Shown piece by piece: positions 1 to 64,000 of a stretch of DNA of 64,000 nt. Positions within the stretch are counted from its first letter, which is position 1; every line of letters starts with the position of its first letter. The translations under genes and the position numbers were made by a program. The notes under the pieces were generated by a model. The model ran no database searches, had not been told where the DNA came from, and worked only from the letters and a program-made list of their open reading frames with translations. Source of the DNA: an uncultured Lachnospiraceae bacterium (GTDB lineage: Bacteria > Bacillota > Clostridia > Lachnospirales > Lachnospiraceae). The DNA is taken from NCBI GenBank assembly GCA_905234245.1, contig CAJOGN010000026.1, positions 1-64,000 on the forward strand, in the 5' to 3' direction.

Positions 1-578
1 GCATCTCCCTTTACATACTTGGTAGCACCGTCCATAGAGCCAAAGAAGCTGGATTCATCCTGAATCTTTTGTCGCTTCTCTTTGGCTTCTTCATCAGTAA
101 TAGCTCCCGTGTTAAGGTCGGCATCAATAGCCATCTGTTTACCTGGCATAGCATCCAACGTAAATCTTGCAGATACTTCAGCCACACGCTCAGAACCTTT
201 GTTAATTACCATGAACTGAATGATAATCAATACGATAAATACAATGGCACCAATAATAAGATTACCACCACCAACGAAGGAACCGAATGTCTCTACTACG
301 TTACCGGGAGAACCTGTTGTAAGAATAAGCCTTGTAGATGATACGTTAAGGGAAATCCTGAATATTGTTGTAAACAGTAACAATGTCGGGAAGAATGACA
401 AATCCAATATTTCTTTTACAAAAAGAACATTAATAAGAATTATTAATGCTATAGAAATATTGACTGCCAACATAATATCAAGCAAAAAAGAAGGAATCGG
501 TATAATAAAGAATATAATTGCTGCAAGTAAATATGCGGCAACGCCTATGTCGGTTTTTTTAACGGCAAAACTATCCAT
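1..578 (-). CDS. flhA: Flagellar biosynthesis protein FlhA, N-terminal part (C-terminus truncated by window start)
   Basis: Minus-strand translation from ATG at 578 reads MDSFAVKKTDIGVAAYLLAAIIFFIIPIPSFLLDIMLAVNISIALIILINVLFVKEILDLSFFPTLLLF...; typical FlhA N-terminus, next to flhB. Absent from the ORF track because it has no stop inside the window. Confidence 0.95.
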   Translation of the reverse strand, partial: MDSFAVKKTDIGVAAYLLAAIIFFIIPIPSFLLDIMLAVNISIALIILINVLFVKEILDLSFFPTLLLFTTIFRISLNVSSTRLILTTGSPGNVVETFGSFVGGGNLIIGAIVFIVLIIIQFMVINKGSERVAEVSARFTLDAMPGKQMAIDADLNTGAITDEEAKEKRQKIQDESSFFGSMDGATKYVKGD

Positions 579-629
579 ATCGATTCCTCCTTTCTATGAT
601 TAGTAATATCTTGTGATTAGTAAAATATA

Positions 630-1763
630 TTATAAATTATTAGCATTTCTATTGAATTTCGTAAGTTTGGCAAGAATGTTAGCAACTGCTTCAAACATCT
701 CAGGTGGTATCTTCTGGCCGATATCACAAGCTGCATACAACGCTCTTGCAACATATACGTCTTCCCTGACTAATATATGATTCTGAATTGCAACATCCTT
801 AATTCGTTGTGCAAGATAATCTTGACCTTTGGCAACAACAACAGGTGCATCTTCTTCATCAGGATTATATCGTAGAGCTACCGCTACGTGTGTAGGGTTG
901 GTGATTACAACATCTGCCTTAGGCACATCCTGTATCATACGCCTCTGTGAAGCCTCTCTCATACGTTGCTTCTGCTGACCTTTTATCTGAGGATCACCTT
1001 CAGTATCCTTGTATTCATCCTTAATTTCCTTCTTAGTCATCTTCATGTCTTCATTGAACTTATGTCTCTGGAATAGGTAGTCAGCAATGCCAACTATAAT
1101 ATATACAAGGCTTATCCTAATTCCCGTATCAATAATAATATCACCTACAAGCTGTATGGCCTGTGCCAAAGGGATATCATATAACAGGAACAATTCATTG
1201 GCATGATCCTTAATTGTTATATAAGCTATATAGAATATAAGGAATATCTTAACAATAGATAATCCAAGGTCAAATAGCGCCTGTTTTGACACTATCCTCT
1301 TAAATCCATTAATTGGATTGAATTTACTAAGTTTAGGCATCATTGGCTTGGCTGATACCTTCCACTTAACCTGAACTACATTAATAACAAATGCTGTTAC
1401 AAATCCTATTGCAAAAAAAGGCGCGCACATAAGCAGCATCTGTAGTACAGCATCAATGAATACACTACTAACTGTCTGAGTAGACAAACCTTTTCTATCA
1501 GTTGCAATGATATCAGGTATCGCATTAAATACTCTATTATATGAACCAAGCATTCTGTCTCCAATAAATGAGACAAAAAACCTTAGTGAAAAGAACAATG
1601 TCAAAAGTCCTGCCGCATTGCCTAATTCCTTACTTCTGGCAACCTGCCCTTCTTCTCTGGCTTTCTCAAGCTTCTTGGCTGTAGCTGGCTCTGTTTTCTC
1701 TCCACCGTCTCCATCCTTTGCAAAGAACTGGAGATTATATTGCAAAATCAATCTTTCTTCCAC
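630..1763 (-). CDS. flhB: Flagellar biosynthesis protein FlhB
   Basis: LQFFAKDGDGGEKTEPATAKKLEKAREEGQVARS and the conserved cleavage motif NPTH (VVITNPTHVAVALRY). Confidence 0.97.
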   Translation of the reverse strand: MEERLILQYNLQFFAKDGDGGEKTEPATAKKLEKAREEGQVARSKELGNAAGLLTLFFSLRFFVSFIGDRMLGSYNRVFNAIPDIIATDRKGLSTQTVSSVFIDAVLQMLLMCAPFFAIGFVTAFVINVVQVKWKVSAKPMMPKLSKFNPINGFKRIVSKQALFDLGLSIVKIFLIFYIAYITIKDHANELFLLYDIPLAQAIQLVGDIIIDTGIRISLVYIIVGIADYLFQRHKFNEDMKMTKKEIKDEYKDTEGDPQIKGQQKQRMREASQRRMIQDVPKADVVITNPTHVAVALRYNPDEEDAPVVVAKGQDYLAQRIKDVAIQNHILVREDVYVARALYAACDIGQKIPPEMFEAVANILAKLTKFNRNANNL

Positions 1764-1789
1764 AATCTATCCATCTCTTTTCTGTTCCA

Positions 1790-2578
1790 TTAAGTAACAG
1801 GCGTCAGATTATCAACTGTAAGCTGAAGCATATTCTTCATCTCTGTAAAAATGAAATTAGCAATATCTGGCAATAAGAAAATTGTCAAAAACATTACTGC
1901 AAATCCAACTAACACCTTAATCTGAATACCTACAGAAAACATATTCATCTGTGGAGCAACCTTAGCCATAACTCCAAGAATACAGTTAAGAATCATTATG
2001 CAAGCAAATACCGGCAAGGTAATTCTAAAAGCAATAATGAACAAATCAGTTACAAACATAACCGCAGTAGATAACAGCGAATCTGGATTAATCACCGCAC
2101 TACCTAAATTAATTACAGAAAACGAATCAATAAGCGCTCTTAGTATGTATTGATGCATATTAGACACAATAAGGAGCATTAGAAGGAAATAATAATATAA
2201 ATCTCCAGATACTGTAGTCTGTGTCATAAGCTGAGGATTGAATTCCTGAGCCATTGACAGACCTATATGCGTATCAATCATATTTCCTGCAAAAGTAATA
2301 ATGGAATTACATATATTTGCCATAAATCCCATAAGCAATCCTGTAATTCCCTCAATTAACACCAAAACTCCATATCCTAATGTTGTAGTATAACTTGCCA
2401 TAGTTGGCGAGATACCATAGAACACCAATATGGATACGAATAGTGACAGCCCAACCTTAATCCGATTAGGCATATTTCTCTGTCCATAAAACGGTGCCAC
2501 AAAAATAAATGTTGATACTCTTACTAATATAAGCAAAAAATATTCAAAAGTATTTAAATCAAAAGTCGCATTAACCAT
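1790..2578 (-). CDS. fliR: Flagellar biosynthetic protein FliR
   Basis: Multi-TM protein of FliR length with export-gate context between fliQ and flhB. Confidence 0.95.
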   Translation of the reverse strand: MVNATFDLNTFEYFLLILVRVSTFIFVAPFYGQRNMPNRIKVGLSLFVSILVFYGISPTMASYTTTLGYGVLVLIEGITGLLMGFMANICNSIITFAGNMIDTHIGLSMAQEFNPQLMTQTTVSGDLYYYFLLMLLIVSNMHQYILRALIDSFSVINLGSAVINPDSLLSTAVMFVTDLFIIAFRITLPVFACIMILNCILGVMAKVAPQMNMFSVGIQIKVLVGFAVMFLTIFLLPDIANFIFTEMKNMLQLTVDNLTPVT

Positions 2579-2582
2579 TATA

Positions 2583-2852
2583 CTAGCCTAAATATAAACT
2601 GAAATTCGACCATAAATCATCCATAAATCCTGTAAGATTATTAAGAATCCAAGACCCGAAAACAATTATAGACAGAAAAACAGCTACAATCTTAGGAACA
2701 AATGTAAGGGTCTGTTCCTGAATAGATGTTACAGTCTGGAAAATACTGATTATCAACCCCACTACCAGCGAAACCAAAAGCGGTGGCGCACTACAAATAA
2801 TAATATTGAACAAAGCCTCTCTCGCGATATCGAGAACCTGACCTTCAGTCAT
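2583..2852 (-). CDS. fliQ: Flagellar biosynthetic protein FliQ
   Basis: 89 aa, two TM segments, IFQTVTSIQEQTLTFVPKI motif. Confidence 0.96.
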   Translation of the reverse strand: MTEGQVLDIAREALFNIIICSAPPLLVSLVVGLIISIFQTVTSIQEQTLTFVPKIVAVFLSIIVFGSWILNNLTGFMDDLWSNFSLYLG

Positions 2853-2874
2853 TGTTAATCCTCCTAATAATTAA

Positions 2875-3696
2875 CTAATAAAACGTCTTAACGAGATTAC
2901 CAATTACAAGGTTCCAGCCGTCTGCTAATACAAATAACAGTATCTTGAATGGCATAGAAATTGTAGTCGGCGGTAACATCATCATACCCATTGACATAAG
3001 CACTGATGAAATTACCATATCTATAACAATAAATGGTATGTATATTAGAAATCCTATGATAAATGCTGTTCTAAGCTCACTAACAATAAAGCTAGGAACT
3101 AATACTGTAAATGGAACATCATCGTAATCTTCGTATTGAACATTAGCAATATCACAAAACAGATCTAAATCCTTAGTCTGTGTCTGCCCATACATAAAAT
3201 CTCTTATAGGCTTGCTTGCTTTATCAAGCGCCTCTTCCTGAGTAATCTGACCTTGGTCAAATGGCTGTATGGCCGTATCATATATAGCAGAAAACGTCGG
3301 CCACATAATAAAGAGTGTCAAAAACAAAGCAAGACCTATCATTACCTGATTGGGTGGTGATGTCTGCGTACCTAATGCTGCTCTTGTAAAATGTAATACA
3401 ACAATAATTCTTGTAAAACTGGTAAGCATTACAAGAATTGAAGGTGCTAATGCTATAACAGTAAGGATGATTAACATCTCAACTGTTGCTGAAAGTGAAC
3501 CTGTATCACCATTAAAGGACAGATTGAAGCCTGTTCCGGTTGCAGTCCTCTGATTGCTAGCATTAGGAGCATTAGGCGTTGCGCCATATTCAGTTGCGTA
3601 TGCTGTGTCACTAAACATCAAGGCACAGCCTATACCAATTGCAACAACCAGACATATTATGCTGGAAATGCAATATATCTTCTTCCACTTACTCAT
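2875..3696 (-). CDS. fliP: Flagellar biosynthetic protein FliP
   Basis: LTSFTRIIVVLHFTRAALGTQTSPPNQVMIGLALFLTLFIM and C-terminal MMMLPPTTISMPFKILLFVLADGWNLV. Confidence 0.97.
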   Translation of the reverse strand: MSKWKKIYCISSIICLVVAIGIGCALMFSDTAYATEYGATPNAPNASNQRTATGTGFNLSFNGDTGSLSATVEMLIILTVIALAPSILVMLTSFTRIIVVLHFTRAALGTQTSPPNQVMIGLALFLTLFIMWPTFSAIYDTAIQPFDQGQITQEEALDKASKPIRDFMYGQTQTKDLDLFCDIANVQYEDYDDVPFTVLVPSFIVSELRTAFIIGFLIYIPFIVIDMVISSVLMSMGMMMLPPTTISMPFKILLFVLADGWNLVIGNLVKTFY

Positions 3697-3714
3697 TATA
3701 GTATATAAACCCTG

Positions 3715-4089
3715 TCATTTCTTGGATTTCATCTTATCAATGATTTGATTAAAGCCTGTCGTAAATCCCCCATTATTACCCGCAGTTCCATCACTAGGCG
3801 GATTAACATCAAGATCTATTAATTCTTCCTTAGTTAATTCCCCTAATAGTGATACTTCATTCTTACTAATACCAATAATAAGGTATTTGTCAGTACCACA
3901 GGCAATAATCTCAACATATTTATCAGGCGAAACCTTAAGAGTCTCAATTATCTTAAGATTCTTATTATATGAGTGTCCCTTCTGATAGTTAGCAAGCCAT
4001 CTGGTTGTAAAATACGCCAATACTAATACAGCAACAAAGCATATTAATACAACAATCAATTGAAAGAAACTCTGACCAGTCGAAATCAT
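3715..4089 (-). CDS. fliO: FliO/FliZ-like flagellar biosynthesis protein
   Basis: Small single-TM protein just upstream of fliP; FliO-like motif YVEIIACGTDKYLIIGISKNEVSLLGEL. Confidence 0.8.
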   Translation of the reverse strand: MISTGQSFFQLIVVLICFVAVLVLAYFTTRWLANYQKGHSYNKNLKIIETLKVSPDKYVEIIACGTDKYLIIGISKNEVSLLGELTKEELIDLDVNPPSDGTAGNNGGFTTGFNQIIDKMKSKK

Positions 4090-4097
4090 TTAAGCTC

Positions 4098-4460
4098 CTA
4101 TCCAATAACTTTCTTAACAGCTTCTAGTACACGTTCAGCCTGGAAAGGTTTAACTATAAAGTCCTTCGCTCCTGATTGAATAGCTTCAATAACCATTGCC
4201 TGCTGTCCCATAGCCGAGCACATGATAACACAAGCATTAGGATCCTTCTCTCTGATACCCTTAAGAGCATCAATACCATCCATCTCAGGCATTGTGATAT
4301 CCATAAGTACCAAATCAGGACTGAATTCTTGATAAGCTTCGATAGCCTTAACGCCATTCTCAGCCTCTCCTACAACATTGTAGCCATTCTTAGTAAGAAT
4401 GTCCTTAATCATCATTCTCATAAATGCTGCATCATCACAAATCAAAATATTCTTTGCCAT
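4098..4460 (-). CDS. cheY: Chemotaxis response regulator CheY
   Basis: Receiver domain with phospho-acceptor motif LVLMDITMPEMDGIDALK and C-terminal KPFQ. Confidence 0.93.
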   Translation of the reverse strand: MAKNILICDDAAFMRMMIKDILTKNGYNVVGEAENGVKAIEAYQEFSPDLVLMDITMPEMDGIDALKGIREKDPNACVIMCSAMGQQAMVIEAIQSGAKDFIVKPFQAERVLEAVKKVIG

Positions 4461-4478
4461 CTCATTAATCTCCTTAAA

Positions 4479-5657
4479 TTATTTCATAATTTCGGTAATT
4501 CTAATACCGAATGATTCTTCAATAACTACTACTTCACCTTTGGCAACATACTTGCCGTTTACTAACACATCTATTGGTTCACCAGCAATCTTGTTAAGTT
4601 CTAGAATTGTTCCTGGTGCGAAATCGAGTATCTCCTGAATTGACTTGTGGGTTCTTCCAAGCTCTACTGTAACTTCAAGTGGAACATCCATAATCAAATC
4701 AATATTCTCAGGCTGCAATGCCGTTGGGTAAGTACCTGCAAAAGGCTGGAACTGCGCCGGCTGCACATTAACCTGTTGCTGAGGCTGTGGCATTGCCATC
4801 TGTTGCATCTGCATGTCTGGCATAGGCGCTGCAGGAGGCGGTGCCGCCGCAGGTGCCGGAGCTGGTGCAGGTGCTGGTGCTGGTGCCGGCTCTGGCGCAG
4901 GCGCTGGCGCAGGTGCTTCTTCCTCGGTAAATGCTCCATCGTTAACAGTTGATGCAGAATCATCTTCCATATTGGATATAATCGATGCACACATCTCCTT
5001 AACAAGCGGTATGGGATATAGCTGCATTAAGAAGCTGTCAACGAGATCTCCTATCACCAATCTAAATGATATCTTAACGAAGTTCTCTTTAAGGAAAGCA
5101 TCAATTGAGCTTCCATCACCCGACTCATGTAAATCAATTAAGTCTGACGAAGGTGGACTAATATCTACCATCATATTAAGCATGGTAGAAAGTGATGTTG
5201 CACTAGAACCCATCATCTGATTCATAGCCTCACTAATAGCACTAAGATGAATCTCTCCTAGCTCTCCATCCAGATTAGTACCATCTCCACCCATCATTAG
5301 GTCTGTAATAACCTTAACATCATGCTCAGATAATACTAATACGTTACTTCCATTAAGTCCTTTTGTATAAGAAATCTTAATCAGTACACAAGGCTTCTCA
5401 TATTCTTCAACGATTTCATTCCAACAAGCCAGACTTACAACTGGAGTTGAAATATCAACCTTCTTATTAACCAGAGAGAAAAGTGTGGTTGCTGCCGTCC
5501 CCATACTAATGTTGGCAACTTCACCAATAGTATCAATCTCCTGCTCAGTAAGCTCGCTATTGATTGAACTATCGCCTCCATCTCCTCCGCCGCCATCTTC
5601 TGCATTACTTTGAGCAAATAGCGCGGCTATTTCTTCTTCTGATAAAACATCACTCAT
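4479..5657 (-). CDS. fliY: Flagellar motor switch phosphatase FliY (CheC-like domain, Pro/Ala linker, FliN/SpoA C-terminus)
   Basis: MSDVLSEEEIAALFAQ N-terminus, CheC-like repeats, (AP)n linker, C-terminal LIMDVPLEVTVELGRTHKSIQEILDFAPGTILELNKIAGEPIDVLVNGKYVAKGEVVVIEESFGIRITEI. Confidence 0.93.
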   Translation of the reverse strand: MSDVLSEEEIAALFAQSNAEDGGGGDGGDSSINSELTEQEIDTIGEVANISMGTAATTLFSLVNKKVDISTPVVSLACWNEIVEEYEKPCVLIKISYTKGLNGSNVLVLSEHDVKVITDLMMGGDGTNLDGELGEIHLSAISEAMNQMMGSSATSLSTMLNMMVDISPPSSDLIDLHESGDGSSIDAFLKENFVKISFRLVIGDLVDSFLMQLYPIPLVKEMCASIISNMEDDSASTVNDGAFTEEEAPAPAPAPEPAPAPAPAPAPAPAAAPPPAAPMPDMQMQQMAMPQPQQQVNVQPAQFQPFAGTYPTALQPENIDLIMDVPLEVTVELGRTHKSIQEILDFAPGTILELNKIAGEPIDVLVNGKYVAKGEVVVIEESFGIRITEIMK

Positions 5658-6640
5658 TCTTCTTCCTCCCTAACTATTGTTGTAATTCTAACAGCATAGT
5701 TTTTGCCGGAAGAACCCGGCATGGCGGTAAACTTCTTCATATCTCCAACATATATATCAAGTTCACTGTCTACCTTCTTGTCTAATCTTATTATGTCGCC
5801 GACTTGAAGTGCTCCAAAATCAGCAACTGATATAACATTATTACCAAGAACTGCTTTGACAGGAATAACTGCTTTCGCAATTAATGCCTCAATGTCTTCA
5901 GCATATTCGTAGCCTTCCCTTTCTTGCATATTAGAATACCAGAACTTAGTATTCAACTTGTCCATTACAGACTCAATTGTTATGTAAGGAAGGCACACAT
6001 TCATAAGGCCTTCAACTTCACCAATCTTAATATTAACTGTAACAATAGCAATCATCTCTGACGGAGAAATAATCTGAGCGAACTGCGAATTAGTCTCAAT
6101 TCTCTCTAACCTTGGAACTACATCCACAACGTTAGACCAAGGTTCACGAAGTAGTTCGACACAGGCAACCATGATTCTCTCAATAATTGATAACTCAATC
6201 TCCGAGAAATCTCTTACCTTGTCTAATGGTTCTCCTTCGCCACCAAGCATTCTGTCAACAATAGCATATCCTAACTTGGAAGCCATCTCCATTATAATAC
6301 TTCCCTCTAATGGTGCAAAATCTATAATTCCAAGCAATACCGGATTAGATAATGCATTAGAGAATTCCATATATGTTACAGCCTCAGAGTTCATTACTTC
6401 AACCTGAACATTCTTACGAAGATATACTGGCAGGTTGGTTGATAATAATCTACCATAGTGCTCAAATATAATCTCTAAGGTTCTAAGATGCTCTTTCGAA
6501 AACTTGGAAGGACGAGCGAAATCGTAGTCTTTGACTTGCTTCTCATTACTACTATTCTTCATCTCCTCCGCATCAATTTCGCCGGAGCTAAGTGCTTGTA
6601 ACAGGTTGTCTATCTCGCTCTGAGATAATACGTCTCCCAC
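5654..6640 (-). CDS. fliM: Flagellar motor switch protein FliM
   Basis: MGDVLSQSEIDNLLQAL, YDFARPSKFSKEHLRTLEIIFEHYGRLLSTNL. Confidence 0.97.
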   Translation of the reverse strand: MGDVLSQSEIDNLLQALSSGEIDAEEMKNSSNEKQVKDYDFARPSKFSKEHLRTLEIIFEHYGRLLSTNLPVYLRKNVQVEVMNSEAVTYMEFSNALSNPVLLGIIDFAPLEGSIIMEMASKLGYAIVDRMLGGEGEPLDKVRDFSEIELSIIERIMVACVELLREPWSNVVDVVPRLERIETNSQFAQIISPSEMIAIVTVNIKIGEVEGLMNVCLPYITIESVMDKLNTKFWYSNMQEREGYEYAEDIEALIAKAVIPVKAVLGNNVISVADFGALQVGDIIRLDKKVDSELDIYVGDMKKFTAMPGSSGKNYAVRITTIVREEEE

Positions 6641-6669
6641 GCTTACTCACCACCTTTATTTAAGTAATT

Positions 6670-7209
6670 CTATTGATAAGTAGCACTTGAGAATCCAACA
6701 TCTACTATAAAGTCATCAACACCGTATAGGTCTTGAATAGCCTTCAATATCTCGTTTTGAATTGCCCTTTGATCGTCTCTTACCTCTTCAATGGTATGTT
6801 TAGAAACTACATCATTAATCTTATTAGTAATCAAGCTCTTCTTAGAATCAAGGGTTTCTTTGTATTCTTTATATGAATCACTCTCTGTATTGATAGAAAG
6901 AGATACCTTAAGTACAGCATAATGATCCTTGCCATCAGCACCCTTCTTAAGATTAATTGTCATACCCTTATCATCCTTAGGGTCATTAACATCATATACT
7001 TCAAGTTTGTCAATAGAATATGAGCCTGAGCCACCAGACTCTTCGTTAGCACCTGCTTTCTGCTCTAAATCAATAGCCGTTGCAACAGATGTTACTAAAC
7101 TATTGGCTTGCTTAACATATGGTACAAGTACAAATGTAATAATTCCTGTTAGCACAAGATTAATAAGTACAAGTACAAATGTAATTACAGCTAATAAATT
7201 CTTCTTCAT
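6670..7209 (-). CDS. fliL: Flagellar basal body-associated protein FliL
   Basis: N-terminal TM, FliL-type periplasmic domain; located between motB and fliM. Confidence 0.85.
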   Translation of the reverse strand: MKKNLLAVITFVLVLINLVLTGIITFVLVPYVKQANSLVTSVATAIDLEQKAGANEESGGSGSYSIDKLEVYDVNDPKDDKGMTINLKKGADGKDHYAVLKVSLSINTESDSYKEYKETLDSKKSLITNKINDVVSKHTIEEVRDDQRAIQNEILKAIQDLYGVDDFIVDVGFSSATYQ

Positions 7210-7225
7210 TACTAAACCTCACTAA

Positions 7226-8043
7226 TTAAACATCAGATGTATATGAATTATATATCTTAATCTCAACTCTTCTGTTTCTTGCTCTTCCTTCCGGGGTTGA
7301 ATTATCCGCAATAGGAACATAATCTCCTCGACCAGATGACTTTATATGATCTGGTGGAACGGTTGAATATTGTCTTATAATATCAGCCACATCCAAAGCT
7401 CTATACATGGAAAGAACATTATTGTTCTCGTATTTACTAAAGCCACTTATTGGTACATTGTCCGTATGACCTTCAACATCTATCTCATTACTCGGATAAG
7501 AATCAATTATAGCAGCTAATTTCTCGATAATCGGCCTTGCCTCTTCCTTAACTGTCGCATCACCAGAATCAAAAAGCAATGCTCCATTAAGGGTAAGCTT
7601 AACATATTGTCCATTAAACTCCGTTTCAACCACATTTTGCAACGCAGCTGCTTGAAGCGCCTGCTCTATCTGTTCAGCCATCCTCTCGCTCTCCGCAGTA
7701 GTCTGCTGAATATACTCATCCTTCTGCTCCTGCTCTACTGGAGCCATCTGGTCTTGCTCATTCTGTCCTTCAGAACCAGACGACAGATTAAGGAACATAT
7801 CGAACTGCTCAAGCATCTGTGTACCTGAAGATATCAATTGACCTTCACCAACAGATGTTCCTCCCGAAGGTAGAACTGAGAATGACTCTTGAAATGAAGC
7901 AACTATCATCTCAAACTTCTCTGCATCTACAGTAGACATAGAGAACAGCAATACGAAGAAGCAAAGAAGCAAATTCATCAGGTCACTAAAGGTGGCCATC
8001 CAGGCAGGGGAGCCTTTGGGTCTTCTTGTTTCTTCTTAGCCAC
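7226..8043 (-). CDS. motB: Flagellar motor protein MotB; N-terminus in another frame (apparent -1 frameshift near 8014-8020)
   Basis: OmpA/MotB domain EGHTDNVPISG...GRARNRRVEIKI and ATFSDLMNLLLCFFVLLFSMSTVDAEKFEM. The in-frame ORF begins only at ATG 7999. A GTG at 8043 overlapping the motA TAG reads VAKKKQEDPK, then must shift -1 to continue as GSPAWMATFSDLMN. Confidence 0.9.
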
Positions 8044-8837
8044 TAGCCTTCACCTCCACCTTCTTCATCTTGTTCAAACGCTCCTCTATCCTTAGGAGGT
8101 AGGAACGTCTTAAGCTTCTCTTCAATTACACGAGGATTCTCGCCTGCTTGAATAGAAAGAAGTCCTTCTACAGTAATCTCTTTAACCATAATCTCAAGAC
8201 TATTATTAACTGTTAACTTCTCTGCTGTCGGACTTGCCAGCCAGTTAGCAATTACTGAACCATATAATGTTGTAATTAAGGCAACCGCCATTGACGGTCC
8301 AATAGTTGATGCATCTTCCATGTTATTAAGCATCTGAATAAGACCGATAAGTGTACCAATCATACCCCAGGCAGGACCCATCTCAGCCCATTTCTCCCAA
8401 AACTTAATAACCTTCTTGTGTCGAGCCTCTATTGATACAAGGTCAGTCTCTAGAATCCCTCTAACAAGTTCTGGATCAGTACCATCGACAACAAGCATTA
8501 TTCCTTTTTTTAGAAAATCATCTTCAATATCGCCAGCAGCCTCTTCAAGAGCAAGAAGACCTTCTTTTCTTGCCACATTAGACATGTCAATGATATTAGT
8601 AATAACGTCATTGATATTACCAGCCTTAGGCTCTTTTATTGAAAGTAATACACCTTTTAAACCATTAATGAAATCTTTAAGCTTCATGGAGCCTAAAGTG
8701 GACATCAGCGACCCACCAAATGTAATAATAAATGATGGCAAATCCAAATAACTAGGAATAGAACCATTATTAGAAATGATTCCAAAAACCATAAGTCCTA
8801 TACCGCCGACTAATCCGACTAAAGACGCTATATCCAA
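8043..8837 (-). CDS. motA: Flagellar motor stator protein MotA (TTG start)
   Basis: MDIASLVGLVGGIGLMVFGI, WAEMGPAWGMIGTLIGLIQML; TTG start at 8837. Confidence 0.96.
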   Translation of the reverse strand: MDIASLVGLVGGIGLMVFGIISNNGSIPSYLDLPSFIITFGGSLMSTLGSMKLKDFINGLKGVLLSIKEPKAGNINDVITNIIDMSNVARKEGLLALEEAAGDIEDDFLKKGIMLVVDGTDPELVRGILETDLVSIEARHKKVIKFWEKWAEMGPAWGMIGTLIGLIQMLNNMEDASTIGPSMAVALITTLYGSVIANWLASPTAEKLTVNNSLEIMVKEITVEGLLSIQAGENPRVIEEKLKTFLPPKDRGAFEQDEEGGGEG

Positions 8838-9085
8838 AACTAAACACCACCTAATAAATATTATGTATTCTTAAAAAACTACGCAAAAATGCATAATCAT
8901 ACATTTACTTAATCTTACTAGAACTATCTTGTCTACATAATTTTGAATATTATTTATTCATTTTTTACTAAATATAGTGTTTTTTTTGAGAATATTTAGA
9001 TTTTTACACAATTTAAGGTAAAATGTTATGATTTTATATTATATATAGAAGAATAATTCAAGGAATGCTGCAAAGCATAAATACT

Positions 9086-9115
9086 AAATCCCCTGCCTAT
9101 TGGCAGGGGGATTTA
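9086..9115 (-). terminator. Intergenic hairpin after flgE, possible terminator or attenuator
   Basis: AAATCCCCTGCC-TATT-GGCAGGGGGATTT strong inverted repeat just downstream of the flgE stop; no clear U-tract on the minus strand. Confidence 0.5.
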
Positions 9116-9124
9116 ATGACTTAA

Positions 9125-10771
9125 TTATCTCTTAAGGTTAACAAGTTCCTCTAGCATTGTATCACTTGTTGTGATAACTCTTGAGTTTGCCTGGAAACCT
9201 CTCTGTGTTGTAATCATCTCTGTAAATTCTGCTGAAAGATCAACGTTAGACATTTCGAGCTGTCCAGTATTCATGCTACCGCCGTCAGCTGTAACTTCAA
9301 CACCGATTCCATCAAAATCACCAGAGTTAAGAGTTGTTCTGTAACAACTATTACCTGTAGACTCAAGACCTGATGCGTTTGCAAACTGTGCTACAGCTAT
9401 CTGTCCTAAGAGTACTGTATTACCATTATCATAAGAACCATATATCTTACCAGTACCATCAACAGATAATCCCGTCATTGTACCAAGCTTCTTACCAACA
9501 CCACGTGTTCCTGAGATATCACCCTTGTCTGCTGCCATTGTTGATGTACCGCCGTTATCGTAATTTAAGCAGTTTTGGAAGTTAACATCAATATCCTTGA
9601 ACTGAACGCCAAGTGTATTGGTTAAGTTAAGCATCTGTGAATTGTCACCAGCAGCACCGATATACTGGAAGGAACCGTCAGCCTTAGAAAACTGTAATGT
9701 ATAATTTGTTGTATCATAGGTCTGCTCCAAAGAACCGTTAGCAGCAGTTGAAAGAACTGAATCTTTATTAAGCGAGCTCTTATCAATTCCATATATCTCT
9801 GATGCAGAAAAAGTAAGTGTATCAGTAGTACTACTGTTATAACTAAATGTATATAACCACTCTCCTCTACCTTCATTCCATATAGGACCATCTTTCTTAT
9901 CATACTGCTTGTTGCCTTGCATAATTGATATAGAGCCGTCTGTTGTGCCATGGACAAAGTTGCCTTGAAGAGCATATGTCTTCTTGGCTGTAGTATCCTG
10001 ACCGAATATATCACTTACCTTGCCACCGCCTGCAACATACTCAGCCAATATATCCTTATTGTCGTCATCATAGATATTAGCAAGCTCAACAGAATATGTT
10101 CCATTATCTGAATCAATATTTCTTACAGCGAACTTAGCTGTGTATTGATATCCAAGGTTATCATAGAATGATAAGCTCATTGCATATCCATTATCAGATG
10201 TTACATTAGTATCGTTCTTATCAATAACACCATCTACGTGAGCATTCTCTGTAGCTTCCGGTGCTGATGTCATATTTGCTGCATTCATAACTCTAAGAGC
10301 TGATACTGTATCTTTTCTAATATCCATAGTAGTTGGGTCTACCTGCCAACCCATAACCATGTATCCTGTTGAAGACATACATAGGTTACCATTACCATCA
10401 ATGTAGAATGAACCAGCACGAGAGAATAAATTCTCACTACCATTATTAACAATAAAGAAATTAGTATTGTTGGAATCAGTAAGCTTGATATCAAAAGCCT
10501 GTCCAGTAGATTGTGCTGCACCGGCTGCTGTAATACTTACCTTTGTGGAACCACTTGTTACACCAAGACCAATCTGGTTAGCATTTTTACCACCAGTATT
10601 CTCTGTAGCTCTTGATGCACCTGATGTTGTCTGATACATAATATCAGTAAATGTGGTTGAAGAAGATTTGAACGCAACTGTGTTAACGTTAGCGATATTA
10701 TTACCAATAACGTCCATTTTTGTCTGGTGAGTCTTAAGACCTGATACACCAGAATAAAGTGATCTCATCAT
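9125..10771 (-). CDS. flgE: Flagellar hook protein FlgE
   Basis: MMRSLYSGVSGLKTHQTKMDVIGNNIANVNTVAFKSSSTTF and C-terminal NVDLSAEFTEMITTQRGFQANSRVITTSDTMLEELVNLKR. Confidence 0.97.
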   Translation of the reverse strand: MMRSLYSGVSGLKTHQTKMDVIGNNIANVNTVAFKSSSTTFTDIMYQTTSGASRATENTGGKNANQIGLGVTSGSTKVSITAAGAAQSTGQAFDIKLTDSNNTNFFIVNNGSENLFSRAGSFYIDGNGNLCMSSTGYMVMGWQVDPTTMDIRKDTVSALRVMNAANMTSAPEATENAHVDGVIDKNDTNVTSDNGYAMSLSFYDNLGYQYTAKFAVRNIDSDNGTYSVELANIYDDDNKDILAEYVAGGGKVSDIFGQDTTAKKTYALQGNFVHGTTDGSISIMQGNKQYDKKDGPIWNEGRGEWLYTFSYNSSTTDTLTFSASEIYGIDKSSLNKDSVLSTAANGSLEQTYDTTNYTLQFSKADGSFQYIGAAGDNSQMLNLTNTLGVQFKDIDVNFQNCLNYDNGGTSTMAADKGDISGTRGVGKKLGTMTGLSVDGTGKIYGSYDNGNTVLLGQIAVAQFANASGLESTGNSCYRTTLNSGDFDGIGVEVTADGGSMNTGQLEMSNVDLSAEFTEMITTQRGFQANSRVITTSDTMLEELVNLKR

Positions 10772-10783
10772 AATAAATGACCT

Positions 10784-10855
10784 CCTCTTGATTAGAGGGC
10801 TGTATAGGCCGCATCAATCGGTCAGCGGCCATAGCTTCCGTTAGGTCCAGCTATG
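10784..10855 (-). promoter_or_regulatory. Structured flgE leader: three consecutive hairpins, the last overlapping the Shine-Dalgarno region
   Basis: Inverted repeats read directly: CATAGCT(10830-10836)/AGCTATG(10849-10855); GGCCGC(10807-10812)/GCGGCC(10825-10830); CCTCT(10784-10788)/AGAGG(10794-10798), next to AGGAGG of flgE. Confidence 0.45.
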
Positions 10856-11246
10856 CTATTACAGCTCCATCTATATTTGTGAATACTTTCTCATTAGATT
10901 CATTCTGATCTAATGCTGTTACAACTGTTTGATTAGGTACGTTAACAATAAATGCCAATTGATCCATAATCACTAGGGATTCGTTAATCCCTTTTTCGCC
11001 GGCTTTTTGAACGCCTGCTTCAAGTCTTTCGCTTTGCTCTTCTGATAGAGAAATGTTTCTCTCATCGAGCCTCTTGGTTGCATGCTTTGAAAACTTTAAT
11101 CCAGACTCTTCAACAAGTCTTTTTCTTAATATGCTTTCAAAAGAATTAGTGATTTCAGAAGATTCTTGCGATTTAACTTGCTTGTTATTAAGATATGTAT
11201 CAGCAATTTGTTGTATTGAACCTAAACTGCTTGCAATCTCATTCAT
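10851..11246 (-). CDS. TIGR02530-like flagellar operon protein
   Basis: LKFSKHATKRLDERNISLSEEQSERLEAGVQKAGEKGINESLVIMDQLAFIVNVPNQTVVTAL between flgD and flgE. Confidence 0.85.
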   Translation of the reverse strand: MNEIASSLGSIQQIADTYLNNKQVKSQESSEITNSFESILRKRLVEESGLKFSKHATKRLDERNISLSEEQSERLEAGVQKAGEKGINESLVIMDQLAFIVNVPNQTVVTALDQNESNEKVFTNIDGAVIA

Positions 11247-11280
11247 AAGCTAATCTCCTGTCTTATTTACTACTATTATA

Positions 11281-11925
11281 TTATTCGGCTGATTCCTCTG
11301 TTTTCTTTAGGGATGATATCCTCTTTTCTAAATCAACCAAAGTCTGATAAGAATCCTTGTTAACGAATTGCTTCTGATATTCATCCATTGAGTCGAATAA
11401 TGTTCTAACAGCTGTCACCTTCTCTTCATCCTGTAATGATACATTCTTTATGTTAGGTAACTTTGCAACTGCATCTTCAAAAGCCTTTGTTGTAAGCATT
11501 GCTGTATAATATTTCTCATCTGCAACTGTTTCAATTTCATTGATATTATATAATCCATCATTTACAGATACATAGTATCCATCATCCTTCTTCTCTAAGA
11601 AATCAACCATACCTGATACATATTGTTGATTACCTGAAGAATCAGTTGTGTTAATAATTACATATTTACCAACATAGTTAGCAGCTGACATCTCATCCAT
11701 CTTGTCCTGTACATTCTGAGTTGCTTCAATCTGCGAGAAATTAGCAAGCTCTGATACATACTCTGTATTAGTAGTTGGCTCTAATGGATCCTGATACTTC
11801 ATCTCAGCAACAAGCAATTGAAGGAACATATCCTTGTCAAAGTTATTCTTTTTTTCATTAGCCTTATCAGTAGCAGTTGTATCTTTTACAACCTGTCCGT
11901 TTTTAATTTCTTGAATAAGTGCCAT
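11281..11925 (-). CDS. flgD: Flagellar hook assembly protein FlgD
   Basis: DKDMFLQLLVAEMKYQDPLEPTTNTEYVSELANFSQIEATQNV. Confidence 0.95.
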   Translation of the reverse strand: MALIQEIKNGQVVKDTTATDKANEKKNNFDKDMFLQLLVAEMKYQDPLEPTTNTEYVSELANFSQIEATQNVQDKMDEMSAANYVGKYVIINTTDSSGNQQYVSGMVDFLEKKDDGYYVSVNDGLYNINEIETVADEKYYTAMLTTKAFEDAVAKLPNIKNVSLQDEEKVTAVRTLFDSMDEYQKQFVNKDSYQTLVDLEKRISSLKKTEESAE

Positions 11926-11937
11926 CTTAACTCCTTC

Positions 11938-13578
11938 CTAAGCCATGTAATTCACTGAATTACCATGATCCTTCATCATCTGAGCTACAAGCTTGTCTTC
12001 TTCAGACATAAGGCCTTGTAATTCATCAAGATTATTAAGATCAATGCTTGTTCGTCTAGTCATCTGTGATGCTTGTTCTTCCTGTTGTCTGCTTTGCTCT
12101 TCCTGCTGATGCATTCCCTCTTCAAGATTACGCTCGAATTCGTGAGTTCCAACAGACACCTCAACAGCTTCAACCTTAACACCTGCTTTATTAAGACTAT
12201 CCTTAAGGGCTATCATCTGCTGTTCTAAAGCTTCTTTAACAGCTTCGTTCTGTGCTACAAGATGTGCCTTCATAGCACCCTTTTCCTGAGTAACATTAAG
12301 ATAAATCTTACCAAGTGATTCAGGATTAAGAATCATCTCGATGCTTGTAACCTCTCTAGAAATGTTAATTCTAGCCTGCTCTGATATCTGAGTTATCATC
12401 TGCATTGTCTGGAATCTTGTAAGTACAGGTCTTGCCTCAACATTCTGAGTAGTCTCAGGTTGAACATTTTGTACATCAGCAGCAACATTAGCTGTGAATG
12501 CTCTGTTATCATGCTCATGTCTTGTCATATTGCCTGAATTATTAGAATTGTCAGACTTAGCTGTATTAACCTCTTCCTTAACAAATACGTCATCTGTTGC
12601 TTCATCAGCACTGCTTAACTCTTCGTTCTTAACAGCATTTGAATCCTTGTTAACAACAACTGGTGCCACATCAGCTTCAGACTCTTCAACAACTACTTCC
12701 TCATTAGCAGCCATCTTAGGAGCACCGTCTTTAAGAACATCTGCCTTAACAACATTCTCTTCTACAGGTTGCTGAATCTTTACATCAGTCTCAACCTCTG
12801 TAGCCATCTGCATGTTCATTTCTTTAGGAATCTCAACAAAGCTTTCATTAACCTTATTAGCTGAAGCTGCAATATCTTTGATTGTTGCAGCGTCCACTCC
12901 AGTCTCTTCTACGACCTTAGCGGCTAAGTCTCTAACTGTTGATAACGCATCTGATAAATCTTCGTCGAGTACAAGCGTTACACTGTCTTCTACATCAGCA
13001 ACCTCAACCATAAGCTGTGTGACTTCCTTAGGATTAAGTAAGTCTGCAAATGTAATATTAAGTGTAGACATTGCATCTTCAAGTTCATCTTCTGTGATAT
13101 TAAGTGCTTCTTCTAATACCTTGGCAACTTCGCTTGCAAAATTATCTAAAGCTTCGTCAACTATAGAAATCACTTCAGCTGGAATCTCTTCCATATTAGC
13201 CATTGCTACTGGCGATTCTTCCATGGCTGGCTCTTCAACTATTTTAGCTTCGTTTGCCATATCAGCTTTTGATGTGTCTTTTGTAGCTTCTGCGTTCTTA
13301 GCATCAGAAAAATGGTTAACATCCTTATCAGCCTTATTGTCTTTTGTAGTAACTTTCTTGTCGTCAGGTGTCTGGGCTTTGGTATTATCTACCTTGGCTT
13401 TGTCATCCTTGACATCGTTACCACTGACTTGATTTTGAGTATCCGCTTTCTTATCTGATTTGGCAACGTTCTTGCTCATTACATCTAAGAATCCACCGGA
13501 TTTATCGCCATCCTTGGCTGACAATTGGTTGTTAACCATTAAGTTAGGACTTACACTAGTTACATTTCCACTTGTCAT
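11938..13578 (-). CDS. fliK: Flagellar hook-length control protein FliK
   Basis: Long acidic low-complexity N-region; C-terminal LNPESLGKIYLNVTQEKGAMKAHLVAQNEAVKEALEQQMIALKDSLNKAGVKVEAVEVSV. Start at the Met after GGAGGAGTTGT (13578) preferred over ORF-track 13596. Confidence 0.92.
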   Translation of the reverse strand: MTSGNVTSVSPNLMVNNQLSAKDGDKSGGFLDVMSKNVAKSDKKADTQNQVSGNDVKDDKAKVDNTKAQTPDDKKVTTKDNKADKDVNHFSDAKNAEATKDTSKADMANEAKIVEEPAMEESPVAMANMEEIPAEVISIVDEALDNFASEVAKVLEEALNITEDELEDAMSTLNITFADLLNPKEVTQLMVEVADVEDSVTLVLDEDLSDALSTVRDLAAKVVEETGVDAATIKDIAASANKVNESFVEIPKEMNMQMATEVETDVKIQQPVEENVVKADVLKDGAPKMAANEEVVVEESEADVAPVVVNKDSNAVKNEELSSADEATDDVFVKEEVNTAKSDNSNNSGNMTRHEHDNRAFTANVAADVQNVQPETTQNVEARPVLTRFQTMQMITQISEQARINISREVTSIEMILNPESLGKIYLNVTQEKGAMKAHLVAQNEAVKEALEQQMIALKDSLNKAGVKVEAVEVSVGTHEFERNLEEGMHQQEEQSRQQEEQASQMTRRTSIDLNNLDELQGLMSEEDKLVAQMMKDHGNSVNYMA

Positions 13579-13633
13579 ACAACTCCTCCTTTCCATATTT
13601 AATTTTATTTATAACAAGCCGAGGCTTATTATC

Positions 13634-14452
13634 TTATCTAGGCTCCATCAATTTCGTTACCTGAGCTGCTGTAGCAGCATCCATAGCTCCAAGTATCTTA
13701 CCTCTCGATGAAGCATCCATATTCCAGAGTATCTTGCCCACCAACTCAAGGTTATCTGTCATGGTATTGAAAATACCTGCAGCCTGCGCCGGCTTCATAC
13801 TAGAATATGTTGAAGCATATTGCTGAATCTGTTCATCCTGAGTCGTCTGATTAACGACTTGCTTGTAAATTGCCTCAGCATTTTGAGGCTGAATTGACTC
13901 ATAATACTTCTTATATTCTTTTATATCGGGCGCTTTGTCCGAAAAGACAACCTCTTGATAGAATTTTTCTTTATCTTCTTCAAATTTTTTCTGATTATTC
14001 TTATAAGTCTGTAATTCTATGGCCTGTGCCTCTAGTTCTGCAAGGTGCGCACTATCAACGCCTCCTGCAGATTTTGCAGCAGCAAGCTGAGCCTCTAATT
14101 CCTTAATACGCTTTACTGCATCATCAACAGTTGCAAAGCTGTATTGAGCATCTTCCTTAGCATATTCCTCCGATACCTCAGGAAGAATCTTATTGATTAC
14201 AGGAACATCCTTAAGAATTGGATAAAGTACAGTAGAGCCGAATCCACCTACATCCATCTTAATTAGAAGACCTAATATTACAAGCCAAATAAGAGCAATG
14301 AGAATTGCCACAAATACCACAAGTCCTTTACCAGAACCTTCTTCTTCCTCTTCATCACCCTCGGCGCCTTTTTTCTTCTTATTTTCTTTTTCTTTTTTCT
14401 TTTGTGCCTTCTTCTCGGCCTTTGCTTTCTTCTTTTCTTCCTTATCAGCCAT
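13634..14452 (-). CDS. MotE-like flagellar protein (Lys-rich N-terminus, one TM, coiled coil, MgtE_N-like C-terminus)
   Basis: KLMEPR-ended MgtE_N-like helices YASTYSSMKPAQAAGIFNTMTDNLELVGKILWNMDASSRGKILGAMDAATAAQVTKLM; located between fliJ and fliK. Confidence 0.8.
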   Translation of the reverse strand: MADKEEKKKAKAEKKAQKKKEKENKKKKGAEGDEEEEEGSGKGLVVFVAILIALIWLVILGLLIKMDVGGFGSTVLYPILKDVPVINKILPEVSEEYAKEDAQYSFATVDDAVKRIKELEAQLAAAKSAGGVDSAHLAELEAQAIELQTYKNNQKKFEEDKEKFYQEVVFSDKAPDIKEYKKYYESIQPQNAEAIYKQVVNQTTQDEQIQQYASTYSSMKPAQAAGIFNTMTDNLELVGKILWNMDASSRGKILGAMDAATAAQVTKLMEPR

Positions 14453-14907
14453 TAGTTCTCTCCATCCTCGTTAGGTCTATATGTATAACTTACTAACTCG
14501 TCTGTAACCTTATTCTCTTCTGCGTTAAGCTCCTGCTTAAATTCATCGAAGGCTTTTTCCTTAAGATTCTCGTGAGTCTTTCTATCCTTCATAACTTCAT
14601 CAAGCCTTTGTCTTGCTTCTTCAACCTTCTTCTCTGCAATATGAACATTAAGCATCTGGTCTCTAATAAGCACTTTCATGGTCTCTATAGCTTCCTTTAA
14701 CCTTCTAATCTCTGTAAAATCCAATTCGCCAGAAGTAGCAGCCTTAAGATCACGCTCATATCCTGCTCTTCTAATCATAAGATTAGTCAGCTTGTCCTGT
14801 TCCTCTGACAATGCAGCATTAGCCTGAGAATATGCAATCTTCTCCTGACTCTCTATTTTCTCTTTAATATCAAGGATATTCTGCATCCTATAGCGAAACT
14901 TTGCCAT
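14452..14907 (-). CDS. fliJ: Flagellar export chaperone FliJ
   Basis: MAKFRYRMQNILDIKEKIESQEKIAYSQA coiled coil, next to fliI. Confidence 0.92.
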   Translation of the reverse strand: MAKFRYRMQNILDIKEKIESQEKIAYSQANAALSEEQDKLTNLMIRRAGYERDLKAATSGELDFTEIRRLKEAIETMKVLIRDQMLNVHIAEKKVEEARQRLDEVMKDRKTHENLKEKAFDEFKQELNAEENKVTDELVSYTYRPNEDGEN

Positions 14908-14909
14908 GA

Positions 14910-16232
14910 CTATTCCTTAAACATCTCTTCTAAGGTCTCAATCTCATCTTCAAAATCGTATTTTGTATGAGTCTCCTGCATAAGAAATTCATTAACCTGA
15001 TCAATCTTCTCTATTGCATAATCTATATTCTTATTAGAGCCACTCTTATAGGCTCCGATATTAATCAAATCCTCTGCCTCACGGTAGGTTGCTAATACAT
15101 TCTTCATCTTACCAGCAGCCTGCTTATGTTCTCTGTCTGCTATTGCAGACATAACACGGGAAATGCTCTGTAATACATCAATGGCAGGATAATGATTCCT
15201 CTGTGCCAATCTTCTATCAAGCATTATATGGCCATCCAGAATAGACCTTGCTGTATCAGTAATAGGCTCATTAAAATCATCACCATCTACAAGAACGGTA
15301 TATAGACCTGTTATTGAACCCTTGTCGGAATTACCCGCTCTTTCTAATAGCCTCGGCATCTCCGAATACACACTTGGGGGATAACCACGTGTTACAGGTG
15401 GTTCTCCAGAAGCAAGTCCTATTTCCCTTTGAGCCATAGAAAAACGTGTAAGAGAATCCATCATAAGAAGCACGTCTTTGCCCTGGTCTCTAAAATATTC
15501 AGCTATGGAAGTAGCAGTCTTGGCCGCCTTGTTACGAATAAGAGCTGGCTTATCACTTGTTGCCACTACAACAACAGATCTTGCCATACCTTCTTCACCT
15601 AGGTCATGCTCAACGAACTCTCTAACCTCACGACCACGCTCTCCAATTAATGCAATAACATTAACCTCTGCCTTGGTATTTCTTGCGAACATACCCATCA
15701 ATGTACTCTTTCCTACACCAGAGCCTGCGAATATTCCGATTCTCTGACCCTTGCCAACAGTAATAAGTCCATCAACAGCTTTTACGCCAAGGGGAAGCAC
15801 TTCTGATATTATCTCCCTATCCATAGGATCAGGTGGTTGAGCTTCAGCTGGATACTCTTCGGTTAGTTCTAATATACTGCCGTCGTCTATTCTACCTACA
15901 CCATCAAGTGTATGACCAAGCAGTTCATCACCAACAGGTATGGACAATGGCTTCCCTGTATTTTCTACCATACAGCCAACGCCAACACCTTCTACACTGT
16001 CAAAGGGCATCAAAAGAAGGCTTTTATCTCTAAAGCCTACCACCTCTGCCATTATTCTCTTTCCATCCTCTGCAATTATCTCACATAAATCATTAAGCTT
16101 GGCATCTGGTCCTATTGATTCAATAGTTAATCCTACAATCTTAGAGACCTTACCAAGCCTATCAAAATACGTATTCTCTAGCAGTGTATAATATTTGTTA
16201 GTCTCAATCATACCCCACCTATTAAGCATCAA
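14910..16232 (-). CDS. fliI: Flagellum-specific ATPase FliI
   Basis: GQRIGIFAGSGVGKSTLMGMFARNTKAEVNVIALIGERGREVREF; Walker A/B, VTRGYPPSVYSEMPRLLERAG. Confidence 0.97.
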   Translation of the reverse strand: MMLNRWGMIETNKYYTLLENTYFDRLGKVSKIVGLTIESIGPDAKLNDLCEIIAEDGKRIMAEVVGFRDKSLLLMPFDSVEGVGVGCMVENTGKPLSIPVGDELLGHTLDGVGRIDDGSILELTEEYPAEAQPPDPMDREIISEVLPLGVKAVDGLITVGKGQRIGIFAGSGVGKSTLMGMFARNTKAEVNVIALIGERGREVREFVEHDLGEEGMARSVVVVATSDKPALIRNKAAKTATSIAEYFRDQGKDVLLMMDSLTRFSMAQREIGLASGEPPVTRGYPPSVYSEMPRLLERAGNSDKGSITGLYTVLVDGDDFNEPITDTARSILDGHIMLDRRLAQRNHYPAIDVLQSISRVMSAIADREHKQAAGKMKNVLATYREAEDLINIGAYKSGSNKNIDYAIEKIDQVNEFLMQETHTKYDFEDEIETLEEMFKE

Positions 16233-16237
16233 CTATC

Positions 16238-17134
16238 TTATATAGTAAGTGCCCTTAAATCTTTAATAAAGTTGTCTAACTCAACCCCTATACTACAATC
16301 AATTATTCCACCATCACATTCAATAATGCATTTGTCATCTTCAAGAAGCGGGTCCATAATTATATCAAGCTGAACTCCCTCTCCAACCTTGTCCTGAAGC
16401 ATATCCTTATTCTCTTCAAGATAAGACTTGTTACGTTCATTAACTCTAATAAGAAGAGTCTTACTACTTTCAGAATTAGTGATGGCATTCTCACATAGAT
16501 GAAGAAGAATCTCTTTCTTGTCTGAGAATTCTATCATGAATACTTTGTTCATTACATCGCAGACAACATCGAGAACTTCCTTCTCCATATCTACTTCTTT
16601 ATCAACATATTCCTGACGAATCTTCTCTATCTCTTCTTGCATCTTGGCCTTAGCAGCCTCTAAATCATTAGCTGCCATTGCCTGGCCCATATCATAGCCA
16701 TTTTTCTGCCCTTCTTTAATCGCCTGTTCCTTCATAGCCTCAGCAGAATTCTGAGCTTCAGCAATTATCTCATCTGCTCTGGCACTAGCCTCAGCTAATA
16801 TATTATCAGCCTCTTCCTGCGCCTTCTCAACTAAGTCATTAGGAATAGCCATATCAGTTGAAGGCATTATAGAATCATCGAATTCTTCATCCTGATTCTG
16901 AAAGAGAGCTGCTAACTCATCATTATCCTTATTCTCATTCTCATATTCCTCCCTTTCTTCAGGAGTCATATTGTCGAGCATTTCCTGCTCTTTTTTTCTT
17001 CGATTCTCTTCTTCCTTGCGGCGAAATTCCTGAATTTTCTCATCAACAAGTTGATTAGAATCTATCTCGCGGCTCTCACCACTCTCGTTCTCAAAAAGGG
17101 TGAAGAAAGGCTTTAATACTTTTTCATTAGACAA
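16238..17134 (-). CDS. fliH: Flagellar assembly protein FliH
   Basis: Glu/Lys-rich coiled coil plus FliH/YscL C-terminal domain, between fliG and fliI. Confidence 0.9.
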   Translation of the reverse strand: MSNEKVLKPFFTLFENESGESREIDSNQLVDEKIQEFRRKEEENRRKKEQEMLDNMTPEEREEYENENKDNDELAALFQNQDEEFDDSIMPSTDMAIPNDLVEKAQEEADNILAEASARADEIIAEAQNSAEAMKEQAIKEGQKNGYDMGQAMAANDLEAAKAKMQEEIEKIRQEYVDKEVDMEKEVLDVVCDVMNKVFMIEFSDKKEILLHLCENAITNSESSKTLLIRVNERNKSYLEENKDMLQDKVGEGVQLDIIMDPLLEDDKCIIECDGGIIDCSIGVELDNFIKDLRALTI

Positions 17135-18149
17135 CTAAATCGTCACCTCCACCACGAGATACAACAATATCACCTTGATCTTCAAGCTTTCTGATAATAC
17201 CAACAATAACCTGCTGAGATTCTTCTACGTCCTTCATACGAACAGGGCCCATGTATTCCATGTCTTCCTTAACCATTGTAGCAAGACGAGAAGACATATT
17301 ACGGAAGATACAATTCTGTACCTCTTCGTTAGCTCCCTTAAGAGCCTTGGCAAGCTCGTTATTATCAACGTCACGAAGAACTCTCTGGATTGCTCTATCA
17401 TCAAGCAACAAGATATCCTCGAATACGAACATTTTCTTACGAATCTCTTCAGCAAGCTCAGGCTCTTCAATCTCAAGAGCCTCCATGATTCTCTTCTCAG
17501 TTCCTCTATCAACAGCATTAAGAATTGATACAATAGCATCAACACCACCAGCAATTGTGTAATCCTGATTAATAAGAGATGATAGCTTACGCTCAAGTAC
17601 TTTCTCAACCTCTTTGATAATTTCAGGAGATGTTCTATCCATAAGAGCAATTCTTCTAGCAACATCAGCCTGCATCTCAGGGCTTAAGGCACTAAGAATC
17701 ATAGAGGATTGTGCAGGTGCTAAATAAGACAGAATCATTGCGATAGTCTGTGGATGCTCATCCTGAATAAAGTTAAGTACCTGTGAAGGTTCAGTCTTAC
17801 GAATGAACTCAAATGGTCTAACCTGTAATGACGCAGTAAGCTTAGTAATTACATCATGAGCCTTATCATCACCAAGAGCTTTTTCCAGCAACTCCTTAGC
17901 ATATCCGATACCACCTTCAGCAATATATTGCTGAGCAAGGCAGACTTGATAGAATTCATCTATAACTTCGTCCTTGACCTCTGGAGATATACTTCTAGTG
18001 TTGGCAATCTCTAATGTCAGTTCTTCAATTTCTTCTTCTTTTAGGTGCTTGAATATATCAGCAGACTTCTCAGGTCCTAAGGAAATGAGAAGAACAGCCG
18101 CCTTCTGTACACCACTTAAATCATCAGTTGCGCCCATTTCTATCCCCAA
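17127..18149 (-). CDS. fliG: Flagellar motor switch protein FliG
   Basis: LSGVQKAAVLLISLGPEKSADIFKHLKEEEIEELTLEIANTR; MFVFEDILLLDDRAIQRVLRDVD. Confidence 0.97.
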   Translation of the reverse strand: MGIEMGATDDLSGVQKAAVLLISLGPEKSADIFKHLKEEEIEELTLEIANTRSISPEVKDEVIDEFYQVCLAQQYIAEGGIGYAKELLEKALGDDKAHDVITKLTASLQVRPFEFIRKTEPSQVLNFIQDEHPQTIAMILSYLAPAQSSMILSALSPEMQADVARRIALMDRTSPEIIKEVEKVLERKLSSLINQDYTIAGGVDAIVSILNAVDRGTEKRIMEALEIEEPELAEEIRKKMFVFEDILLLDDRAIQRVLRDVDNNELAKALKGANEEVQNCIFRNMSSRLATMVKEDMEYMGPVRMKDVEESQQVIVGIIRKLEDQGDIVVSRGGGDDLVV

Positions 18150-19738
18150 TCGTCGTTAAGCCAGTTACGAAGTAATGTTGCCACCGCTTCAGGTCGTTCA
18201 TCTACGAACTTCTCTATAAGCACTCTTGCTTCTGACTTATCGTTATAACCAATATCTTCTAATTCTTCTTCCTGAGTTGATATCAAATCCTCAATAGTAA
18301 TCTCTTCTTCAACTTCTTCCTCTTTGTCTTTTCTCAGAGTTCTAAATACGACAATTGCAAGAAGTATGAATATAAGTAATGCAAGAGCAATTTCTATAAT
18401 CGTTCTTAGATTAAGAGGGAATCCAGATGATGGCTGGAACATAGGAACGTTATATGCTGTCATAGAAATATTCTCAGCAGCAATTCCTGTAGCCCTAGAT
18501 ACGCTCTGTATCATTTCATCATCAACATCAGCTCTTTCTATATCACTATTCTCATTCTCGAACTCGGCGAAGGTCTGATCATCTAGCTCTCCTCGCTCTC
18601 TCATATCATCTTCATTATAAATTACAAATCTCTTGGCTACAACAGAAATAGTAGAATTCTCTAAATCAATCGCTCCCACTTCTCTGTCAGTAGTTGTAAT
18701 CCTCTCACTTGGAAGATAATCTTCTGTAACATCAGATGTTGTAGAACGGCTTACGCCATTATCATCAATAACATATGTTGTATCGTTATTATTATCTGTA
18801 CCAGGCACTCCACCTACACCTGATTCAGACTCTGAGTTAGATTCTGTTCTAGAATCCAGATAACCTTGCGTCTGATCATCATTCAGATAATAATTATAGT
18901 CAACTTCATTAACCTTATCAAAGCTCATATTAAGGTTGGCTGCAACCTTAACATCATCATACATTTGCGATCCAAGAAGAACATCCTTAACCTTCTTGGC
19001 AACGCTGGCATTAGCCTTCTCTCTTGCACTCAGATTAGAGGATGCTGTTCCGGCACCTGATGCCGAATCTCCACCTGAGAATAACACCTTGCCGTTGGAG
19101 TCAAGAATAACTATATTGTCAGTATTCTTGTTACCAAGACCTGTTGCAACATATTGAGCAATTCCAGCAGCTGTATCCTCGTCCATTTCTTCTCCACCCT
19201 TGAGATGAAGAATAACATTAGCATAGCTATCTTCCTTCTTAGAACTAATTGTTCCATTGTTCTCTGGAATATTAAGTGTAACCTCAGCTTTCTCAACACT
19301 GTTAATAGCTGTCAAGTCGGTCGCGAATTTCTGCTCAAGGTATAATTTATATTTTTTCTCCTTGTCTGCTTCAGTTGTACTGAAGCTGCCATCGATAACA
19401 TCAGTTATACTGTAGCCCTTGGTAGGAATATTATTAGTACCAAGGAGAATACTTGCAGTAGCTTCATCTTCACTCTTAACGGAATAATTCATGCCATCCT
19501 GTGATACCTGATATTCGATATTCTCTCCCTCTAAGAGCTCCTTTACCTGAGAAGCCTCCTCTGCAGAATTACATTGCACTAGAGAAATCCAGGTTGGTCT
19601 TGTAACAACGTACACCAAAATAACCAGTGCAACAATAACTATAGCTACTGCACTGATTATTATAGCTTTCTGCTTGGTGGAGAACTTCAACCACCATTCC
19701 TTTATTCTGTTCAAAATATTCTGTATAAACTCTGGCAT
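18140..19738 (-). CDS. fliF: Flagellar MS-ring protein FliF
   Basis: TRPTWISLVQCNSAEEASQVKELLEGENIEYQVSQDGMNYSVKSED; two TM segments. Confidence 0.96.
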   Translation of the reverse strand: MPEFIQNILNRIKEWWLKFSTKQKAIIISAVAIVIVALVILVYVVTRPTWISLVQCNSAEEASQVKELLEGENIEYQVSQDGMNYSVKSEDEATASILLGTNNIPTKGYSITDVIDGSFSTTEADKEKKYKLYLEQKFATDLTAINSVEKAEVTLNIPENNGTISSKKEDSYANVILHLKGGEEMDEDTAAGIAQYVATGLGNKNTDNIVILDSNGKVLFSGGDSASGAGTASSNLSAREKANASVAKKVKDVLLGSQMYDDVKVAANLNMSFDKVNEVDYNYYLNDDQTQGYLDSRTESNSESESGVGGVPGTDNNNDTTYVIDDNGVSRSTTSDVTEDYLPSERITTTDREVGAIDLENSTISVVAKRFVIYNEDDMRERGELDDQTFAEFENENSDIERADVDDEMIQSVSRATGIAAENISMTAYNVPMFQPSSGFPLNLRTIIEIALALLIFILLAIVVFRTLRKDKEEEVEEEITIEDLISTQEEELEDIGYNDKSEARVLIEKFVDERPEAVATLLRNWLNDDWG

Positions 19739-19798
19739 GATATATATCCCCTACTCATATCATTAAAATAAATATAGAAATATTAAATAGCGCAAAAC

Positions 19799-20128
19799 TC
19801 ACATTTGCATATTCATTAATTCTTTGTATGCATCTAAGAACTTATCTCTAACTGCTACTGTGTATTGCAACGCTACAGTGGCTTTCTGTTCTGCAATAAG
19901 CAAATCATGTGTATTATCTGATTCACCAAGTGCGAACTTAATCTCTTCACCTGAAGCCGCATTCTGCAAGGAATTAGTCTCACCCACCATTCCTAAGACA
20001 GAATTAAGCACACTGTCAAATGATGTTCCACCATCTGTATTAGCAGGCTTAGGAGCAGCATTAGCGCCATAGCCAGCAGCAGGAACATTAGTTGTCTTAT
20101 ACATTGCATTAAGCGAATATAAATCCAT
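19799..20128 (-). CDS. fliE: Flagellar hook-basal body protein FliE
   Basis: LGESDNTHDLLIAEQKATVALQYTVAVRDKFLDAYKELMNMQM. Confidence 0.95.
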   Translation of the reverse strand: MDLYSLNAMYKTTNVPAAGYGANAAPKPANTDGGTSFDSVLNSVLGMVGETNSLQNAASGEEIKFALGESDNTHDLLIAEQKATVALQYTVAVRDKFLDAYKELMNMQM

Positions 20129-20143
20129 AACAATCTCCTAGAA

Positions 20144-20584
20144 TTATTGACCTATACGAAGGCCTGCAGTAGCCATTCCTTTAACAGCTTCAAATGCAGT
20201 AACATTGGCCTCGTAAGCTCTACTACTATCTATAAGGTTCGTCATCTCTGTTACCGTATTAACATTAGGATATAATACATATCCATTCTCATCAGCATCA
20301 GGATGTGCTGGATCGTATTCCATAATAAAATCTGTTGTTGTATCCTCAGCAACTCTTACAACCTTAACTCCGTCACCTCTGAATTCTGTTGCTCTCTTTA
20401 ATGCATCAGAAAATGTAGGCGATGTATTCTTCTCTTCGAAGGATACTATCTTACGACGATATGGAGTACCATCCTCTGTTCTTGTTGTATTGATATTGGC
20501 AATATTCTCAGCAATTGTATCCATACGAAATCGCTGAGCTGTCATACCTGACGCTGCTATATCAAATGATTGAAATAAAGCCAT
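20144..20584 (-). CDS. flgC: Flagellar basal-body rod protein FlgC
   Basis: FQSFDIAASGMTAQRFRMDTIAENIANINTTRTEDGTPYRRKIVSFEE. Confidence 0.96.
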   Translation of the reverse strand: MALFQSFDIAASGMTAQRFRMDTIAENIANINTTRTEDGTPYRRKIVSFEEKNTSPTFSDALKRATEFRGDGVKVVRVAEDTTTDFIMEYDPAHPDADENGYVLYPNVNTVTEMTNLIDSSRAYEANVTAFEAVKGMATAGLRIGQ

Positions 20585-20603
20585 ATTAATACCTCCGAAC
20601 TAA

Positions 20604-21005
20604 CTACTTAGCTACTGCCTTAAATCGAGCAAATTCCGAACTTATAGACTCGGTCAAAGCCTGATACTTAATCTGCTCTGAAGCGAGTTCAACGTTCTCT
20701 GTGTCAACATCAACATTATTGCCGTCTAAACGATAAGAGTATCCTGCGTAATCAGTAAATACCTTCGGCTGTAAGCTTGCAACATCAAGATTAGTCACTG
20801 CACCATGTAGGTTATTAGCTTTCGTCTTCTCAATTGCCTGCTTTAATGTTGTGTCGAACTCAATGTCTTTTCTCTTGTAGCCGGGAGTATCCACATTTGC
20901 AATATTATGCGCAATGGTTTTCTCTCGCATCCAGCTAGCATCAGCAGCTTTGTCAAGGATATTAACATAATCAAAAGCATTCGAACTAAACATAAGCGCC
21001 TCCAA
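20604..21005 (-). CDS. flgB: Flagellar basal-body rod protein FlgB
   Basis: LDKAADASWMREKTIAHNIANVDTPGYKRKDIEFDTTL. Confidence 0.96.
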   Translation of the reverse strand: MEALMFSSNAFDYVNILDKAADASWMREKTIAHNIANVDTPGYKRKDIEFDTTLKQAIEKTKANNLHGAVTNLDVASLQPKVFTDYAGYSYRLDGNNVDVDTENVELASEQIKYQALTESISSEFARFKAVAK

Positions 21006-21173
21006 TTAGGATAATATTATCCACTCTCCTTTACAATATTATATAGAATATTTTGCAAATTACAAGAGCTATTTTGCATATATTGTGTTTACATTTTCCA
21101 AAAAGCACAATATATATTCATTTTAGGGGATTAAATAAATATATAAGAATTTCAAAAAATGCTTAAAAAACAC

Positions 21174-21201
21174 AAAAAGGACTTAATATAAAGTCCTTTT
21201 T
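21174..21201 (-). terminator. Rho-independent terminator of codY
   Basis: Minus strand AAAAAGGACTTTATATTAAGTCCTTTTTGTGTTTTTT directly downstream of codY. Confidence 0.85.
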
Positions 21202-21237
21202 TAACAATTCCATCCATGAAAAATAACAATATGTAAT

Positions 21238-22020
21238 TTACTTATTATTTATATCGGCAAGTTCTTCAAAAACTAAATCATTAATTACACGAATATATGT
21301 ACCCTTCATTCCAGAGGACTTCGTCTCGATAACACCAGCACTCTCGAACTTACGAAGGGCGTTAACAATTACTGAACGCGTAATCCCTACTCTGTCAGCA
21401 ATCTTAGATGCAACAAGAAGTCCTTCTGTTCCATCTAATTCGTCAAATATATGACATATTGCATCAAGCTCTGAATAAGACAGCGTATTAATAGCCGATT
21501 CAACAATCTGTCTATTCCTTAATTCCTCATCGTGCTCATCATTAACAGCACGCATCATCTCTAAGCCAACGACAGTTGTTCCGTATTCACTTAATATTAT
21601 ATCATCAATATCATAAGGTTTGTCAAATCTATACACGAATAAAGTGCCAAGTCTCTCACCTGCAATATATATTGGTGAAATAATAGCAGAATACTTCTCT
21701 ACTATCTTCTCCTCAAATCCAAGTGTTGCAAGATTAACATTTTCCTGTGTGGAGAGAATACTAAGGAGTCTCTCATTAAGTAATGGGTCAACAAATTCTC
21801 CCACGTTATCTACTACAAGATCAGATACAACAGACAAATCATTATCCCTTCTGCTGTGACTAATCCCTAGAACCTTGCCCTTCTTGCTAATTACAATAAC
21901 ACCTGATTCAAGAATCTCACGAAGCACCTTACATATATCATTGAATACTACCTTAGTAGAATTATTATTGTGAAGAAGATTACCAATCTTTCTTGTCTTA
22001 TCTAATAATTGTACACTCAT
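21238..22020 (-). CDS. codY: GTP-sensing pleiotropic transcriptional repressor CodY
   Basis: MSVQLLDKTRKIGNLLHNN...C-terminal HTH ASKIADRVGITRSVIVNALRKFESAGVIETKSSGMKGTYIRVIN. Confidence 0.97.
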   Translation of the reverse strand: MSVQLLDKTRKIGNLLHNNNSTKVVFNDICKVLREILESGVIVISKKGKVLGISHSRRDNDLSVVSDLVVDNVGEFVDPLLNERLLSILSTQENVNLATLGFEEKIVEKYSAIISPIYIAGERLGTLFVYRFDKPYDIDDIILSEYGTTVVGLEMMRAVNDEHDEELRNRQIVESAINTLSYSELDAICHIFDELDGTEGLLVASKIADRVGITRSVIVNALRKFESAGVIETKSSGMKGTYIRVINDLVFEELADINNK

Positions 22021-22031
22021 TATTCCTAATC

Positions 22032-24107
22032 TTATTCTCCCTGAGTTTTATCCTCTTTGTCGCATACGAAGCCGCACTCCTTATTCTGGCACACAAGCTT
22101 CTTGCCCTTAATAACCATATAATCCTTACACTTAGGACATTTCTTCTCAACTGGTCTGTTCCAATTCATAAAGTCACAGTCAGGATATCCTTCGCATCCG
22201 TAATAAGTTCTTCCCTTCTTAGTCTTGCAGATAATAACATCCTTACCACATTTTGGACAAGGGACCCCTATCTTTTCTAAGAATGGCTTAGTATTACGAC
22301 AATCTGGGAAACCAGGGCAGGCTAAGAACTTGCCGAACTTTCCATACTTAATTACCATGTTACGGCCACACTCTTCACAGACAACATCAGTCTCTTCATC
22401 AAGTATTGTAACCTTTTCTAATGTCTCCTGTGCGCTCTTAACTTCCTTCTCAACCTTCGGATAGATATCTCTTATAATATCCTTCCAAGAGATGTCGCCT
22501 TCTTCAACTCCATCAAGCTCTTCCTCTAGTCTTGCTGTGAATTTCTCATCAACAATATCAGGGAACGCCTTAGTCATCAAATCATTGACGATTTCTCCCA
22601 TCTCCGTTACGAATATATTACGACCTTCCTTACCAATATATCTTCTCTTAAGAAGAGTTGTAATAATTGGAGAATAAGTACTAGGACGGCCTATTCCTAA
22701 TTCCTCAAGAGTTCTTACAATTGAAGCCTCTGTATAATGTGCAGGTGGCTGTGTAAAATGTTGTGTCTCGTCAAGACTTACTAAGTCAAGCTCATCACCT
22801 ACTTTAAGGCTTTCAAGCTTCTGCTTCTTCTCTTCCTTGTCATCATCATCCTTATATACAGAAAGGAAACCATCAAAGGCAACCTTAGATGCTGATGTCT
22901 GGAAGATATAATCCATAGCCTGAATTCTAACTTTAATTACATCATACATTGCATTAGTCATCTGACTTGCAACGAATCTCTTCCATATTAATTGATATAA
23001 TTTGAACTGTGCAGGGCTTAGAGAACTCTTAACCATAGAAGGTGTAAGCGTAACATCTGAAGGTCTGATTGCTTCATGAGCATCCTGTATCTTGCCCTTC
23101 TTCTTATCAACACCCTTATAGTCCCCTACATATTCCTTGCCATATTCGCTGGCAATATAATCCTTACAAGAAGCCTTAGCCTCATCTGATATTCTAATCG
23201 AATCAGTTCTAAGATATGTAATAAGACCAACTGTTCCCACCTTGGAAATGTTGATTCCTTCGTACAACTGTTGTGCTATATTCATTGTCTTAGATATAGA
23301 GAAGTTAAGCTGCTTAGAAGCCTCCTGTTGCATAGTAGATGTTGTAAATGGAAGTGGTGTCTTCTTCTCTCTCTTAGAGTTATTAACACTTTCAACCTTA
23401 TAGCTTGCACCATCTAATTCATTGAATATTACATCAAGCTCTTTCTTACTATTTATATCAAGCTTCTTATCCTTGTTACCATAAAATGACGCCTCAATGT
23501 TATTCTTCTTATTCTTAAGCTTAACATCTAATGTATAGTATTCCTGTGGAATAAACTCTGATATCTCTTTTTCTCTATTGCAGATAATATTAAGAGCTGC
23601 AGATTGTACCCTACCAGCACTAAGCCCTCTCTTAACCTTTTCCCAAAGCACAGGTGATATCTCATAACCAACTACTCTGTCAAGCACACGTCTTGCCTGC
23701 TGAGCATCAACAAGATCCATATCAATATCACGAGGATTCTTCATAGCCTCCTTAACAGCCTTCTTAGTGATCTCATTAAAACTAATTCGACTTACATTCT
23801 TATCATCAAGATTAAGAGCGCTAATAAGATGCCACGAAATTGCCTCTCCTTCGCGGTCCGGGTCAGTTGCAAGATATATCTTATCTGACTTTTTAACTTC
23901 CTTCCTTAAACTAGCTAGTAATTCTCCCTTACCCCTAATAGTAATATATTTCGGCTCAAAATCATTATCAACATCAACACCTAATGCACTCTTAGGCAAA
24001 TCCCTTACATGACCATTAGATGCAACGACTTCATAATTCTTACCTAGAAATTTCTTAATTGTATTAACCTTAGTTGGTGACTCAACAATTACAAGATTCT
24101 TAGCCAT
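22032..24107 (-). CDS. topA: DNA topoisomerase I
   Basis: MAKNLVIVESPTKVNTIKKFLGKNYEVVASNGHVRDLPKS; LITYLRTDSIRIS active site; C-terminal Cys4 zinc fingers. Confidence 0.97.
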   Translation of the reverse strand: MAKNLVIVESPTKVNTIKKFLGKNYEVVASNGHVRDLPKSALGVDVDNDFEPKYITIRGKGELLASLRKEVKKSDKIYLATDPDREGEAISWHLISALNLDDKNVSRISFNEITKKAVKEAMKNPRDIDMDLVDAQQARRVLDRVVGYEISPVLWEKVKRGLSAGRVQSAALNIICNREKEISEFIPQEYYTLDVKLKNKKNNIEASFYGNKDKKLDINSKKELDVIFNELDGASYKVESVNNSKREKKTPLPFTTSTMQQEASKQLNFSISKTMNIAQQLYEGINISKVGTVGLITYLRTDSIRISDEAKASCKDYIASEYGKEYVGDYKGVDKKKGKIQDAHEAIRPSDVTLTPSMVKSSLSPAQFKLYQLIWKRFVASQMTNAMYDVIKVRIQAMDYIFQTSASKVAFDGFLSVYKDDDDKEEKKQKLESLKVGDELDLVSLDETQHFTQPPAHYTEASIVRTLEELGIGRPSTYSPIITTLLKRRYIGKEGRNIFVTEMGEIVNDLMTKAFPDIVDEKFTARLEEELDGVEEGDISWKDIIRDIYPKVEKEVKSAQETLEKVTILDEETDVVCEECGRNMVIKYGKFGKFLACPGFPDCRNTKPFLEKIGVPCPKCGKDVIICKTKKGRTYYGCEGYPDCDFMNWNRPVEKKCPKCKDYMVIKGKKLVCQNKECGFVCDKEDKTQGE

Positions 24108-24126
24108 TACTGCCTCCTAGTATAAC

Positions 24127-25227
24127 TTACTTAATCTTGATATACTGGTTAACGAATACCTCCTTAGCCAGATTCAGTTTGCATAGGTTCATAATTGAAT
24201 TAAGAACTAGTATCATATCAAGATTAGTTTTCTCAATTATTTCTTCTATCCCTTTAGGATAAAAATCGAGAATACTATACACCAATAAATCTTCTTTTTC
24301 AAGAAATAAATTCTGAATATTGTCATTATCTTCTACTAGAAGTGTGTTAATTTCTATCTCTTCAAGGTTATTAACAAAACCTTCTATACTTGTAATAATG
24401 CCTGCCCCCTGTTCTATTAAAGCGTTGCAACCTGCAGAGAGAGAATCATTAATTCTTCCAGGCAGGGCATATATATCCTTGCCCTGCTCTAGTGCAAAAT
24501 CAGCTGTTATTAAGGAACCGCTTCTAAGCCTTGCTTCAATTACAACAACCTGATTACTTAATGCAGAAATAATCCTGTTACGGGTTGGAAAATTAAAATT
24601 CATAGGCACTGTCCCTGGGTACTGTTCTGATATAATTGCACCTTCCTTTTGAATGTCAACATAAGTATTAATATTATCTCTTGGATAACATATATCTACG
24701 CCGCATCCTAGAACTGCAACTGTCTTGCCCTTAGCTCTTAATGCCCCCTCATGTGATGCATTGTCAATCCCCAGCGCCATGCCACTTATAATGGTGTACC
24801 CTTTTTGGGACAGCGTATATGCAATTTCCTTAGCAGCCCATCTACCATATTCAGAGCATCTTCTTGCACCTACTATTGATACACATTTACGGAAATCTTC
24901 TGGAAAATGTCCTATATAAAACAAACCGTAAGGCGAATTCCTAATCACTCTTAGCTTATCAGGATAATTAACCATAGGTCTTGTTATAAGCCCCTGGTTA
25001 TATGATAGGCACTCATGGTATGTCTTATCAATTAATTCATCATCTCTACTGCTTACAATGATATCAGCTATCTTATCATCTATTACACCGCTTGAGAGTA
25101 AGTCACTCTTACTTGCATCATATACTTTCTTCGCATCACCGAAGCAATCTACAATTCTATTTTTATAGTTATTAGCTATATCTAGTCTTGTTAACCATAA
25201 TTCGTATTTTATATTACTTTCTGTCAT
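24127..25227 (-). CDS. dprA: DNA-processing protein DprA
   Basis: VSIVGARRCSEYGRWAAKEIAYTLSQKGYTIISGMALGIDNASHEGAL...GKTVAVLGCGVDICYPR. Confidence 0.95.
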   Translation of the reverse strand: MTESNIKYELWLTRLDIANNYKNRIVDCFGDAKKVYDASKSDLLSSGVIDDKIADIIVSSRDDELIDKTYHECLSYNQGLITRPMVNYPDKLRVIRNSPYGLFYIGHFPEDFRKCVSIVGARRCSEYGRWAAKEIAYTLSQKGYTIISGMALGIDNASHEGALRAKGKTVAVLGCGVDICYPRDNINTYVDIQKEGAIISEQYPGTVPMNFNFPTRNRIISALSNQVVVIEARLRSGSLITADFALEQGKDIYALPGRINDSLSAGCNALIEQGAGIITSIEGFVNNLEEIEINTLLVEDNDNIQNLFLEKEDLLVYSILDFYPKGIEEIIEKTNLDMILVLNSIMNLCKLNLAKEVFVNQYIKIK

Positions 25228-25239
25228 AACTTCAGCCTC

Positions 25240-26775
25240 CTATAAGCAATTCTCAAAATATTTCTTGTCAAGCCCACGATATAATAGTGACTCCTTTAGA
25301 TGAAGCACATTAATTCGTTCATCACCTGCCATATCAGCTATTGTTCTTGCTACTCTAAGAAGCTTATAATATGTTCTTCCAGTCAGAGCATATCTATCAT
25401 ATATATCCTCCATAAACTGATTCTCTTCTTCTCCTAAAGCACAGTACTTGTCAATGTCACTTGACGGAATGTTACTGTTGTAATTATATGTCTCGTTAAT
25501 GTATCGCTTCTTCTGGATGTTATGCGCCTTAATTACCCTGTCTCTAATCACCTCAGATGATTCATTATCTTCTGTTGCAACAATATCTTTATAGCTTACT
25601 GTGGCAGCTTCAGCACACATATCAATCCTGTCAAGCAGAGGCTGTGACAGCTTGTTGTAATATCTCCTTATAGAGTTGCGGTCGCATCTACATTTGTTAA
25701 GATCAGGATAATATCCACAAGAGCATGGATTCATTGCACACACAAGCATAAAGTTAGAAGGATAAGTATATTTACCAGATGCCCTTGATATACTAACCTC
25801 TCCATCCTCCATAGGTTGACGAAGCATCTCAAGAGTAGTCTTAGGAAACTCTGTAAGTTCATCAAGAAATAACACACCATTATGAGCTAAGGATATCTCC
25901 CCTGGATGAGGAATTGCGCCACCACCAATGAGTCCCTGGGGACTTACAGTATGATGGGGATTCCTAAATGGTCTGTCGTTAATAATTCTAGGATTGTCCT
26001 TAAATCGTCCACTTACACTTGCAATCTTAGAACTTACAATACATTCTTCATTTGTCATAGGTGGAAGAATTGTAGGAATTGATTTCGCAATCATTGTCTT
26101 GCCAGCACCTGGCGGGCCTATCATAAGGAAATTATGCATGCCTGACACTGCAATCTCACAAGCACGCCTTAGAACCTTCTGTCCATTAATATTGGCAAAA
26201 TCATGCTTTGTATTATCTGTTTTATCATTAGATATTATTATCTCATCTTCATAATAAGGTACATCACCTTCATTAAGATAATTAATTACATCCAGCAAAT
26301 GTTTGACTGGGATAATCTTAATTCCTTTGGCAAGACTAGCCTCTGAATAATTATCGTAGGGTACTATACATTCACTTATTCCATGTTCTAATGCATCAAG
26401 AAGAATAGGTAGCACCCCTGTTACCCCATTAATCTGACCAGATAGGCCTAATTCACCTATCATCATGATACTGTCATTATCTTCTCTCTCAATTACTGAC
26501 ATTGCTTCAAGAATCGCAATGGCAAGAGGCAAATCAAATCCACAGCCTTGCTTTTTAATTGATGCAGGCGCAATATTGACAGTAATCCTCTTAGGTGGCA
26601 GTAAGAAGCCGCAATTTTTCATTGCAGTTCTGACTCTCTCTTTAGCCTCCTTAACCTCAGAAGACAAGAAGCCCACCATCTCAAAATAAGGCATACCGTC
26701 ACTGACATCTGCCTCAACCTTCACAATAGTAGACGTAATTCCTTTCAGAATCGCCGTAGTAATACAACTATACAT
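25240..26775 (-). CDS. comM: YifB family Mg chelatase-like AAA ATPase (ComM)
   Basis: GPPGAGKTMIAKSIPTILPPM, FRNPHHTVSPQGLIGGGAIPHPGEISLAHNGVLFLDELTEF. Confidence 0.95.
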   Translation of the reverse strand: MYSCITTAILKGITSTIVKVEADVSDGMPYFEMVGFLSSEVKEAKERVRTAMKNCGFLLPPKRITVNIAPASIKKQGCGFDLPLAIAILEAMSVIEREDNDSIMMIGELGLSGQINGVTGVLPILLDALEHGISECIVPYDNYSEASLAKGIKIIPVKHLLDVINYLNEGDVPYYEDEIIISNDKTDNTKHDFANINGQKVLRRACEIAVSGMHNFLMIGPPGAGKTMIAKSIPTILPPMTNEECIVSSKIASVSGRFKDNPRIINDRPFRNPHHTVSPQGLIGGGAIPHPGEISLAHNGVLFLDELTEFPKTTLEMLRQPMEDGEVSISRASGKYTYPSNFMLVCAMNPCSCGYYPDLNKCRCDRNSIRRYYNKLSQPLLDRIDMCAEAATVSYKDIVATEDNESSEVIRDRVIKAHNIQKKRYINETYNYNSNIPSSDIDKYCALGEEENQFMEDIYDRYALTGRTYYKLLRVARTIADMAGDERINVLHLKESLLYRGLDKKYFENCL

Positions 26776-26865
26776 TTACAACTTAGGGAATTAAAAATAC
26801 ATAAATAGATTGTTAATATTTGAAATATAGATGTGATTATACTAACACACATTAGTAATATTCTC

Positions 26866-26896
26866 AAATAAAAAATGGCTCCTATTAAGGAGCCAC
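26866..26896 (-). terminator. Rho-independent terminator of trpS
   Basis: Minus strand TGGCTCCTTAATAGGAGCCATTTTTTATTTG downstream of trpS. Confidence 0.85.
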
Positions 26897-26904
26897 ATTC
26901 ATAA

Positions 26905-27912
26905 TTATCTTATCATCTCTGTTAAGCCAACCTTCTTCATAACCTTGCGAAGTGTCTTATTGGCAAAATATGCCGCTTTCTCATCATTTTGCTTAATACA
27001 TCCTTCTATGTATGCCTTGTCTTTGAGAAGGCGCTCATATTCAGCCTGAAGAGGTGCTAATTCATTAGCAACTGCCTCTCCCACAGCAATCTTGAAGTCA
27101 CCATAGCCCTTGCCAGCGAATTCAGCTTGAATATCATCAAGAGTTTCGCCTGTAACAGCACTTAATATATCCATTAGATTACTAATTCCTGGCTTAGCTT
27201 CTGGATCATATCTAACCTCTGTATCAGAATCAGTAACAGCTCTTTTGAACTTCCTAATAATTGTGTCCTTATCATCAAGGAGCATAATTGTTGCATTAGC
27301 ATTTTCATCAGACTTAGACATCTTCTTAGTAGGCTCTGCAAGAGACATTATTCTTGCACCACTCTTACCAATATAAGCTTCTGGAATAGTGAATATATCG
27401 CCATATATATTATTGAATCTCTCTGCAATATCTCTTGTAATCTCAAGATGTTGCATCTGATCCTTACCTACAGGTACAACATTGGCCTGATACAGCAAAA
27501 TGTCAGCAGCCATAAGCACAGGATATGTAAATAATCCTGCATTAATATTATCAGCATGCTTAGCAGACTTATCCTTGAACTGTGTCATTCTGTTAAGCTC
27601 ACCCATATAAGTAAAGCAATCTAGAATCCACGCAAGCTGTGTATGTGCAGGCACATGTGACTGATAATATACGCAATTAACCTCAGGGTCTAATCCAGCT
27701 GCAACATATAATGCATATAGCTTTCTTGCATTCTGACGAAATTCAGTAGGATTTTGTCTTACTGTCAGAGAATGAAGGTCCATTACTCCGAAGAAGCAAT
27801 CGAATTCTTCATTAAGATTAACCCAATTCTTAAGAGCTCCTAAGTAGTTACCTAATGTTAGAGAATTGGTAGCCTGCATTCCAGAATATAGTATTTTCTT
27901 TTCATCACTCAT
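26905..27912 (-). CDS. trpS: Tryptophanyl-tRNA synthetase
   Basis: LYSGMQATNSLTLGNYLGALKNW, AEPTKKMSKSD (KMSKS). Confidence 0.97.
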   Translation of the reverse strand: MSDEKKILYSGMQATNSLTLGNYLGALKNWVNLNEEFDCFFGVMDLHSLTVRQNPTEFRQNARKLYALYVAAGLDPEVNCVYYQSHVPAHTQLAWILDCFTYMGELNRMTQFKDKSAKHADNINAGLFTYPVLMAADILLYQANVVPVGKDQMQHLEITRDIAERFNNIYGDIFTIPEAYIGKSGARIMSLAEPTKKMSKSDENANATIMLLDDKDTIIRKFKRAVTDSDTEVRYDPEAKPGISNLMDILSAVTGETLDDIQAEFAGKGYGDFKIAVGEAVANELAPLQAEYERLLKDKAYIEGCIKQNDEKAAYFANKTLRKVMKKVGLTEMIR

Positions 27913-27948
27913 TTTATAATTCCTTACTCTTTCTATTATTTATATTTA

Positions 27949-28584
27949 TTATAATTTGTATCTGTTAATGTTAGCAGCAACTCGTTTCTGATTCTTGTCT
28001 ATGTTAGCCTTAATCGCTGCAGTAATCTTCTTAACTAGTTTAACTTTCCTGTCAGTGTGAAGAATCTCTTTTCTAATATAATCATTAGCAGCTTCTTCTC
28101 CATTCTCAGCAAGATAAGTAAGAAGCATAACAAGCAGTGCCTCAGTATCAGGGTGCATCATATATCTTTTCTTGCCCTTTTCATAATACTCTAACGCACT
28201 ACTGTCAGTATATTTGTCCTTCTGGTAATTCTTACTTGCCATTACTCTGTCAACATACATTTCCACCACGTATTTTACAGGCATCTTGTTACCTTCAATA
28301 GGATGTCCCTTCTTCAATGTATAGTCAATCCAGTATTCAAAATGATGCTTATTCCTGCCCTTATGATGAAGCCACGCGTATGAGACTCCTCTCTTCTTAC
28401 GTTCCGTATTATTAGGGCTTTCAGTACCTTTATAGTATAAGCATCCAGGAATAAATTCTATGGGATTATATTTGGACAGGTCATGCAGTAGTCCCTGCCT
28501 GTATAAGCCCACTTCAAAGCATCCCTTCATAACAAGATGGCGATGCCTAGTTATTGTTCTGTAATGACTTATTGGTCGAATCAT
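27949..28584 (-). CDS. DUF5662 family protein
   Basis: MIRPISHYRTITRHRHLVMKGCFEVGLYRQGLLHDLSKYNPIEF...GVSYAWLHHKGRNKHHFEYW. Start at internal Met preferred over ORF-track 28611. Confidence 0.75.
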   Translation of the reverse strand: MIRPISHYRTITRHRHLVMKGCFEVGLYRQGLLHDLSKYNPIEFIPGCLYYKGTESPNNTERKKRGVSYAWLHHKGRNKHHFEYWIDYTLKKGHPIEGNKMPVKYVVEMYVDRVMASKNYQKDKYTDSSALEYYEKGKKRYMMHPDTEALLVMLLTYLAENGEEAANDYIRKEILHTDRKVKLVKKITAAIKANIDKNQKRVAANINRYKL

Positions 28585-30463
28585 GATGTTTCCTTTCCTT
28601 CTTCTTGTCAATAATCTCTACACTATCGTTAGTTATCTTCGTCTCCTTACCAACGAGAATAGTAATAGAACCACCCGGCACCTTAATATAATGCTGTGAC
28701 TTAATATACTGAAGCTCTCCGAAATCACTATATGTATTACATGCCAAATACCATTTCTTATTACCACTCATTCGAGGCAGTGCGAACTTCTCTTCATCGT
28801 AATGGAAATTATAACAGATAAGAATATCGTCTTTATTATCATCAAGAGAATACTCTCCAGCATAAAGGACTCCAAGTGCCTTCTTCTCATCACCAATTCC
28901 CATCATCCAAGGCTCTCTTCCATGATATGATAAGTCAGGTATACCTGTATGATGATAGTCATTCATATGCATTGGCTCTTCAAGCCTTATTATAGGATTA
29001 TTCTTCCTAAATCGAATCATAGCCTTGGTGAATTCTCTAAGCTCTCTTGCGAATTTGTTCTTAGGGAAATCCACCCAGCCTGTCTCATTATCCTGGCAAT
29101 ATACATTGTTATTACCACCTTGTGAATTGCCAACCTCATCTCCTGCTAGTATCAGCGGAATAGCCTGACCTAGCATAACAGCACAAATTGCCGTCTTCAT
29201 ATTATGAAGTCTAATAGAATTAATCGACTTGTTATTAGTCTTGCCTTCAATACCATAATTGTTGCTGCAATTATAGTTATTACCATCACGATTCTCTTCG
29301 CCATTAGCTTCATTATGCTTCTCACCATAGGCAAATGAATCATACAAAGTAAATCCATTACTATTAGCAGCATAATTAACAAATCCAAATCTCTCGTTCT
29401 GTCGTTTGGAATTATTGGCAAGCTCCGATACATATCCATCAAAATGATTCTGTAATTGTCTTAGTGCATATAAGAACTCATCATTACTTATAAATAAATG
29501 CTTATTAATCCTCTCACCATCTAATACTTCGTATGGAAATTCATGATAAAACAATTTAACATCAGTAAGATATGGGCTTGTTACCAACCTCTTAATAGGC
29601 AAATCGTTCCCTAGGATATGCAATCCATCAACATTATATTCCTTTGCCCAGAATATAAGGGATTTCATCATAACCTCATCACTTACCAATTTATTGAAAG
29701 CAATCTCCATTATGATTTCCAGACCACGAGCATGAATCTCGTCTATCATCATCTTCATATTGTAGGCAGCTTTATCTCCGCCAAAATAAGACGCCTTCGG
29801 AGCAAAATAATGTCCCTTATCATAGCCCCAGTAATTGACTTTACCTGAATCCTCTATAATGTTCTCAGTTGTAAAGTTCTCATTTACAATGATAGATTCA
29901 ACAATCCCCATTTCTTCAAATTCGTATAAAGGCTGAAACTCAATTGTGGTAACACCTAAATCAACAATCTCATCAAGCAGCTTAATAAAGCCCTTGTAAT
30001 TACCCTTGTCCCATCTATTAAGACCATGCTTCATAGTAAAGCCTCTCATATGAAGCTTATATATAATCATATCCTTAGGCGCAGTATGTGGCTTAGAATG
30101 CTTAAATTCATAATCATCTACAGCTATGGCAGAATAAACCTTATAGCCATTCTCTTTTCGTGACTTGTCATTCCACTTGTCACGACCCACTACTCTCGTA
30201 GCGTATTCATCCATAGTCTCCTTGCCATCACGATAGATTGTATAGCATATTGAGTCAGGATTAAGACCTTCTACACTAACAGAGCATACCAATCCCATCT
30301 TGTATTCATCAGTTATATCAATACGTGTAGTAAGCTTACGTGTCTTAATATCGTAAATGTTAATATAAGACTTTTCTTTAGTTGTTGTCATATAGGTAAA
30401 TGTAATCTGATCACCATGAACTCTGGCACCAAATTCGCAAAAATTACCCTGTCTTAATCTCAT
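28547..30463 (-). CDS. GlgX/GH13-like protein, predicted catalytically inactive
   Basis: GlgX-like segments VNYWGYDKGHYFAPKASYFGGD, NGFTLYDSFAYGEKHNEANGEENRDGNNYNCSNNYG and IPLILAGDEVGNSQGGNNNVYCQDNETGWVDF, but GH13 catalytic motifs are substituted (see findings). Confidence 0.88.
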   Translation of the reverse strand: MRLRQGNFCEFGARVHGDQITFTYMTTTKEKSYINIYDIKTRKLTTRIDITDEYKMGLVCSVSVEGLNPDSICYTIYRDGKETMDEYATRVVGRDKWNDKSRKENGYKVYSAIAVDDYEFKHSKPHTAPKDMIIYKLHMRGFTMKHGLNRWDKGNYKGFIKLLDEIVDLGVTTIEFQPLYEFEEMGIVESIIVNENFTTENIIEDSGKVNYWGYDKGHYFAPKASYFGGDKAAYNMKMMIDEIHARGLEIIMEIAFNKLVSDEVMMKSLIFWAKEYNVDGLHILGNDLPIKRLVTSPYLTDVKLFYHEFPYEVLDGERINKHLFISNDEFLYALRQLQNHFDGYVSELANNSKRQNERFGFVNYAANSNGFTLYDSFAYGEKHNEANGEENRDGNNYNCSNNYGIEGKTNNKSINSIRLHNMKTAICAVMLGQAIPLILAGDEVGNSQGGNNNVYCQDNETGWVDFPKNKFARELREFTKAMIRFRKNNPIIRLEEPMHMNDYHHTGIPDLSYHGREPWMMGIGDEKKALGVLYAGEYSLDDNKDDILICYNFHYDEEKFALPRMSGNKKWYLACNTYSDFGELQYIKSQHYIKVPGGSITILVGKETKITNDSVEIIDKKKERKHHDSTNKSLQNNN

Positions 30464-30514
30464 AAATTATTCCTGCCTTTGAAACAAAACCCAAAATGCG
30501 ACCTAAAATGGACG

Positions 30515-30571
30515 CACCTCGCTTCGCTCGGAATGCTGTCACGAGGTGTCGCGAAGCTACACCTCGTGACA
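30515..30571. repeat. GC-rich palindromic element with possible pseudoknot in the divergent intergenic region
   Basis: Perfect 13-bp inverted repeat TGTCACGAGGTGT(30537-30549)/ACACCTCGTGACA(30559-30571); 9-nt loop contains GCGAAGC (30551-30557), complementary to GCTTCGC at 30521-30527. Confidence 0.7.
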
Positions 30572-30662
30572 TATTATACCATAACTGTTGCTTTTTATTG
30601 AATATTTAATTATAATCTTACAAGATATTTCTGAAATAAGTCGAAAAACAAGGAGAAAAACC

Positions 30663-30959
30663 ATGGAAAATAAGGAAAATCAAGAGCTTGACGATGATGT
30701 AATGGTAACAATTGAGCTTGATGGTGAGGATCTTGACTGCGAAATCCTTACAATCTTCGACATTGAAGACCAGGATTATATTGTACTTATGCCTGTAGAT
30801 GAGAATGGTGAACCATTAGATGATACCCTTGTATATATTTATAGATACTTCGAAAAAGGCGACAACTACGCCATTGACAACATCCAGTCCGATGAAGAAT
30901 ATGAGCGCGTCAATAAGAGATTTAATGAATTATTAGAGGAAGCAAATAATCAGCCTTAG
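30663..30959 (+). CDS. DUF1292 domain-containing protein
   Basis: VTIELDGEDLDCEILTIFDIEDQDYIVLMPVDENGEPLDDTLVYIYRYFE; ATG at 30663 follows AAGGAGAAAAACC. Confidence 0.88.
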   Translation: MENKENQELDDDVMVTIELDGEDLDCEILTIFDIEDQDYIVLMPVDENGEPLDDTLVYIYRYFEKGDNYAIDNIQSDEEYERVNKRFNELLEEANNQP

Positions 30960-32761
30960 TTTATTTGCATTTCCTCTATAAATCTGGATGGGAAGAGCTT
31001 CTCGTTATTCCTTCGTTGTATATAGCACAATGTAAGGTTAGTCTTAGCGCGAGTCAAGGCAACATAGAACATCCGTCTCTCCTCTTCTAACGCTTCCTGA
31101 CTCTTAGCCTTCTTAGATGGCGTTACCCCTTCATTAACATCAAGAATGAATACATTGTCGAACTCTAATCCCTTAGATGCGTGAAATGTATATAGAAAAA
31201 CTCGAGCATGGGACTCATCAGTTTTTCCCTCTTCATACTCTAATCTCATATTACATTCCTCAAGAAATGCTTTAATATTAATAAAACCTTTGCTAAGGCT
31301 TGTTATATTCTCTAACACCCTTGTATAATCATCATACTGCTTCTTGTTATTAGCTGTCTCAGCAATATAATTATCGTATCCAATCTTCTTACGTATAAAC
31401 AAAATTGCAGAGCTAGGTCTAAGACCTCTAATCCTTGTAATATCAGACTTCATATTCCTTATTCTATTTTGCATATATGGTTTGTCTGAGTAGAATCGCA
31501 CCATATCATCAAATGACACATTTTCCCTATCAATACATTCTCTTCTAATATATCTATTAGGTTTATTATATATCCTTAGAAAATCAGACCTCTTCCCTTC
31601 TCCTAATGCTATATTCATGTAGCTAATAATATCCTTAAATATGAAATGACTATATATATTAGACACTTTATCCTTAACAAAAAATGGTACACCCTTTTCA
31701 GAAAGCATGTTGGTAATTGAAATGTTCTGATTCTTATTGCGAAATAATATGGCAACAGTCGATGATTCATCCATGCTAAGAAGTATCTTAAGCTTAGCAC
31801 ATATCCATTTTGATTCTGTATCAGCATCCTTAAAATAGTGGGTGCTTATATTACCACTATGAGTATTATTAGCTGCTATTACCTTATTGAATCGTTTCTC
31901 ATTGCTGCTAATAAGCTTAGAGGACTGTTCAACAATACTAGCACATGACCGATAATTGGTACATAACTTAATAACCTTACAGTCATCATATTCCTTAGGG
32001 AAATCAAGCATAATATTAGGATTAGCACCACGAAAACCATATATAGACTGATCATCATCCCCTACTGCAAACACATTCCTACTAATAGCAAGCATCTTAA
32101 CAATGCCAAACTGCAAATCATTCATATCCTGCATCTCATCAATCAGATAGAAGGAATAACGTTGCTGCCACTTTGATAACACCTTGGGATTCTCTCTAAA
32201 CAAATTGTAGGTTAACATTAGCATATCATCAAAATCTATCTTGCCTAATTCTTTCTTCATTGATTGAAATGCATTATATAACTTTCTGAATTCCTCTACA
32301 TCGAAACCTTCAGATTCATATTCATCAATAGAAATGGTTGTATTATTAACATAGCTTATCTCTTTGTATAAGCCCTCTAATAATCCATCATCAAATTCCA
32401 TATTTACAGAAAGCACAACTTCCTTAAGGAAACTAATAAGATTCTTGCCCTGCAAGATAGAATCAGCCTCTAGTCGCATCTCACTTCTAAGAATTGAATA
32501 AAACACTGAATGAAATGTGCCGAAATTGACAAGACCTGACTTAGGATTATTACATAGACTAATGAAGCGGCTCTTCATTTCAAGAGCTGCATCCTTAGTA
32601 AATGTAATAACAAGAATAGATTGTGGGTTAACATGGTATTCGTCAATAAGATGCTTAATCCTATTGACTAGAACTGTAGTCTTGCCACTTCCTGGACCTG
32701 CTAAAGTAAGGCAAGGACCAGTAAAGTGACGTACTGCTTCTAATTGATTATCGTCAAGCAT
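30956..32761 (-). CDS. UvrD/PcrA-type ATP-dependent DNA helicase
   Basis: LTLAGPGSGKTTVLVNRIKHLI, VGDDDQSIYGFRGANP, TFHASKGLEFDNVFI, EERRMFYVALTRAK. Confidence 0.94.
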   Translation of the reverse strand: MLDDNQLEAVRHFTGPCLTLAGPGSGKTTVLVNRIKHLIDEYHVNPQSILVITFTKDAALEMKSRFISLCNNPKSGLVNFGTFHSVFYSILRSEMRLEADSILQGKNLISFLKEVVLSVNMEFDDGLLEGLYKEISYVNNTTISIDEYESEGFDVEEFRKLYNAFQSMKKELGKIDFDDMLMLTYNLFRENPKVLSKWQQRYSFYLIDEMQDMNDLQFGIVKMLAISRNVFAVGDDDQSIYGFRGANPNIMLDFPKEYDDCKVIKLCTNYRSCASIVEQSSKLISSNEKRFNKVIAANNTHSGNISTHYFKDADTESKWICAKLKILLSMDESSTVAILFRNKNQNISITNMLSEKGVPFFVKDKVSNIYSHFIFKDIISYMNIALGEGKRSDFLRIYNKPNRYIRRECIDRENVSFDDMVRFYSDKPYMQNRIRNMKSDITRIRGLRPSSAILFIRKKIGYDNYIAETANNKKQYDDYTRVLENITSLSKGFINIKAFLEECNMRLEYEEGKTDESHARVFLYTFHASKGLEFDNVFILDVNEGVTPSKKAKSQEALEEERRMFYVALTRAKTNLTLCYIQRRNNEKLFPSRFIEEMQIN

Positions 32762-32914
32762 AGAACTCCTTCACTTGACATCTTAACCCCATCCATAAGT
32801 GATGTTAATATAACATAAGATAATATATAGTGCAATAGATAGTAATAGAAAGCGCTGCATATCCTATACTGCGTCTTAATCGGTAATGCTTCGCTAAGAA
32901 TATATGAAGTGTTA

Positions 32915-34375
32915 TTATAGTTCTTCCTCTAATTTCTTAATAGCTGTATTTATACGTCGAAGGGACTCTTCTTTGCCTAGTAATTCTAATAGTTCTGTGG
33001 CGCCACCAGGTGTCATTTGCTTACCAGATAATGCAGTTCTAATTGGCCAAAGAACATATCCATTCTTTACTTCATGTTCCTTAGCAAATGCAACAAGCAA
33101 TTGATATAAAGAGTCATTAGTATAGTCATCATGTGCTTCTAATACAGGAACTAGCTCCTTAAGTGCAGATAATGAGCTTTCAGGTGTGGTCTTCATCTTC
33201 TTATGACGATACATCTCTATATCATAATCAGGAACGCTTTCGAAGAAGTCAATGTGTCCTTCGATATCTGGGAACACCTCTATTCTGGTCTTAACCATAT
33301 TAGCAACCTTGACTTTATCAATTGGTCTGGTTATTACCTTGTCAATAATTGGCTCTGCTATCTTATAGAAGAACTCATCAAAGTCCATTGCCTTGATATA
33401 CTCACCATTCATCCAGCGAAGTTTCACTATGTCGAATACAGCAGGCGACTTGGACATATGATGATAGTCGAACACCTTTACAAGCTCTTCTAAAGAGAAA
33501 ATCTCCTGATTATCCTCTGGACTCCAGCCAAGAAGTGCCACAAAGTTAACTATTGCTTCTGTAAGAAATCCCTGCTCAACAAGGTCTTCATAAGAAGAAT
33601 GACCACTTCTCTTAGACAGCTTCTCATGATTCTCATTAGTAATAAGTGGGCAGTGTACATATATGGGGACATCCCAGCCGAATGCTTCGTATAATCTATT
33701 GTATTTTGGAGATGATGATAAGTATTCATTACCACGAACCACATGTGTTATTCCCATTAAATGATCATCTACAACATTAGCAAAATTATATGTTGGATAT
33801 CCATCTGACTTAATAAGAATCATATCATCAAGCTCTGCATTATCTACAGTAATCTCTCCATATATCTCATCATCAAATGTAGTAGTACCAGTCCTTGGAT
33901 TATTCTGTCTGATTACATATGGCATACCTGCATCAAGATTAGCCTGCACCTCTTCAGGAGACAAACTAAGACAATGCTTATCGTATATAGATATTTCCTT
34001 GCCATCTAGGTTCTGTTTAATTGACTCTAATCTCTCAGGCGTACAGAAGCAATAATATGCCTCACCCTTCTCAATCAGCTTCTTAGCATATTCAAGATAG
34101 ATACCCTGCTCCTGTCTCTTAGACTGAACATAAGGGCCAACACCACCATCCTTATCTGGCCCTTCATCATGAATTAATCCAGTTGCCTGAAGGGTTCTGT
34201 AAATAATATCTACTGCACCTTCAACATAACGCTCCTGATCTGTATCTTCAATACGAAGTACGAAATCCCCTCCCTCATGCTTAGCAATAAGGTAAGCATA
34301 AAGCGCTGTCCTTAGATTACCAACATGCATTCTTCCTGTTGGACTTGGTGCAAATCTTGTTCTAATCTTACTCAT
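32915..34375 (-). CDS. gltX: Glutamyl-tRNA synthetase
   Basis: [36 protein letters not shown] (KMSKS-equivalent). Confidence 0.96.
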
Positions 34376-34403
34376 TTTAATTTCCTTCCTTACATTACAT
34401 TTA

Positions 34404-36644
34404 TTATAATTCATAATAATCGATATTCTCTTTTAGCAATGGCGTTATCTCTACTCCGCTCTTAGTCATACTGTCATATAACGCCTTCAGCCTCTTATAG
34501 CTCTTGGCATTATTAACATTGAAGCGATGAATTGCTTTAGTAAACATTGGACTGTCTTCTAGCTTACTTCTAATATCCTTCGAAAATGGACAATATGTAA
34601 ATACAATTTCTCTGACGAATTTGTTAAGTCTGAATCCACCCTTTGACTCGTATTTTATCCAGTTATAATAGTCCTTGGCAAATACTTCTCTAAAGCTATT
34701 CTTAGACCTTACAAGTGAACTCTTAATCTGGTCCTTAGCATCCTGTGACAATTCATGATTCTTCTTATAGAACTGAAGATAATCATAATAATCACTTGTA
34801 AGAGAATGCTCTCTTATATCATTCCATCTTGGTCCCTGAATCTTACGACACAGCTCCCATCTGTATCTGGCAGTAAGAATTGTAATCTCATCTGCTATAT
34901 CACAGGTTGCGAATATCGGCAGCATAAATCTGGCCGGAGTATCATTCTTAACACTTGCCGTCTCCTGCCACATCATTCCCTTAGAACCACAATTAGGCAT
35001 AAGAATAAAGTCTGGAAGAATCTCACTCATTAATGCTTCATTCTTAATAGCATCAGGAAGATTATTATAGAAAACTGGTCTATAATATGCCGAGAAATCA
35101 ATACTTCTTATTCCGTTAACAGCCTCGTATATCTTATTCCTGCTTACAAGCATATTCGTAGGGTCATTAAAGAGGTCATTATCATTCATAATAGCATTAA
35201 AGCTACTAATATTGCCATAAGTCAACCTGTTAACCGTCTTGAACATGTTGTCTATCTCGAAGGAAACTCTTTCTTCTGGTTTGTTCTTAATCCTGTCTAT
35301 CTCTTCCTTCTTGATATTTCCTTGTTTATACTCCTCAATTAAGTAATGCTCAAAATCAAAGTCAAATTCATTCTTAGACGGTTCTCTGTCACCACGATAT
35401 ATGGCCTTAAGCCAGTTGAATATTGTAAATACATGGTCGGAACTAACAAGCTCCATATGATTAGTTATACTAAATAATCCATTAATCTTATCTTCTTCTA
35501 AGAAAGCACCATCCACATATCCAAAGTTAAGAAACATCTCAACTGTTGCAGGCAGATTTCTGTCATTTACGGCTCGCAAGAAGCATTTCTTATATATATC
35601 ATAGAAATCATTATTAATCTGTTTCCTAAGATTGTTAGCTTCCTTGTCTCGCTGAATCTTAGTATAGCACTTAGAATAATCAGAAAATCTCTTAATATAC
35701 TCCTTCTTAGAATCACTAAGAAAGCCTGCGTAATCAAGAATGAATTCTAAGTCTGAGCTAGGACCATCCTCCTCCACACTCTCTTCTTCTGGAACAAATT
35801 GCTTAGCATCACTATATTCTTCTTTACATCTATCTATTAACTTTGAATCATATATGCCAAGATTAGTTGCAAACCCAAGAAGGCCTTCTATGGTTTGCTC
35901 AAGTTCCTCCGTATCAAGATTAGAGCGCTTATAGAAAGCCATAAGCGCAATGTAGCCATGAAATATATCCCTGTTCCTGTCACTTATAAGATGATCTCTG
36001 TTATAGCCATAGAACTCTATCATCTGAGATATTCCCCGGGCCACACGATGCATCTGCAAGGACGCCTCCATTATTGCTCCTAGTGAAAGCTTATCATCAG
36101 ACGTATATAGCTTCATATACTCATTTGCATGATTATTAACAATACTATCTAAGCTATCAAGCTCCCAATCACTAAGAGTATGTGTAACATTAAGTGGTTG
36201 GAACGAAGACAAATCCGGTCCGCTGGAATATTCGAATCTATTCTTAATTACAAGAGACTGATATTCCTGATACACCTTGTCCACATATACAGAGAACTTA
36301 TTAGCGTTCTTATATAGCCTGTCATAGACCTTGAATTGTTGAAATCTCTGGCTTATGGCAGTCTTAAGAAACAGGGTTCTCATCTTAGCTTCCTTCTCTA
36401 AGAAATGCTTAAGGTCTGACACACTTCGACATGTGAACATGATAAATGTGCAATCCGTCTTGGCAATGTAATCACAGATAAAGAAATCCTGCTCTAGCAT
36501 CCCAATAATAGAATTAACGCCAAGCTTAGTCTCAACAAAATCGTTCTTCTGTATTACTTCGCCTTCCTGGATAATATACCATTCCTTTACAGGGTCATTC
36601 TTTTTTGCTAATACCTGTCCCTTTTTAAGTCCAATTATTTCCAT
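34404..36644 (-). CDS. Large protein with N-terminal cyclic-nucleotide-binding-like (CRP/FNR jelly roll) domain
   Basis: N-terminus [49 protein letters not shown] resembles a cNMP-binding fold; the remaining ~640 aa not recognised, predicted helical. Confidence 0.65.
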
Positions 36645-36653
36645 TATTCTTAC

Positions 36654-37286
36654 CTAACTTACATTTTTGTATTTATTAAGACCGCAAATCTTATCAACAG
36701 AATCAATAATCTCTAGAATCTCAGGAACATAATAATGATGCTCTCTCATAAGTCTGTCTATCTCGTCTCTCTCACTCTTAACAGCCTTAGTATTCTCTTC
36801 CATTCTGTCCCTTACTTTAGAACGCCTCTCCACAAGATTATGCCTAATCTCAATTCGCTCATCCTTATTAACAAGGGCACTTGTCTGTGTTAACCATATC
36901 TTACAATCATATAGCCCTGCCTGCTTTAGAAGCCTGATTAATCGACCTGTAAAATACTCTAAGTCTTCGTTGTTCTTTTCAAATTTCTCCTTTTCCTTAA
37001 CAGCCTCTAAGTATTGTTCCCATACATAGAGTAGCTTATAGGAGCTTTCTACATCGTATTTGTCAGCAACATAATCAACCGCCTTAGTAACGTTGACATA
37101 CTTCATTCTAACAACATTAAGAAGGGATATGGTATTATTCAGCTTCTTTTTGTCTTTTCGCATATCTCTTGACAAATTAGACATAAACACAAAAAGAACC
37201 CCAACTGCAATAGCTGTTACAGCAAAGAGAATCATCCTGTATAATCCCACATCTGTCTTGGTAAACTTCTCAATAATAAAAGACAA
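36654..37286 (-). CDS. Single-TM coiled-coil protein, unknown function
   Basis: N-terminal TM MILFAVTAIAVGVLFVFM followed by charged helices; in line with the DUF5716/DUF5717 cluster. Confidence 0.7.
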   Translation of the reverse strand: MSFIIEKFTKTDVGLYRMILFAVTAIAVGVLFVFMSNLSRDMRKDKKKLNNTISLLNVVRMKYVNVTKAVDYVADKYDVESSYKLLYVWEQYLEAVKEKEKFEKNNEDLEYFTGRLIRLLKQAGLYDCKIWLTQTSALVNKDERIEIRHNLVERRSKVRDRMEENTKAVKSERDEIDRLMREHHYYVPEILEIIDSVDKICGLNKYKNVS

Positions 37287-37306
37287 TACTAAGAAGGAAG
37301 CAAATG

Positions 37307-37819
37307 CTACTGCAACATCTTAGAGCGATTGCTTTCATTAATCTCCATCTCAACTAAGCTCTTCTGACCTTCTAAGTCATTCATTTCCTTCTTAATCTTC
37401 GCCTGATACCTTTCATTCTCCTGCATTCTACTAATAATACCAGGCATATCCTCCTGCTCTTGTTCCATAAGAACAAATTGCTCATCAGTAATTTTCTTCG
37501 AGCTCTCAAGATAAGCAGTCTTAGCCCTGTCTGACTCTAATATATTAGCTGCAGCATTTCTTACTTCGTTATATCGCTCTTCAGGCAAATTATCGATTAT
37601 TTGAATATCATCAAGGTACTTCGTTACAAGCTTATATTCCTTCTTCTCTGCTTTAATCTCTTTTGTCGTTGCAATAATTTGCTCACAAGAATCAAGGATA
37701 TAGTGCTCAAGCTTCTTAGGGTCATCCCACGCATCTATATCCTGTATCTCCTTGGTAACCTTGGCAAAGGCTTCATCAAGCTCTTGTTCTTTTTTCTTCT
37801 TCCTGCCAAAAAATCTCAT
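37307..37819 (-). CDS. Soluble coiled-coil protein, unknown function
   Basis: KKEQELDEAFAKVTKEIQDIDAWDDPKKLEHYILDSCEQI...; Lys/Glu-rich heptads. Confidence 0.7.
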   Translation of the reverse strand: MRFFGRKKKKEQELDEAFAKVTKEIQDIDAWDDPKKLEHYILDSCEQIIATTKEIKAEKKEYKLVTKYLDDIQIIDNLPEERYNEVRNAAANILESDRAKTAYLESSKKITDEQFVLMEQEQEDMPGIISRMQENERYQAKIKKEMNDLEGQKSLVEMEINESNRSKMLQ

Positions 37820-37830
37820 ATACTATCCCA

Positions 37831-38661
37831 CTATATATTACACAACTGATTATATTCCTGTTTCCATCTATTAATTATTGCTCCAAGCTGATTCTTATAT
37901 GACTTTTCTTCATAGAAATCATCCCTCATCTTATCAAGACGGGTAGAAAAATTCTTAACATCAGCACTTGTACTTGTATCTGTAACAATTTTCTTAATCT
38001 TAGCCGCTAAATCCTCTGGTACAAAATATTTTGCAACCTGCATATTGAACCCATCTTCATCTCTCATACATCTATAAGTACAAAGCATGGCTTCTAAGGA
38101 TATCTTCTTACGATTAAGCTGATATGCATATTCAAAGCATACACTTGCCTCATTGAAAAAGAATAATCTTGAATAGCAAACTGCAAGATTATGCCATATA
38201 TCTCCAAGAAATTCCTTAGATATTTCCTTCTTATCGGCCCTGTCTAATATATTCTCATATTCATATATTGCATCAACAATATTGCCCTTATCAAGCAACC
38301 TGTCAGCCCTGATTTTACTGCATTCTATTGGCGATTTATTCTCAAATGAGCTAATTATCTCAACAACATTTCTTATCTCATCACCAGGAAGATAGTCGCA
38401 CATATTAAGAAGGGTCTCAATAAATACATGAAGTGGCTTCTCTTCATCAAGAATGGTAGTTAAGGCTTTCTCTTCATCCTTACCGATTTCTCTTCCAATC
38501 CAGCCACACAGCTCATAACAAGCGAACTCTGTATTAATCAGATATGCGTTATGTGCAACATAATAACACAATTCTTCCAAAGAATATATATTAAGTGATA
38601 CATCTTCTATATAATATGGAACAGCCGCAATTGGCTTCTTACATAGAATTAATTCTCCCAT
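37831..38661 (-). CDS. TPR-like helical-repeat protein, unknown function
   Basis: GNIVDAIYEYENILDRADKKEISKEFLGDIWHNLAVCYSRLFFFNEASVCFEYAYQLNRK is TPR-like. Confidence 0.7.
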   Translation of the reverse strand: MGELILCKKPIAAVPYYIEDVSLNIYSLEELCYYVAHNAYLINTEFACYELCGWIGREIGKDEEKALTTILDEEKPLHVFIETLLNMCDYLPGDEIRNVVEIISSFENKSPIECSKIRADRLLDKGNIVDAIYEYENILDRADKKEISKEFLGDIWHNLAVCYSRLFFFNEASVCFEYAYQLNRKKISLEAMLCTYRCMRDEDGFNMQVAKYFVPEDLAAKIKKIVTDTSTSADVKNFSTRLDKMRDDFYEEKSYKNQLGAIINRWKQEYNQLCNI

Positions 38662-38698
38662 TATAGTCTCCTTATACTATATATCTAAGATACTATCT

Positions 38699-38764
38699 AT
38701 GTCTGATTAAAATATCAACACGCTCATAAAGAAAATCGCTTAGTTGATATTTCTAATCAGACAT
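38699..38764 (-). repeat. Intra-cluster long hairpin
   Basis: ATGTCTGATTAAAATATCAA (38699-38718) versus reverse complement of TTGATATTTCTAATCAGACAT (38744-38764): about 20/21 with one indel, 25-nt loop. Confidence 0.75.
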
Positions 38765-38768
38765 ATTG

Positions 38769-40007
38769 TTATACTAGTGATATTCTATGCTCCCATGTCT
38801 TATTAGAACTAGGAACAATCTCTCCAAAGCCAAGGTCTGATATAGTAACAACAGCTTCAATATCAGATGTAGGCTTCGCACTAATTCGAAGTCTTGTAGT
38901 TCTGTTATCTCTCTTAGGCAGGTCGGTAAGCTCTAGAATCTCCACCTTGGCATCTCTGCTGTCAGGCTTCTGAATCCAGATTTCTATCTCACCAGAACCG
39001 TCTAGAATAACTTCACATTCTCCATGAGCCTCATACCAGCTATCTCCTGCATTAAGAAGTGTTAGATACTCCATTATTCTCTTATCTACCACCTTAAGAG
39101 ACAGATTCATCTTAAGCTCATTGTCTCCTATATATACGAATGGCCAGTCCTTAGCCCCATCCTTAACAGCACCTGCATAACAAGCTCCACGAGAATACAT
39201 ATCCTTGCCAGCAAATACCTTGCGATTATGGCATAGTTTCTGAAGTGATACCTTAAGCCAATCACCATCAAATCCATCTCCTAATAGATACACAGCAGAT
39301 ATTATCTTACCTGCAAAAACTCTCTCAATAATCTCTTCAAATTCAAGGTCTGGATTGTCTCCTAATCTACCATGCACTCCATCCTGAAGATATACTATCT
39401 GAGGAGTTGTTCTAAGATTCCTTGACAAATAATAATGCTTAAGCTCACTTCCTGTATAATCGAACAATACTACATCATGAAGGAAGCACTCTGGTCTCTG
39501 ATTCAATGTGTAATAATAAAATGATTCCTTAAAATCAATAACCATGAGCTTATCTCTGGTAACACCAAGCTCACTTACAATATAAGCAAATGTCTCAACC
39601 ACCTGAACATCCAGACTCTCAACAGCAATAACCAGCTTAAGAAGCCTTCGGTTAGCATAAAAATAACCAGGCATATTAAGAAGCTTCTTAATATATATGA
39701 GAAGTAAATCCCTAGCCTTCAATCTCTCATTCTCTATAAGAATATCTTCATTCGCATACGCCTTAGGGAGTATATCTTCTATGGCCAAGGCATTGCCAAG
39801 CTTAACCTGAGTCTTAGCCTCTTCTCCAAAAAACCACTGTCCTACAGCTCTTCTCTTAGCTAGAAATGTAGGAATTTGACAATGATTAGCACCCATTACA
39901 GTACTAATAGTTTCTGGTGAATCCATATTTATTTGATAATAACTTACACATGTGTAGCTTTCGCGTAATTCAATTCCGAAATATACACCTTTAGAATTAT
40001 CCTGCAA
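38769..40007 (-). CDS. DUF5716-like protein with degenerate Hsp70/actin-fold
   Basis: GVYFGIELRESYTCVSYY aligns with GIDLGTTNSCV of DnaK; C-terminal SAVYLLGDGFDGDWLKVSLQKLCHNRKVFAGKDMYSRGACYAGA resembles the adenosine motif. Confidence 0.7.
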   Translation of the reverse strand: MQDNSKGVYFGIELRESYTCVSYYQINMDSPETISTVMGANHCQIPTFLAKRRAVGQWFFGEEAKTQVKLGNALAIEDILPKAYANEDILIENERLKARDLLLIYIKKLLNMPGYFYANRRLLKLVIAVESLDVQVVETFAYIVSELGVTRDKLMVIDFKESFYYYTLNQRPECFLHDVVLFDYTGSELKHYYLSRNLRTTPQIVYLQDGVHGRLGDNPDLEFEEIIERVFAGKIISAVYLLGDGFDGDWLKVSLQKLCHNRKVFAGKDMYSRGACYAGAVKDGAKDWPFVYIGDNELKMNLSLKVVDKRIMEYLTLLNAGDSWYEAHGECEVILDGSGEIEIWIQKPDSRDAKVEILELTDLPKRDNRTTRLRISAKPTSDIEAVVTISDLGFGEIVPSSNKTWEHRISLV

Positions 40008-40034
40008 TTTGTCACCTCTACATCACTTACATAT

Positions 40035-43000
40035 CTATACTCTGGCAAATAATTGCTTAGTCACATAATCTAGTCCCTGATACTCCTTCATCTCCTCGAG
40101 CAAATCCTTCTCCTCATTATAGAGAAGGTCTGATTGCATCTTATTGATTCTGTCATATCTGCTATTGCCATCATTAATAATGTCATTATATACAAGTACA
40201 TCCTTCTTAAGTACATCCTCTTCATCAAGCCTATGTACCTCGTAGTAGATATTATCGCCGAAGAATAATACGAATTGCTTTACATATATTCCTGGATACA
40301 TCTCAAGCATCTCTTCAAACTGAATATCATCCTCGTTCTTCTTGTATATAATATTGATTCTCTCATTAGCATTTCCATGATACTCAGCAAACTGCTTATC
40401 ATAGAGATGATATTTAATAATCAACTGCCTGTCCATATTCTTGAAAAATGAGAAATATACATTCTTAACAACATACTCTCTAACAAGACTGTCAAGTATA
40501 TTAAGTTCATTCTCCTTAAGATTATCCATGAAGCACAAATGCTTCATAAGGGCAATCTTACAAGCATCATTCAACTTATCAGAACGATTATATTGCCTGA
40601 ATATGAACGAAGCATCGAACTCATCTAAATCATCAATGGCTTCATTAATGTATTTGTTAGCAAAATATGTTAGGACCGCCTCTACTAACATCTTGTTATA
40701 ATCAGATGATACATAGGATTTAAATATGTCATGATAAGCATCACTAATATCCTCGCTATAGAACATCTGAACTAATATTCTGTCTTCTAGCTTATGAGTA
40801 TCAATGTTATGCTTTACCCCTTCTTTCCATAGCATTATCATCTTATCATTAGGGCCAACATATTCTTCACATAGGAAATTACATACATCAGGGTCTAATT
40901 CTTCAGAACCTATTATGCTAGCACATAGGGATACGAAAAAGGATGAAGTAGTCTCCTCTACATCTTCTTTAATCATATAACTACATAATTTATTAATGTA
41001 CTTTTTCTCAACATAGGAACCATTATATGTACTTACTATATAATATGCTCTGTCGTAGCTCTCAGTTGATATAAATAAATCAATTATATATGAAAGGACT
41101 TCTGCATCTATCCTGTCAAAGGATACCTCTTCGCACAAGTGCCGCTCTATCATATCCTCTCTTCCATGCTTTTGTAAGAAATATATAAGCAAAGGATAAA
41201 GCTTAGCTTTATAGTCTGATGATATAGCCTTAGAAGAAATAAATGTCTCAACACAATGCAAATCCTCAATCTTAAGGGTCTCATCATCCTTGCCCCTAAG
41301 TATTGCAGGGAGAGAAGAATCCTTAAGCTCATCAAAGAATCGAATGACATAAGGCATAGATTCAGGTGATAGCTTCTTAAGATTATCTACCAAAGCATCG
41401 CTCTTAAGCAGGAACTCATACATGTAATCACCTGCAGAAGAATGTAATACTCCCTTCTTATCTTCTAAGAATATACAGAAATTCTTAGCAAAAATCGGAA
41501 CATAACATACATTATTCCTTACAGGTGCAATCACCGGATTCTCTAACTGCTCTGAAACAACTAAAACTCTTGTAATATCATCTCTTGCAACAGAGATTCT
41601 TGCTGTATGCAATAGCGGCGCAATACCCGCTGCCACATCCTCATTAATAATTCCATTATCTAATACATCCTGATAAATTATGGCAAGGGAATCGTCAATT
41701 CGTCCATATTGCATTTGTTCTATTGCAAATAATTCAATTGTGCGCAAGTATTGCTGATACAAGCTAGAGAAGTCATCCTTATGCAATACAACATTACTAT
41801 ATACAATAGCCTTCTTATCGTATGACATATTGCTTTGGTATTTGAAATACATTAAAAGTACCTGTGGCAGATTAACAAGATGCTCACCTTCTAGGCACAT
41901 AAGATATGCTTCATATACCCCTGTAATCCTCATCTCCTTATAGAGACATAGCTCATACCATCTTAGGAACTTTTCTCCATAAGAATTAGTACGCATCAGA
42001 TATCCAACAATAATCTCTAATGCACTATTGGTTGGATTAGCCTCATAAGCAGCACATGCTATCTTATATAATCTCTCATCATAAGTACTACATACATTAA
42101 GCAATGCCATGAATTGATCACTAATATCCTCTGTAAAGGCGTTATGTCTTCTTATCCAATTAAGAATCTTGATAACACACGGAGAAATATCTTTAATTAG
42201 ATACGGGTCCTGTCTATATATAGCATAGGCTTCAACATACAGATATGGTGTATCATATCCGTTATTTAACCACTGTGTTATGTCCTTAAGCTTCCTTGAA
42301 TTATTATTGCTATATTCGTTCCGCAAGAACAGTAGGAACCAGAACACACGAACATCATCTGGGTGACTTCTAAAAATCACCTCAATCTCATTAGTAAGTC
42401 TGTCTACATAACTTGGCTCCGGCTCTATTAAAGTGCATAGATACAGTAGATATGCCCACTTAACACTCTTCTTATCGCTAATATCCCTCTTAATCTTCTG
42501 GATAATCCATAAAGCTTCCTGCTTCTGTCCATTTGCAATATATGCATGAGCCTTCATAAGCTCATAGAACTCCACATCAGCTCCACATTTGTCATAGGAA
42601 GGCTCTATCCCCTCTTCCATAGCATATCTGATGTCTGTAATAAATGTATCTATTAGCTGTATACTTTTCTCAGCCCACTGTCCAGTAGTTATATGACGAA
42701 GTCTGTATTCCTCATAATTATAAAGGAATTCAACCTTACGTCTCTTCTTATCCTGGTAAGAAAAATCAACATAGGTGTCCTCACCCTCTAATCTTGCAGT
42801 AATCAAGAACTCCTTATGCTGATTGATTGTATCAAAAGAAATCTTGGCAAGATTAGTACCCTTATGCATACGATTCTTGTGAATATAATAATCAAAATGC
42901 AGCTTAGAGCCCAAGAAATAATCAGAATCTATATGCTCCTTCTCAATAGTAACAAAATCAGCATCAATTGATACATCAATCTCAACATTGCCCCATGTCG

Positions 43001-43652
43001 ACTTGGTAATTACAATCTCTTCCTTCTGGTTCTCGCAAATGTCATTGTATTCAGCTGATTCCTTGTCTAAGGTAATATCTATTCTGTCCTTTAGCTTGCA
43101 GGCAACAAGGAATTCTTCTAGATTATTAAGGCTTGGCACACTTCGCCTATATCCAAGATACAGAAGTCTCTTCTCCACATCTTCATCATCTATAATATCT
43201 ATAAATGCATCAGTATGGAAAATGTTATTAGCTTCGATGAAGTTCTCCTGGCAGAGCCTTCCAAAATCATCTAGGGAATTAATCTCTCCAATTGAAGACT
43301 TAATAGTCTTACGCACAAATGTAATCTTAATAGGAATCTCAAGAGTAGAACCATTGCCCACAACAATAAAGCAACCTTCTAATATATCATTTTTCTTAAA
43401 GTTGCTATGCTTAAGGGAATATTTAATTGTACTGCGAACTCCATCAAACTGATAATCTCTAGTAATAATGTATGGGTTAGTAGAATATATAACTCCTCTA
43501 ATGGATTGGTCATCTTCTCCGAATATATCAAATGAGCCTTCTAGCTTCGCTCCCACATCTAAAGTAATATCTATTTTATCCACAGAGCTTGCAATATTAA
43601 TTTGTCGAGAATCGAACTGTCCTTCAGACAATCGATATATCTTCTTACGCAA
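40035..43652 (-). CDS. DUF5717-like protein, 1205 aa (N-terminal beta-sandwich, long helical-repeat body)
   Basis: Long ORF next to the DUF5716 gene; N-terminal beta-rich segment and repeated helices. DUF name assigned from memory of co-occurrence, not a search. Confidence 0.65.
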   Translation of the reverse strand: MRKKIYRLSEGQFDSRQINIASSVDKIDITLDVGAKLEGSFDIFGEDDQSIRGVIYSTNPYIITRDYQFDGVRSTIKYSLKHSNFKKNDILEGCFIVVGNGSTLEIPIKITFVRKTIKSSIGEINSLDDFGRLCQENFIEANNIFHTDAFIDIIDDEDVEKRLLYLGYRRSVPSLNNLEEFLVACKLKDRIDITLDKESAEYNDICENQKEEIVITKSTWGNVEIDVSIDADFVTIEKEHIDSDYFLGSKLHFDYYIHKNRMHKGTNLAKISFDTINQHKEFLITARLEGEDTYVDFSYQDKKRRKVEFLYNYEEYRLRHITTGQWAEKSIQLIDTFITDIRYAMEEGIEPSYDKCGADVEFYELMKAHAYIANGQKQEALWIIQKIKRDISDKKSVKWAYLLYLCTLIEPEPSYVDRLTNEIEVIFRSHPDDVRVFWFLLFLRNEYSNNNSRKLKDITQWLNNGYDTPYLYVEAYAIYRQDPYLIKDISPCVIKILNWIRRHNAFTEDISDQFMALLNVCSTYDERLYKIACAAYEANPTNSALEIIVGYLMRTNSYGEKFLRWYELCLYKEMRITGVYEAYLMCLEGEHLVNLPQVLLMYFKYQSNMSYDKKAIVYSNVVLHKDDFSSLYQQYLRTIELFAIEQMQYGRIDDSLAIIYQDVLDNGIINEDVAAGIAPLLHTARISVARDDITRVLVVSEQLENPVIAPVRNNVCYVPIFAKNFCIFLEDKKGVLHSSAGDYMYEFLLKSDALVDNLKKLSPESMPYVIRFFDELKDSSLPAILRGKDDETLKIEDLHCVETFISSKAISSDYKAKLYPLLIYFLQKHGREDMIERHLCEEVSFDRIDAEVLSYIIDLFISTESYDRAYYIVSTYNGSYVEKKYINKLCSYMIKEDVEETTSSFFVSLCASIIGSEELDPDVCNFLCEEYVGPNDKMIMLWKEGVKHNIDTHKLEDRILVQMFYSEDISDAYHDIFKSYVSSDYNKMLVEAVLTYFANKYINEAIDDLDEFDASFIFRQYNRSDKLNDACKIALMKHLCFMDNLKENELNILDSLVREYVVKNVYFSFFKNMDRQLIIKYHLYDKQFAEYHGNANERINIIYKKNEDDIQFEEMLEMYPGIYVKQFVLFFGDNIYYEVHRLDEEDVLKKDVLVYNDIINDGNSRYDRINKMQSDLLYNEEKDLLEEMKEYQGLDYVTKQLFARV

Positions 43653-43698
43653 AACTTGCTCCCACCTTTATATCTATGTATTATCTATACTTGATTTT

Positions 43699-43728
43699 TT
43701 GACATTTTCACATATAATGAATTATAAA
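43699..43728 (+). promoter_or_regulatory. Possible sigma-A promoter for the aminotransferase gene
   Basis: TTGACA (43699-43704) followed after about 17-18 nt by TTATAA/TATAAA in an AT-rich divergent intergenic region. Confidence 0.35.
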
Positions 43729-43820
43729 CTATTTGCATAGTTTTTACAATAAACTTATCCATATATTGTGACTCTTTGCAAGTTAATGCACATTATATTG
43801 AAAAAGAGAGGTAAAATGAG

Positions 43821-44909
43821 TTGAAGAACGATTATTATTTTCATGGAAGCGATATAGAAAAAATCAAAGAAAAATATAAGATAAAAAATGAAGAAATCAT
43901 TAACTTCGCAGCTAACGTTAATCCATTAGGCATTTCACCAAGGCTAAAATCAGAACTGTCTAATCACATGGACATAATCACAACATACCCTGACAGGAAT
44001 TATACCAGTCTTAAAAACTCTATAGCTGACTATCTTGGCACGAATACAGAGAATATCTTAGTAGGTAATGGAACTTCTGAACTTATATCATTATTTATTG
44101 AGATAATTAACCCTAAGAAAGCCATGATAATTGGTCCAACATATTCAGAATATGAGAGAAAGGTCACCTTAATGGGTGGAAATGCATATTATTTCCCTCT
44201 TCACGAGGATGAGGACTTCAAGCTGGAGGCTGATTGTCTAATTGACAAGCTCGACAGAAGCATTGATATGCTAATAATGTGCAACCCTAATAACCCAACA
44301 TCTTCCTGTGTGGACCTTGTAACAATCAGAAAAATATTAGATGCTTGTAAGGAGAATCATATATACGTTCTCATTGATGAAACCTACATAGAATTCGTAA
44401 CTTCAATTGAGGCCTATTCTGCAGTATCTCTATCAGAATACTACAATAATGTTATTATTCTTCGAAGCACATCGAAATTCTTTGCATGTCCAGGACTGCG
44501 TCTTGGTTATGCAATAATAGGCAATACCGACTTAATGTCACAGATTAACCAAAGCAAGAATCCCTGGATGATTAACTCTATTGCAGCCAAAGCAGGTGAA
44601 ATCATGTTCGCTGATAGTAAATACATCAAGGATACCTCGGACTTAATTAACAAGGAAAGAGACTTTATGTATAACGCATTCCTAGCAACAGATGGTTTCA
44701 AACCATATAAGCCTTATGCCAACTTCATGCTTGTTAAGATTAACAAGCCGAATATCACCAGTAAGGATATATTCGAAGGAGCGATTAATGAAAGGATGCT
44801 GATTCGCGACTGCTCCACCTTCCCCTTCTTAAGCAATGAATACTTCCGCTTCTGCTTCATGGAGCATGAAGACAATCTAAAATTATTAGACTGTATTAGG
44901 AATATATAA
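43821..44909 (+). CDS. PLP-dependent aminotransferase, CobD/HisC-like (TTG start)
   Basis: NFAANVNPLGISPRLKSEL, CNPNNPTSSC, VLIDETYIEF, RSTSKFFACPGLRLGYAI (PLP lysine). Confidence 0.85.
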   Translation: MKNDYYFHGSDIEKIKEKYKIKNEEIINFAANVNPLGISPRLKSELSNHMDIITTYPDRNYTSLKNSIADYLGTNTENILVGNGTSELISLFIEIINPKKAMIIGPTYSEYERKVTLMGGNAYYFPLHEDEDFKLEADCLIDKLDRSIDMLIMCNPNNPTSSCVDLVTIRKILDACKENHIYVLIDETYIEFVTSIEAYSAVSLSEYYNNVIILRSTSKFFACPGLRLGYAIIGNTDLMSQINQSKNPWMINSIAAKAGEIMFADSKYIKDTSDLINKERDFMYNAFLATDGFKPYKPYANFMLVKINKPNITSKDIFEGAINERMLIRDCSTFPFLSNEYFRFCFMEHEDNLKLLDCIRNI

Positions 44910-44918
44910 AATAAAATT

Positions 44919-45147
44919 AGTGCCAGTGTATATAATTTTTTTCAGAAAGATTGATTCAAGCGTCTGAATATGTTAGTAATTGATTACATGAGGTAAATTT
45001 TCACCACGATGGTGAAAATAGGTGTTCATCGGCTGAGCCGAATTGAACACCGGTTACCGTCAGAATGTTTCAGAAACGACACATCAATTACTTACATATT
45101 CACAGCGAAGAATCACTTGCTGAAAAAGTATTATATACACTGACACT
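44919..45147. ncRNA. Candidate structured RNA or MITE: two ~65-nt imperfect inverted arms enclosing internal hairpins
   Basis: Left arm 44919-44984 pairs with right arm 45083-45147; inner hairpins TTTTCACCA-CGA-TGGTGAAAA and GGTGTTCA-TCGGCTgAGCCGA-ATTGAACACC; lies between convergent genes. Confidence 0.6.
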
Positions 45148-45185
45148 TGTATTATATATTGCATACTGCATAATTCATAGACACT

Positions 45186-45953
45186 CTAGAACTGCGCTCC
45201 AAGATTATCCATGGTGTCTATTATGATTACGCAATCCTGAAGGATATTCTTAATTAGAAGCTTCATAATATCTTCAGGAATCTCTACGCTTCCATTAGTA
45301 TATGGTCTGTCAGAGCTCAAACACTTAATGAATATCTGCGAACCTTTACCAATTTCTTCTTCAGGATTAAAGTCAATTCCAATACAGAATTGATCTTCAT
45401 ACTCTAATTCATATAAATGCTCACTAGTCTGTTCATCTAGGTCATTATACTGCTTTATATTAACCAAAGCATTAAATGGTATTTCACCATCTGTCTCACC
45501 AGTCCAATACATAGCATCTATTACTGATGTATATGGCATTTTGCAACCAGGACTTGGCGCAATACCACAGTTTCTCTTAATGCGATATCTTCCAATAGGA
45601 GTCTTATCACTACCTTCTTTATGCTCTTCGTCTGGAACCATTCCATTCTTACCAATTACACCTGGTGTTGAAAGTATCTGCTTCCAGTTACCTTCCTTGT
45701 CCTTATTATGCAATGACACATAAGCAGTAGATTTATCCATCCCCATTCCAGCAACAATTAATAGCTGATTCTTATCTTCTATGTCAGGCAGCTTCGTAAC
45801 CCAATCAGGAGAATCCACCTCGTCTTGTATTGATGAATGAAGATATACCTCAGCTTGCTGCTTCTCAGGATCATTCTCTCTAACGCCATCACATCCAACA
45901 AGCATTATACACATTAGAGCACATATTGCTATTACTAATACACGCTTTTTCAT
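45186..45953 (-). CDS. YkuD (L,D-transpeptidase)-like lipoprotein, catalytic Cys/His replaced
   Basis: Lipobox-like signal IMLVGCDG; IFIKCLSSDRPYTNGSVEIPE where the paralogue has IFLHCLGPQKPFTGGCVAVPE. Confidence 0.8.
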   Translation of the reverse strand: MKKRVLVIAICALMCIMLVGCDGVRENDPEKQQAEVYLHSSIQDEVDSPDWVTKLPDIEDKNQLLIVAGMGMDKSTAYVSLHNKDKEGNWKQILSTPGVIGKNGMVPDEEHKEGSDKTPIGRYRIKRNCGIAPSPGCKMPYTSVIDAMYWTGETDGEIPFNALVNIKQYNDLDEQTSEHLYELEYEDQFCIGIDFNPEEEIGKGSQIFIKCLSSDRPYTNGSVEIPEDIMKLLIKNILQDCVIIIDTMDNLGAQF

Positions 45954-45985
45954 AACTCAAACCCATAAACCCACAATATAAAATA

Positions 45986-46762
45986 CTAGAACTCTGCCTT
46001 AAGGCTCTCCATTGTATCTATTACTACTACACAATCCTTATCAACGTTCTTCATTATTAATTGCATAATATTCTCTGGAACAGCTACACATCCGCCAGTA
46101 AATGGCTTTTGCGGTCCAAGACAATGCAAGAATATTGCAGAGCCTCTTTTTGGTGTTCCTTCTTCATTAAAGCTTATATTCAAGCAATACTGATATTGAT
46201 ATTCGTAATCAATTATATGTTCACTATCATCCTTATTAAGATTAGGAACTTGCTTGATATCTACCATCTGATTATATTGGTTATTAACATCACCTGACCA
46301 ATATGTATCATCATTAACCTTGGTATATTCTATTGCACATCCTATATCATCAGCTATTCCAAATGCTTTATTAAAATGATACGTTCCAATTGGTGTCTGA
46401 TTACATCCTTCAACATGGGCTGCATCAGTACATAGTCCATTCTTACCAACAAAAGCAGGGGAAGATAGAATCTGCTTCCAATTACCACTATCATCCTTCT
46501 TATGCATAGACACATAAGCAGTAGTCTTATCCATTCCCATTGCCGCAACAACAAATAGCTGATTTGCATTAGCTGCAGCAGGAAGATTTTTCACCCAATC
46601 TGGCGAATCAACCTCATGCTGTATAGAAGAATGAATGTCAACCTTTGTCTTAGCATCAACCTTGCTAAGATCTGGCTCACTATCACCACCACAGCCTACT
46701 AAGGCTAATCCCATAACAGCAATCAAGGACACTGCAATAATGACCTTCTTGTTCATATATCT
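45986..46762 (-). CDS. YkuD (L,D-transpeptidase)-like lipoprotein, catalytic motif intact
   Basis: Lipobox-like ALVGCGG; FLHCLGPQKPFTGGCVAVPE matches the His...[S/T]xGC pattern. Start at MNKKVIIAVS preferred. Confidence 0.82.
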   Translation of the reverse strand, partial: RYMNKKVIIAVSLIAVMGLALVGCGGDSEPDLSKVDAKTKVDIHSSIQHEVDSPDWVKNLPAAANANQLFVVAAMGMDKTTAYVSMHKKDDSGNWKQILSSPAFVGKNGLCTDAAHVEGCNQTPIGTYHFNKAFGIADDIGCAIEYTKVNDDTYWSGDVNNQYNQMVDIKQVPNLNKDDSEHIIDYEYQYQYCLNISFNEEGTPKRGSAIFLHCLGPQKPFTGGCVAVPENIMQLIMKNVDKDCVVVIDTMESLKAEF

Positions 46763-46825
46763 ACCCCACTTTCTGCCCAAATGTATATTTTAATAATACA
46801 TTGTAATTATGCCAAAAACAAGCAA

Positions 46826-48208
46826 TTATTGAAAATGTTCAATTATGCCCTTAGCAGCCTGTTTACCAGCTCCCATAGCCAGAATAACTGTAGCTGCACC
46901 TGTTACAGCATCACCACCTGCATATACTCCATCCTTAGATGTTGCGCCAGTATCCTCTGTGGCAATAATGCATCCTCTCTTATTAACCTCAAGTCCCTTA
47001 GTTGTGCTTGAGATAAGTGGATTAGGAGATGTTCCAAGTGACATAATAACAGTATCTGCTTCAATCTCGTATTCACTACCTGGAATTTCTACAGGGCGAC
47101 GTCTTCCTGACTCATCAGGCTCGCCTAATTCCATCTTAATAATCTTAATTCCTGATACCCAGCCTTCTTCATTAGTTAATATCTCAGTAGGATTCTGTAA
47201 TAAGTCAAATATTACTCCCTCTTCCTTAGCATGATGTACTTCTTCTACTCTTGCAGGAAGCTCCTTCTCTGAACGACGATATACTACGTGCACTTCTGCG
47301 CCGAGTCTAAGAGCTGTTCTAGCGGCATCCATAGCAACATTTCCACCACCAACAACTACTACCTTCTTACCACGCCAAATTGGTGTATCATAATCCTTGA
47401 ATGCCTTCATAAGATTGTTACGTGTCAAGAACTCATTAGCAGAGAATACGCCCATTGCCTGCTCGCCAGGGATTCCCATGAATCTTGGAAGACCTGCACC
47501 TGAACCGATAAATACAGCCTCGAAATTCTCTTCTTCAATAAGCTCATCAATAGTAATTGACTTACCAACAATAACATTAGTCTCAATCTTAACACCAAGG
47601 TTCTTAACATTCTCAACTTCCTTAGCAACAACCCATTCTTTAGGAAGACGGAATTCTGGAATACCATATACTAATACTCCACCAGCCTCGTGTAATGCTT
47701 CGAATATTGTTACATCAAATCCAGCCTTGGCTAAGTCTCCTGCACAAGTAAGACCAGCAGGGCCAGATCCAATTACAGCAACCTTGTGGCCATTCTTATT
47801 AGGATTCTCTTTAGGCTTAATTCCATTCTCGCAAGCCCAGTCAGCAACAAATCTCTCCAGCTTACCGATTGAAATAGGGTCACCCTTAATACCTCTTATA
47901 CATTTACCCTCACACTGACTCTCCTGTGGGCACACACGACCACATACTGCAGGAAGGGCACTTGACTCAGAGATAACCTCATAAGCCTTCTCGAAATTGC
48001 CATCCTTAACCTGCTCTATAAATGCAGGGATATTAATTGATACAGGACATCCTGTAATACATTTTGCATTCTTACAATTAATACATCTTGTTGCCTCGTC
48101 CATTGCTTCTTCCTTAGTATATCCAAGGCACACTTCATCAAAGTTAGTAGCTCTAACCTTAGGGTCCTGCTCACTAACTGGAACTTTCGTTAATACATCA
48201 ACTGCCAT
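46826..48208 (-). CDS. NfnB / GltD-like NADPH-dependent flavoprotein
   Basis: Fe-S motif CINCKNAKCITGCPVSINIPAFI, VCPQESQCEGKCIRG, HKVAVIGSGPAGLTCAGDLAKAGFDVTIFEA. Confidence 0.88.
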   Translation of the reverse strand: MAVDVLTKVPVSEQDPKVRATNFDEVCLGYTKEEAMDEATRCINCKNAKCITGCPVSINIPAFIEQVKDGNFEKAYEVISESSALPAVCGRVCPQESQCEGKCIRGIKGDPISIGKLERFVADWACENGIKPKENPNKNGHKVAVIGSGPAGLTCAGDLAKAGFDVTIFEALHEAGGVLVYGIPEFRLPKEWVVAKEVENVKNLGVKIETNVIVGKSITIDELIEEENFEAVFIGSGAGLPRFMGIPGEQAMGVFSANEFLTRNNLMKAFKDYDTPIWRGKKVVVVGGGNVAMDAARTALRLGAEVHVVYRRSEKELPARVEEVHHAKEEGVIFDLLQNPTEILTNEEGWVSGIKIIKMELGEPDESGRRRPVEIPGSEYEIEADTVIMSLGTSPNPLISSTTKGLEVNKRGCIIATEDTGATSKDGVYAGGDAVTGAATVILAMGAGKQAAKGIIEHFQ

Positions 48209-49098
48209 TATTTGTCACCTCCACAATTTCCGCAACCACCATGGTGGGTATCTCCTTCTTGTAACTGTAGCATCTTCCTTCCTTCTTCAGTCTTGTACTG
48301 AGCCGCTCTTGCCATAGCTTGTGGAAAATCTACAAGATGACCATCAAATTCAGGTCCATCAACACAGGCGAATTTCACTTCATCTCCTACCATTAATCTA
48401 CATGCTCCACACATACCTGTTCCATCAACCATAATAGGGTTCATAGAAACGATTGTGTGTATTCCTAGCTCCTTGGTCAAGAGACATACGAACTTCATCA
48501 TAATCATAGGTCCAATTGCAACGCAGTGGTCATATGTCTTGCCTTCATCAACAAGGGCTTGAAGCTTTTGACATCCATTACCATGGAAGCCGTAAGAGCC
48601 GTCATCGGTAGCCAGATATAATTCAGTTGCCACGCTTCTCATCTCATCTTCATAGAAGATTAAGTCTTTAGTTCTTGCACCAATTATAACAGTAGAATCC
48701 ACACCATGTTCTTTTAACCATTTTACCTGTGGATATACCGGCGCTGTTCCAACACCACCTGCAATAAATATTATCTTCTTTTTCTTGACCTCTTCTAGAT
48801 TCTCCTCTAAGCAAAGGTCTGATGCATTGCCAAGAGGACCTACAAAATCTTCAAAGCCATCGCCCTCATTTAAGTCAACCATTCTTGTAGTCGATGCACC
48901 AACTGCTTGAAATACAATTGTAATCGTTCCTTTCTGTCTGTCGTAATCACAGATTGTAAGAGGTATTCTCTCCCCCACATCATCAATCTTGACAATAACA
49001 AACTGTCCTGGAAGACATGAATGTGCAACACGAGGTGCTTCTACATCCATAAGATAAATCTTATCAGACAGCTTTTCCTTTCTAACAATTTTATACAT
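48208..49098 (-). CDS. NfnA-like sulfide dehydrogenase/ferredoxin-NADP reductase subunit
   Basis: MYKIVRKEKLSDKIYLMDVEAPRVAHSCLPGQFVIVKIDDVGERIPLTICDYD; GGVGTAPVYPQVKWLKE; MCGACRLMVGDEVKFACVDGPEFDGHLVDF. Confidence 0.9.
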   Translation of the reverse strand: MYKIVRKEKLSDKIYLMDVEAPRVAHSCLPGQFVIVKIDDVGERIPLTICDYDRQKGTITIVFQAVGASTTRMVDLNEGDGFEDFVGPLGNASDLCLEENLEEVKKKKIIFIAGGVGTAPVYPQVKWLKEHGVDSTVIIGARTKDLIFYEDEMRSVATELYLATDDGSYGFHGNGCQKLQALVDEGKTYDHCVAIGPMIMMKFVCLLTKELGIHTIVSMNPIMVDGTGMCGACRLMVGDEVKFACVDGPEFDGHLVDFPQAMARAAQYKTEEGRKMLQLQEGDTHHGGCGNCGGDK

Positions 49099-49126
49099 AG
49101 TAACCTCCTTCTTTTATGTGAAAATT

Positions 49127-50089
49127 CTAACTAAAGTAAACTAATTCATCTTCCTTTGTAGCTGGCGGAGTTGCAGGCTTAACCTCTATTGGATACAGGA
49201 CTGGGCCTTTGCCTTTGTATTCCTTCATAAACTCCGTTTTTATCTCTGCTGTGATATCCACCCAGCTTCTGTGCTTCATTTCCTTGGCATCCTTGTATTT
49301 TGCAATAATTCCAAGGAACTGTATGTCTTCAATACAACATGTCATGGCGAACCTGCCTGGCACAAATGTATTCTTCTTCAACTTGCCATCTTCAGGATTG
49401 TATACATAACCTAAGAAATGTACCTTCTTACCATTATATTTCTTATAATTATCCATAACATCCATAAACCACAGAGCATAATCAGCATCTGTTATCTCAA
49501 TAATGTCTGCATCAATATCGAACGGCAATTCTTCAGGTCTGTCATCTACAGTACCGTCAGCCCTCTCATATACAATCTGGGCTGGCCTGTTGAAGTTCTT
49601 AATATTGGCACGAAACTTTGCCTTAGGAGTATTATCATCACATCTATTGAATACTACAACATCTGACTTGAACAGCTGCTCTTGCATTAGAGTTCGCATA
49701 TTCTTCATATACATTTCAAATGTAGTTGAATCAACAGGAGACAGAATCTGAACAATAGTCCATCCTTCTGGGAACTCCATCTCAAATAATGGAGCCACCT
49801 CCCAGGTTCCGTTATATTCAATAAAGACTGCCTCAGGATTATATTCCTCTTTGAACTTCTCTAGGGTTTCTTTATTGAAATCCTCTTCTTCTTCAATTGT
49901 AACAATATCTGCTCCATAGCTTTTGATCTTATCAATATCATATTCTTCTTCACCGTCTTCACAGCAAATGATTAAGAACTTGCCACATTCATTAGCAAAG
50001 CCATTGAGAAACAAGGTCTCCTTAATCATTGATGTCTTACCGGCATCCATAAAACCAGTAAACAGATATAATAATGTCTCATCCGACAT
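49127..50089 (-). CDS. COG0523-like GTPase with C-terminal TIGR03943/DUF1980-like domain
   Basis: Walker A-like GFMDAGKTS; C-terminal VHFLGYVYNPEDGKLKKNTFVPGRFAMTCCIEDIQFLGIIAKY. Confidence 0.75.
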   Translation of the reverse strand: MSDETLLYLFTGFMDAGKTSMIKETLFLNGFANECGKFLIICCEDGEEEYDIDKIKSYGADIVTIEEEEDFNKETLEKFKEEYNPEAVFIEYNGTWEVAPLFEMEFPEGWTIVQILSPVDSTTFEMYMKNMRTLMQEQLFKSDVVVFNRCDDNTPKAKFRANIKNFNRPAQIVYERADGTVDDRPEELPFDIDADIIEITDADYALWFMDVMDNYKKYNGKKVHFLGYVYNPEDGKLKKNTFVPGRFAMTCCIEDIQFLGIIAKYKDAKEMKHRSWVDITAEIKTEFMKEYKGKGPVLYPIEVKPATPPATKEDELVYFS

Positions 50090-50122
50090 AGTTAATCACC
50101 TCTTATATTGTAATTACCTTGA

Positions 50123-51186
50123 TTAGTTAATTCCGAATAATTCTAATAGCTTATCTTCTTCAACATCTGTACCTATTACAACAAGCTTACCTGTGTAATC
50201 AGGCTCACCCTCTCTAAGCTCATATTCACCATCAACAAGGTCGAAGTAAATCCATGTGCCGTCAGTTGAAGGAACCATTCCCTTTGATCTTATAATTGTT
50301 CCATACTCTGTTGTCTCAACAAACTTCTTCATGGCATTCTCAATTGTTGATTTCTCGAACTTATGAGGTGTCTCCTTGCCCCAGCTTGTGAATATATCAT
50401 CAGCATGATGATGGTGATGATGTTCATGATCGTGGTCGTGTCATGATGGTGTTCATGCTCGTGGTCATGGTCGTGGTCATGATGGTGTTCATGCTCATGC
50501 TCATGCTCATGGTCGTGGTCATGATGATGCTCGTGCTCATGCTCTTCATGAAGCTCTTCTGCTAATTCTTTCATATCAGAATTAAGATTATTCTGACCTT
50601 CAAGAACCTTAGCAATTGCCTCACCACTAATCTCATTCCAAGGAGTTGTTATAATAGCAGCCTTAGGATTAAGAGCCTGAATATCCTTAACACATTTCTC
50701 AACTACATCATCCTTAGCCTTCTGTGTACGAGAAAGAACAACTGTTGTTGCACATTCAATCTGATTATTGAAAAACTCTCCAAATGCCTTCATCTGCTTA
50801 GATGCCTTAAGAGCATTTACAACAGTAACAAGTGCATTCAGCTTAACATCCTCTTCCTTCTCAATATCAATAACAGAAGTCATAACATCAGATAACTTAC
50901 CAACACCTGATGGCTCAATTAAGATTCGATCAGGAGTAAATCTCTCAATTACCTCATGAAGATTCTTAGAAAAATCACCAACAAGAGAACAGCAGATGCA
51001 TCCAGAATTCATCTCACTAATCTCAATTCCTGCATCCTTAAGGAATCCACCGTCGATTCCAACCTCACCGAATTCATTCTCAATAAGTACAAGCTTCTCT
51101 CCAACATATACTTCATCAATCATCTTCTTAATAAATGTTGTCTTACCTGCACCTAAGAATCCTGATATAATGTCAATTTTTGTCAT
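50123..51186 (-). pseudogene. COG0523 (CobW-like) metallochaperone GTPase split by a 1-nt frameshift in its His/Asp/Glu repeat
   Basis: ORF 50329-51231 (MTKIDIISGFLGAGKTT..GCICC..) ends in an out-of-frame tail; the other frame reads HDHDHEHHHHHHADDIFTSWGKETPHKFEKSTIENAMKKFVETTEYG... into ORF 50123-50332. Adding 1 nt restores a 354-aa protein. Confidence 0.88.
50400..50546 (-). repeat. Low-complexity CAT/CAC-GAT/GAC-GAG/GAA repeat encoding a His/Asp/Glu-rich metal-binding-like tract
   Basis: Translation EEHEHEHHHDHDHEHEHEHEHHHDHDHDHEHEHHHD. Confidence 0.95.
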
Positions 51187-51342
51187 AATATTCGCCTTCT
51201 TTCTATAAAACCGTATAATACAGTTTGCCATTTTACAATCTTCAATATTATAGCACTTTATGGCCTAAAAAAATAGCCAATAACTAAATATATGATATAA
51301 TCTCAATATACAGATTAGTTAAAAATACTAGGAGGATTAACT

Positions 51343-51978
51343 ATGCCTAAGAATAAACACAACCAAATAATTATTGATAATCTAATTAAGAATCTTAAGA
51401 AACGTCATATGGAGGGACATTTCTTCAATGACAAGGATGAGCTTCTTGCCTATCTTGATGGTGAAATAAAGAATAGCGAAGTCATTGCAAGTGGCGGTTC
51501 TGTTACACTGAAGGAATTAGGTGTAATCGACTATATCAAGGGTCGTAACGACTTAGAATATCTAGACAGAAATAATGGCAAGAACAGAGAAGAGGTTCTT
51601 GATATTATGAGACAGGCCTTTAATAGCGACAGCTATTTCTTAAGCACTAACGCTATTACAAGAGACGGTGTCCTCGTTAATATTGACGGTAATGGCAACC
51701 GTCTTAGCGCCTTAATCTTCGGTCCTAAGAAGGTGTATGTCATCTGCGGAACTAACAAGATATGTGATGATGTTGATAGTGCATATCAGCGTGTTAAGAA
51801 TATCGCTTCACCACCTAATTGTATTAGATTAGAGAAGAAAACGCCTTGTGCTACTACTGGCAAATGCGAGAACTGCCTTTCCCCTGATTGTATCTGCAAC
51901 CAGGTCGTATTTACACGCAATTCTCGTGACGAGGGAAGAATCAAGGTGCTTATAGTTGATGGTGAGTGGGGATATTAG
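51343..51978 (+). CDS. LUD domain (lactate-utilisation-like) protein
   Basis: NSEVIASGGSVTLKELGVIDYIKGR...YFLSTNAITRDGVLVNIDGNGNRLSALIFGPKKVYVICGTNKI. Confidence 0.88.
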   Translation: MPKNKHNQIIIDNLIKNLKKRHMEGHFFNDKDELLAYLDGEIKNSEVIASGGSVTLKELGVIDYIKGRNDLEYLDRNNGKNREEVLDIMRQAFNSDSYFLSTNAITRDGVLVNIDGNGNRLSALIFGPKKVYVICGTNKICDDVDSAYQRVKNIASPPNCIRLEKKTPCATTGKCENCLSPDCICNQVVFTRNSRDEGRIKVLIVDGEWGY

Positions 51979-51984
51979 AATAAT

Positions 51985-52800
51985 ATGATAATTAAGATTG
52001 ATGATTATTTTGATTTAGACAGGATAATAGATAGTGGTCAGACATTTCGCGCACGCAAAATTGATGATAACTTGTATCGTTTTATTAGTCTTAGAAATGT
52101 ACTGTATATATCTAAGTCTTCTTCTGACAACAACAGCTACAATGTGTCCTGTAGCAAAAGTGAGTGGTCCAATTATTGGTACAGCTATTTTGACTTAGAC
52201 AGGAGCTACAAGAATATTATCCCTGAAGAAGACTTTACTAAGAAATGCTATGACTACTCAAAGGGAATTAGAATTCTAAGACAGGAACCCTTTGAGATGC
52301 TAATATCATTCATCATATCCCAGAGAAAATCAATTCCTGCAATTCGAACATCAATCGAACTAATATGTACTAGTTTTGGGACACCTATTCATACGTCACA
52401 GGGAGAGGACTTATATTTATTTCCTACTGTTAATGAGTTTACATCTAATAATTCTAATGCATTATCTGATTGTAAGCTAGGCTATCGCCTGCCTTATATT
52501 GAGGATGCAATTACTACTATTGCTAACAATCCACATTTCTTAGATGATGGATATAATATGAGTGACGAAGAATTACTAGAACACTTGATGAAAGTAAAGG
52601 GTGTGGGCATCAAGGTTGCTAATTGTGTAGCATTATTTGCCTATAACAGACTATCTCTAGCCCCTGTTGATACCTGGATAAATAAAATTATTGACACAAA
52701 ATATAACGGCATATCACCATTTGAAGAATATGGTGATAATGCCGGTATTATACAACAATATATGTTCTATTATGCAATAACCCATAAGGATGAATTCTGA
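51985..52800 (+). CDS. OGG1-type 8-oxoguanine DNA glycosylase
   Basis: DSGQTFRARK, ISFIISQRKSIPAIRTSIELI, HhH-GPD KGVGIKVANCVALFAYNRLSLAPVDTWI with Lys and Asp retained. Confidence 0.9.
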   Translation: MIIKIDDYFDLDRIIDSGQTFRARKIDDNLYRFISLRNVLYISKSSSDNNSYNVSCSKSEWSNYWYSYFDLDRSYKNIIPEEDFTKKCYDYSKGIRILRQEPFEMLISFIISQRKSIPAIRTSIELICTSFGTPIHTSQGEDLYLFPTVNEFTSNNSNALSDCKLGYRLPYIEDAITTIANNPHFLDDGYNMSDEELLEHLMKVKGVGIKVANCVALFAYNRLSLAPVDTWINKIIDTKYNGISPFEEYGDNAGIIQQYMFYYAITHKDEF

Positions 52801-52802
52801 CC

Positions 52803-54122
52803 TTATGGGTCTATTTCTCTTAATTGATATTCTGTATCATCATCTATAATTGCTACCATCACATCTGCTATCTCAGGTGAGAAATGATTGCCCCTGCATC
52901 TTATTATCTCTTCCCTAACCTCTGCTTGAGGCTTTGGATAAGAATATGAACGATGAGAGGTCATGGCATCATAGCAATCTGCAAGACATATTATTCTTGC
53001 ATTCTCAGGGATTTCTTCTCCCTTTAGGCCATCTGGATAGCCTGTTCCATCGTATTTCTCATGATGCGACCTTGCAACAGTAGCAAGCTCAGGAATCTCC
53101 TTAATTGACTTAAGTATGTCATATCCTGCAATTGTATGGGATTTGATAATATCGAATTCTTCCTTGGTAAGCTTGCCCTTCTTGTTAAGAATCTCGGCCC
53201 GAATACCTATCTTACCCACATCGTGAAGAAGTCCCATACAGTATATATCCTCCTGCTCCTTTTCAGACTTTCCTAGTCTTTTTGCAATTTCCATACCGTA
53301 TTTCGCAACACGAAGAGAATGACCATTAGTATAGTGGTCCTTAGCATCTATTGCCTGTGATAAGGCATACATAACCTCCTTAGATAAATTGGCCTTCGCA
53401 TTAGCTACAGCTTCCTTCTCTCTCGACTCCTGCAGCTGCTCCATGGTATCAATTAGCTGCTCATAATATGGCGTCTCCATAGAGAAATATATGACAAGGA
53501 GACCAATGGATGCTATGTAAAATGTTATTAGTATATCGTCGAAGAATAACATTTGCAATATAAAGCATATTCCAGACAGAATAATGGCAATTATCATTGC
53601 AATTACCTGGTTTCGGCGATAATTGCGCCAATGGACGAACATATATATGCTACCTATTATAAAGAACAATATAGGGAATACATACGCCACAAGTAGGAAT
53701 AATTCCTTATGTATATAATTGCCTGCACTATCATATTCGAATACGAGCCTTGTTAATGGATTAGTAAGAAGTAGCAGATAATCTATTATTAGTAATATAT
53801 GAACAACTATATGTCTAGCCTTGAATTCGCCTCTTACATAGGTATAAATATACCAAATAAACGCAACTCCACTTAAAGCAGCCAACATAGAATCAACCGT
53901 ATTGAATATATAATGAACCGCATTCGGTACAGCAGCCTTCGCACTGGTAACAACAGCAGTAGCAACATCAACTGTAGTTGCAAGGGTAACTATTACTGCA
54001 AAACGCTTCAATGCCACATTTGTCGGCGTCTTCTTCTTGTGTCTCAAGAATATAAACAGGCAAATAACAATATCTAGCGGTATAGCTGCCATTTCGAAGA
54101 AAAGATTGTACTCTAATTCCAT
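52803..54122 (-). CDS. Membrane HD-GYP domain protein (putative c-di-GMP phosphodiesterase)
   Basis: Seven or so TM N-terminus; LLHDVGKIGI, HHEKYDGTGYPDGLKGEEIPENARIICLADCYDAMTSHRSY. Confidence 0.92.
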   Translation of the reverse strand: MELEYNLFFEMAAIPLDIVICLFIFLRHKKKTPTNVALKRFAVIVTLATTVDVATAVVTSAKAAVPNAVHYIFNTVDSMLAALSGVAFIWYIYTYVRGEFKARHIVVHILLIIDYLLLLTNPLTRLVFEYDSAGNYIHKELFLLVAYVFPILFFIIGSIYMFVHWRNYRRNQVIAMIIAIILSGICFILQMLFFDDILITFYIASIGLLVIYFSMETPYYEQLIDTMEQLQESREKEAVANAKANLSKEVMYALSQAIDAKDHYTNGHSLRVAKYGMEIAKRLGKSEKEQEDIYCMGLLHDVGKIGIRAEILNKKGKLTKEEFDIIKSHTIAGYDILKSIKEIPELATVARSHHEKYDGTGYPDGLKGEEIPENARIICLADCYDAMTSHRSYSYPKPQAEVREEIIRCRGNHFSPEIADVMVAIIDDDTEYQLREIDP

Positions 54123-54153
54123 CCTAAAATCCCCAGTTTAACTTTATTATATA

Positions 54154-54185
54154 ATCAAAAGAAAAGCCCGATAAAAATCGGGCTT
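54154..54185 (-). terminator. Rho-independent terminator of the hydrogenase-MCP gene
   Basis: Minus strand AAGCCCGAT-TTTT-ATCGGGCTTTTCTTTT. Confidence 0.88.
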
Positions 54186-54212
54186 AGTCTTTATTAACAA
54201 GATTATTATCTA

Positions 54213-56144
54213 TTACTCGTCATGAATAATCTGCTCAAGTGATTCTTTAACACCCTCAACAACATTATATACTTCTTCAATATGACCTTCTGTTGCTTCA
54301 GCTGCCTCAGCAAGTCCCTTAACATTATTAAGAATATCAGTAACTATAGCATTAATATTAGCAGCCTGAGACTTAACATTCTCCATCTCCTGACGGATAT
54401 CCTGGTTATTATCATTAGAATCAGTAGCTGTAGCATTAGAATTCTCAGCCAGGTTCTTAATCTCATCTGCAACAACGGCAAATCCCTTACCTGCTTCACC
54501 TGCACGAGCAGCCTCAATAGAAGCGTTAAGCGCAAGCAAGTTAGTCTGAGCTGAAATACTAATAACAGCATCATTGTTAGAATCAAGCTTCTCAATCAAT
54601 CCACCGATACTAACAAGAGCTTCCTGCATCTTATCAGAATATCCACGCATCTCATCAATAGAAACCATAATAGAATCAATTTGTTCGCTATCATTCTTGG
54701 CAGATTGTTCAATATTATCAATAGAACCTATCATCTGCTTGAAGTCTTCATCCATCTGATTAATAACTTCTTCTGTCTTATTATTAGACGCTTCTCTTTG
54801 TAATTGAATCTCTTCTAGAAGCTTCTCATTATCTTCTCTTTCCTTCTGAGCAACATCCTTAACATAATGAACACAATTCTCCTTACAGTTGAAGCCATTA
54901 TGAATTGCATATACCATTTCAGTACATGTATCATATCCACAACCACTACAATTGATGCTACGCTTCTCCTCTGTATCCTTCATCATCTCATTAAAGAGTG
55001 CCTCTTTCTCAGCCTCTGTCGGGATACTGTATTTAACGAGATTGCTCTTATCATTGTATTTTCTGATAAAATCATGATAATCGAGCTTGGCAAATTGCTT
55101 ATTAAGAGCCGCAAGTCTCTTCTCAGGCGTCGTCTGCTTAGCCCAAGGCGACTTCTTGTTGGTATTTTTACTCTCTTCTTCTATAATTAACGCATTATAG
55201 TAATTGTTTTCCTTGTCATTATTCTTCTCTTCTATACCGGTTCCGTAGAGACATCCTCCGCTACAGTTAAGAACATCTATTAAGAAATAAGGAAGCCCGT
55301 TCTTAACATCATCTTTATTCTTCTCCAGGAAGCGATATAGATTACCTTCACCTCTTATATCACGAATCTTCTTGTCATCGCCACATAGCCACTTAACATT
55401 CTCACCTAGTCCACCCGGCATAGGATAGAACGAACCAAGACCATATTCAATCTCATCCGAACAAGGCTGACCATTAGGAATAGGATTCTCACTAAGATAC
55501 TTCATAAGATGGTCAAATGTAATATTGTATGACACAATTCCGTCGGTATTAGGGTCTTCTATCTCATTCTTCTTAGCGATACAAGGGCTGATGAACGCAA
55601 GCTTATCAGTCACATTCATATACTTCTTAGCATATATAGCACCACACATCATGGGCGAATGAATAGGCATAAGCTTAGGAAGAAGCTCAGGTGTATATCT
55701 CTCTATATAACCTACTGCCGCAGGACATGGCTGAGATATTGCTCCTGTATAATTATGCTCAGAAATGTACTGAATATAAGCCCATGTTGTTATATCAGCA
55801 CCAAACGAAACACTTATAATACGATTAACACCAGCCGCCTTAAGCTGTCCTAAAACACTCTCATATTCCTTATAATAGTTAGCCTTGAATGCAGGTGCCA
55901 ATAGAAGCGATATCTTCTCACCCTTCTTAAGGTCTTCGAAGAAGCGTTCAGTATCATCTTCAAATACTCTTGCATTATGCTCACAAGCATCGATACAAGC
56001 ACCACAACCTACACATCGGTCAGGATCTACTTCGATACGATTCTTGCCGTCAACAATTTCAGATACGTTAGCTCCAATACAACTGCATGCTCTGATACAT
56101 TTGTTACAGCCAACGCAATTATCATTCGTTTTTACTACTGACAT
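54213..56144 (-). CDS. [FeFe]-hydrogenase-like / 4Fe-4S / methyl-accepting chemotaxis fusion (soluble sensor)
   Basis: Two 4Fe-4S motifs ([22 protein letters not shown]); hydrogenase motifs [28 protein letters not shown]; extra Cys cluster [12 protein letters not shown] hairpin [40 protein letters not shown]. Confidence 0.93.
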
Positions 56145-56264
56145 CTTAAATCCTCCAATTTCAAGTTATAGTACTTCCCGCAAACATCAATTTCACTAAT
56201 TATATCACATCTTAACTATTATATAAGAGTTTTTTTCAAAAAACACATGTTTTTTATGCAATTT

Positions 56265-58076
56265 TTACATTTTATCCGGGGCATAAAACCCTAATAAGTC
56301 AATACAGCACTCTAATACACTTTTTGTAAGGTACAGTAATGCTATATATCCCTTCTTCTTATCCTCATCTTCGCAAGAGAGAATCTTAGTCTCATGATAG
56401 AAATGATTAAAGGCATTACATACATCATACAAAAATGCACATATCTTATGAGGAGCACTTTCATCATAGGCCGAAAGAATCGCATTCTGGAACTTTACAA
56501 GCTCTAGCATTAGCTTCTTAGAAGACTCATTATCTGGTGCATTAATATGTAGCTCGTCTGGCAAATCGTATAAAGGCTCCTTTGCATATTTATTAAGTAT
56601 AGATTTAATCGTAAGGCCTTCTAAATATTTATTAAGTATAGATTTAATCCTAACAATAGTATAGAGAATATAAGGACCCGTATTACCCTCTGACGAAGTA
56701 AATTTGTCAATGTCAAACACATAATCCTTCGAAGCCTGATTAGACAAATCACCGTACTTAATTGCTGCAAGAGACACAATACTTGCAACTTCCTTAGCTT
56801 CATCGTCTGTCATATTGTTATTATCTGTTATCTTAGAATACATTTTCTCATTAGTATCATTAAGCAGGTATTCTAATCGCATAACGCCACCATCTCTGGT
56901 CTTGAATGGTTTCCCGTCTAATCCATTCATTGTACCAAAGCCTAAGAATTCGAGACTCGTATCTTCCCTAACAATTCCAGCCTTCTTAGCGCATCTAAAT
57001 ACCTGAATAAAGTGCATTTCCTGTCTGTTATCAACCACATAGATAATCCTGTCTGGATTGTAATCATTAACTCTCCACACAAGCGTGGCAAGGTCTGTTG
57101 TAGTATATAGGCTGGCTCCATCTGACTTAAGAATCATACAAGGTGGAACCTCCTTCTTGTCAGTATCCTCCTTGACATCAACGACAAGAGCTCCCTCACT
57201 CTCATAGGCTAGTCCCTTATCCTTCATGTCCTGCACCATATCAGCAATATATTCCTGAGCGTCAGATTCACCCTTCCATAAGTCAAATGACACATTAAGC
57301 TTCTCATAGTTCTTCTTAAGGTCAGTTACGGATATTGTTAAAATATGATTTAACAAAGCCCTGTACCCTCTTCTTCCTGCCTGTAATTCCTTAGTTGCCT
57401 GAAGAGCAGCTTCCTTGTAATCATCATCTTCCTTTGATTTTCCTGAAGCAGTTGGATATATCTCTTCTAATTCAGCAAGAGTAAATGGCGCTTCATCAGG
57501 GTAATCTCCATCATAGCTCTCATCAAAATATACAAGTTCTGGCTTTCTAAGCTTAAGCTCAGTAATAATAAGCCCCATCTGAAGACCCCAATCTCCGAGA
57601 TGAACATCTCCTATTACATTATGCCCCATAAACCTTGATATTCTCTTAACACTTTCACCAATAACTGCAGAACGAAGATGGCCAACGTGAAGAGGTTTAG
57701 CAACATTAGGTCCACCGTAATCTATCATAATAGTAAGTGGCTTATTAGTTTTCTCAAGACCAAATCTCTCGTCCTTTAACATACCTCCAACGTATTCACC
57801 AAGAAATTCTTCAGCTATTCTGAAATTAAGAAAACCTGGCTTAACGGCTTCAACCTCAGAAAACATGGCATTTCCCTCTAAATACGTTACCACATCCTCA
57901 GCTATAGCTATAGGTGCCTTGTGATATTCCTTGGCAGCCGCCATTGCTCCGTTACATTGGAATTCACACAAATCAGGTCTGTTAGACAGATTAGTCTTAC
58001 CATAATCCGGATTATATCCTGCTTTATTAAATGCTTCTTTAACTTCTTCACTAATTAACTCAATTAACTGCTTCAT
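56265..58076 (-). CDS. argS: Arginyl-tRNA synthetase
   Basis: GGPNVAKPLHVGHLRSAVIGESVKRI; C-terminal GFYAPDKM. Confidence 0.96.
   Translation of the reverse strand: MKQLIELISEEVKEAFNKAGYNPDYGKTNLSNRPDLCEFQCNGAMAAAKEYHKAPIAIAEDVVTYLEGNAMFSEVEAVKPGFLNFRIAEEFLGEYVGGMLKDERFGLEKTNKPLTIMIDYGGPNVAKPLHVGHLRSAVIGESVKRISRFMGHNVIGDVHLGDWGLQMGLIITELKLRKPELVYFDESYDGDYPDEAPFTLAELEEIYPTASGKSKEDDDYKEAALQATKELQAGRRGYRALLNHILTISVTDLKKNYEKLNVSFDLWKGESDAQEYIADMVQDMKDKGLAYESEGALVVDVKEDTDKKEVPPCMILKSDGASLYTTTDLATLVWRVNDYNPDRIIYVVDNRQEMHFIQVFRCAKKAGIVREDTSLEFLGFGTMNGLDGKPFKTRDGGVMRLEYLLNDTNEKMYSKITDNNNMTDDEAKEVASIVSLAAIKYGDLSNQASKDYVFDIDKFTSSEGNTGPYILYTIVRIKSILNKYLEGLTIKSILNKYAKEPLYDLPDELHINAPDNESSKKLMLELVKFQNAILSAYDESAPHKICAFLYDVCNAFNHFYHETKILSCEDEDKKKGYIALLYLTKSVLECCIDLLGFYAPDKM
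56586..56649. repeat. 39-nt-periodic tandem duplication inside argS
   Basis: ATATTTATTAAGTATAGATTTAATC occurs exactly at 56586-56610 and 56625-56649; protein reads RIKSILNKYLEGLTIKSILNKYAKE. Confidence 0.9.
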
Positions 58077-58088
58077 CTTATTTCCCTT

Positions 58089-58259
58089 CTACTGTCTAAT
58101 ATAGATTCCCTGCTCTTCTATCCAGTCAAGCATATCCTCTTGCGCAGACGTAGTCCAATCCTCCTCATTCCTTTTTATCGCTTCTCTAGCCTGCTTACCT
58201 TTGTCATCGTCAAGAAGATCTTTTAATATCTCCTCTTTTTTCTCATCAACATTTCCCAT
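58089..58259 (-). CDS. Small acidic protein, 56 aa, unknown
   Basis: ATG at 58259 preceded by AGGAAAAAGATT; MGNVDEKKEEILKDLLDDDKGKQAREAIKRNEEDWTTSAQEDMLDWIEEQGIYIRQ. Below the ORF-track length cut-off. Confidence 0.7.
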   Translation of the reverse strand: MGNVDEKKEEILKDLLDDDKGKQAREAIKRNEEDWTTSAQEDMLDWIEEQGIYIRQ

Positions 58260-58299
58260 AATCTTTTTCCTTTCTTTTTTAAATTCTCTTTTAACTTTT

Positions 58300-59898
58300 T
58301 TATTTTTCCCATTTATCTACAAGGGAATTAATCTGATCAGCAAACTTGGCCAAATCTTTATTGGCCATACCCTCTGACCTCTCAATTGCACTAAGAAGCC
58401 GCTTGCCTGCAGATAATAGTCTTGCATATACGTTAGAAGACGCTTTACTTCCCGTTTTCTTCTTAGTTCTAACAACTCTTGCACCGACTCTTGTCTGCTT
58501 GCCACTAATCAGATCAAATTCGTCCCCCATATATGGCGCATAGGCATCAAATCCATACATGTTGCGAATATCCATAGCAAAATTATCACATACACCGTCT
58601 TCACCGTGAACAACAAAAACCTTAGTAGGCGATTTGAATTTGCTAATCCATTCAAGAAGCATATTACGGTCAGCATGTCCGCTTATACCAGGCATATTCT
58701 CTATTCTGGCATTAACGTTAATGGTTTCGCCAAAAAGACGGACTTCCTTCGCCCCATTAAGCAGCGTATGACCTAATGTTCCCACAACCTGATAACCTAC
58801 AAATAGTATTGTACACTCACTTCTCCATAGATTATGCTTTAAGTGATGACGAATTCTACCTGCTTCACACATACCAGATGCTGATATTATAACCTTAGGT
58901 GTACTTTCCATATTAATCATCTTAGATTCTTCTGGAGTAACAGATACCTTAAGACCATCGAACTTAATTGGATTACCACCACTTCTTACGATAGATAAAG
59001 CCTCATCATCATAACAATCCTCAACATTCATATTGAATATATTAGTCGCTTCTACAGAAAGAGGACTGTCTACATATACTTCAAAGTCCTGCATATCAGG
59101 AAGCATCCTCTCTTCCTTGATACGCCTTATAAAGTATAATAGCTCTTGTGTTCTACCTACAGAAAATGCTGGTATTACAAGATTACCGCCTTTGCTAAGG
59201 GTATTTTGTATTGTTTCAGCAAGAGATTTCGCAAAATCTGAAGGAAAGCTATGCACTCTGTCACCATAGGTTGACTCAATTAGTACATAATCTGCTTCAT
59301 CAATGAACTCTGGATCTCGAATTAATGGCTTATTGCCATGACCTATATCCCCGGAAAATACGACTTTTTTCTTAACACCATCTTCCTTGAGCCACACTTC
59401 TATGGAGGATGAGCCTAATAAATGTCCTGCATCATAGAATCTAATGCTTAATTCATCGCATATATCAATGATTTTATGGTAATCACATGCTACAAAGTGC
59501 TCTAATACATTCTCAGCATCTTCCATATTATATAAAGGTGTAATTTCTTCTTTACCACTTCTTCTCGCACGTCTGTTTTTCCATTCAGCTTCAGACATCT
59601 GTATATGAGCAGAGTCTTTGAGCATAATATCACACAGATTACAGGTGGCTGTTGTGGCAAAAATCTCACCTCTAAAGCCATGAGCATATAATAGCGGAAG
59701 CAATCCTGAATGGTCAATATGAGCATGTGTCACAAGTACATAATCTATCTTAGAAGCATCTACATCAAGCTCCTGCTCCTCATATATGTCAGGGCCCTGC
59801 TTCATGCCACAATCAACAAGAAACGTTATGTTCCCCACTTCTACTAGATGACAACTTCCTGTAACTTCATGGGCTGCACCCACAAATCTTATCTTCAA
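58300..59898 (-). CDS. Beta-CASP metallo-beta-lactamase fold (RNA-processing exonuclease-like) protein
   Basis: MKIRFVGAAHEVTGSCHLVEVG, VLVTHAHIDHSGLLPLLY, VIISASGMCEAGRIRHHLKHNLW, GISGHADRNMLLEW. Confidence 0.93.
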   Translation of the reverse strand: MKIRFVGAAHEVTGSCHLVEVGNITFLVDCGMKQGPDIYEEQELDVDASKIDYVLVTHAHIDHSGLLPLLYAHGFRGEIFATTATCNLCDIMLKDSAHIQMSEAEWKNRRARRSGKEEITPLYNMEDAENVLEHFVACDYHKIIDICDELSIRFYDAGHLLGSSSIEVWLKEDGVKKKVVFSGDIGHGNKPLIRDPEFIDEADYVLIESTYGDRVHSFPSDFAKSLAETIQNTLSKGGNLVIPAFSVGRTQELLYFIRRIKEERMLPDMQDFEVYVDSPLSVEATNIFNMNVEDCYDDEALSIVRSGGNPIKFDGLKVSVTPEESKMINMESTPKVIISASGMCEAGRIRHHLKHNLWRSECTILFVGYQVVGTLGHTLLNGAKEVRLFGETINVNARIENMPGISGHADRNMLLEWISKFKSPTKVFVVHGEDGVCDNFAMDIRNMYGFDAYAPYMGDEFDLISGKQTRVGARVVRTKKKTGSKASSNVYARLLSAGKRLLSAIERSEGMANKDLAKFADQINSLVDKWEK

Positions 59899-59960
59899 AG
59901 CAAATCTCCTAATCTTCTATAATTAATTACACTTAAGAATTATATCATATTTTATGCATA

Positions 59961-59992
59961 CAAAAAAGCAAGGTAGTAAAAACTACCTTGCT
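59961..59992 (-). terminator. Rho-independent terminator of ftsZ
   Basis: Minus strand AGCAAGGTAG-TTTTTA-CTACCTTGCTTTTTTG. Confidence 0.88.
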
Positions 59993-60008
59993 AAATATGA
60001 TTAAAGAT

Positions 60009-61253
60009 TTATTTATTCTTAGATAAGAAATCAGGAATCTGTATATCCTTAGGCTCTACGCTTGATTTAACCTTAGGCTGCTCCATTGTATTGAAATTAG
60101 GAGCAGGAGCGCTAGGTTTCTTTGGTGTAACAGGCTTAGCAACAGGTCTAGCTGTAGTCTGTGTTGGTTTTGTAGCACCAGGTCTAGAAGCCGCGCCACT
60201 TTGAGTATTAGTGTTATACTTCATACCGAAATTAGCACCAACAGCTGGCTTTTGTATGCCAGATACACTAGAGCTTCTTGAAGCCTGACCTTCAATAACA
60301 TCCATTCCTGTCGCAATAAGAGTAATTCTAACTTCATCTTCTAGAGTATCATCTTCCATAACACCAAGAATAAGCTCTACATCCTCACCAACTATATCAT
60401 TAACATAATCAGCGGCCTCATTGGCTTCGAATATAGACATTCCGCCTCTATCGCCAGTCATATTAAGGATAACATTCTTAGCTCCTGTAAGGCTTGTCTC
60501 AAGAAGTGGAGATTCAACTGCCATCTTAACAGCATCCATGAACTTGTTATCGCCTTTGCCATCACCATATCCCATATGAGCATATCCCTGATCTGCCATA
60601 ACTGTCTTAACATCAGCAAAATCAAGATTAATCTTACCATTAATAGTAATAAGGTCTGTTATACCACGAACACATTGCTGTAATACTTCATCAGCCTTCT
60701 GGAACGCTGCATCAAAGCTTGTCTTAGAATCAATAATTGCGAAAAGATTCTGATTAGGAATGACAATTAATGTATCAACACATTCCATAAGCTTATTAAT
60801 ACCCTCAACAGCTCGCTTCATACGAGTCTTACGCTCCATGGCAAATGGCTTAGTAACAACAGCAACTGTAAGAATTCCTTGCTCCTTAGCAGCTCTTGCT
60901 ATTACAGGAGAAGCACCTGTACCAGTTCCGCCTCCCATTCCAGCAGTGATAAAGAGCATATCAACGCCCTTAATTGTAGCATTAATCTCTTCTATCGACT
61001 CTTCAGCAGATTTCTCACCAATCTCTGGCTTAGCACCTGCACCAAGACCATTAGTAAGCTTCTCTCCTATCTGCAAAGTAGTAGTTGCTTTATTATTATC
61101 TAAATCCTGCTTATCAGTATTAACTGCAACAAACTCAACATCTGATATATTCTCATCTATCATTCTATTGACAGCATTACATCCAGCACCACCAACACCC
61201 ATAACCATGAGCTTAGCCACATTGCCACTGGTATTATTCGATATCTCAAGCAT
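60009..61253 (-). CDS. ftsZ: Cell division protein FtsZ
   Basis: LMVMGVGGAGCNAVNRMID, GMGGGTGTGASPVIARAAKE; C-terminal IPDFLSKNK. Confidence 0.98.
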   Translation of the reverse strand: MLEISNNTSGNVAKLMVMGVGGAGCNAVNRMIDENISDVEFVAVNTDKQDLDNNKATTTLQIGEKLTNGLGAGAKPEIGEKSAEESIEEINATIKGVDMLFITAGMGGGTGTGASPVIARAAKEQGILTVAVVTKPFAMERKTRMKRAVEGINKLMECVDTLIVIPNQNLFAIIDSKTSFDAAFQKADEVLQQCVRGITDLITINGKINLDFADVKTVMADQGYAHMGYGDGKGDNKFMDAVKMAVESPLLETSLTGAKNVILNMTGDRGGMSIFEANEAADYVNDIVGEDVELILGVMEDDTLEDEVRITLIATGMDVIEGQASRSSSVSGIQKPAVGANFGMKYNTNTQSGAASRPGATKPTQTTARPVAKPVTPKKPSAPAPNFNTMEQPKVKSSVEPKDIQIPDFLSKNK

Positions 61254-61384
61254 ATTGAAACTTCCTCCCGACTAAATCCAAATAATCATTTAATATAAAT
61301 GGCACTTCTAGCCATAAAATGCTATATAATATAATAAGGTTTTTTCTCTAAATAATCAACATATTTTTTATTATTTTTAGAAAT

Positions 61385-62437
61385 CTATTCTTCCTTCTTA
61401 AATACAATATCTGTATTTTCTGGCGAGAAATTCTCTAAATGTAGTGTTCCTGACTGATTTTCAATTTGTGGCAAAATGATAGAAAGCCTTTTACACTTAT
61501 CATCCATATCATTCTTAAGTCCAAAGTTAATTTTTATATTGTTTTTTTGACCAAAAATATTATGACCATCATCAATTCTTATTGAATTAAGCACAACTTC
61601 ATTAGCCTTCAGACCTCTTGCTGTTTCTAAAAAAGAGGAAAGAACCACATCATCATCAACTACTTTCTCCCCTACTGCTTCACCACTTGGGATAACATCC
61701 TGCCAGACTAGGACATTACTTAACATTTTATCCGATATATCAGTAATTCTTCCATCCTCATCAAAATACAATGCTACTGCGCCTTCATTAGTTGTAGCAT
61801 AACCAAAGGGCGTTCGTTCAGTTACAGTTATCTTATTAGTATTAAGACCTGTCATTGTAACCTTAACATTATCTACAAATGGTATATCTTTCCTAGGTTT
61901 GAAGAAGTTATGAAGCACGTTATATACACAATTATTAGTGTAATCACCTTGCAGCACATAATCCTCTATCTCTTGATCAGTATATATTGTGCTACCCTCT
62001 ACAACAACGTCTTCTACTCCACATGCATATAGCACAAACAGCCCAGAGCCTATAATAAGAATTGCAAGTCCTAGAACAACCTCAATAATAAAGGCGGCTA
62101 TGGCTCTCCTCTTTCTTTTGAGACGTTCCTTCCTGGATAATCTTCTCTTGGCCTTAGGATTCGCCTTCTTATGTCTCTCTTCATAGGTTGGCGTTTTTTC
62201 AATATTATCCTGCTTTTGAGCCTTAAGACTTTTATCCTTATTAGACTTTTTTGATTTAGGCTTCTTAGATTTAGCCTTTTTATCTCTGTGTTTATCAGAA
62301 TCAGCTTCTTCTGTTATAGTAGATTCTTCTTTTCTGGCTCTTGGAGCCTCTCCAATCTTATTGCCCTTAGCGTCATAGAATATTATATTGTCTTTCTCCA
62401 CATCGTCCATAGAACGCTTGACTTCGTCATTCTTCAT
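61385..62437 (-). CDS. ftsQ: Cell division protein FtsQ/DivIB
   Basis: Basic cytoplasmic N-terminus, one TM, POTRA-like VEDVVVEGSTIYTDQEIEDYVLQGDYTNNCVY; position in the division cluster. Confidence 0.87.
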   Translation of the reverse strand: MKNDEVKRSMDDVEKDNIIFYDAKGNKIGEAPRARKEESTITEEADSDKHRDKKAKSKKPKSKKSNKDKSLKAQKQDNIEKTPTYEERHKKANPKAKRRLSRKERLKRKRRAIAAFIIEVVLGLAILIIGSGLFVLYACGVEDVVVEGSTIYTDQEIEDYVLQGDYTNNCVYNVLHNFFKPRKDIPFVDNVKVTMTGLNTNKITVTERTPFGYATTNEGAVALYFDEDGRITDISDKMLSNVLVWQDVIPSGEAVGEKVVDDDVVLSSFLETARGLKANEVVLNSIRIDDGHNIFGQKNNIKINFGLKNDMDDKCKRLSIILPQIENQSGTLHLENFSPENTDIVFKKEE

Positions 62438-63551
62438 CCACATCTACTCCTTTTGACACAGATAAAGCTATCCCTATCTCAACAAGTAGAATAGCAAGAG
62501 ACGTTCCTCCATAGCTTATGAAGGGCAATGTGACACCTGTATTAGGTATTGTATTTGTAACAACGGCTATATTCAATATTACCTGAAGGGATATATGGGC
62601 TGCAATTCCGATTACAAGAAATGAGCCGAACATATTCTTAGCATGAATAGCAATAAGAATCAAGCGCCACACTAATACAACGAACATCGCAATTACACAG
62701 ATAGCGCCAAATAATCCCAACTCTTCACATATTATGGAAAATACCATATCATTTTGAGCTTCTGGTACAAAGCCCTGCTTCTGAACGCTTTCTCCTAATC
62801 CTTTACCGAAAAGTCCTCCAGAACCAATTGCGTACAAAGCCTGCATTGTCTGATAGGCTTCATTATGCTCAGGATCAATCCACGCTCTAATTCTTGCAGC
62901 TCGATAGCCTGCAGTTAGGGCAAATGCCAGTGCTCCCACGGCTCCAATAATTGCAACAGCCACAAAGGGCCATATCTTAGGACTTGATATAAATAACATA
63001 ATTCCGCCAATAAGCAGAATAATAATAGCTGTACTTAAGTTATTAATGGCAACAAGCACAAATAGCGGTCCAATTGTGATAACCGCAGTAATAATCAAAT
63101 CCTTGGCATTTCTCATTCTTGCCGGATTCTTGGATATTACATATGCTAACAGAACAATTAATGCAACCTTGGCAACCTCAGATGGCTGGAAGGATACAGG
63201 ACCAATATAAATCCATCTTGATGAATTATTAATAGTTCTACCGAAGAATAATACGTAGGCACACAGACCAATGGCCACAAAATATAGTGGCCATGCAACC
63301 TTCTTCAAGAACTTATATCCTATTTTAATAACAATAAACATGGCAACTATTCCTACACCTGCAGAAACAGCCTGTTTTGTCAGGTAATACAACGAATTGC
63401 CTGTCTGAAGAGTTGCATTATAAGAACTGGCAGAATAAACCATAATCAGTCCAAATGCCAGCATAAACGCAACAATTACCAAAAGCGTATAATCTATTTG
63501 ACCTTTACTCTTTCTTCTAACGTTACTACGCGTCCTTGTACGCCCTTGCAT
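62427..63551 (-). CDS. ftsW: Peptidoglycan glycosyltransferase FtsW
   Basis: SEDS-family: VYSASSYNA, SFQPSEVAKVALIVLLA, ELGLFGAICVI, NTGVTLPFISYGGTS. Confidence 0.95.
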   Translation of the reverse strand: MQGRTRTRSNVRRKSKGQIDYTLLVIVAFMLAFGLIMVYSASSYNATLQTGNSLYYLTKQAVSAGVGIVAMFIVIKIGYKFLKKVAWPLYFVAIGLCAYVLFFGRTINNSSRWIYIGPVSFQPSEVAKVALIVLLAYVISKNPARMRNAKDLIITAVITIGPLFVLVAINNLSTAIIILLIGGIMLFISSPKIWPFVAVAIIGAVGALAFALTAGYRAARIRAWIDPEHNEAYQTMQALYAIGSGGLFGKGLGESVQKQGFVPEAQNDMVFSIICEELGLFGAICVIAMFVVLVWRLILIAIHAKNMFGSFLVIGIAAHISLQVILNIAVVTNTIPNTGVTLPFISYGGTSLAILLVEIGIALSVSKGVDVDEE

Positions 63552-64000
63552 GAGTCTTAAACACCTTACCTCTTTCTTCGTAGTTTACAAACATTCCCCA
63601 GCTAGCACAAGCAGGAGAAAGCAATATCGCATCACCTGATGAAGCTTCACTAAAGCATATATCCATCGCTTCCTCTAGTGTATCTGCAAATTCATAATCT
63701 CTAAAGCCATGCTCATCACAGCATGACGCTATTTTTTCCTTAGTCTTTCCTATTAGAACCAGCTTCTTTACCTTTCCAGGAAAGCATTCAACCCATTCAT
63801 CATAGGTAGAATCCTTATCATAGCCTCCACCAATTAGATATGTTGGTCTATTCATGGCAAGAATTCCTTTAATTGCTGCATCTGTATTAGTTCCCTTAGA
63901 ATCATTGTAGAACTTAACACCACGTCTCTCACATACATACTCTATTCTATGTTCTACGGCCTTGAATTCTTTAAGCGCCTTAACAATAACGTCTATTGGA
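63526..64000 (-). CDS. murD: UDP-N-acetylmuramoylalanine--D-glutamate ligase MurD, C-terminal part (N-terminus beyond window)
   Basis: LIGGGYDKDSTYDEW...AILLSPACASWGMFVNYEERGKVFKTHARAYKDA; frame stays open to the window end. Confidence 0.9.
   Translation of the reverse strand, partial: PIDVIVKALKEFKAVEHRIEYVCERRGVKFYNDSKGTNTDAAIKGILAMNRPTYLIGGGYDKDSTYDEWVECFPGKVKKLVLIGKTKEKIASCCDEHGFRDYEFADTLEEAMDICFSEASSGDAILLSPACASWGMFVNYEERGKVFKTHARAYKDA

Follow-up and report, generated by a model that had tools for sequence, protein, structure and literature searches.

Among the housekeeping genes of an uncultured Lachnospiraceae bacterium lies a block of six co-directional open reading frames, and the question that it raises is whether their products, which have no described function, work together, and if so as what. 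The DNA analysed here (64,000 nucleotides, positions 1 to 64,000 of contig CAJOGN010000026.1, assembly GCA_905234245.1; referred to below as the window) belongs, to judge from its named relatives, to a rumen genus of this family near Pseudobutyrivibrio. A preliminary description had proposed six genes encoding a scaffold or signalling assembly at the membrane, in which an Hsp70-type protein, helical-repeat scaffolds and a membrane anchor would be joined by a sensor with a CRP domain. Comparison of the block with its homologues, combined with structure prediction, leads to a different picture: the genes at 36654-43652 probably encode a membrane-tethered pseudo-chaperone complex, near-universal in the Lachnospiraceae and reduced from a larger Hsp70 machine.

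Organization of the gene block

The block and its immediate surroundings comprise the following features.

43821-44909, plus strand: CobD/HisC-like aminotransferase gene, the divergent upstream neighbour
43653-43820, no strand assigned: divergent intergenic region, presumed operon promoter (TTGTAA-17-TATAAT match)
40035-43652, minus strand: DUF5717 protein, 1205 aa (Pfam, AlphaFold model, Foldseek; first gene of the operon in 90 of 90 family loci)
38769-40007, minus strand: DUF5716 protein, 412 aa, a predicted pseudo-Hsp70 (Pfam, model, PDB matches, tree, residues, profile comparison)
38672-38750, minus strand: palindromic repeat in the gap that separates DUF5716 from TPR (47 matches in its own genome, fold z = -5.5)
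37831-38661, minus strand: TPR protein, 276 aa (third gene in family loci; fused to DUF5716 in locus L173)
36654-37819, minus strand: gene for a membrane coiled-coil protein (396 aa in the nearest relative; TM helices halfway along the chain), present here as two ORFs
34404-36644, minus strand: cNMP-domain protein, 746 aa, a co-directional neighbour outside the conserved core

The six minus-strand ORFs are real, with the coordinates first reported for them, and are separated by gaps of 9, 20, 11, 107 and 27 nt (counted from the end of 34404-36644 up to 40035-43652). They amount, however, to five genes, a four-gene core, of which one member is broken here, and one neighbour. ORFs 37307-37819 (170 aa) and 36654-37286 (210 aa) are the N- and C-terminal halves of a single gene, since relatives encode one protein of ~395 aa in their place, and since genome G004, which in this region is 99-100% identical to the window at the protein level and encodes a 396-aa protein, carries 25 nt that are missing from the window at 37317/37318, where the frame is shifted within the first TM helix. 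The absence of these 25 nt may be a genuine mutation, or else an error of assembly. The idea of six independent genes was rejected. This coiled-coil gene with its TM helices supplies the membrane-anchored member that had been predicted. It is the next gene after the TPR gene in 60 of 86 family loci (about 70%), and its product may be non-obligatory, since it went undetected beside the TPR gene in the other 30% or so.

The palindromic repeat, which sits in the 107-nt gap and is predicted to fold strongly, belongs to a dispersed family, many of its matches in the genome being partial. No tRNA, Rfam family or conserved RNA element was found in the window. Upstream of the block, the promoter-like match lies at 43749-43721 on the minus strand, in a region where matches to the consensus are near chance (62 found vs 51.6 expected). 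The aminotransferase gene beyond it is a conserved neighbour: 46 of the 89 family loci have it in divergent orientation, and homologues adjoin the locus outside the Lachnospiraceae, in further families of the order, too. Further along the window, two neighbouring paralogous lipoprotein-like genes at 45186-46780 display weak L,D-transpeptidase (YkuD) similarity, and the protein encoded at 54213-56144 combines a methyl-accepting chemotaxis signalling domain with 4Fe-4S motifs and an iron-only hydrogenase large-subunit domain, an architecture that suggests a redox or hydrogen sensor.

The DUF5717 and TPR proteins

The first product of the block is a clear member of the DUF5717 family, matching the N- and C-terminal Pfam entries (PF18984 and PF18983) at E 2e-215 and 1e-71, with 718 and 241.9 bits against a cut-off of 25. 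Its AlphaFold model (pLDDT 83) displays two Ig-like beta-sandwich domains of the MSP/PapD-like type near residues 20-124 and 193-288, followed by a long alpha-solenoid, into which a beta domain is inserted, and finally a C-terminal beta domain. In Foldseek searches the Ig-like part retrieved MSP/PapD-like domains of the ciliary central pair and of HYDIN, while the solenoid retrieved Ski3 and repeat proteins of the spliceosomal and UNC-45 types. Whole-chain TM-scores were low; the model therefore supports a scaffold architecture and not a specific homology, and DUF5717 is presumed to act as a scaffold. The TPR match in the 276-aa protein is weak and below the Pfam cut-off. Together with the modelled solenoid of DUF5717, this protein bears out the expectation that the block encodes helical-repeat scaffolds.

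Conservation of the core

If the products of these genes do work together, their association should extend beyond one genome, and the preliminary description had made its case for a conserved multiprotein system of undescribed function depend on such co-occurrence. It is present: the DUF5717, DUF5716 and TPR genes succeed one another in this order in all of the 90 Lachnospiraceae loci examined, which are not fully independent in that part of them represent several species of one genus, and 117 of the 120 genera sampled from the family carry DUF5717. As first scored, DUF5716 followed DUF5717 in 89 of the 90 loci and the TPR gene came next in 88; the exceptions are L049, in which the ORF was masked by an antisense call, and L173, in which DUF5716 and the TPR protein are fused into one gene of 709 aa. 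This fusion is evidence for a physical association of the two proteins. The genes are tightly spaced in the family, with median gaps of 15 nt between DUF5717 and DUF5716 and of 6 nt between DUF5716 and TPR, and each genome carries one copy of the core, with synteny kept. In the three genomes devoid of DUF5717, DUF5716 is also absent.

Such constancy of order indicates that the arrangement is not due to chance. That unrelated genes merely lie side by side, as the housekeeping flanks and the lack of a shared enzyme pathway could be taken to imply, is scarcely credible, being refuted by synteny in 90 of 90 loci across highly diverged genera, by the gene fusion, and by the larger form of the locus in other families.

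At broader taxonomic scales, DUF5717 was detected in 75 of the 146 genomes that represent the order. A sample of 292 genomes of the class yielded 12 matches among members of the window's family and a single marginal one (E 1e-3) from beyond the order, while 399 genomes of the phylum yielded five matches, all in the window's family; in these class- and phylum-wide samples, DUF5717 was thus not convincingly found outside the order. Literature searches on DUF5716 and DUF5717 returned nothing relevant: in the library searched, DUF5716 is named in one paper, whose topic is unrelated, and DUF5717 in none, and no paper describing the gene set was found. A search on Hsp70-vWA-GrpE loci in Clostridia was equally fruitless.

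A larger locus elsewhere in the order

Outside the Lachnospiraceae, other families of the order have a larger version of this locus. It encodes three Hsp70s whose catalytic residues are intact, a protein with a GrpE domain, a pseudo-Hsp70, the TPR protein and the DUF5717 scaffold. In locus L059 the order is DUF5717; Hsp70a (559 aa); a 644-aa protein with a C-terminal GrpE domain (3e-13); Hsp70b (523 aa), which matches both DUF5716_C and HSP70; Hsp70c (551 aa); Hsp70d (692 aa), which matches HSP70 and carries a C-terminal vWA domain; and the TPR protein (387 aa). The vWA-bearing Hsp70 (L059:3495-5573), in which this domain, with a DTTGS motif, replaces the lid, is kept in the larger loci. In several families the whole series is followed by the TM coiled-coil gene. 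No J-domain protein was seen in the locus in a search confined to HPD tripeptides. A separate membrane coiled-coil gene, of ~435 aa, precedes DUF5717 in several families (L065:16828-18150, and also L060 and L070-L072); when examined with PADLOC, its product gave weak ZorA matches, confined to the coiled-coil part.

The remaining parts of the larger locus are absent from the Lachnospiraceae. The GrpE-domain gene is full length only outside the window's family. The weak GrpE matches within the family fall in the ~70-residue GrpE core, and the one in the window's genome is the canonical GrpE, encoded beside DnaK. No second DnaK/GrpE set was found in this genome, which holds the one canonical GrpE, one DnaK, and two weaker, partial matches of MreB size.

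DUF5716 as a pseudo-Hsp70

The second protein of the core matches DUF5716_C (PF18980) at E 5e-101, with 337.9 bits against a curated cut-off of 34.7; its assignment to this family, like that of its neighbour to DUF5717, was thus correctly foreseen, both families being of unknown function. Its AlphaFold model (pLDDT 88, pTM 0.83) also bears out the Hsp70-type fold that had been proposed: of the 50 best matches in the PDB, nearly all belong to the Hsp70 family or are complexes with a member of it, and Foldseek relates the model to DnaK/Hsp70 at E 4e-19. According to this model, DUF5716 comprises a nucleotide-binding domain and an eight-strand SBD-beta; both the lid and the catalytic residues are missing, as sequence comparison shows. 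At the level of sequence, no direct PF00012 match was obtained for the window's protein, while paralogue b of the larger locus matches this profile at 1e-17, and a DUF5716 profile built from Lachnospiraceae members only retrieved no Hsp70 from the PDB sequences. The link between DUF5716 and Hsp70 runs by way of the predicted fold and of paralogue b.

The positions equivalent to T11, T12, K70, E171, T199 and D201 of DnaK are occupied in the window's DUF5716 by E, S, L, F, E and K, respectively, and these losses are common to ~97 relatives. In paralogues a, c and d, T11, T12, K70, E171, D194, T199 and D201 are invariant (100%). In paralogue b, K70 is found in none of 13 sequences, nor is it among the residues seen at this position in DUF5716, and T199, D201 and E171 are mostly replaced in both groups. 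The lid is missing in DUF5716 as well as in paralogues a, b and c; the chain continues beyond the lid's start for a median of 13 residues in DUF5716 vs 146 in DnaK. With catalytic residues and lid gone, DUF5716 should not run an ATP-driven chaperone cycle, and the statement that this copy of the block holds no recognisable active enzyme still stands.

In a tree of 66 sequences, in which some long branches were flagged, all DUF5716 proteins of the Lachnospiraceae fall into a single clade (100/100). This clade lies inside the b group, separate from DnaK and from paralogues a, c and d, and its sister is a paralogue from family f4 (100/99). That family retains all four paralogues; in its genome G021, Hsp70 paralogues of the larger locus were recognised by position and by the tree. 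Profile comparison gave a full-length match between DUF5716 and paralogue b at E 5e-48, followed by c at 2e-27, the others being far weaker. A loop of the form D-x-G-F-G-[ED] near the C-terminus, near-invariant in DUF5716 as D-L-G-F-G-E, is present in 92 of 107 DUF5716 proteins. Of the 12 b paralogues, 10 share it, whereas paralogues a and d lack it throughout. On these sequence comparisons, DUF5716 is identified as the orthologue of paralogue b, the pseudo-Hsp70 of the larger locus. Values of dN/dS of 0.03-0.06, for which the synonymous distances against locus L116 are near saturation, show purifying selection.

Alternative readings of the gene set

Hsp70 and actin share a fold, and the most serious alternative is that of a cytoskeleton-like assembly, in which a protein of the actin/Hsp70 fold and a solenoid form a membrane filament or a cortical scaffold that serves cell shape or division, and in which not even the larger form would act as a chaperone. 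The actin-superfamily fold of DUF5716, the Ig-like domains of MSP/HYDIN type and the solenoid of DUF5717, and the membrane coiled coil would all suit such a role, and comparable sets have been read as regulated cytoskeleton-like assemblies (Kaur et al. 2020, PMC7159879). The larger locus, however, with its GrpE domain and its SBD-beta-bearing Hsp70s that retain their catalytic residues, points to a chaperone cycle, and DUF5716 itself keeps the eight-strand SBD-beta. We thus consider a purely cytoskeletal assembly unlikely.

The nearest described theme is that of the GAP1-N2 GTPase systems, in which HSP70, GrpE and a beta-sandwich/TPR protein are grouped in membrane-proximal sets, sometimes with a second, shortened Hsp70 (Kaur et al. 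2020, PMC7159879). This likeness evokes the possibility of an anti-phage or other conflict system related to such neighbourhoods, which we regard as improbable. The resemblance lies in the combination of Hsp70, GrpE and beta-sandwich/TPR proteins; on inspection of the gene clusters listed for the loci compared, no GAP1 was recognised and no recurrent gene noticed for the GTPase that defines those systems. In addition, GAP1-N2 systems and defence islands are patchy, whereas the set described here is near-universal in one family, with a single copy per genome. A defence system was also rejected as a candidate, PADLOC having given no match for the window proteins searched.

Even less probable, by a little, is the membrane signalling assembly of the preliminary description, with the 746-aa CRP-domain protein as its sensor. 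The gene for this protein lies 9 nt downstream of the core, and members of its family adjoin the core in two genera, that of the window and one other. They are missing, however, from most core loci: the family occurs in 32 of 120 sampled Lachnospiraceae genera, the loci inspected are mostly unrelated to the core and have variable neighbours, genome G175 has the family and lacks DUF5717, and the cNMP match itself is weak and below the Pfam cut-off. The CRP-domain protein was thus rejected as a core member, being of a separate family that is usually encoded elsewhere, and what stands of the six-member assembly is the DUF5717-DUF5716-TPR core with the membrane protein. As a main theme, signalling gives way to the chaperone machinery (Hsp70s and GrpE) to which the homologous loci point. 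The 746-aa family has a strikingly conserved C-terminal half, which occurs alone as a 461-aa protein in L086 and L119; a profile search detected no PDB relative of the family.

A probable membrane-tethered pseudo-chaperone complex

The composition of the set and its history are well supported by these comparisons; for the mechanism of the pseudo-chaperone complex, we infer the following. DUF5717 would provide a large scaffold of Ig-like domains and solenoid, on which, together with the TPR protein, DUF5716 would serve as the Hsp70-like subunit, binding clients or partners without an ATP cycle. The TPR protein would be the partner of DUF5716, and in most genomes the coiled-coil membrane protein would anchor the assembly, itself predicted, on the membrane's inner face. 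In the larger form, ATP-driven Hsp70s and the GrpE-domain exchange factor would act on the same scaffold. The ancestor may have been this larger, dedicated Hsp70 machine, of which other families of the order still possess the full set; in the Lachnospiraceae its ATP-driven parts would have been lost, and the reduced complex would either do without ATP or recruit DnaK. That the change was one of loss and not of gain is suggested by one tree, which includes some long branches.

A parallel to a subunit of this kind is Ssz1, the atypical Hsp70 of the yeast ribosome-associated complex, whose SBD is truncated and which runs no productive ATPase cycle. Structures containing Ssz1 are among the PDB matches of DUF5716; the comparison concerns the mode of action, with no claim of orthology, and unlike in the yeast system, there is no Zuotin-like partner here, nor any sign of ribosome binding. 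In comparison with Hsp70/DnaK and GrpE, the likeness lies in the fold predicted for DUF5716 and in the three intact Hsp70s and GrpE domain of the larger locus. By analogy with Ssz1, the most likely function would be the binding or positioning of particular clients at the membrane; the complex would do this independently of ATP, or else as a co-chaperone that passes them on to DnaK. To the full proposition, that a core trait of the family is a membrane-tethered pseudo-Hsp70 complex derived from a stripped multi-Hsp70/GrpE/vWA machine and working as an ATP-independent client binder or a special DnaK co-chaperone, we give slightly less than even credence. To our knowledge, such a use of the Hsp70 fold has not been described in bacteria.

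If this reading is correct, it would represent a bacterial mode of employing the Hsp70 fold without the ATP-driven parts. To the existing Pfam entries the present analysis adds the Hsp70 origin, the larger locus and the set of partners. Two DUF families acquire an origin, as a pseudo-Hsp70 and its scaffold, a list of partners and a testable model. The order holds intact, intermediate and reduced forms of the locus, which would constitute a natural series of an Hsp70 system that loses its ATP cycle yet stays useful, and the existence of cultured Pseudobutyrivibrio and Butyrivibrio makes tests feasible. The Lachnospiraceae are among the dominant bacteria of the gut and rumen, and nearly all of their sampled genera carry this set, for which no function had been described.

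Follow-up and report, generated by a model that had tools for sequence, protein, structure and literature searches.

A loop-degenerate, diverged copy of the TwoAYGGAY RNA family between convergent Lachnospiraceae genes, and a proposed link of the family to CsrA

What is a 230-bp element of nested hairpins doing between two convergent genes, and is it a terminator, a structured RNA, or a mobile repeat? The question arises from a 64,000-nucleotide stretch of DNA from an uncultured Lachnospiraceae bacterium (the window), in which a preliminary description, made from the sequence alone, had noted such an element and named it a candidate structured noncoding RNA (ncRNA) or MITE. The hairpin lies at positions 44919 to 45147, exactly where it had been placed, and is well beyond what chance produces: when one arm is aligned to the other in reverse-complement orientation the score is 44, whereas 300 shuffles never exceed 18 and 9,043 other places in the window, aligned with the same geometry, never exceed 24. 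The folding energy is about −100 kcal/mol on either strand (z = −12), and none of 200 shuffles was equally good. The neighbors are indeed convergent; a class I/II aminotransferase gene (CobD/HisC-like; 43821 to 44909, forward strand) has its stop codon 9 bases ahead of the outer arm, and a gene for a lipoprotein-like protein (45186 to 45953, reverse strand) approaches from the other side. The product of the latter is, judged directly from the translations, a paralogue of the adjacent YkuD-domain protein (45986 to 46780), and within this pair (45186 to 46780) the cutoff of the YkuD (L,D-transpeptidase) family is reached by the second gene only. Elsewhere in the window, positions 40035 to 43652 encode a 1205-aa protein whose function is not known, with DUF5717 spanning its whole length.

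The element is one of many. Extra copies, a check suggested in the preliminary description, were recovered by both DNA and model searches in the window's own genome (G000) and in its relatives, here seven congeneric genomes (G001 to G007). The DNA search identified 12 further places in the own genome at 69 to 83% identity and matches in six of the seven congeners, and outside the genus it returned nothing beyond one 27-base match. Covariance model R1, built from an alignment of 31 copies, identified at least 26 distinct places in G000 (about 26) and at least 45, 23, 8, 19, 7, 40, and 49 in G001 to G007, respectively; R1 scored the best 150 first-look candidates per genome, so these counts are minima. 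Opposite-strand matches at the same place were removed by hand, and a few of the low-scoring places are fragments.

The 31 aligned copies share a common structure consisting of an 18-pair stem with a conserved T·T mismatch (P1), a stem of 5 pairs (P2), a 10-pair hairpin (P3), and a two-tier hairpin (P4), together with a variable segment into which some copies have a hairpin of about 40 nt inserted. The conserved core of the window copy extends from 44951 to 45115 on the forward strand (156.6 bits with R1), and all of its parts are given on that strand. P1 is formed by TCTGAATATGTTAGTAATTGAT (44963 to 44984) and ATCAATTACTTACATATTCACA (45083 to 45104), whose two sides are recognizable by the conserved inverted repeat, the conserved T·T mismatch, and compensatory changes, and P2 by GGTAA (44992 to 44996) and TTACC (45054 to 45058), which correspond to columns 43 to 47 and 116 to 120 of alignment A1 and covary. 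P3 (ATTTTCACCA CGA TGGTGAAAAT; 44997 to 45019) and P4 (GGTGTTCA..TCGGC TGA GCCGA..TGAACACC; 45021 to 45051) are the 9-bp hairpin and the two-tier hairpin that had been pointed out before, and both match conserved, covarying helices of the family. A GTTTC/GAAAC stem reported alongside them does exist in the window sequence, but it lies in the variable segment, which varies freely or holds the insert in other copies, and it therefore falls outside the conserved structure. The insert (CGTAAGAGGGGACCCGCAC..GTGCGGGGAGATGTCTTACG) is of the same kind in several copies (L003, 1518 to 1700; L010, 1497 to 1680; L011, 1376 to 1562; L022, 1416 to 1600; L037, 1497 to 1680).

A covariation analysis, likewise proposed at the outset, was performed on a larger set of 76 copies; 97% of the cells are paired, and 35 of the 40 pairs are doubly substituted, a result reached in none of 500 shuffles. 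Comparison of the pair counts with shuffles and with slid partners indicates that the structure is under selection. Conservation extends to the loops; among the 74 full copies of G000 and G007, GGA is present in the P3 loop of 72 and in the P4 loop of 54, with 54 copies having it in both loops and 18 in P3 alone. The two copies lacking it in P3 are the window copy and G000:C40:29463, both of which read ACGAT. The P4 loop of the window copy reads CTGAG, leaving no AYGGAY loop in either hairpin.

This architecture, two hairpins on a long stem with 168 positions in both models, is that of TwoAYGGAY (RF01731, clan CL00106). The preliminary description had recognized no Rfam family, and while the family is in Rfam, the window copy itself is not matched by the Rfam model, either at the gathering cutoff of 43 bits or up to an E value of 10. 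Its relatives are matched: copies from other genera score 102 to 142 bits, the nearest relatives of the window copy 67 to 69 bits, and all eight congeneric loci searched, with the window copy excluded, 47.8 to 77.6 bits. Both genomes of this genus in a family-level search carry RF01731 matches, and the core of the window copy is up to 88% identical to that of L015, which scores 67 bits with RF01731. Sequence comparison thus indicates that the window copy shares descent and secondary structure with the TwoAYGGAY family; it escapes the Rfam model because it is too diverged and GGA is lost from both loops, and since the defining loops are absent we file it as a loop-degenerate, diverged variant. 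The genus as a whole also departs from the Rfam consensus in that the first Y of the loop is frequently A or G. The window element represents a degenerate copy of a known, unexplained RNA family rather than an ordinary terminator or a new class of RNA; for this family we found no tested function in the literature since it became known in 2010.

Outside the core of about 165 nt, most copies carry an outer inverted repeat of their own, 30 to 45 bp overall and typically 30 to 40 bp where it could be traced, in a set where many copies are unscored, as ungapped trimming stopped early. In the window copy the 5′ arm (44919 to 44950) pairs with the 3′ arm (45116 to 45147), both on the forward strand, so that the element is paired over its full span, and the arm sequences are specific to this copy. 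Mismatches flanked by Watson-Crick pairs in the outer stems are strongly asymmetric, with 107 G·T versus 18 A·C on the family strand; the ratio is 45:10 with one copy per ortholog cluster and 30:6, 17:1, 15:2, and 41:8 in the four gene contexts. Only roughly the first 28 bp show the bias (93:8), which is gone beyond (14:10). Because G·T and A·C counts swap on the opposite strand, the bias identifies which strand is selected for its fold, namely the one of AYGGAY polarity, independent of the orientation of neighboring genes; this family-wide asymmetry, together with R1, assigns the window element to the forward strand. The most economical interpretation is an RNA of some 220 to 230 nt, but a bias of the same sign would arise from DNA that folds as a single strand of fixed polarity. 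Between orthologs the outer arms are either near-identical or unalignable, and 11 comparisons contain 11 G·U changes, 4 single and 2 double breaks, and 1 double compensation, numbers too small to build on. Across all copies, the 5′ arm from about −48 to −20 relative to the core is C-poor and G-rich, giving an outer duplex whose 5′ strand is rich in G and A and whose 3′ strand is rich in C and T.

Selection on a stable stem could also be explained if the copies were mainly long two-way terminators or barriers at gene 3′ ends, with GGA loops that are incidental or serve something other than CsrA. Gene 3′ ends do lie near the outer arms, with medians of about 50 bp to the core where the flanking genes converge, as they do in the window; in G004, the closest relative at the window locus (90% identity), a plain hairpin of about 30 bp replaces the element at the same place; and some copies, such as G006:C12:20401, have lost most of the core but retain the stem. 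Intrinsic terminators share with the window element a very stable stem and a place between convergent genes. The stem here, however, is several times longer, conservation of GGA in the loops and of the P2-P4 architecture goes well past what termination needs, the strand polarity holds in all gene contexts, and the 3′ arm is not followed by a run rich in T (mean of 3.0 T in 10 bases). We consider this explanation unlikely as the main role of the family, though it deserves to be taken seriously.

With genes called by a simple ORF rule, only 11 of 161 copies overlap an ORF, the remainder being intergenic, and in the 155 copies with both neighbors called the orientations (57 −−, 48 ++, 32 +−, and 18 −+) show no preference. 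The Rfam type field of RF01731 is “Cis-reg,” which would make each copy the leader of a downstream gene, but a downstream gene in sense is present for just 66 of these 155 copies, orientation flips between orthologs, and the discoverers who described the family scored it as not cis-regulatory (PMC2864571). A cis-regulatory leader is accordingly a very improbable reading.

Copies lying within 300 bp of each other are arranged in a regular manner, with 24 of 25 nonoverlapping pairs divergent and their 5′ ends facing (L101, L104, L113, L129, L147, and L165, among others); this count includes orthologous pairs repeatedly, and G000, G001, G006, and G007 each give the divergent order only. Match lists from other genera agree, with eight of nine close pairs divergent at gaps of about 180 to 460 bp. 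In the tightest divergent pairs (gaps of 71 to 95 bp) the outer arms occupy nearly the whole gap, leaving no space for ordinary promoters between the paired copies. A dedicated promoter found no support in the copies as a set, which counts against the CsrA reading favored below; sense-side promoter scores are lower than antisense scores (medians of 4.5 versus 5.8, P = 0.001), and no upstream promoter consensus or positional motif was found.

The units have also changed place and orientation. Two ortholog pairs have cores that are inverted relative to their flanks between species. In G003, the aminotransferase gene that adjoins the element in the window is likewise followed by a copy, a shortened one, which shares its core edges and some 46 nt of each outer arm with another copy elsewhere in that genome, indicating that arms are able to move with the unit. 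We had entertained target-derived arms, with the core inserted into a preexisting terminator stem, and discarded this idea on account of the arms shared between G003 loci; the alignment of G000 and G004 arms at the window site is too weak to decide arm origin.

Dispersal in many copies, the shared arms, the flipped cores, and the regular divergent pairing could all reflect a mobile DNA repeat, either MITE-like or a single-strand hairpin that serves a recombinase as substrate, in which the fold matters as DNA and not as RNA. The family does resemble MITEs and other dispersed palindromic repeats in being short, intergenic, palindromic, and present in tens of copies, but it differs in its branched core, its strand-polar selection, and the divergence of its copies, which carry compensatory changes. 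Within a genome, the median identity between nearest paralogues is only 74 to 77%, with a single pair at 97% (in G006), and the spread therefore appears mostly old, without the near-identical recent copies by which a MITE would be recognized. As originally noted for the window, no target-site duplication is evident, here at two copies inspected by eye in the alignment, and the co-occurrence with csrA and flagellar genes described below would be unexpected. A purely DNA-level repeat is in our judgment improbable. The repeat-like life of the family is nonetheless real, with tens of dispersed, divergent copies per genome and at least one duplication of a whole unit to a second locus, and the structured ncRNA side is borne out by covariation, by the excess of G·U over A·C, and by homology to RF01731. 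The two halves of the original proposal are not mutually exclusive; this is an ncRNA family spread in repeat fashion.

The hypothesis that TwoAYGGAY binds CsrA was published in 2014 on the basis of a loop-motif match (PMC4333381). Using strict filters, by which weak carriers are missed, we found RF01731 in 45 of 299 family-level genomes, nearly all of different genera. csrA is present in 44 of these 45 carriers versus 111 of 254 others (P = 4e-13 in a test that ignores relatedness among genomes), whereas a control gene of similar frequency, cas1, is present in 16 of 45 versus 108 of 254 (P = 0.42); the window's own genome carries csrA. The flagellar gene flhA is found in 45 of 45 carriers, so the association ties the family to the complex of CsrA and motility and cannot single out CsrA. 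This co-occurrence with csrA and flagella but not cas1, the copy-specific outer stem with G·U-type mismatches, and the divergent close pairs are the new elements of the present analysis.

Taken together, the reading that we favor, with confidence slightly better than even, is that the window element is a diverged TwoAYGGAY copy and that in this family selection acts on the fold of the AYGGAY strand, with CsrA binding or titration as the proposed role. It rests on homology, covarying structure, strand polarity, copy number, and co-occurrence with csrA and flagella, while transcription of each copy, CsrA binding, and titration are steps that we infer. The selected form would consist of a long outer duplex with two hairpins at its closed end; the ANGGA loops of these hairpins may present paired binding sites to dimeric CsrA, and the tens of dispersed copies could jointly titrate the protein or provide local docking sites. 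The copies that keep GGA in P3 and not in P4 speak against the CsrA interpretation, which is still the best-supported functional hypothesis for the family. With GGA lost in both loops, the window copy is predicted to bind CsrA no longer, and its remaining long hairpin between convergent genes probably acts as a two-way transcript end.

Sponge RNAs of the CsrB type are encoded by one or a few genes per genome, whereas the family described here has two putative sites per RNA and at least 7 to 49 dispersed copies per genome. CsrB, CsrC, RsmX, RsmY, and RsmZ, which are described as known only from Gammaproteobacteria and as having many sites per RNA, are similar in carrying GGA in hairpin loops and in the proposed titration of CsrA (PMC4333381). 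A tentative extension is that the family forms a distributed CsrA sponge, made up of tens of scattered two-site RNAs, often in divergent pairs, that spread as repeats and decay singly, the window copy being a dead one. If true, this would give CsrA control an RNA component and present a repeat family kept for its RNA; FliW is, to our knowledge, the sole CsrA antagonist known in this bacterial group. The csrA co-occurrence, the strand-polar G·U signal, and the copy number make the CsrA question directly testable, and GGA-less copies such as that in the window, which are missed by the Rfam model, offer natural negative controls for binding.

In G000, flhA is in three pieces with a best E value of 1.4e-114, far weaker than in every congener searched (1.3e-264 in G007), reflecting either a broken gene or an assembly break; if motility is decaying in this genome, this might be related to the two GGA-less copies, both of which are in G000. 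Finally, 5′-half remnants of another copy adjoin intact copies at L147 (in the gap before G007_C5_51005) and similarly at L208 and L129, as if an older copy had been interrupted or partly replaced by another, and the copy at L119 (G000:C9:15600) is apparently chimeric, with a 3′ flank that matches G006 copies at >90% and a different 5′ arm that no longer pairs with it.
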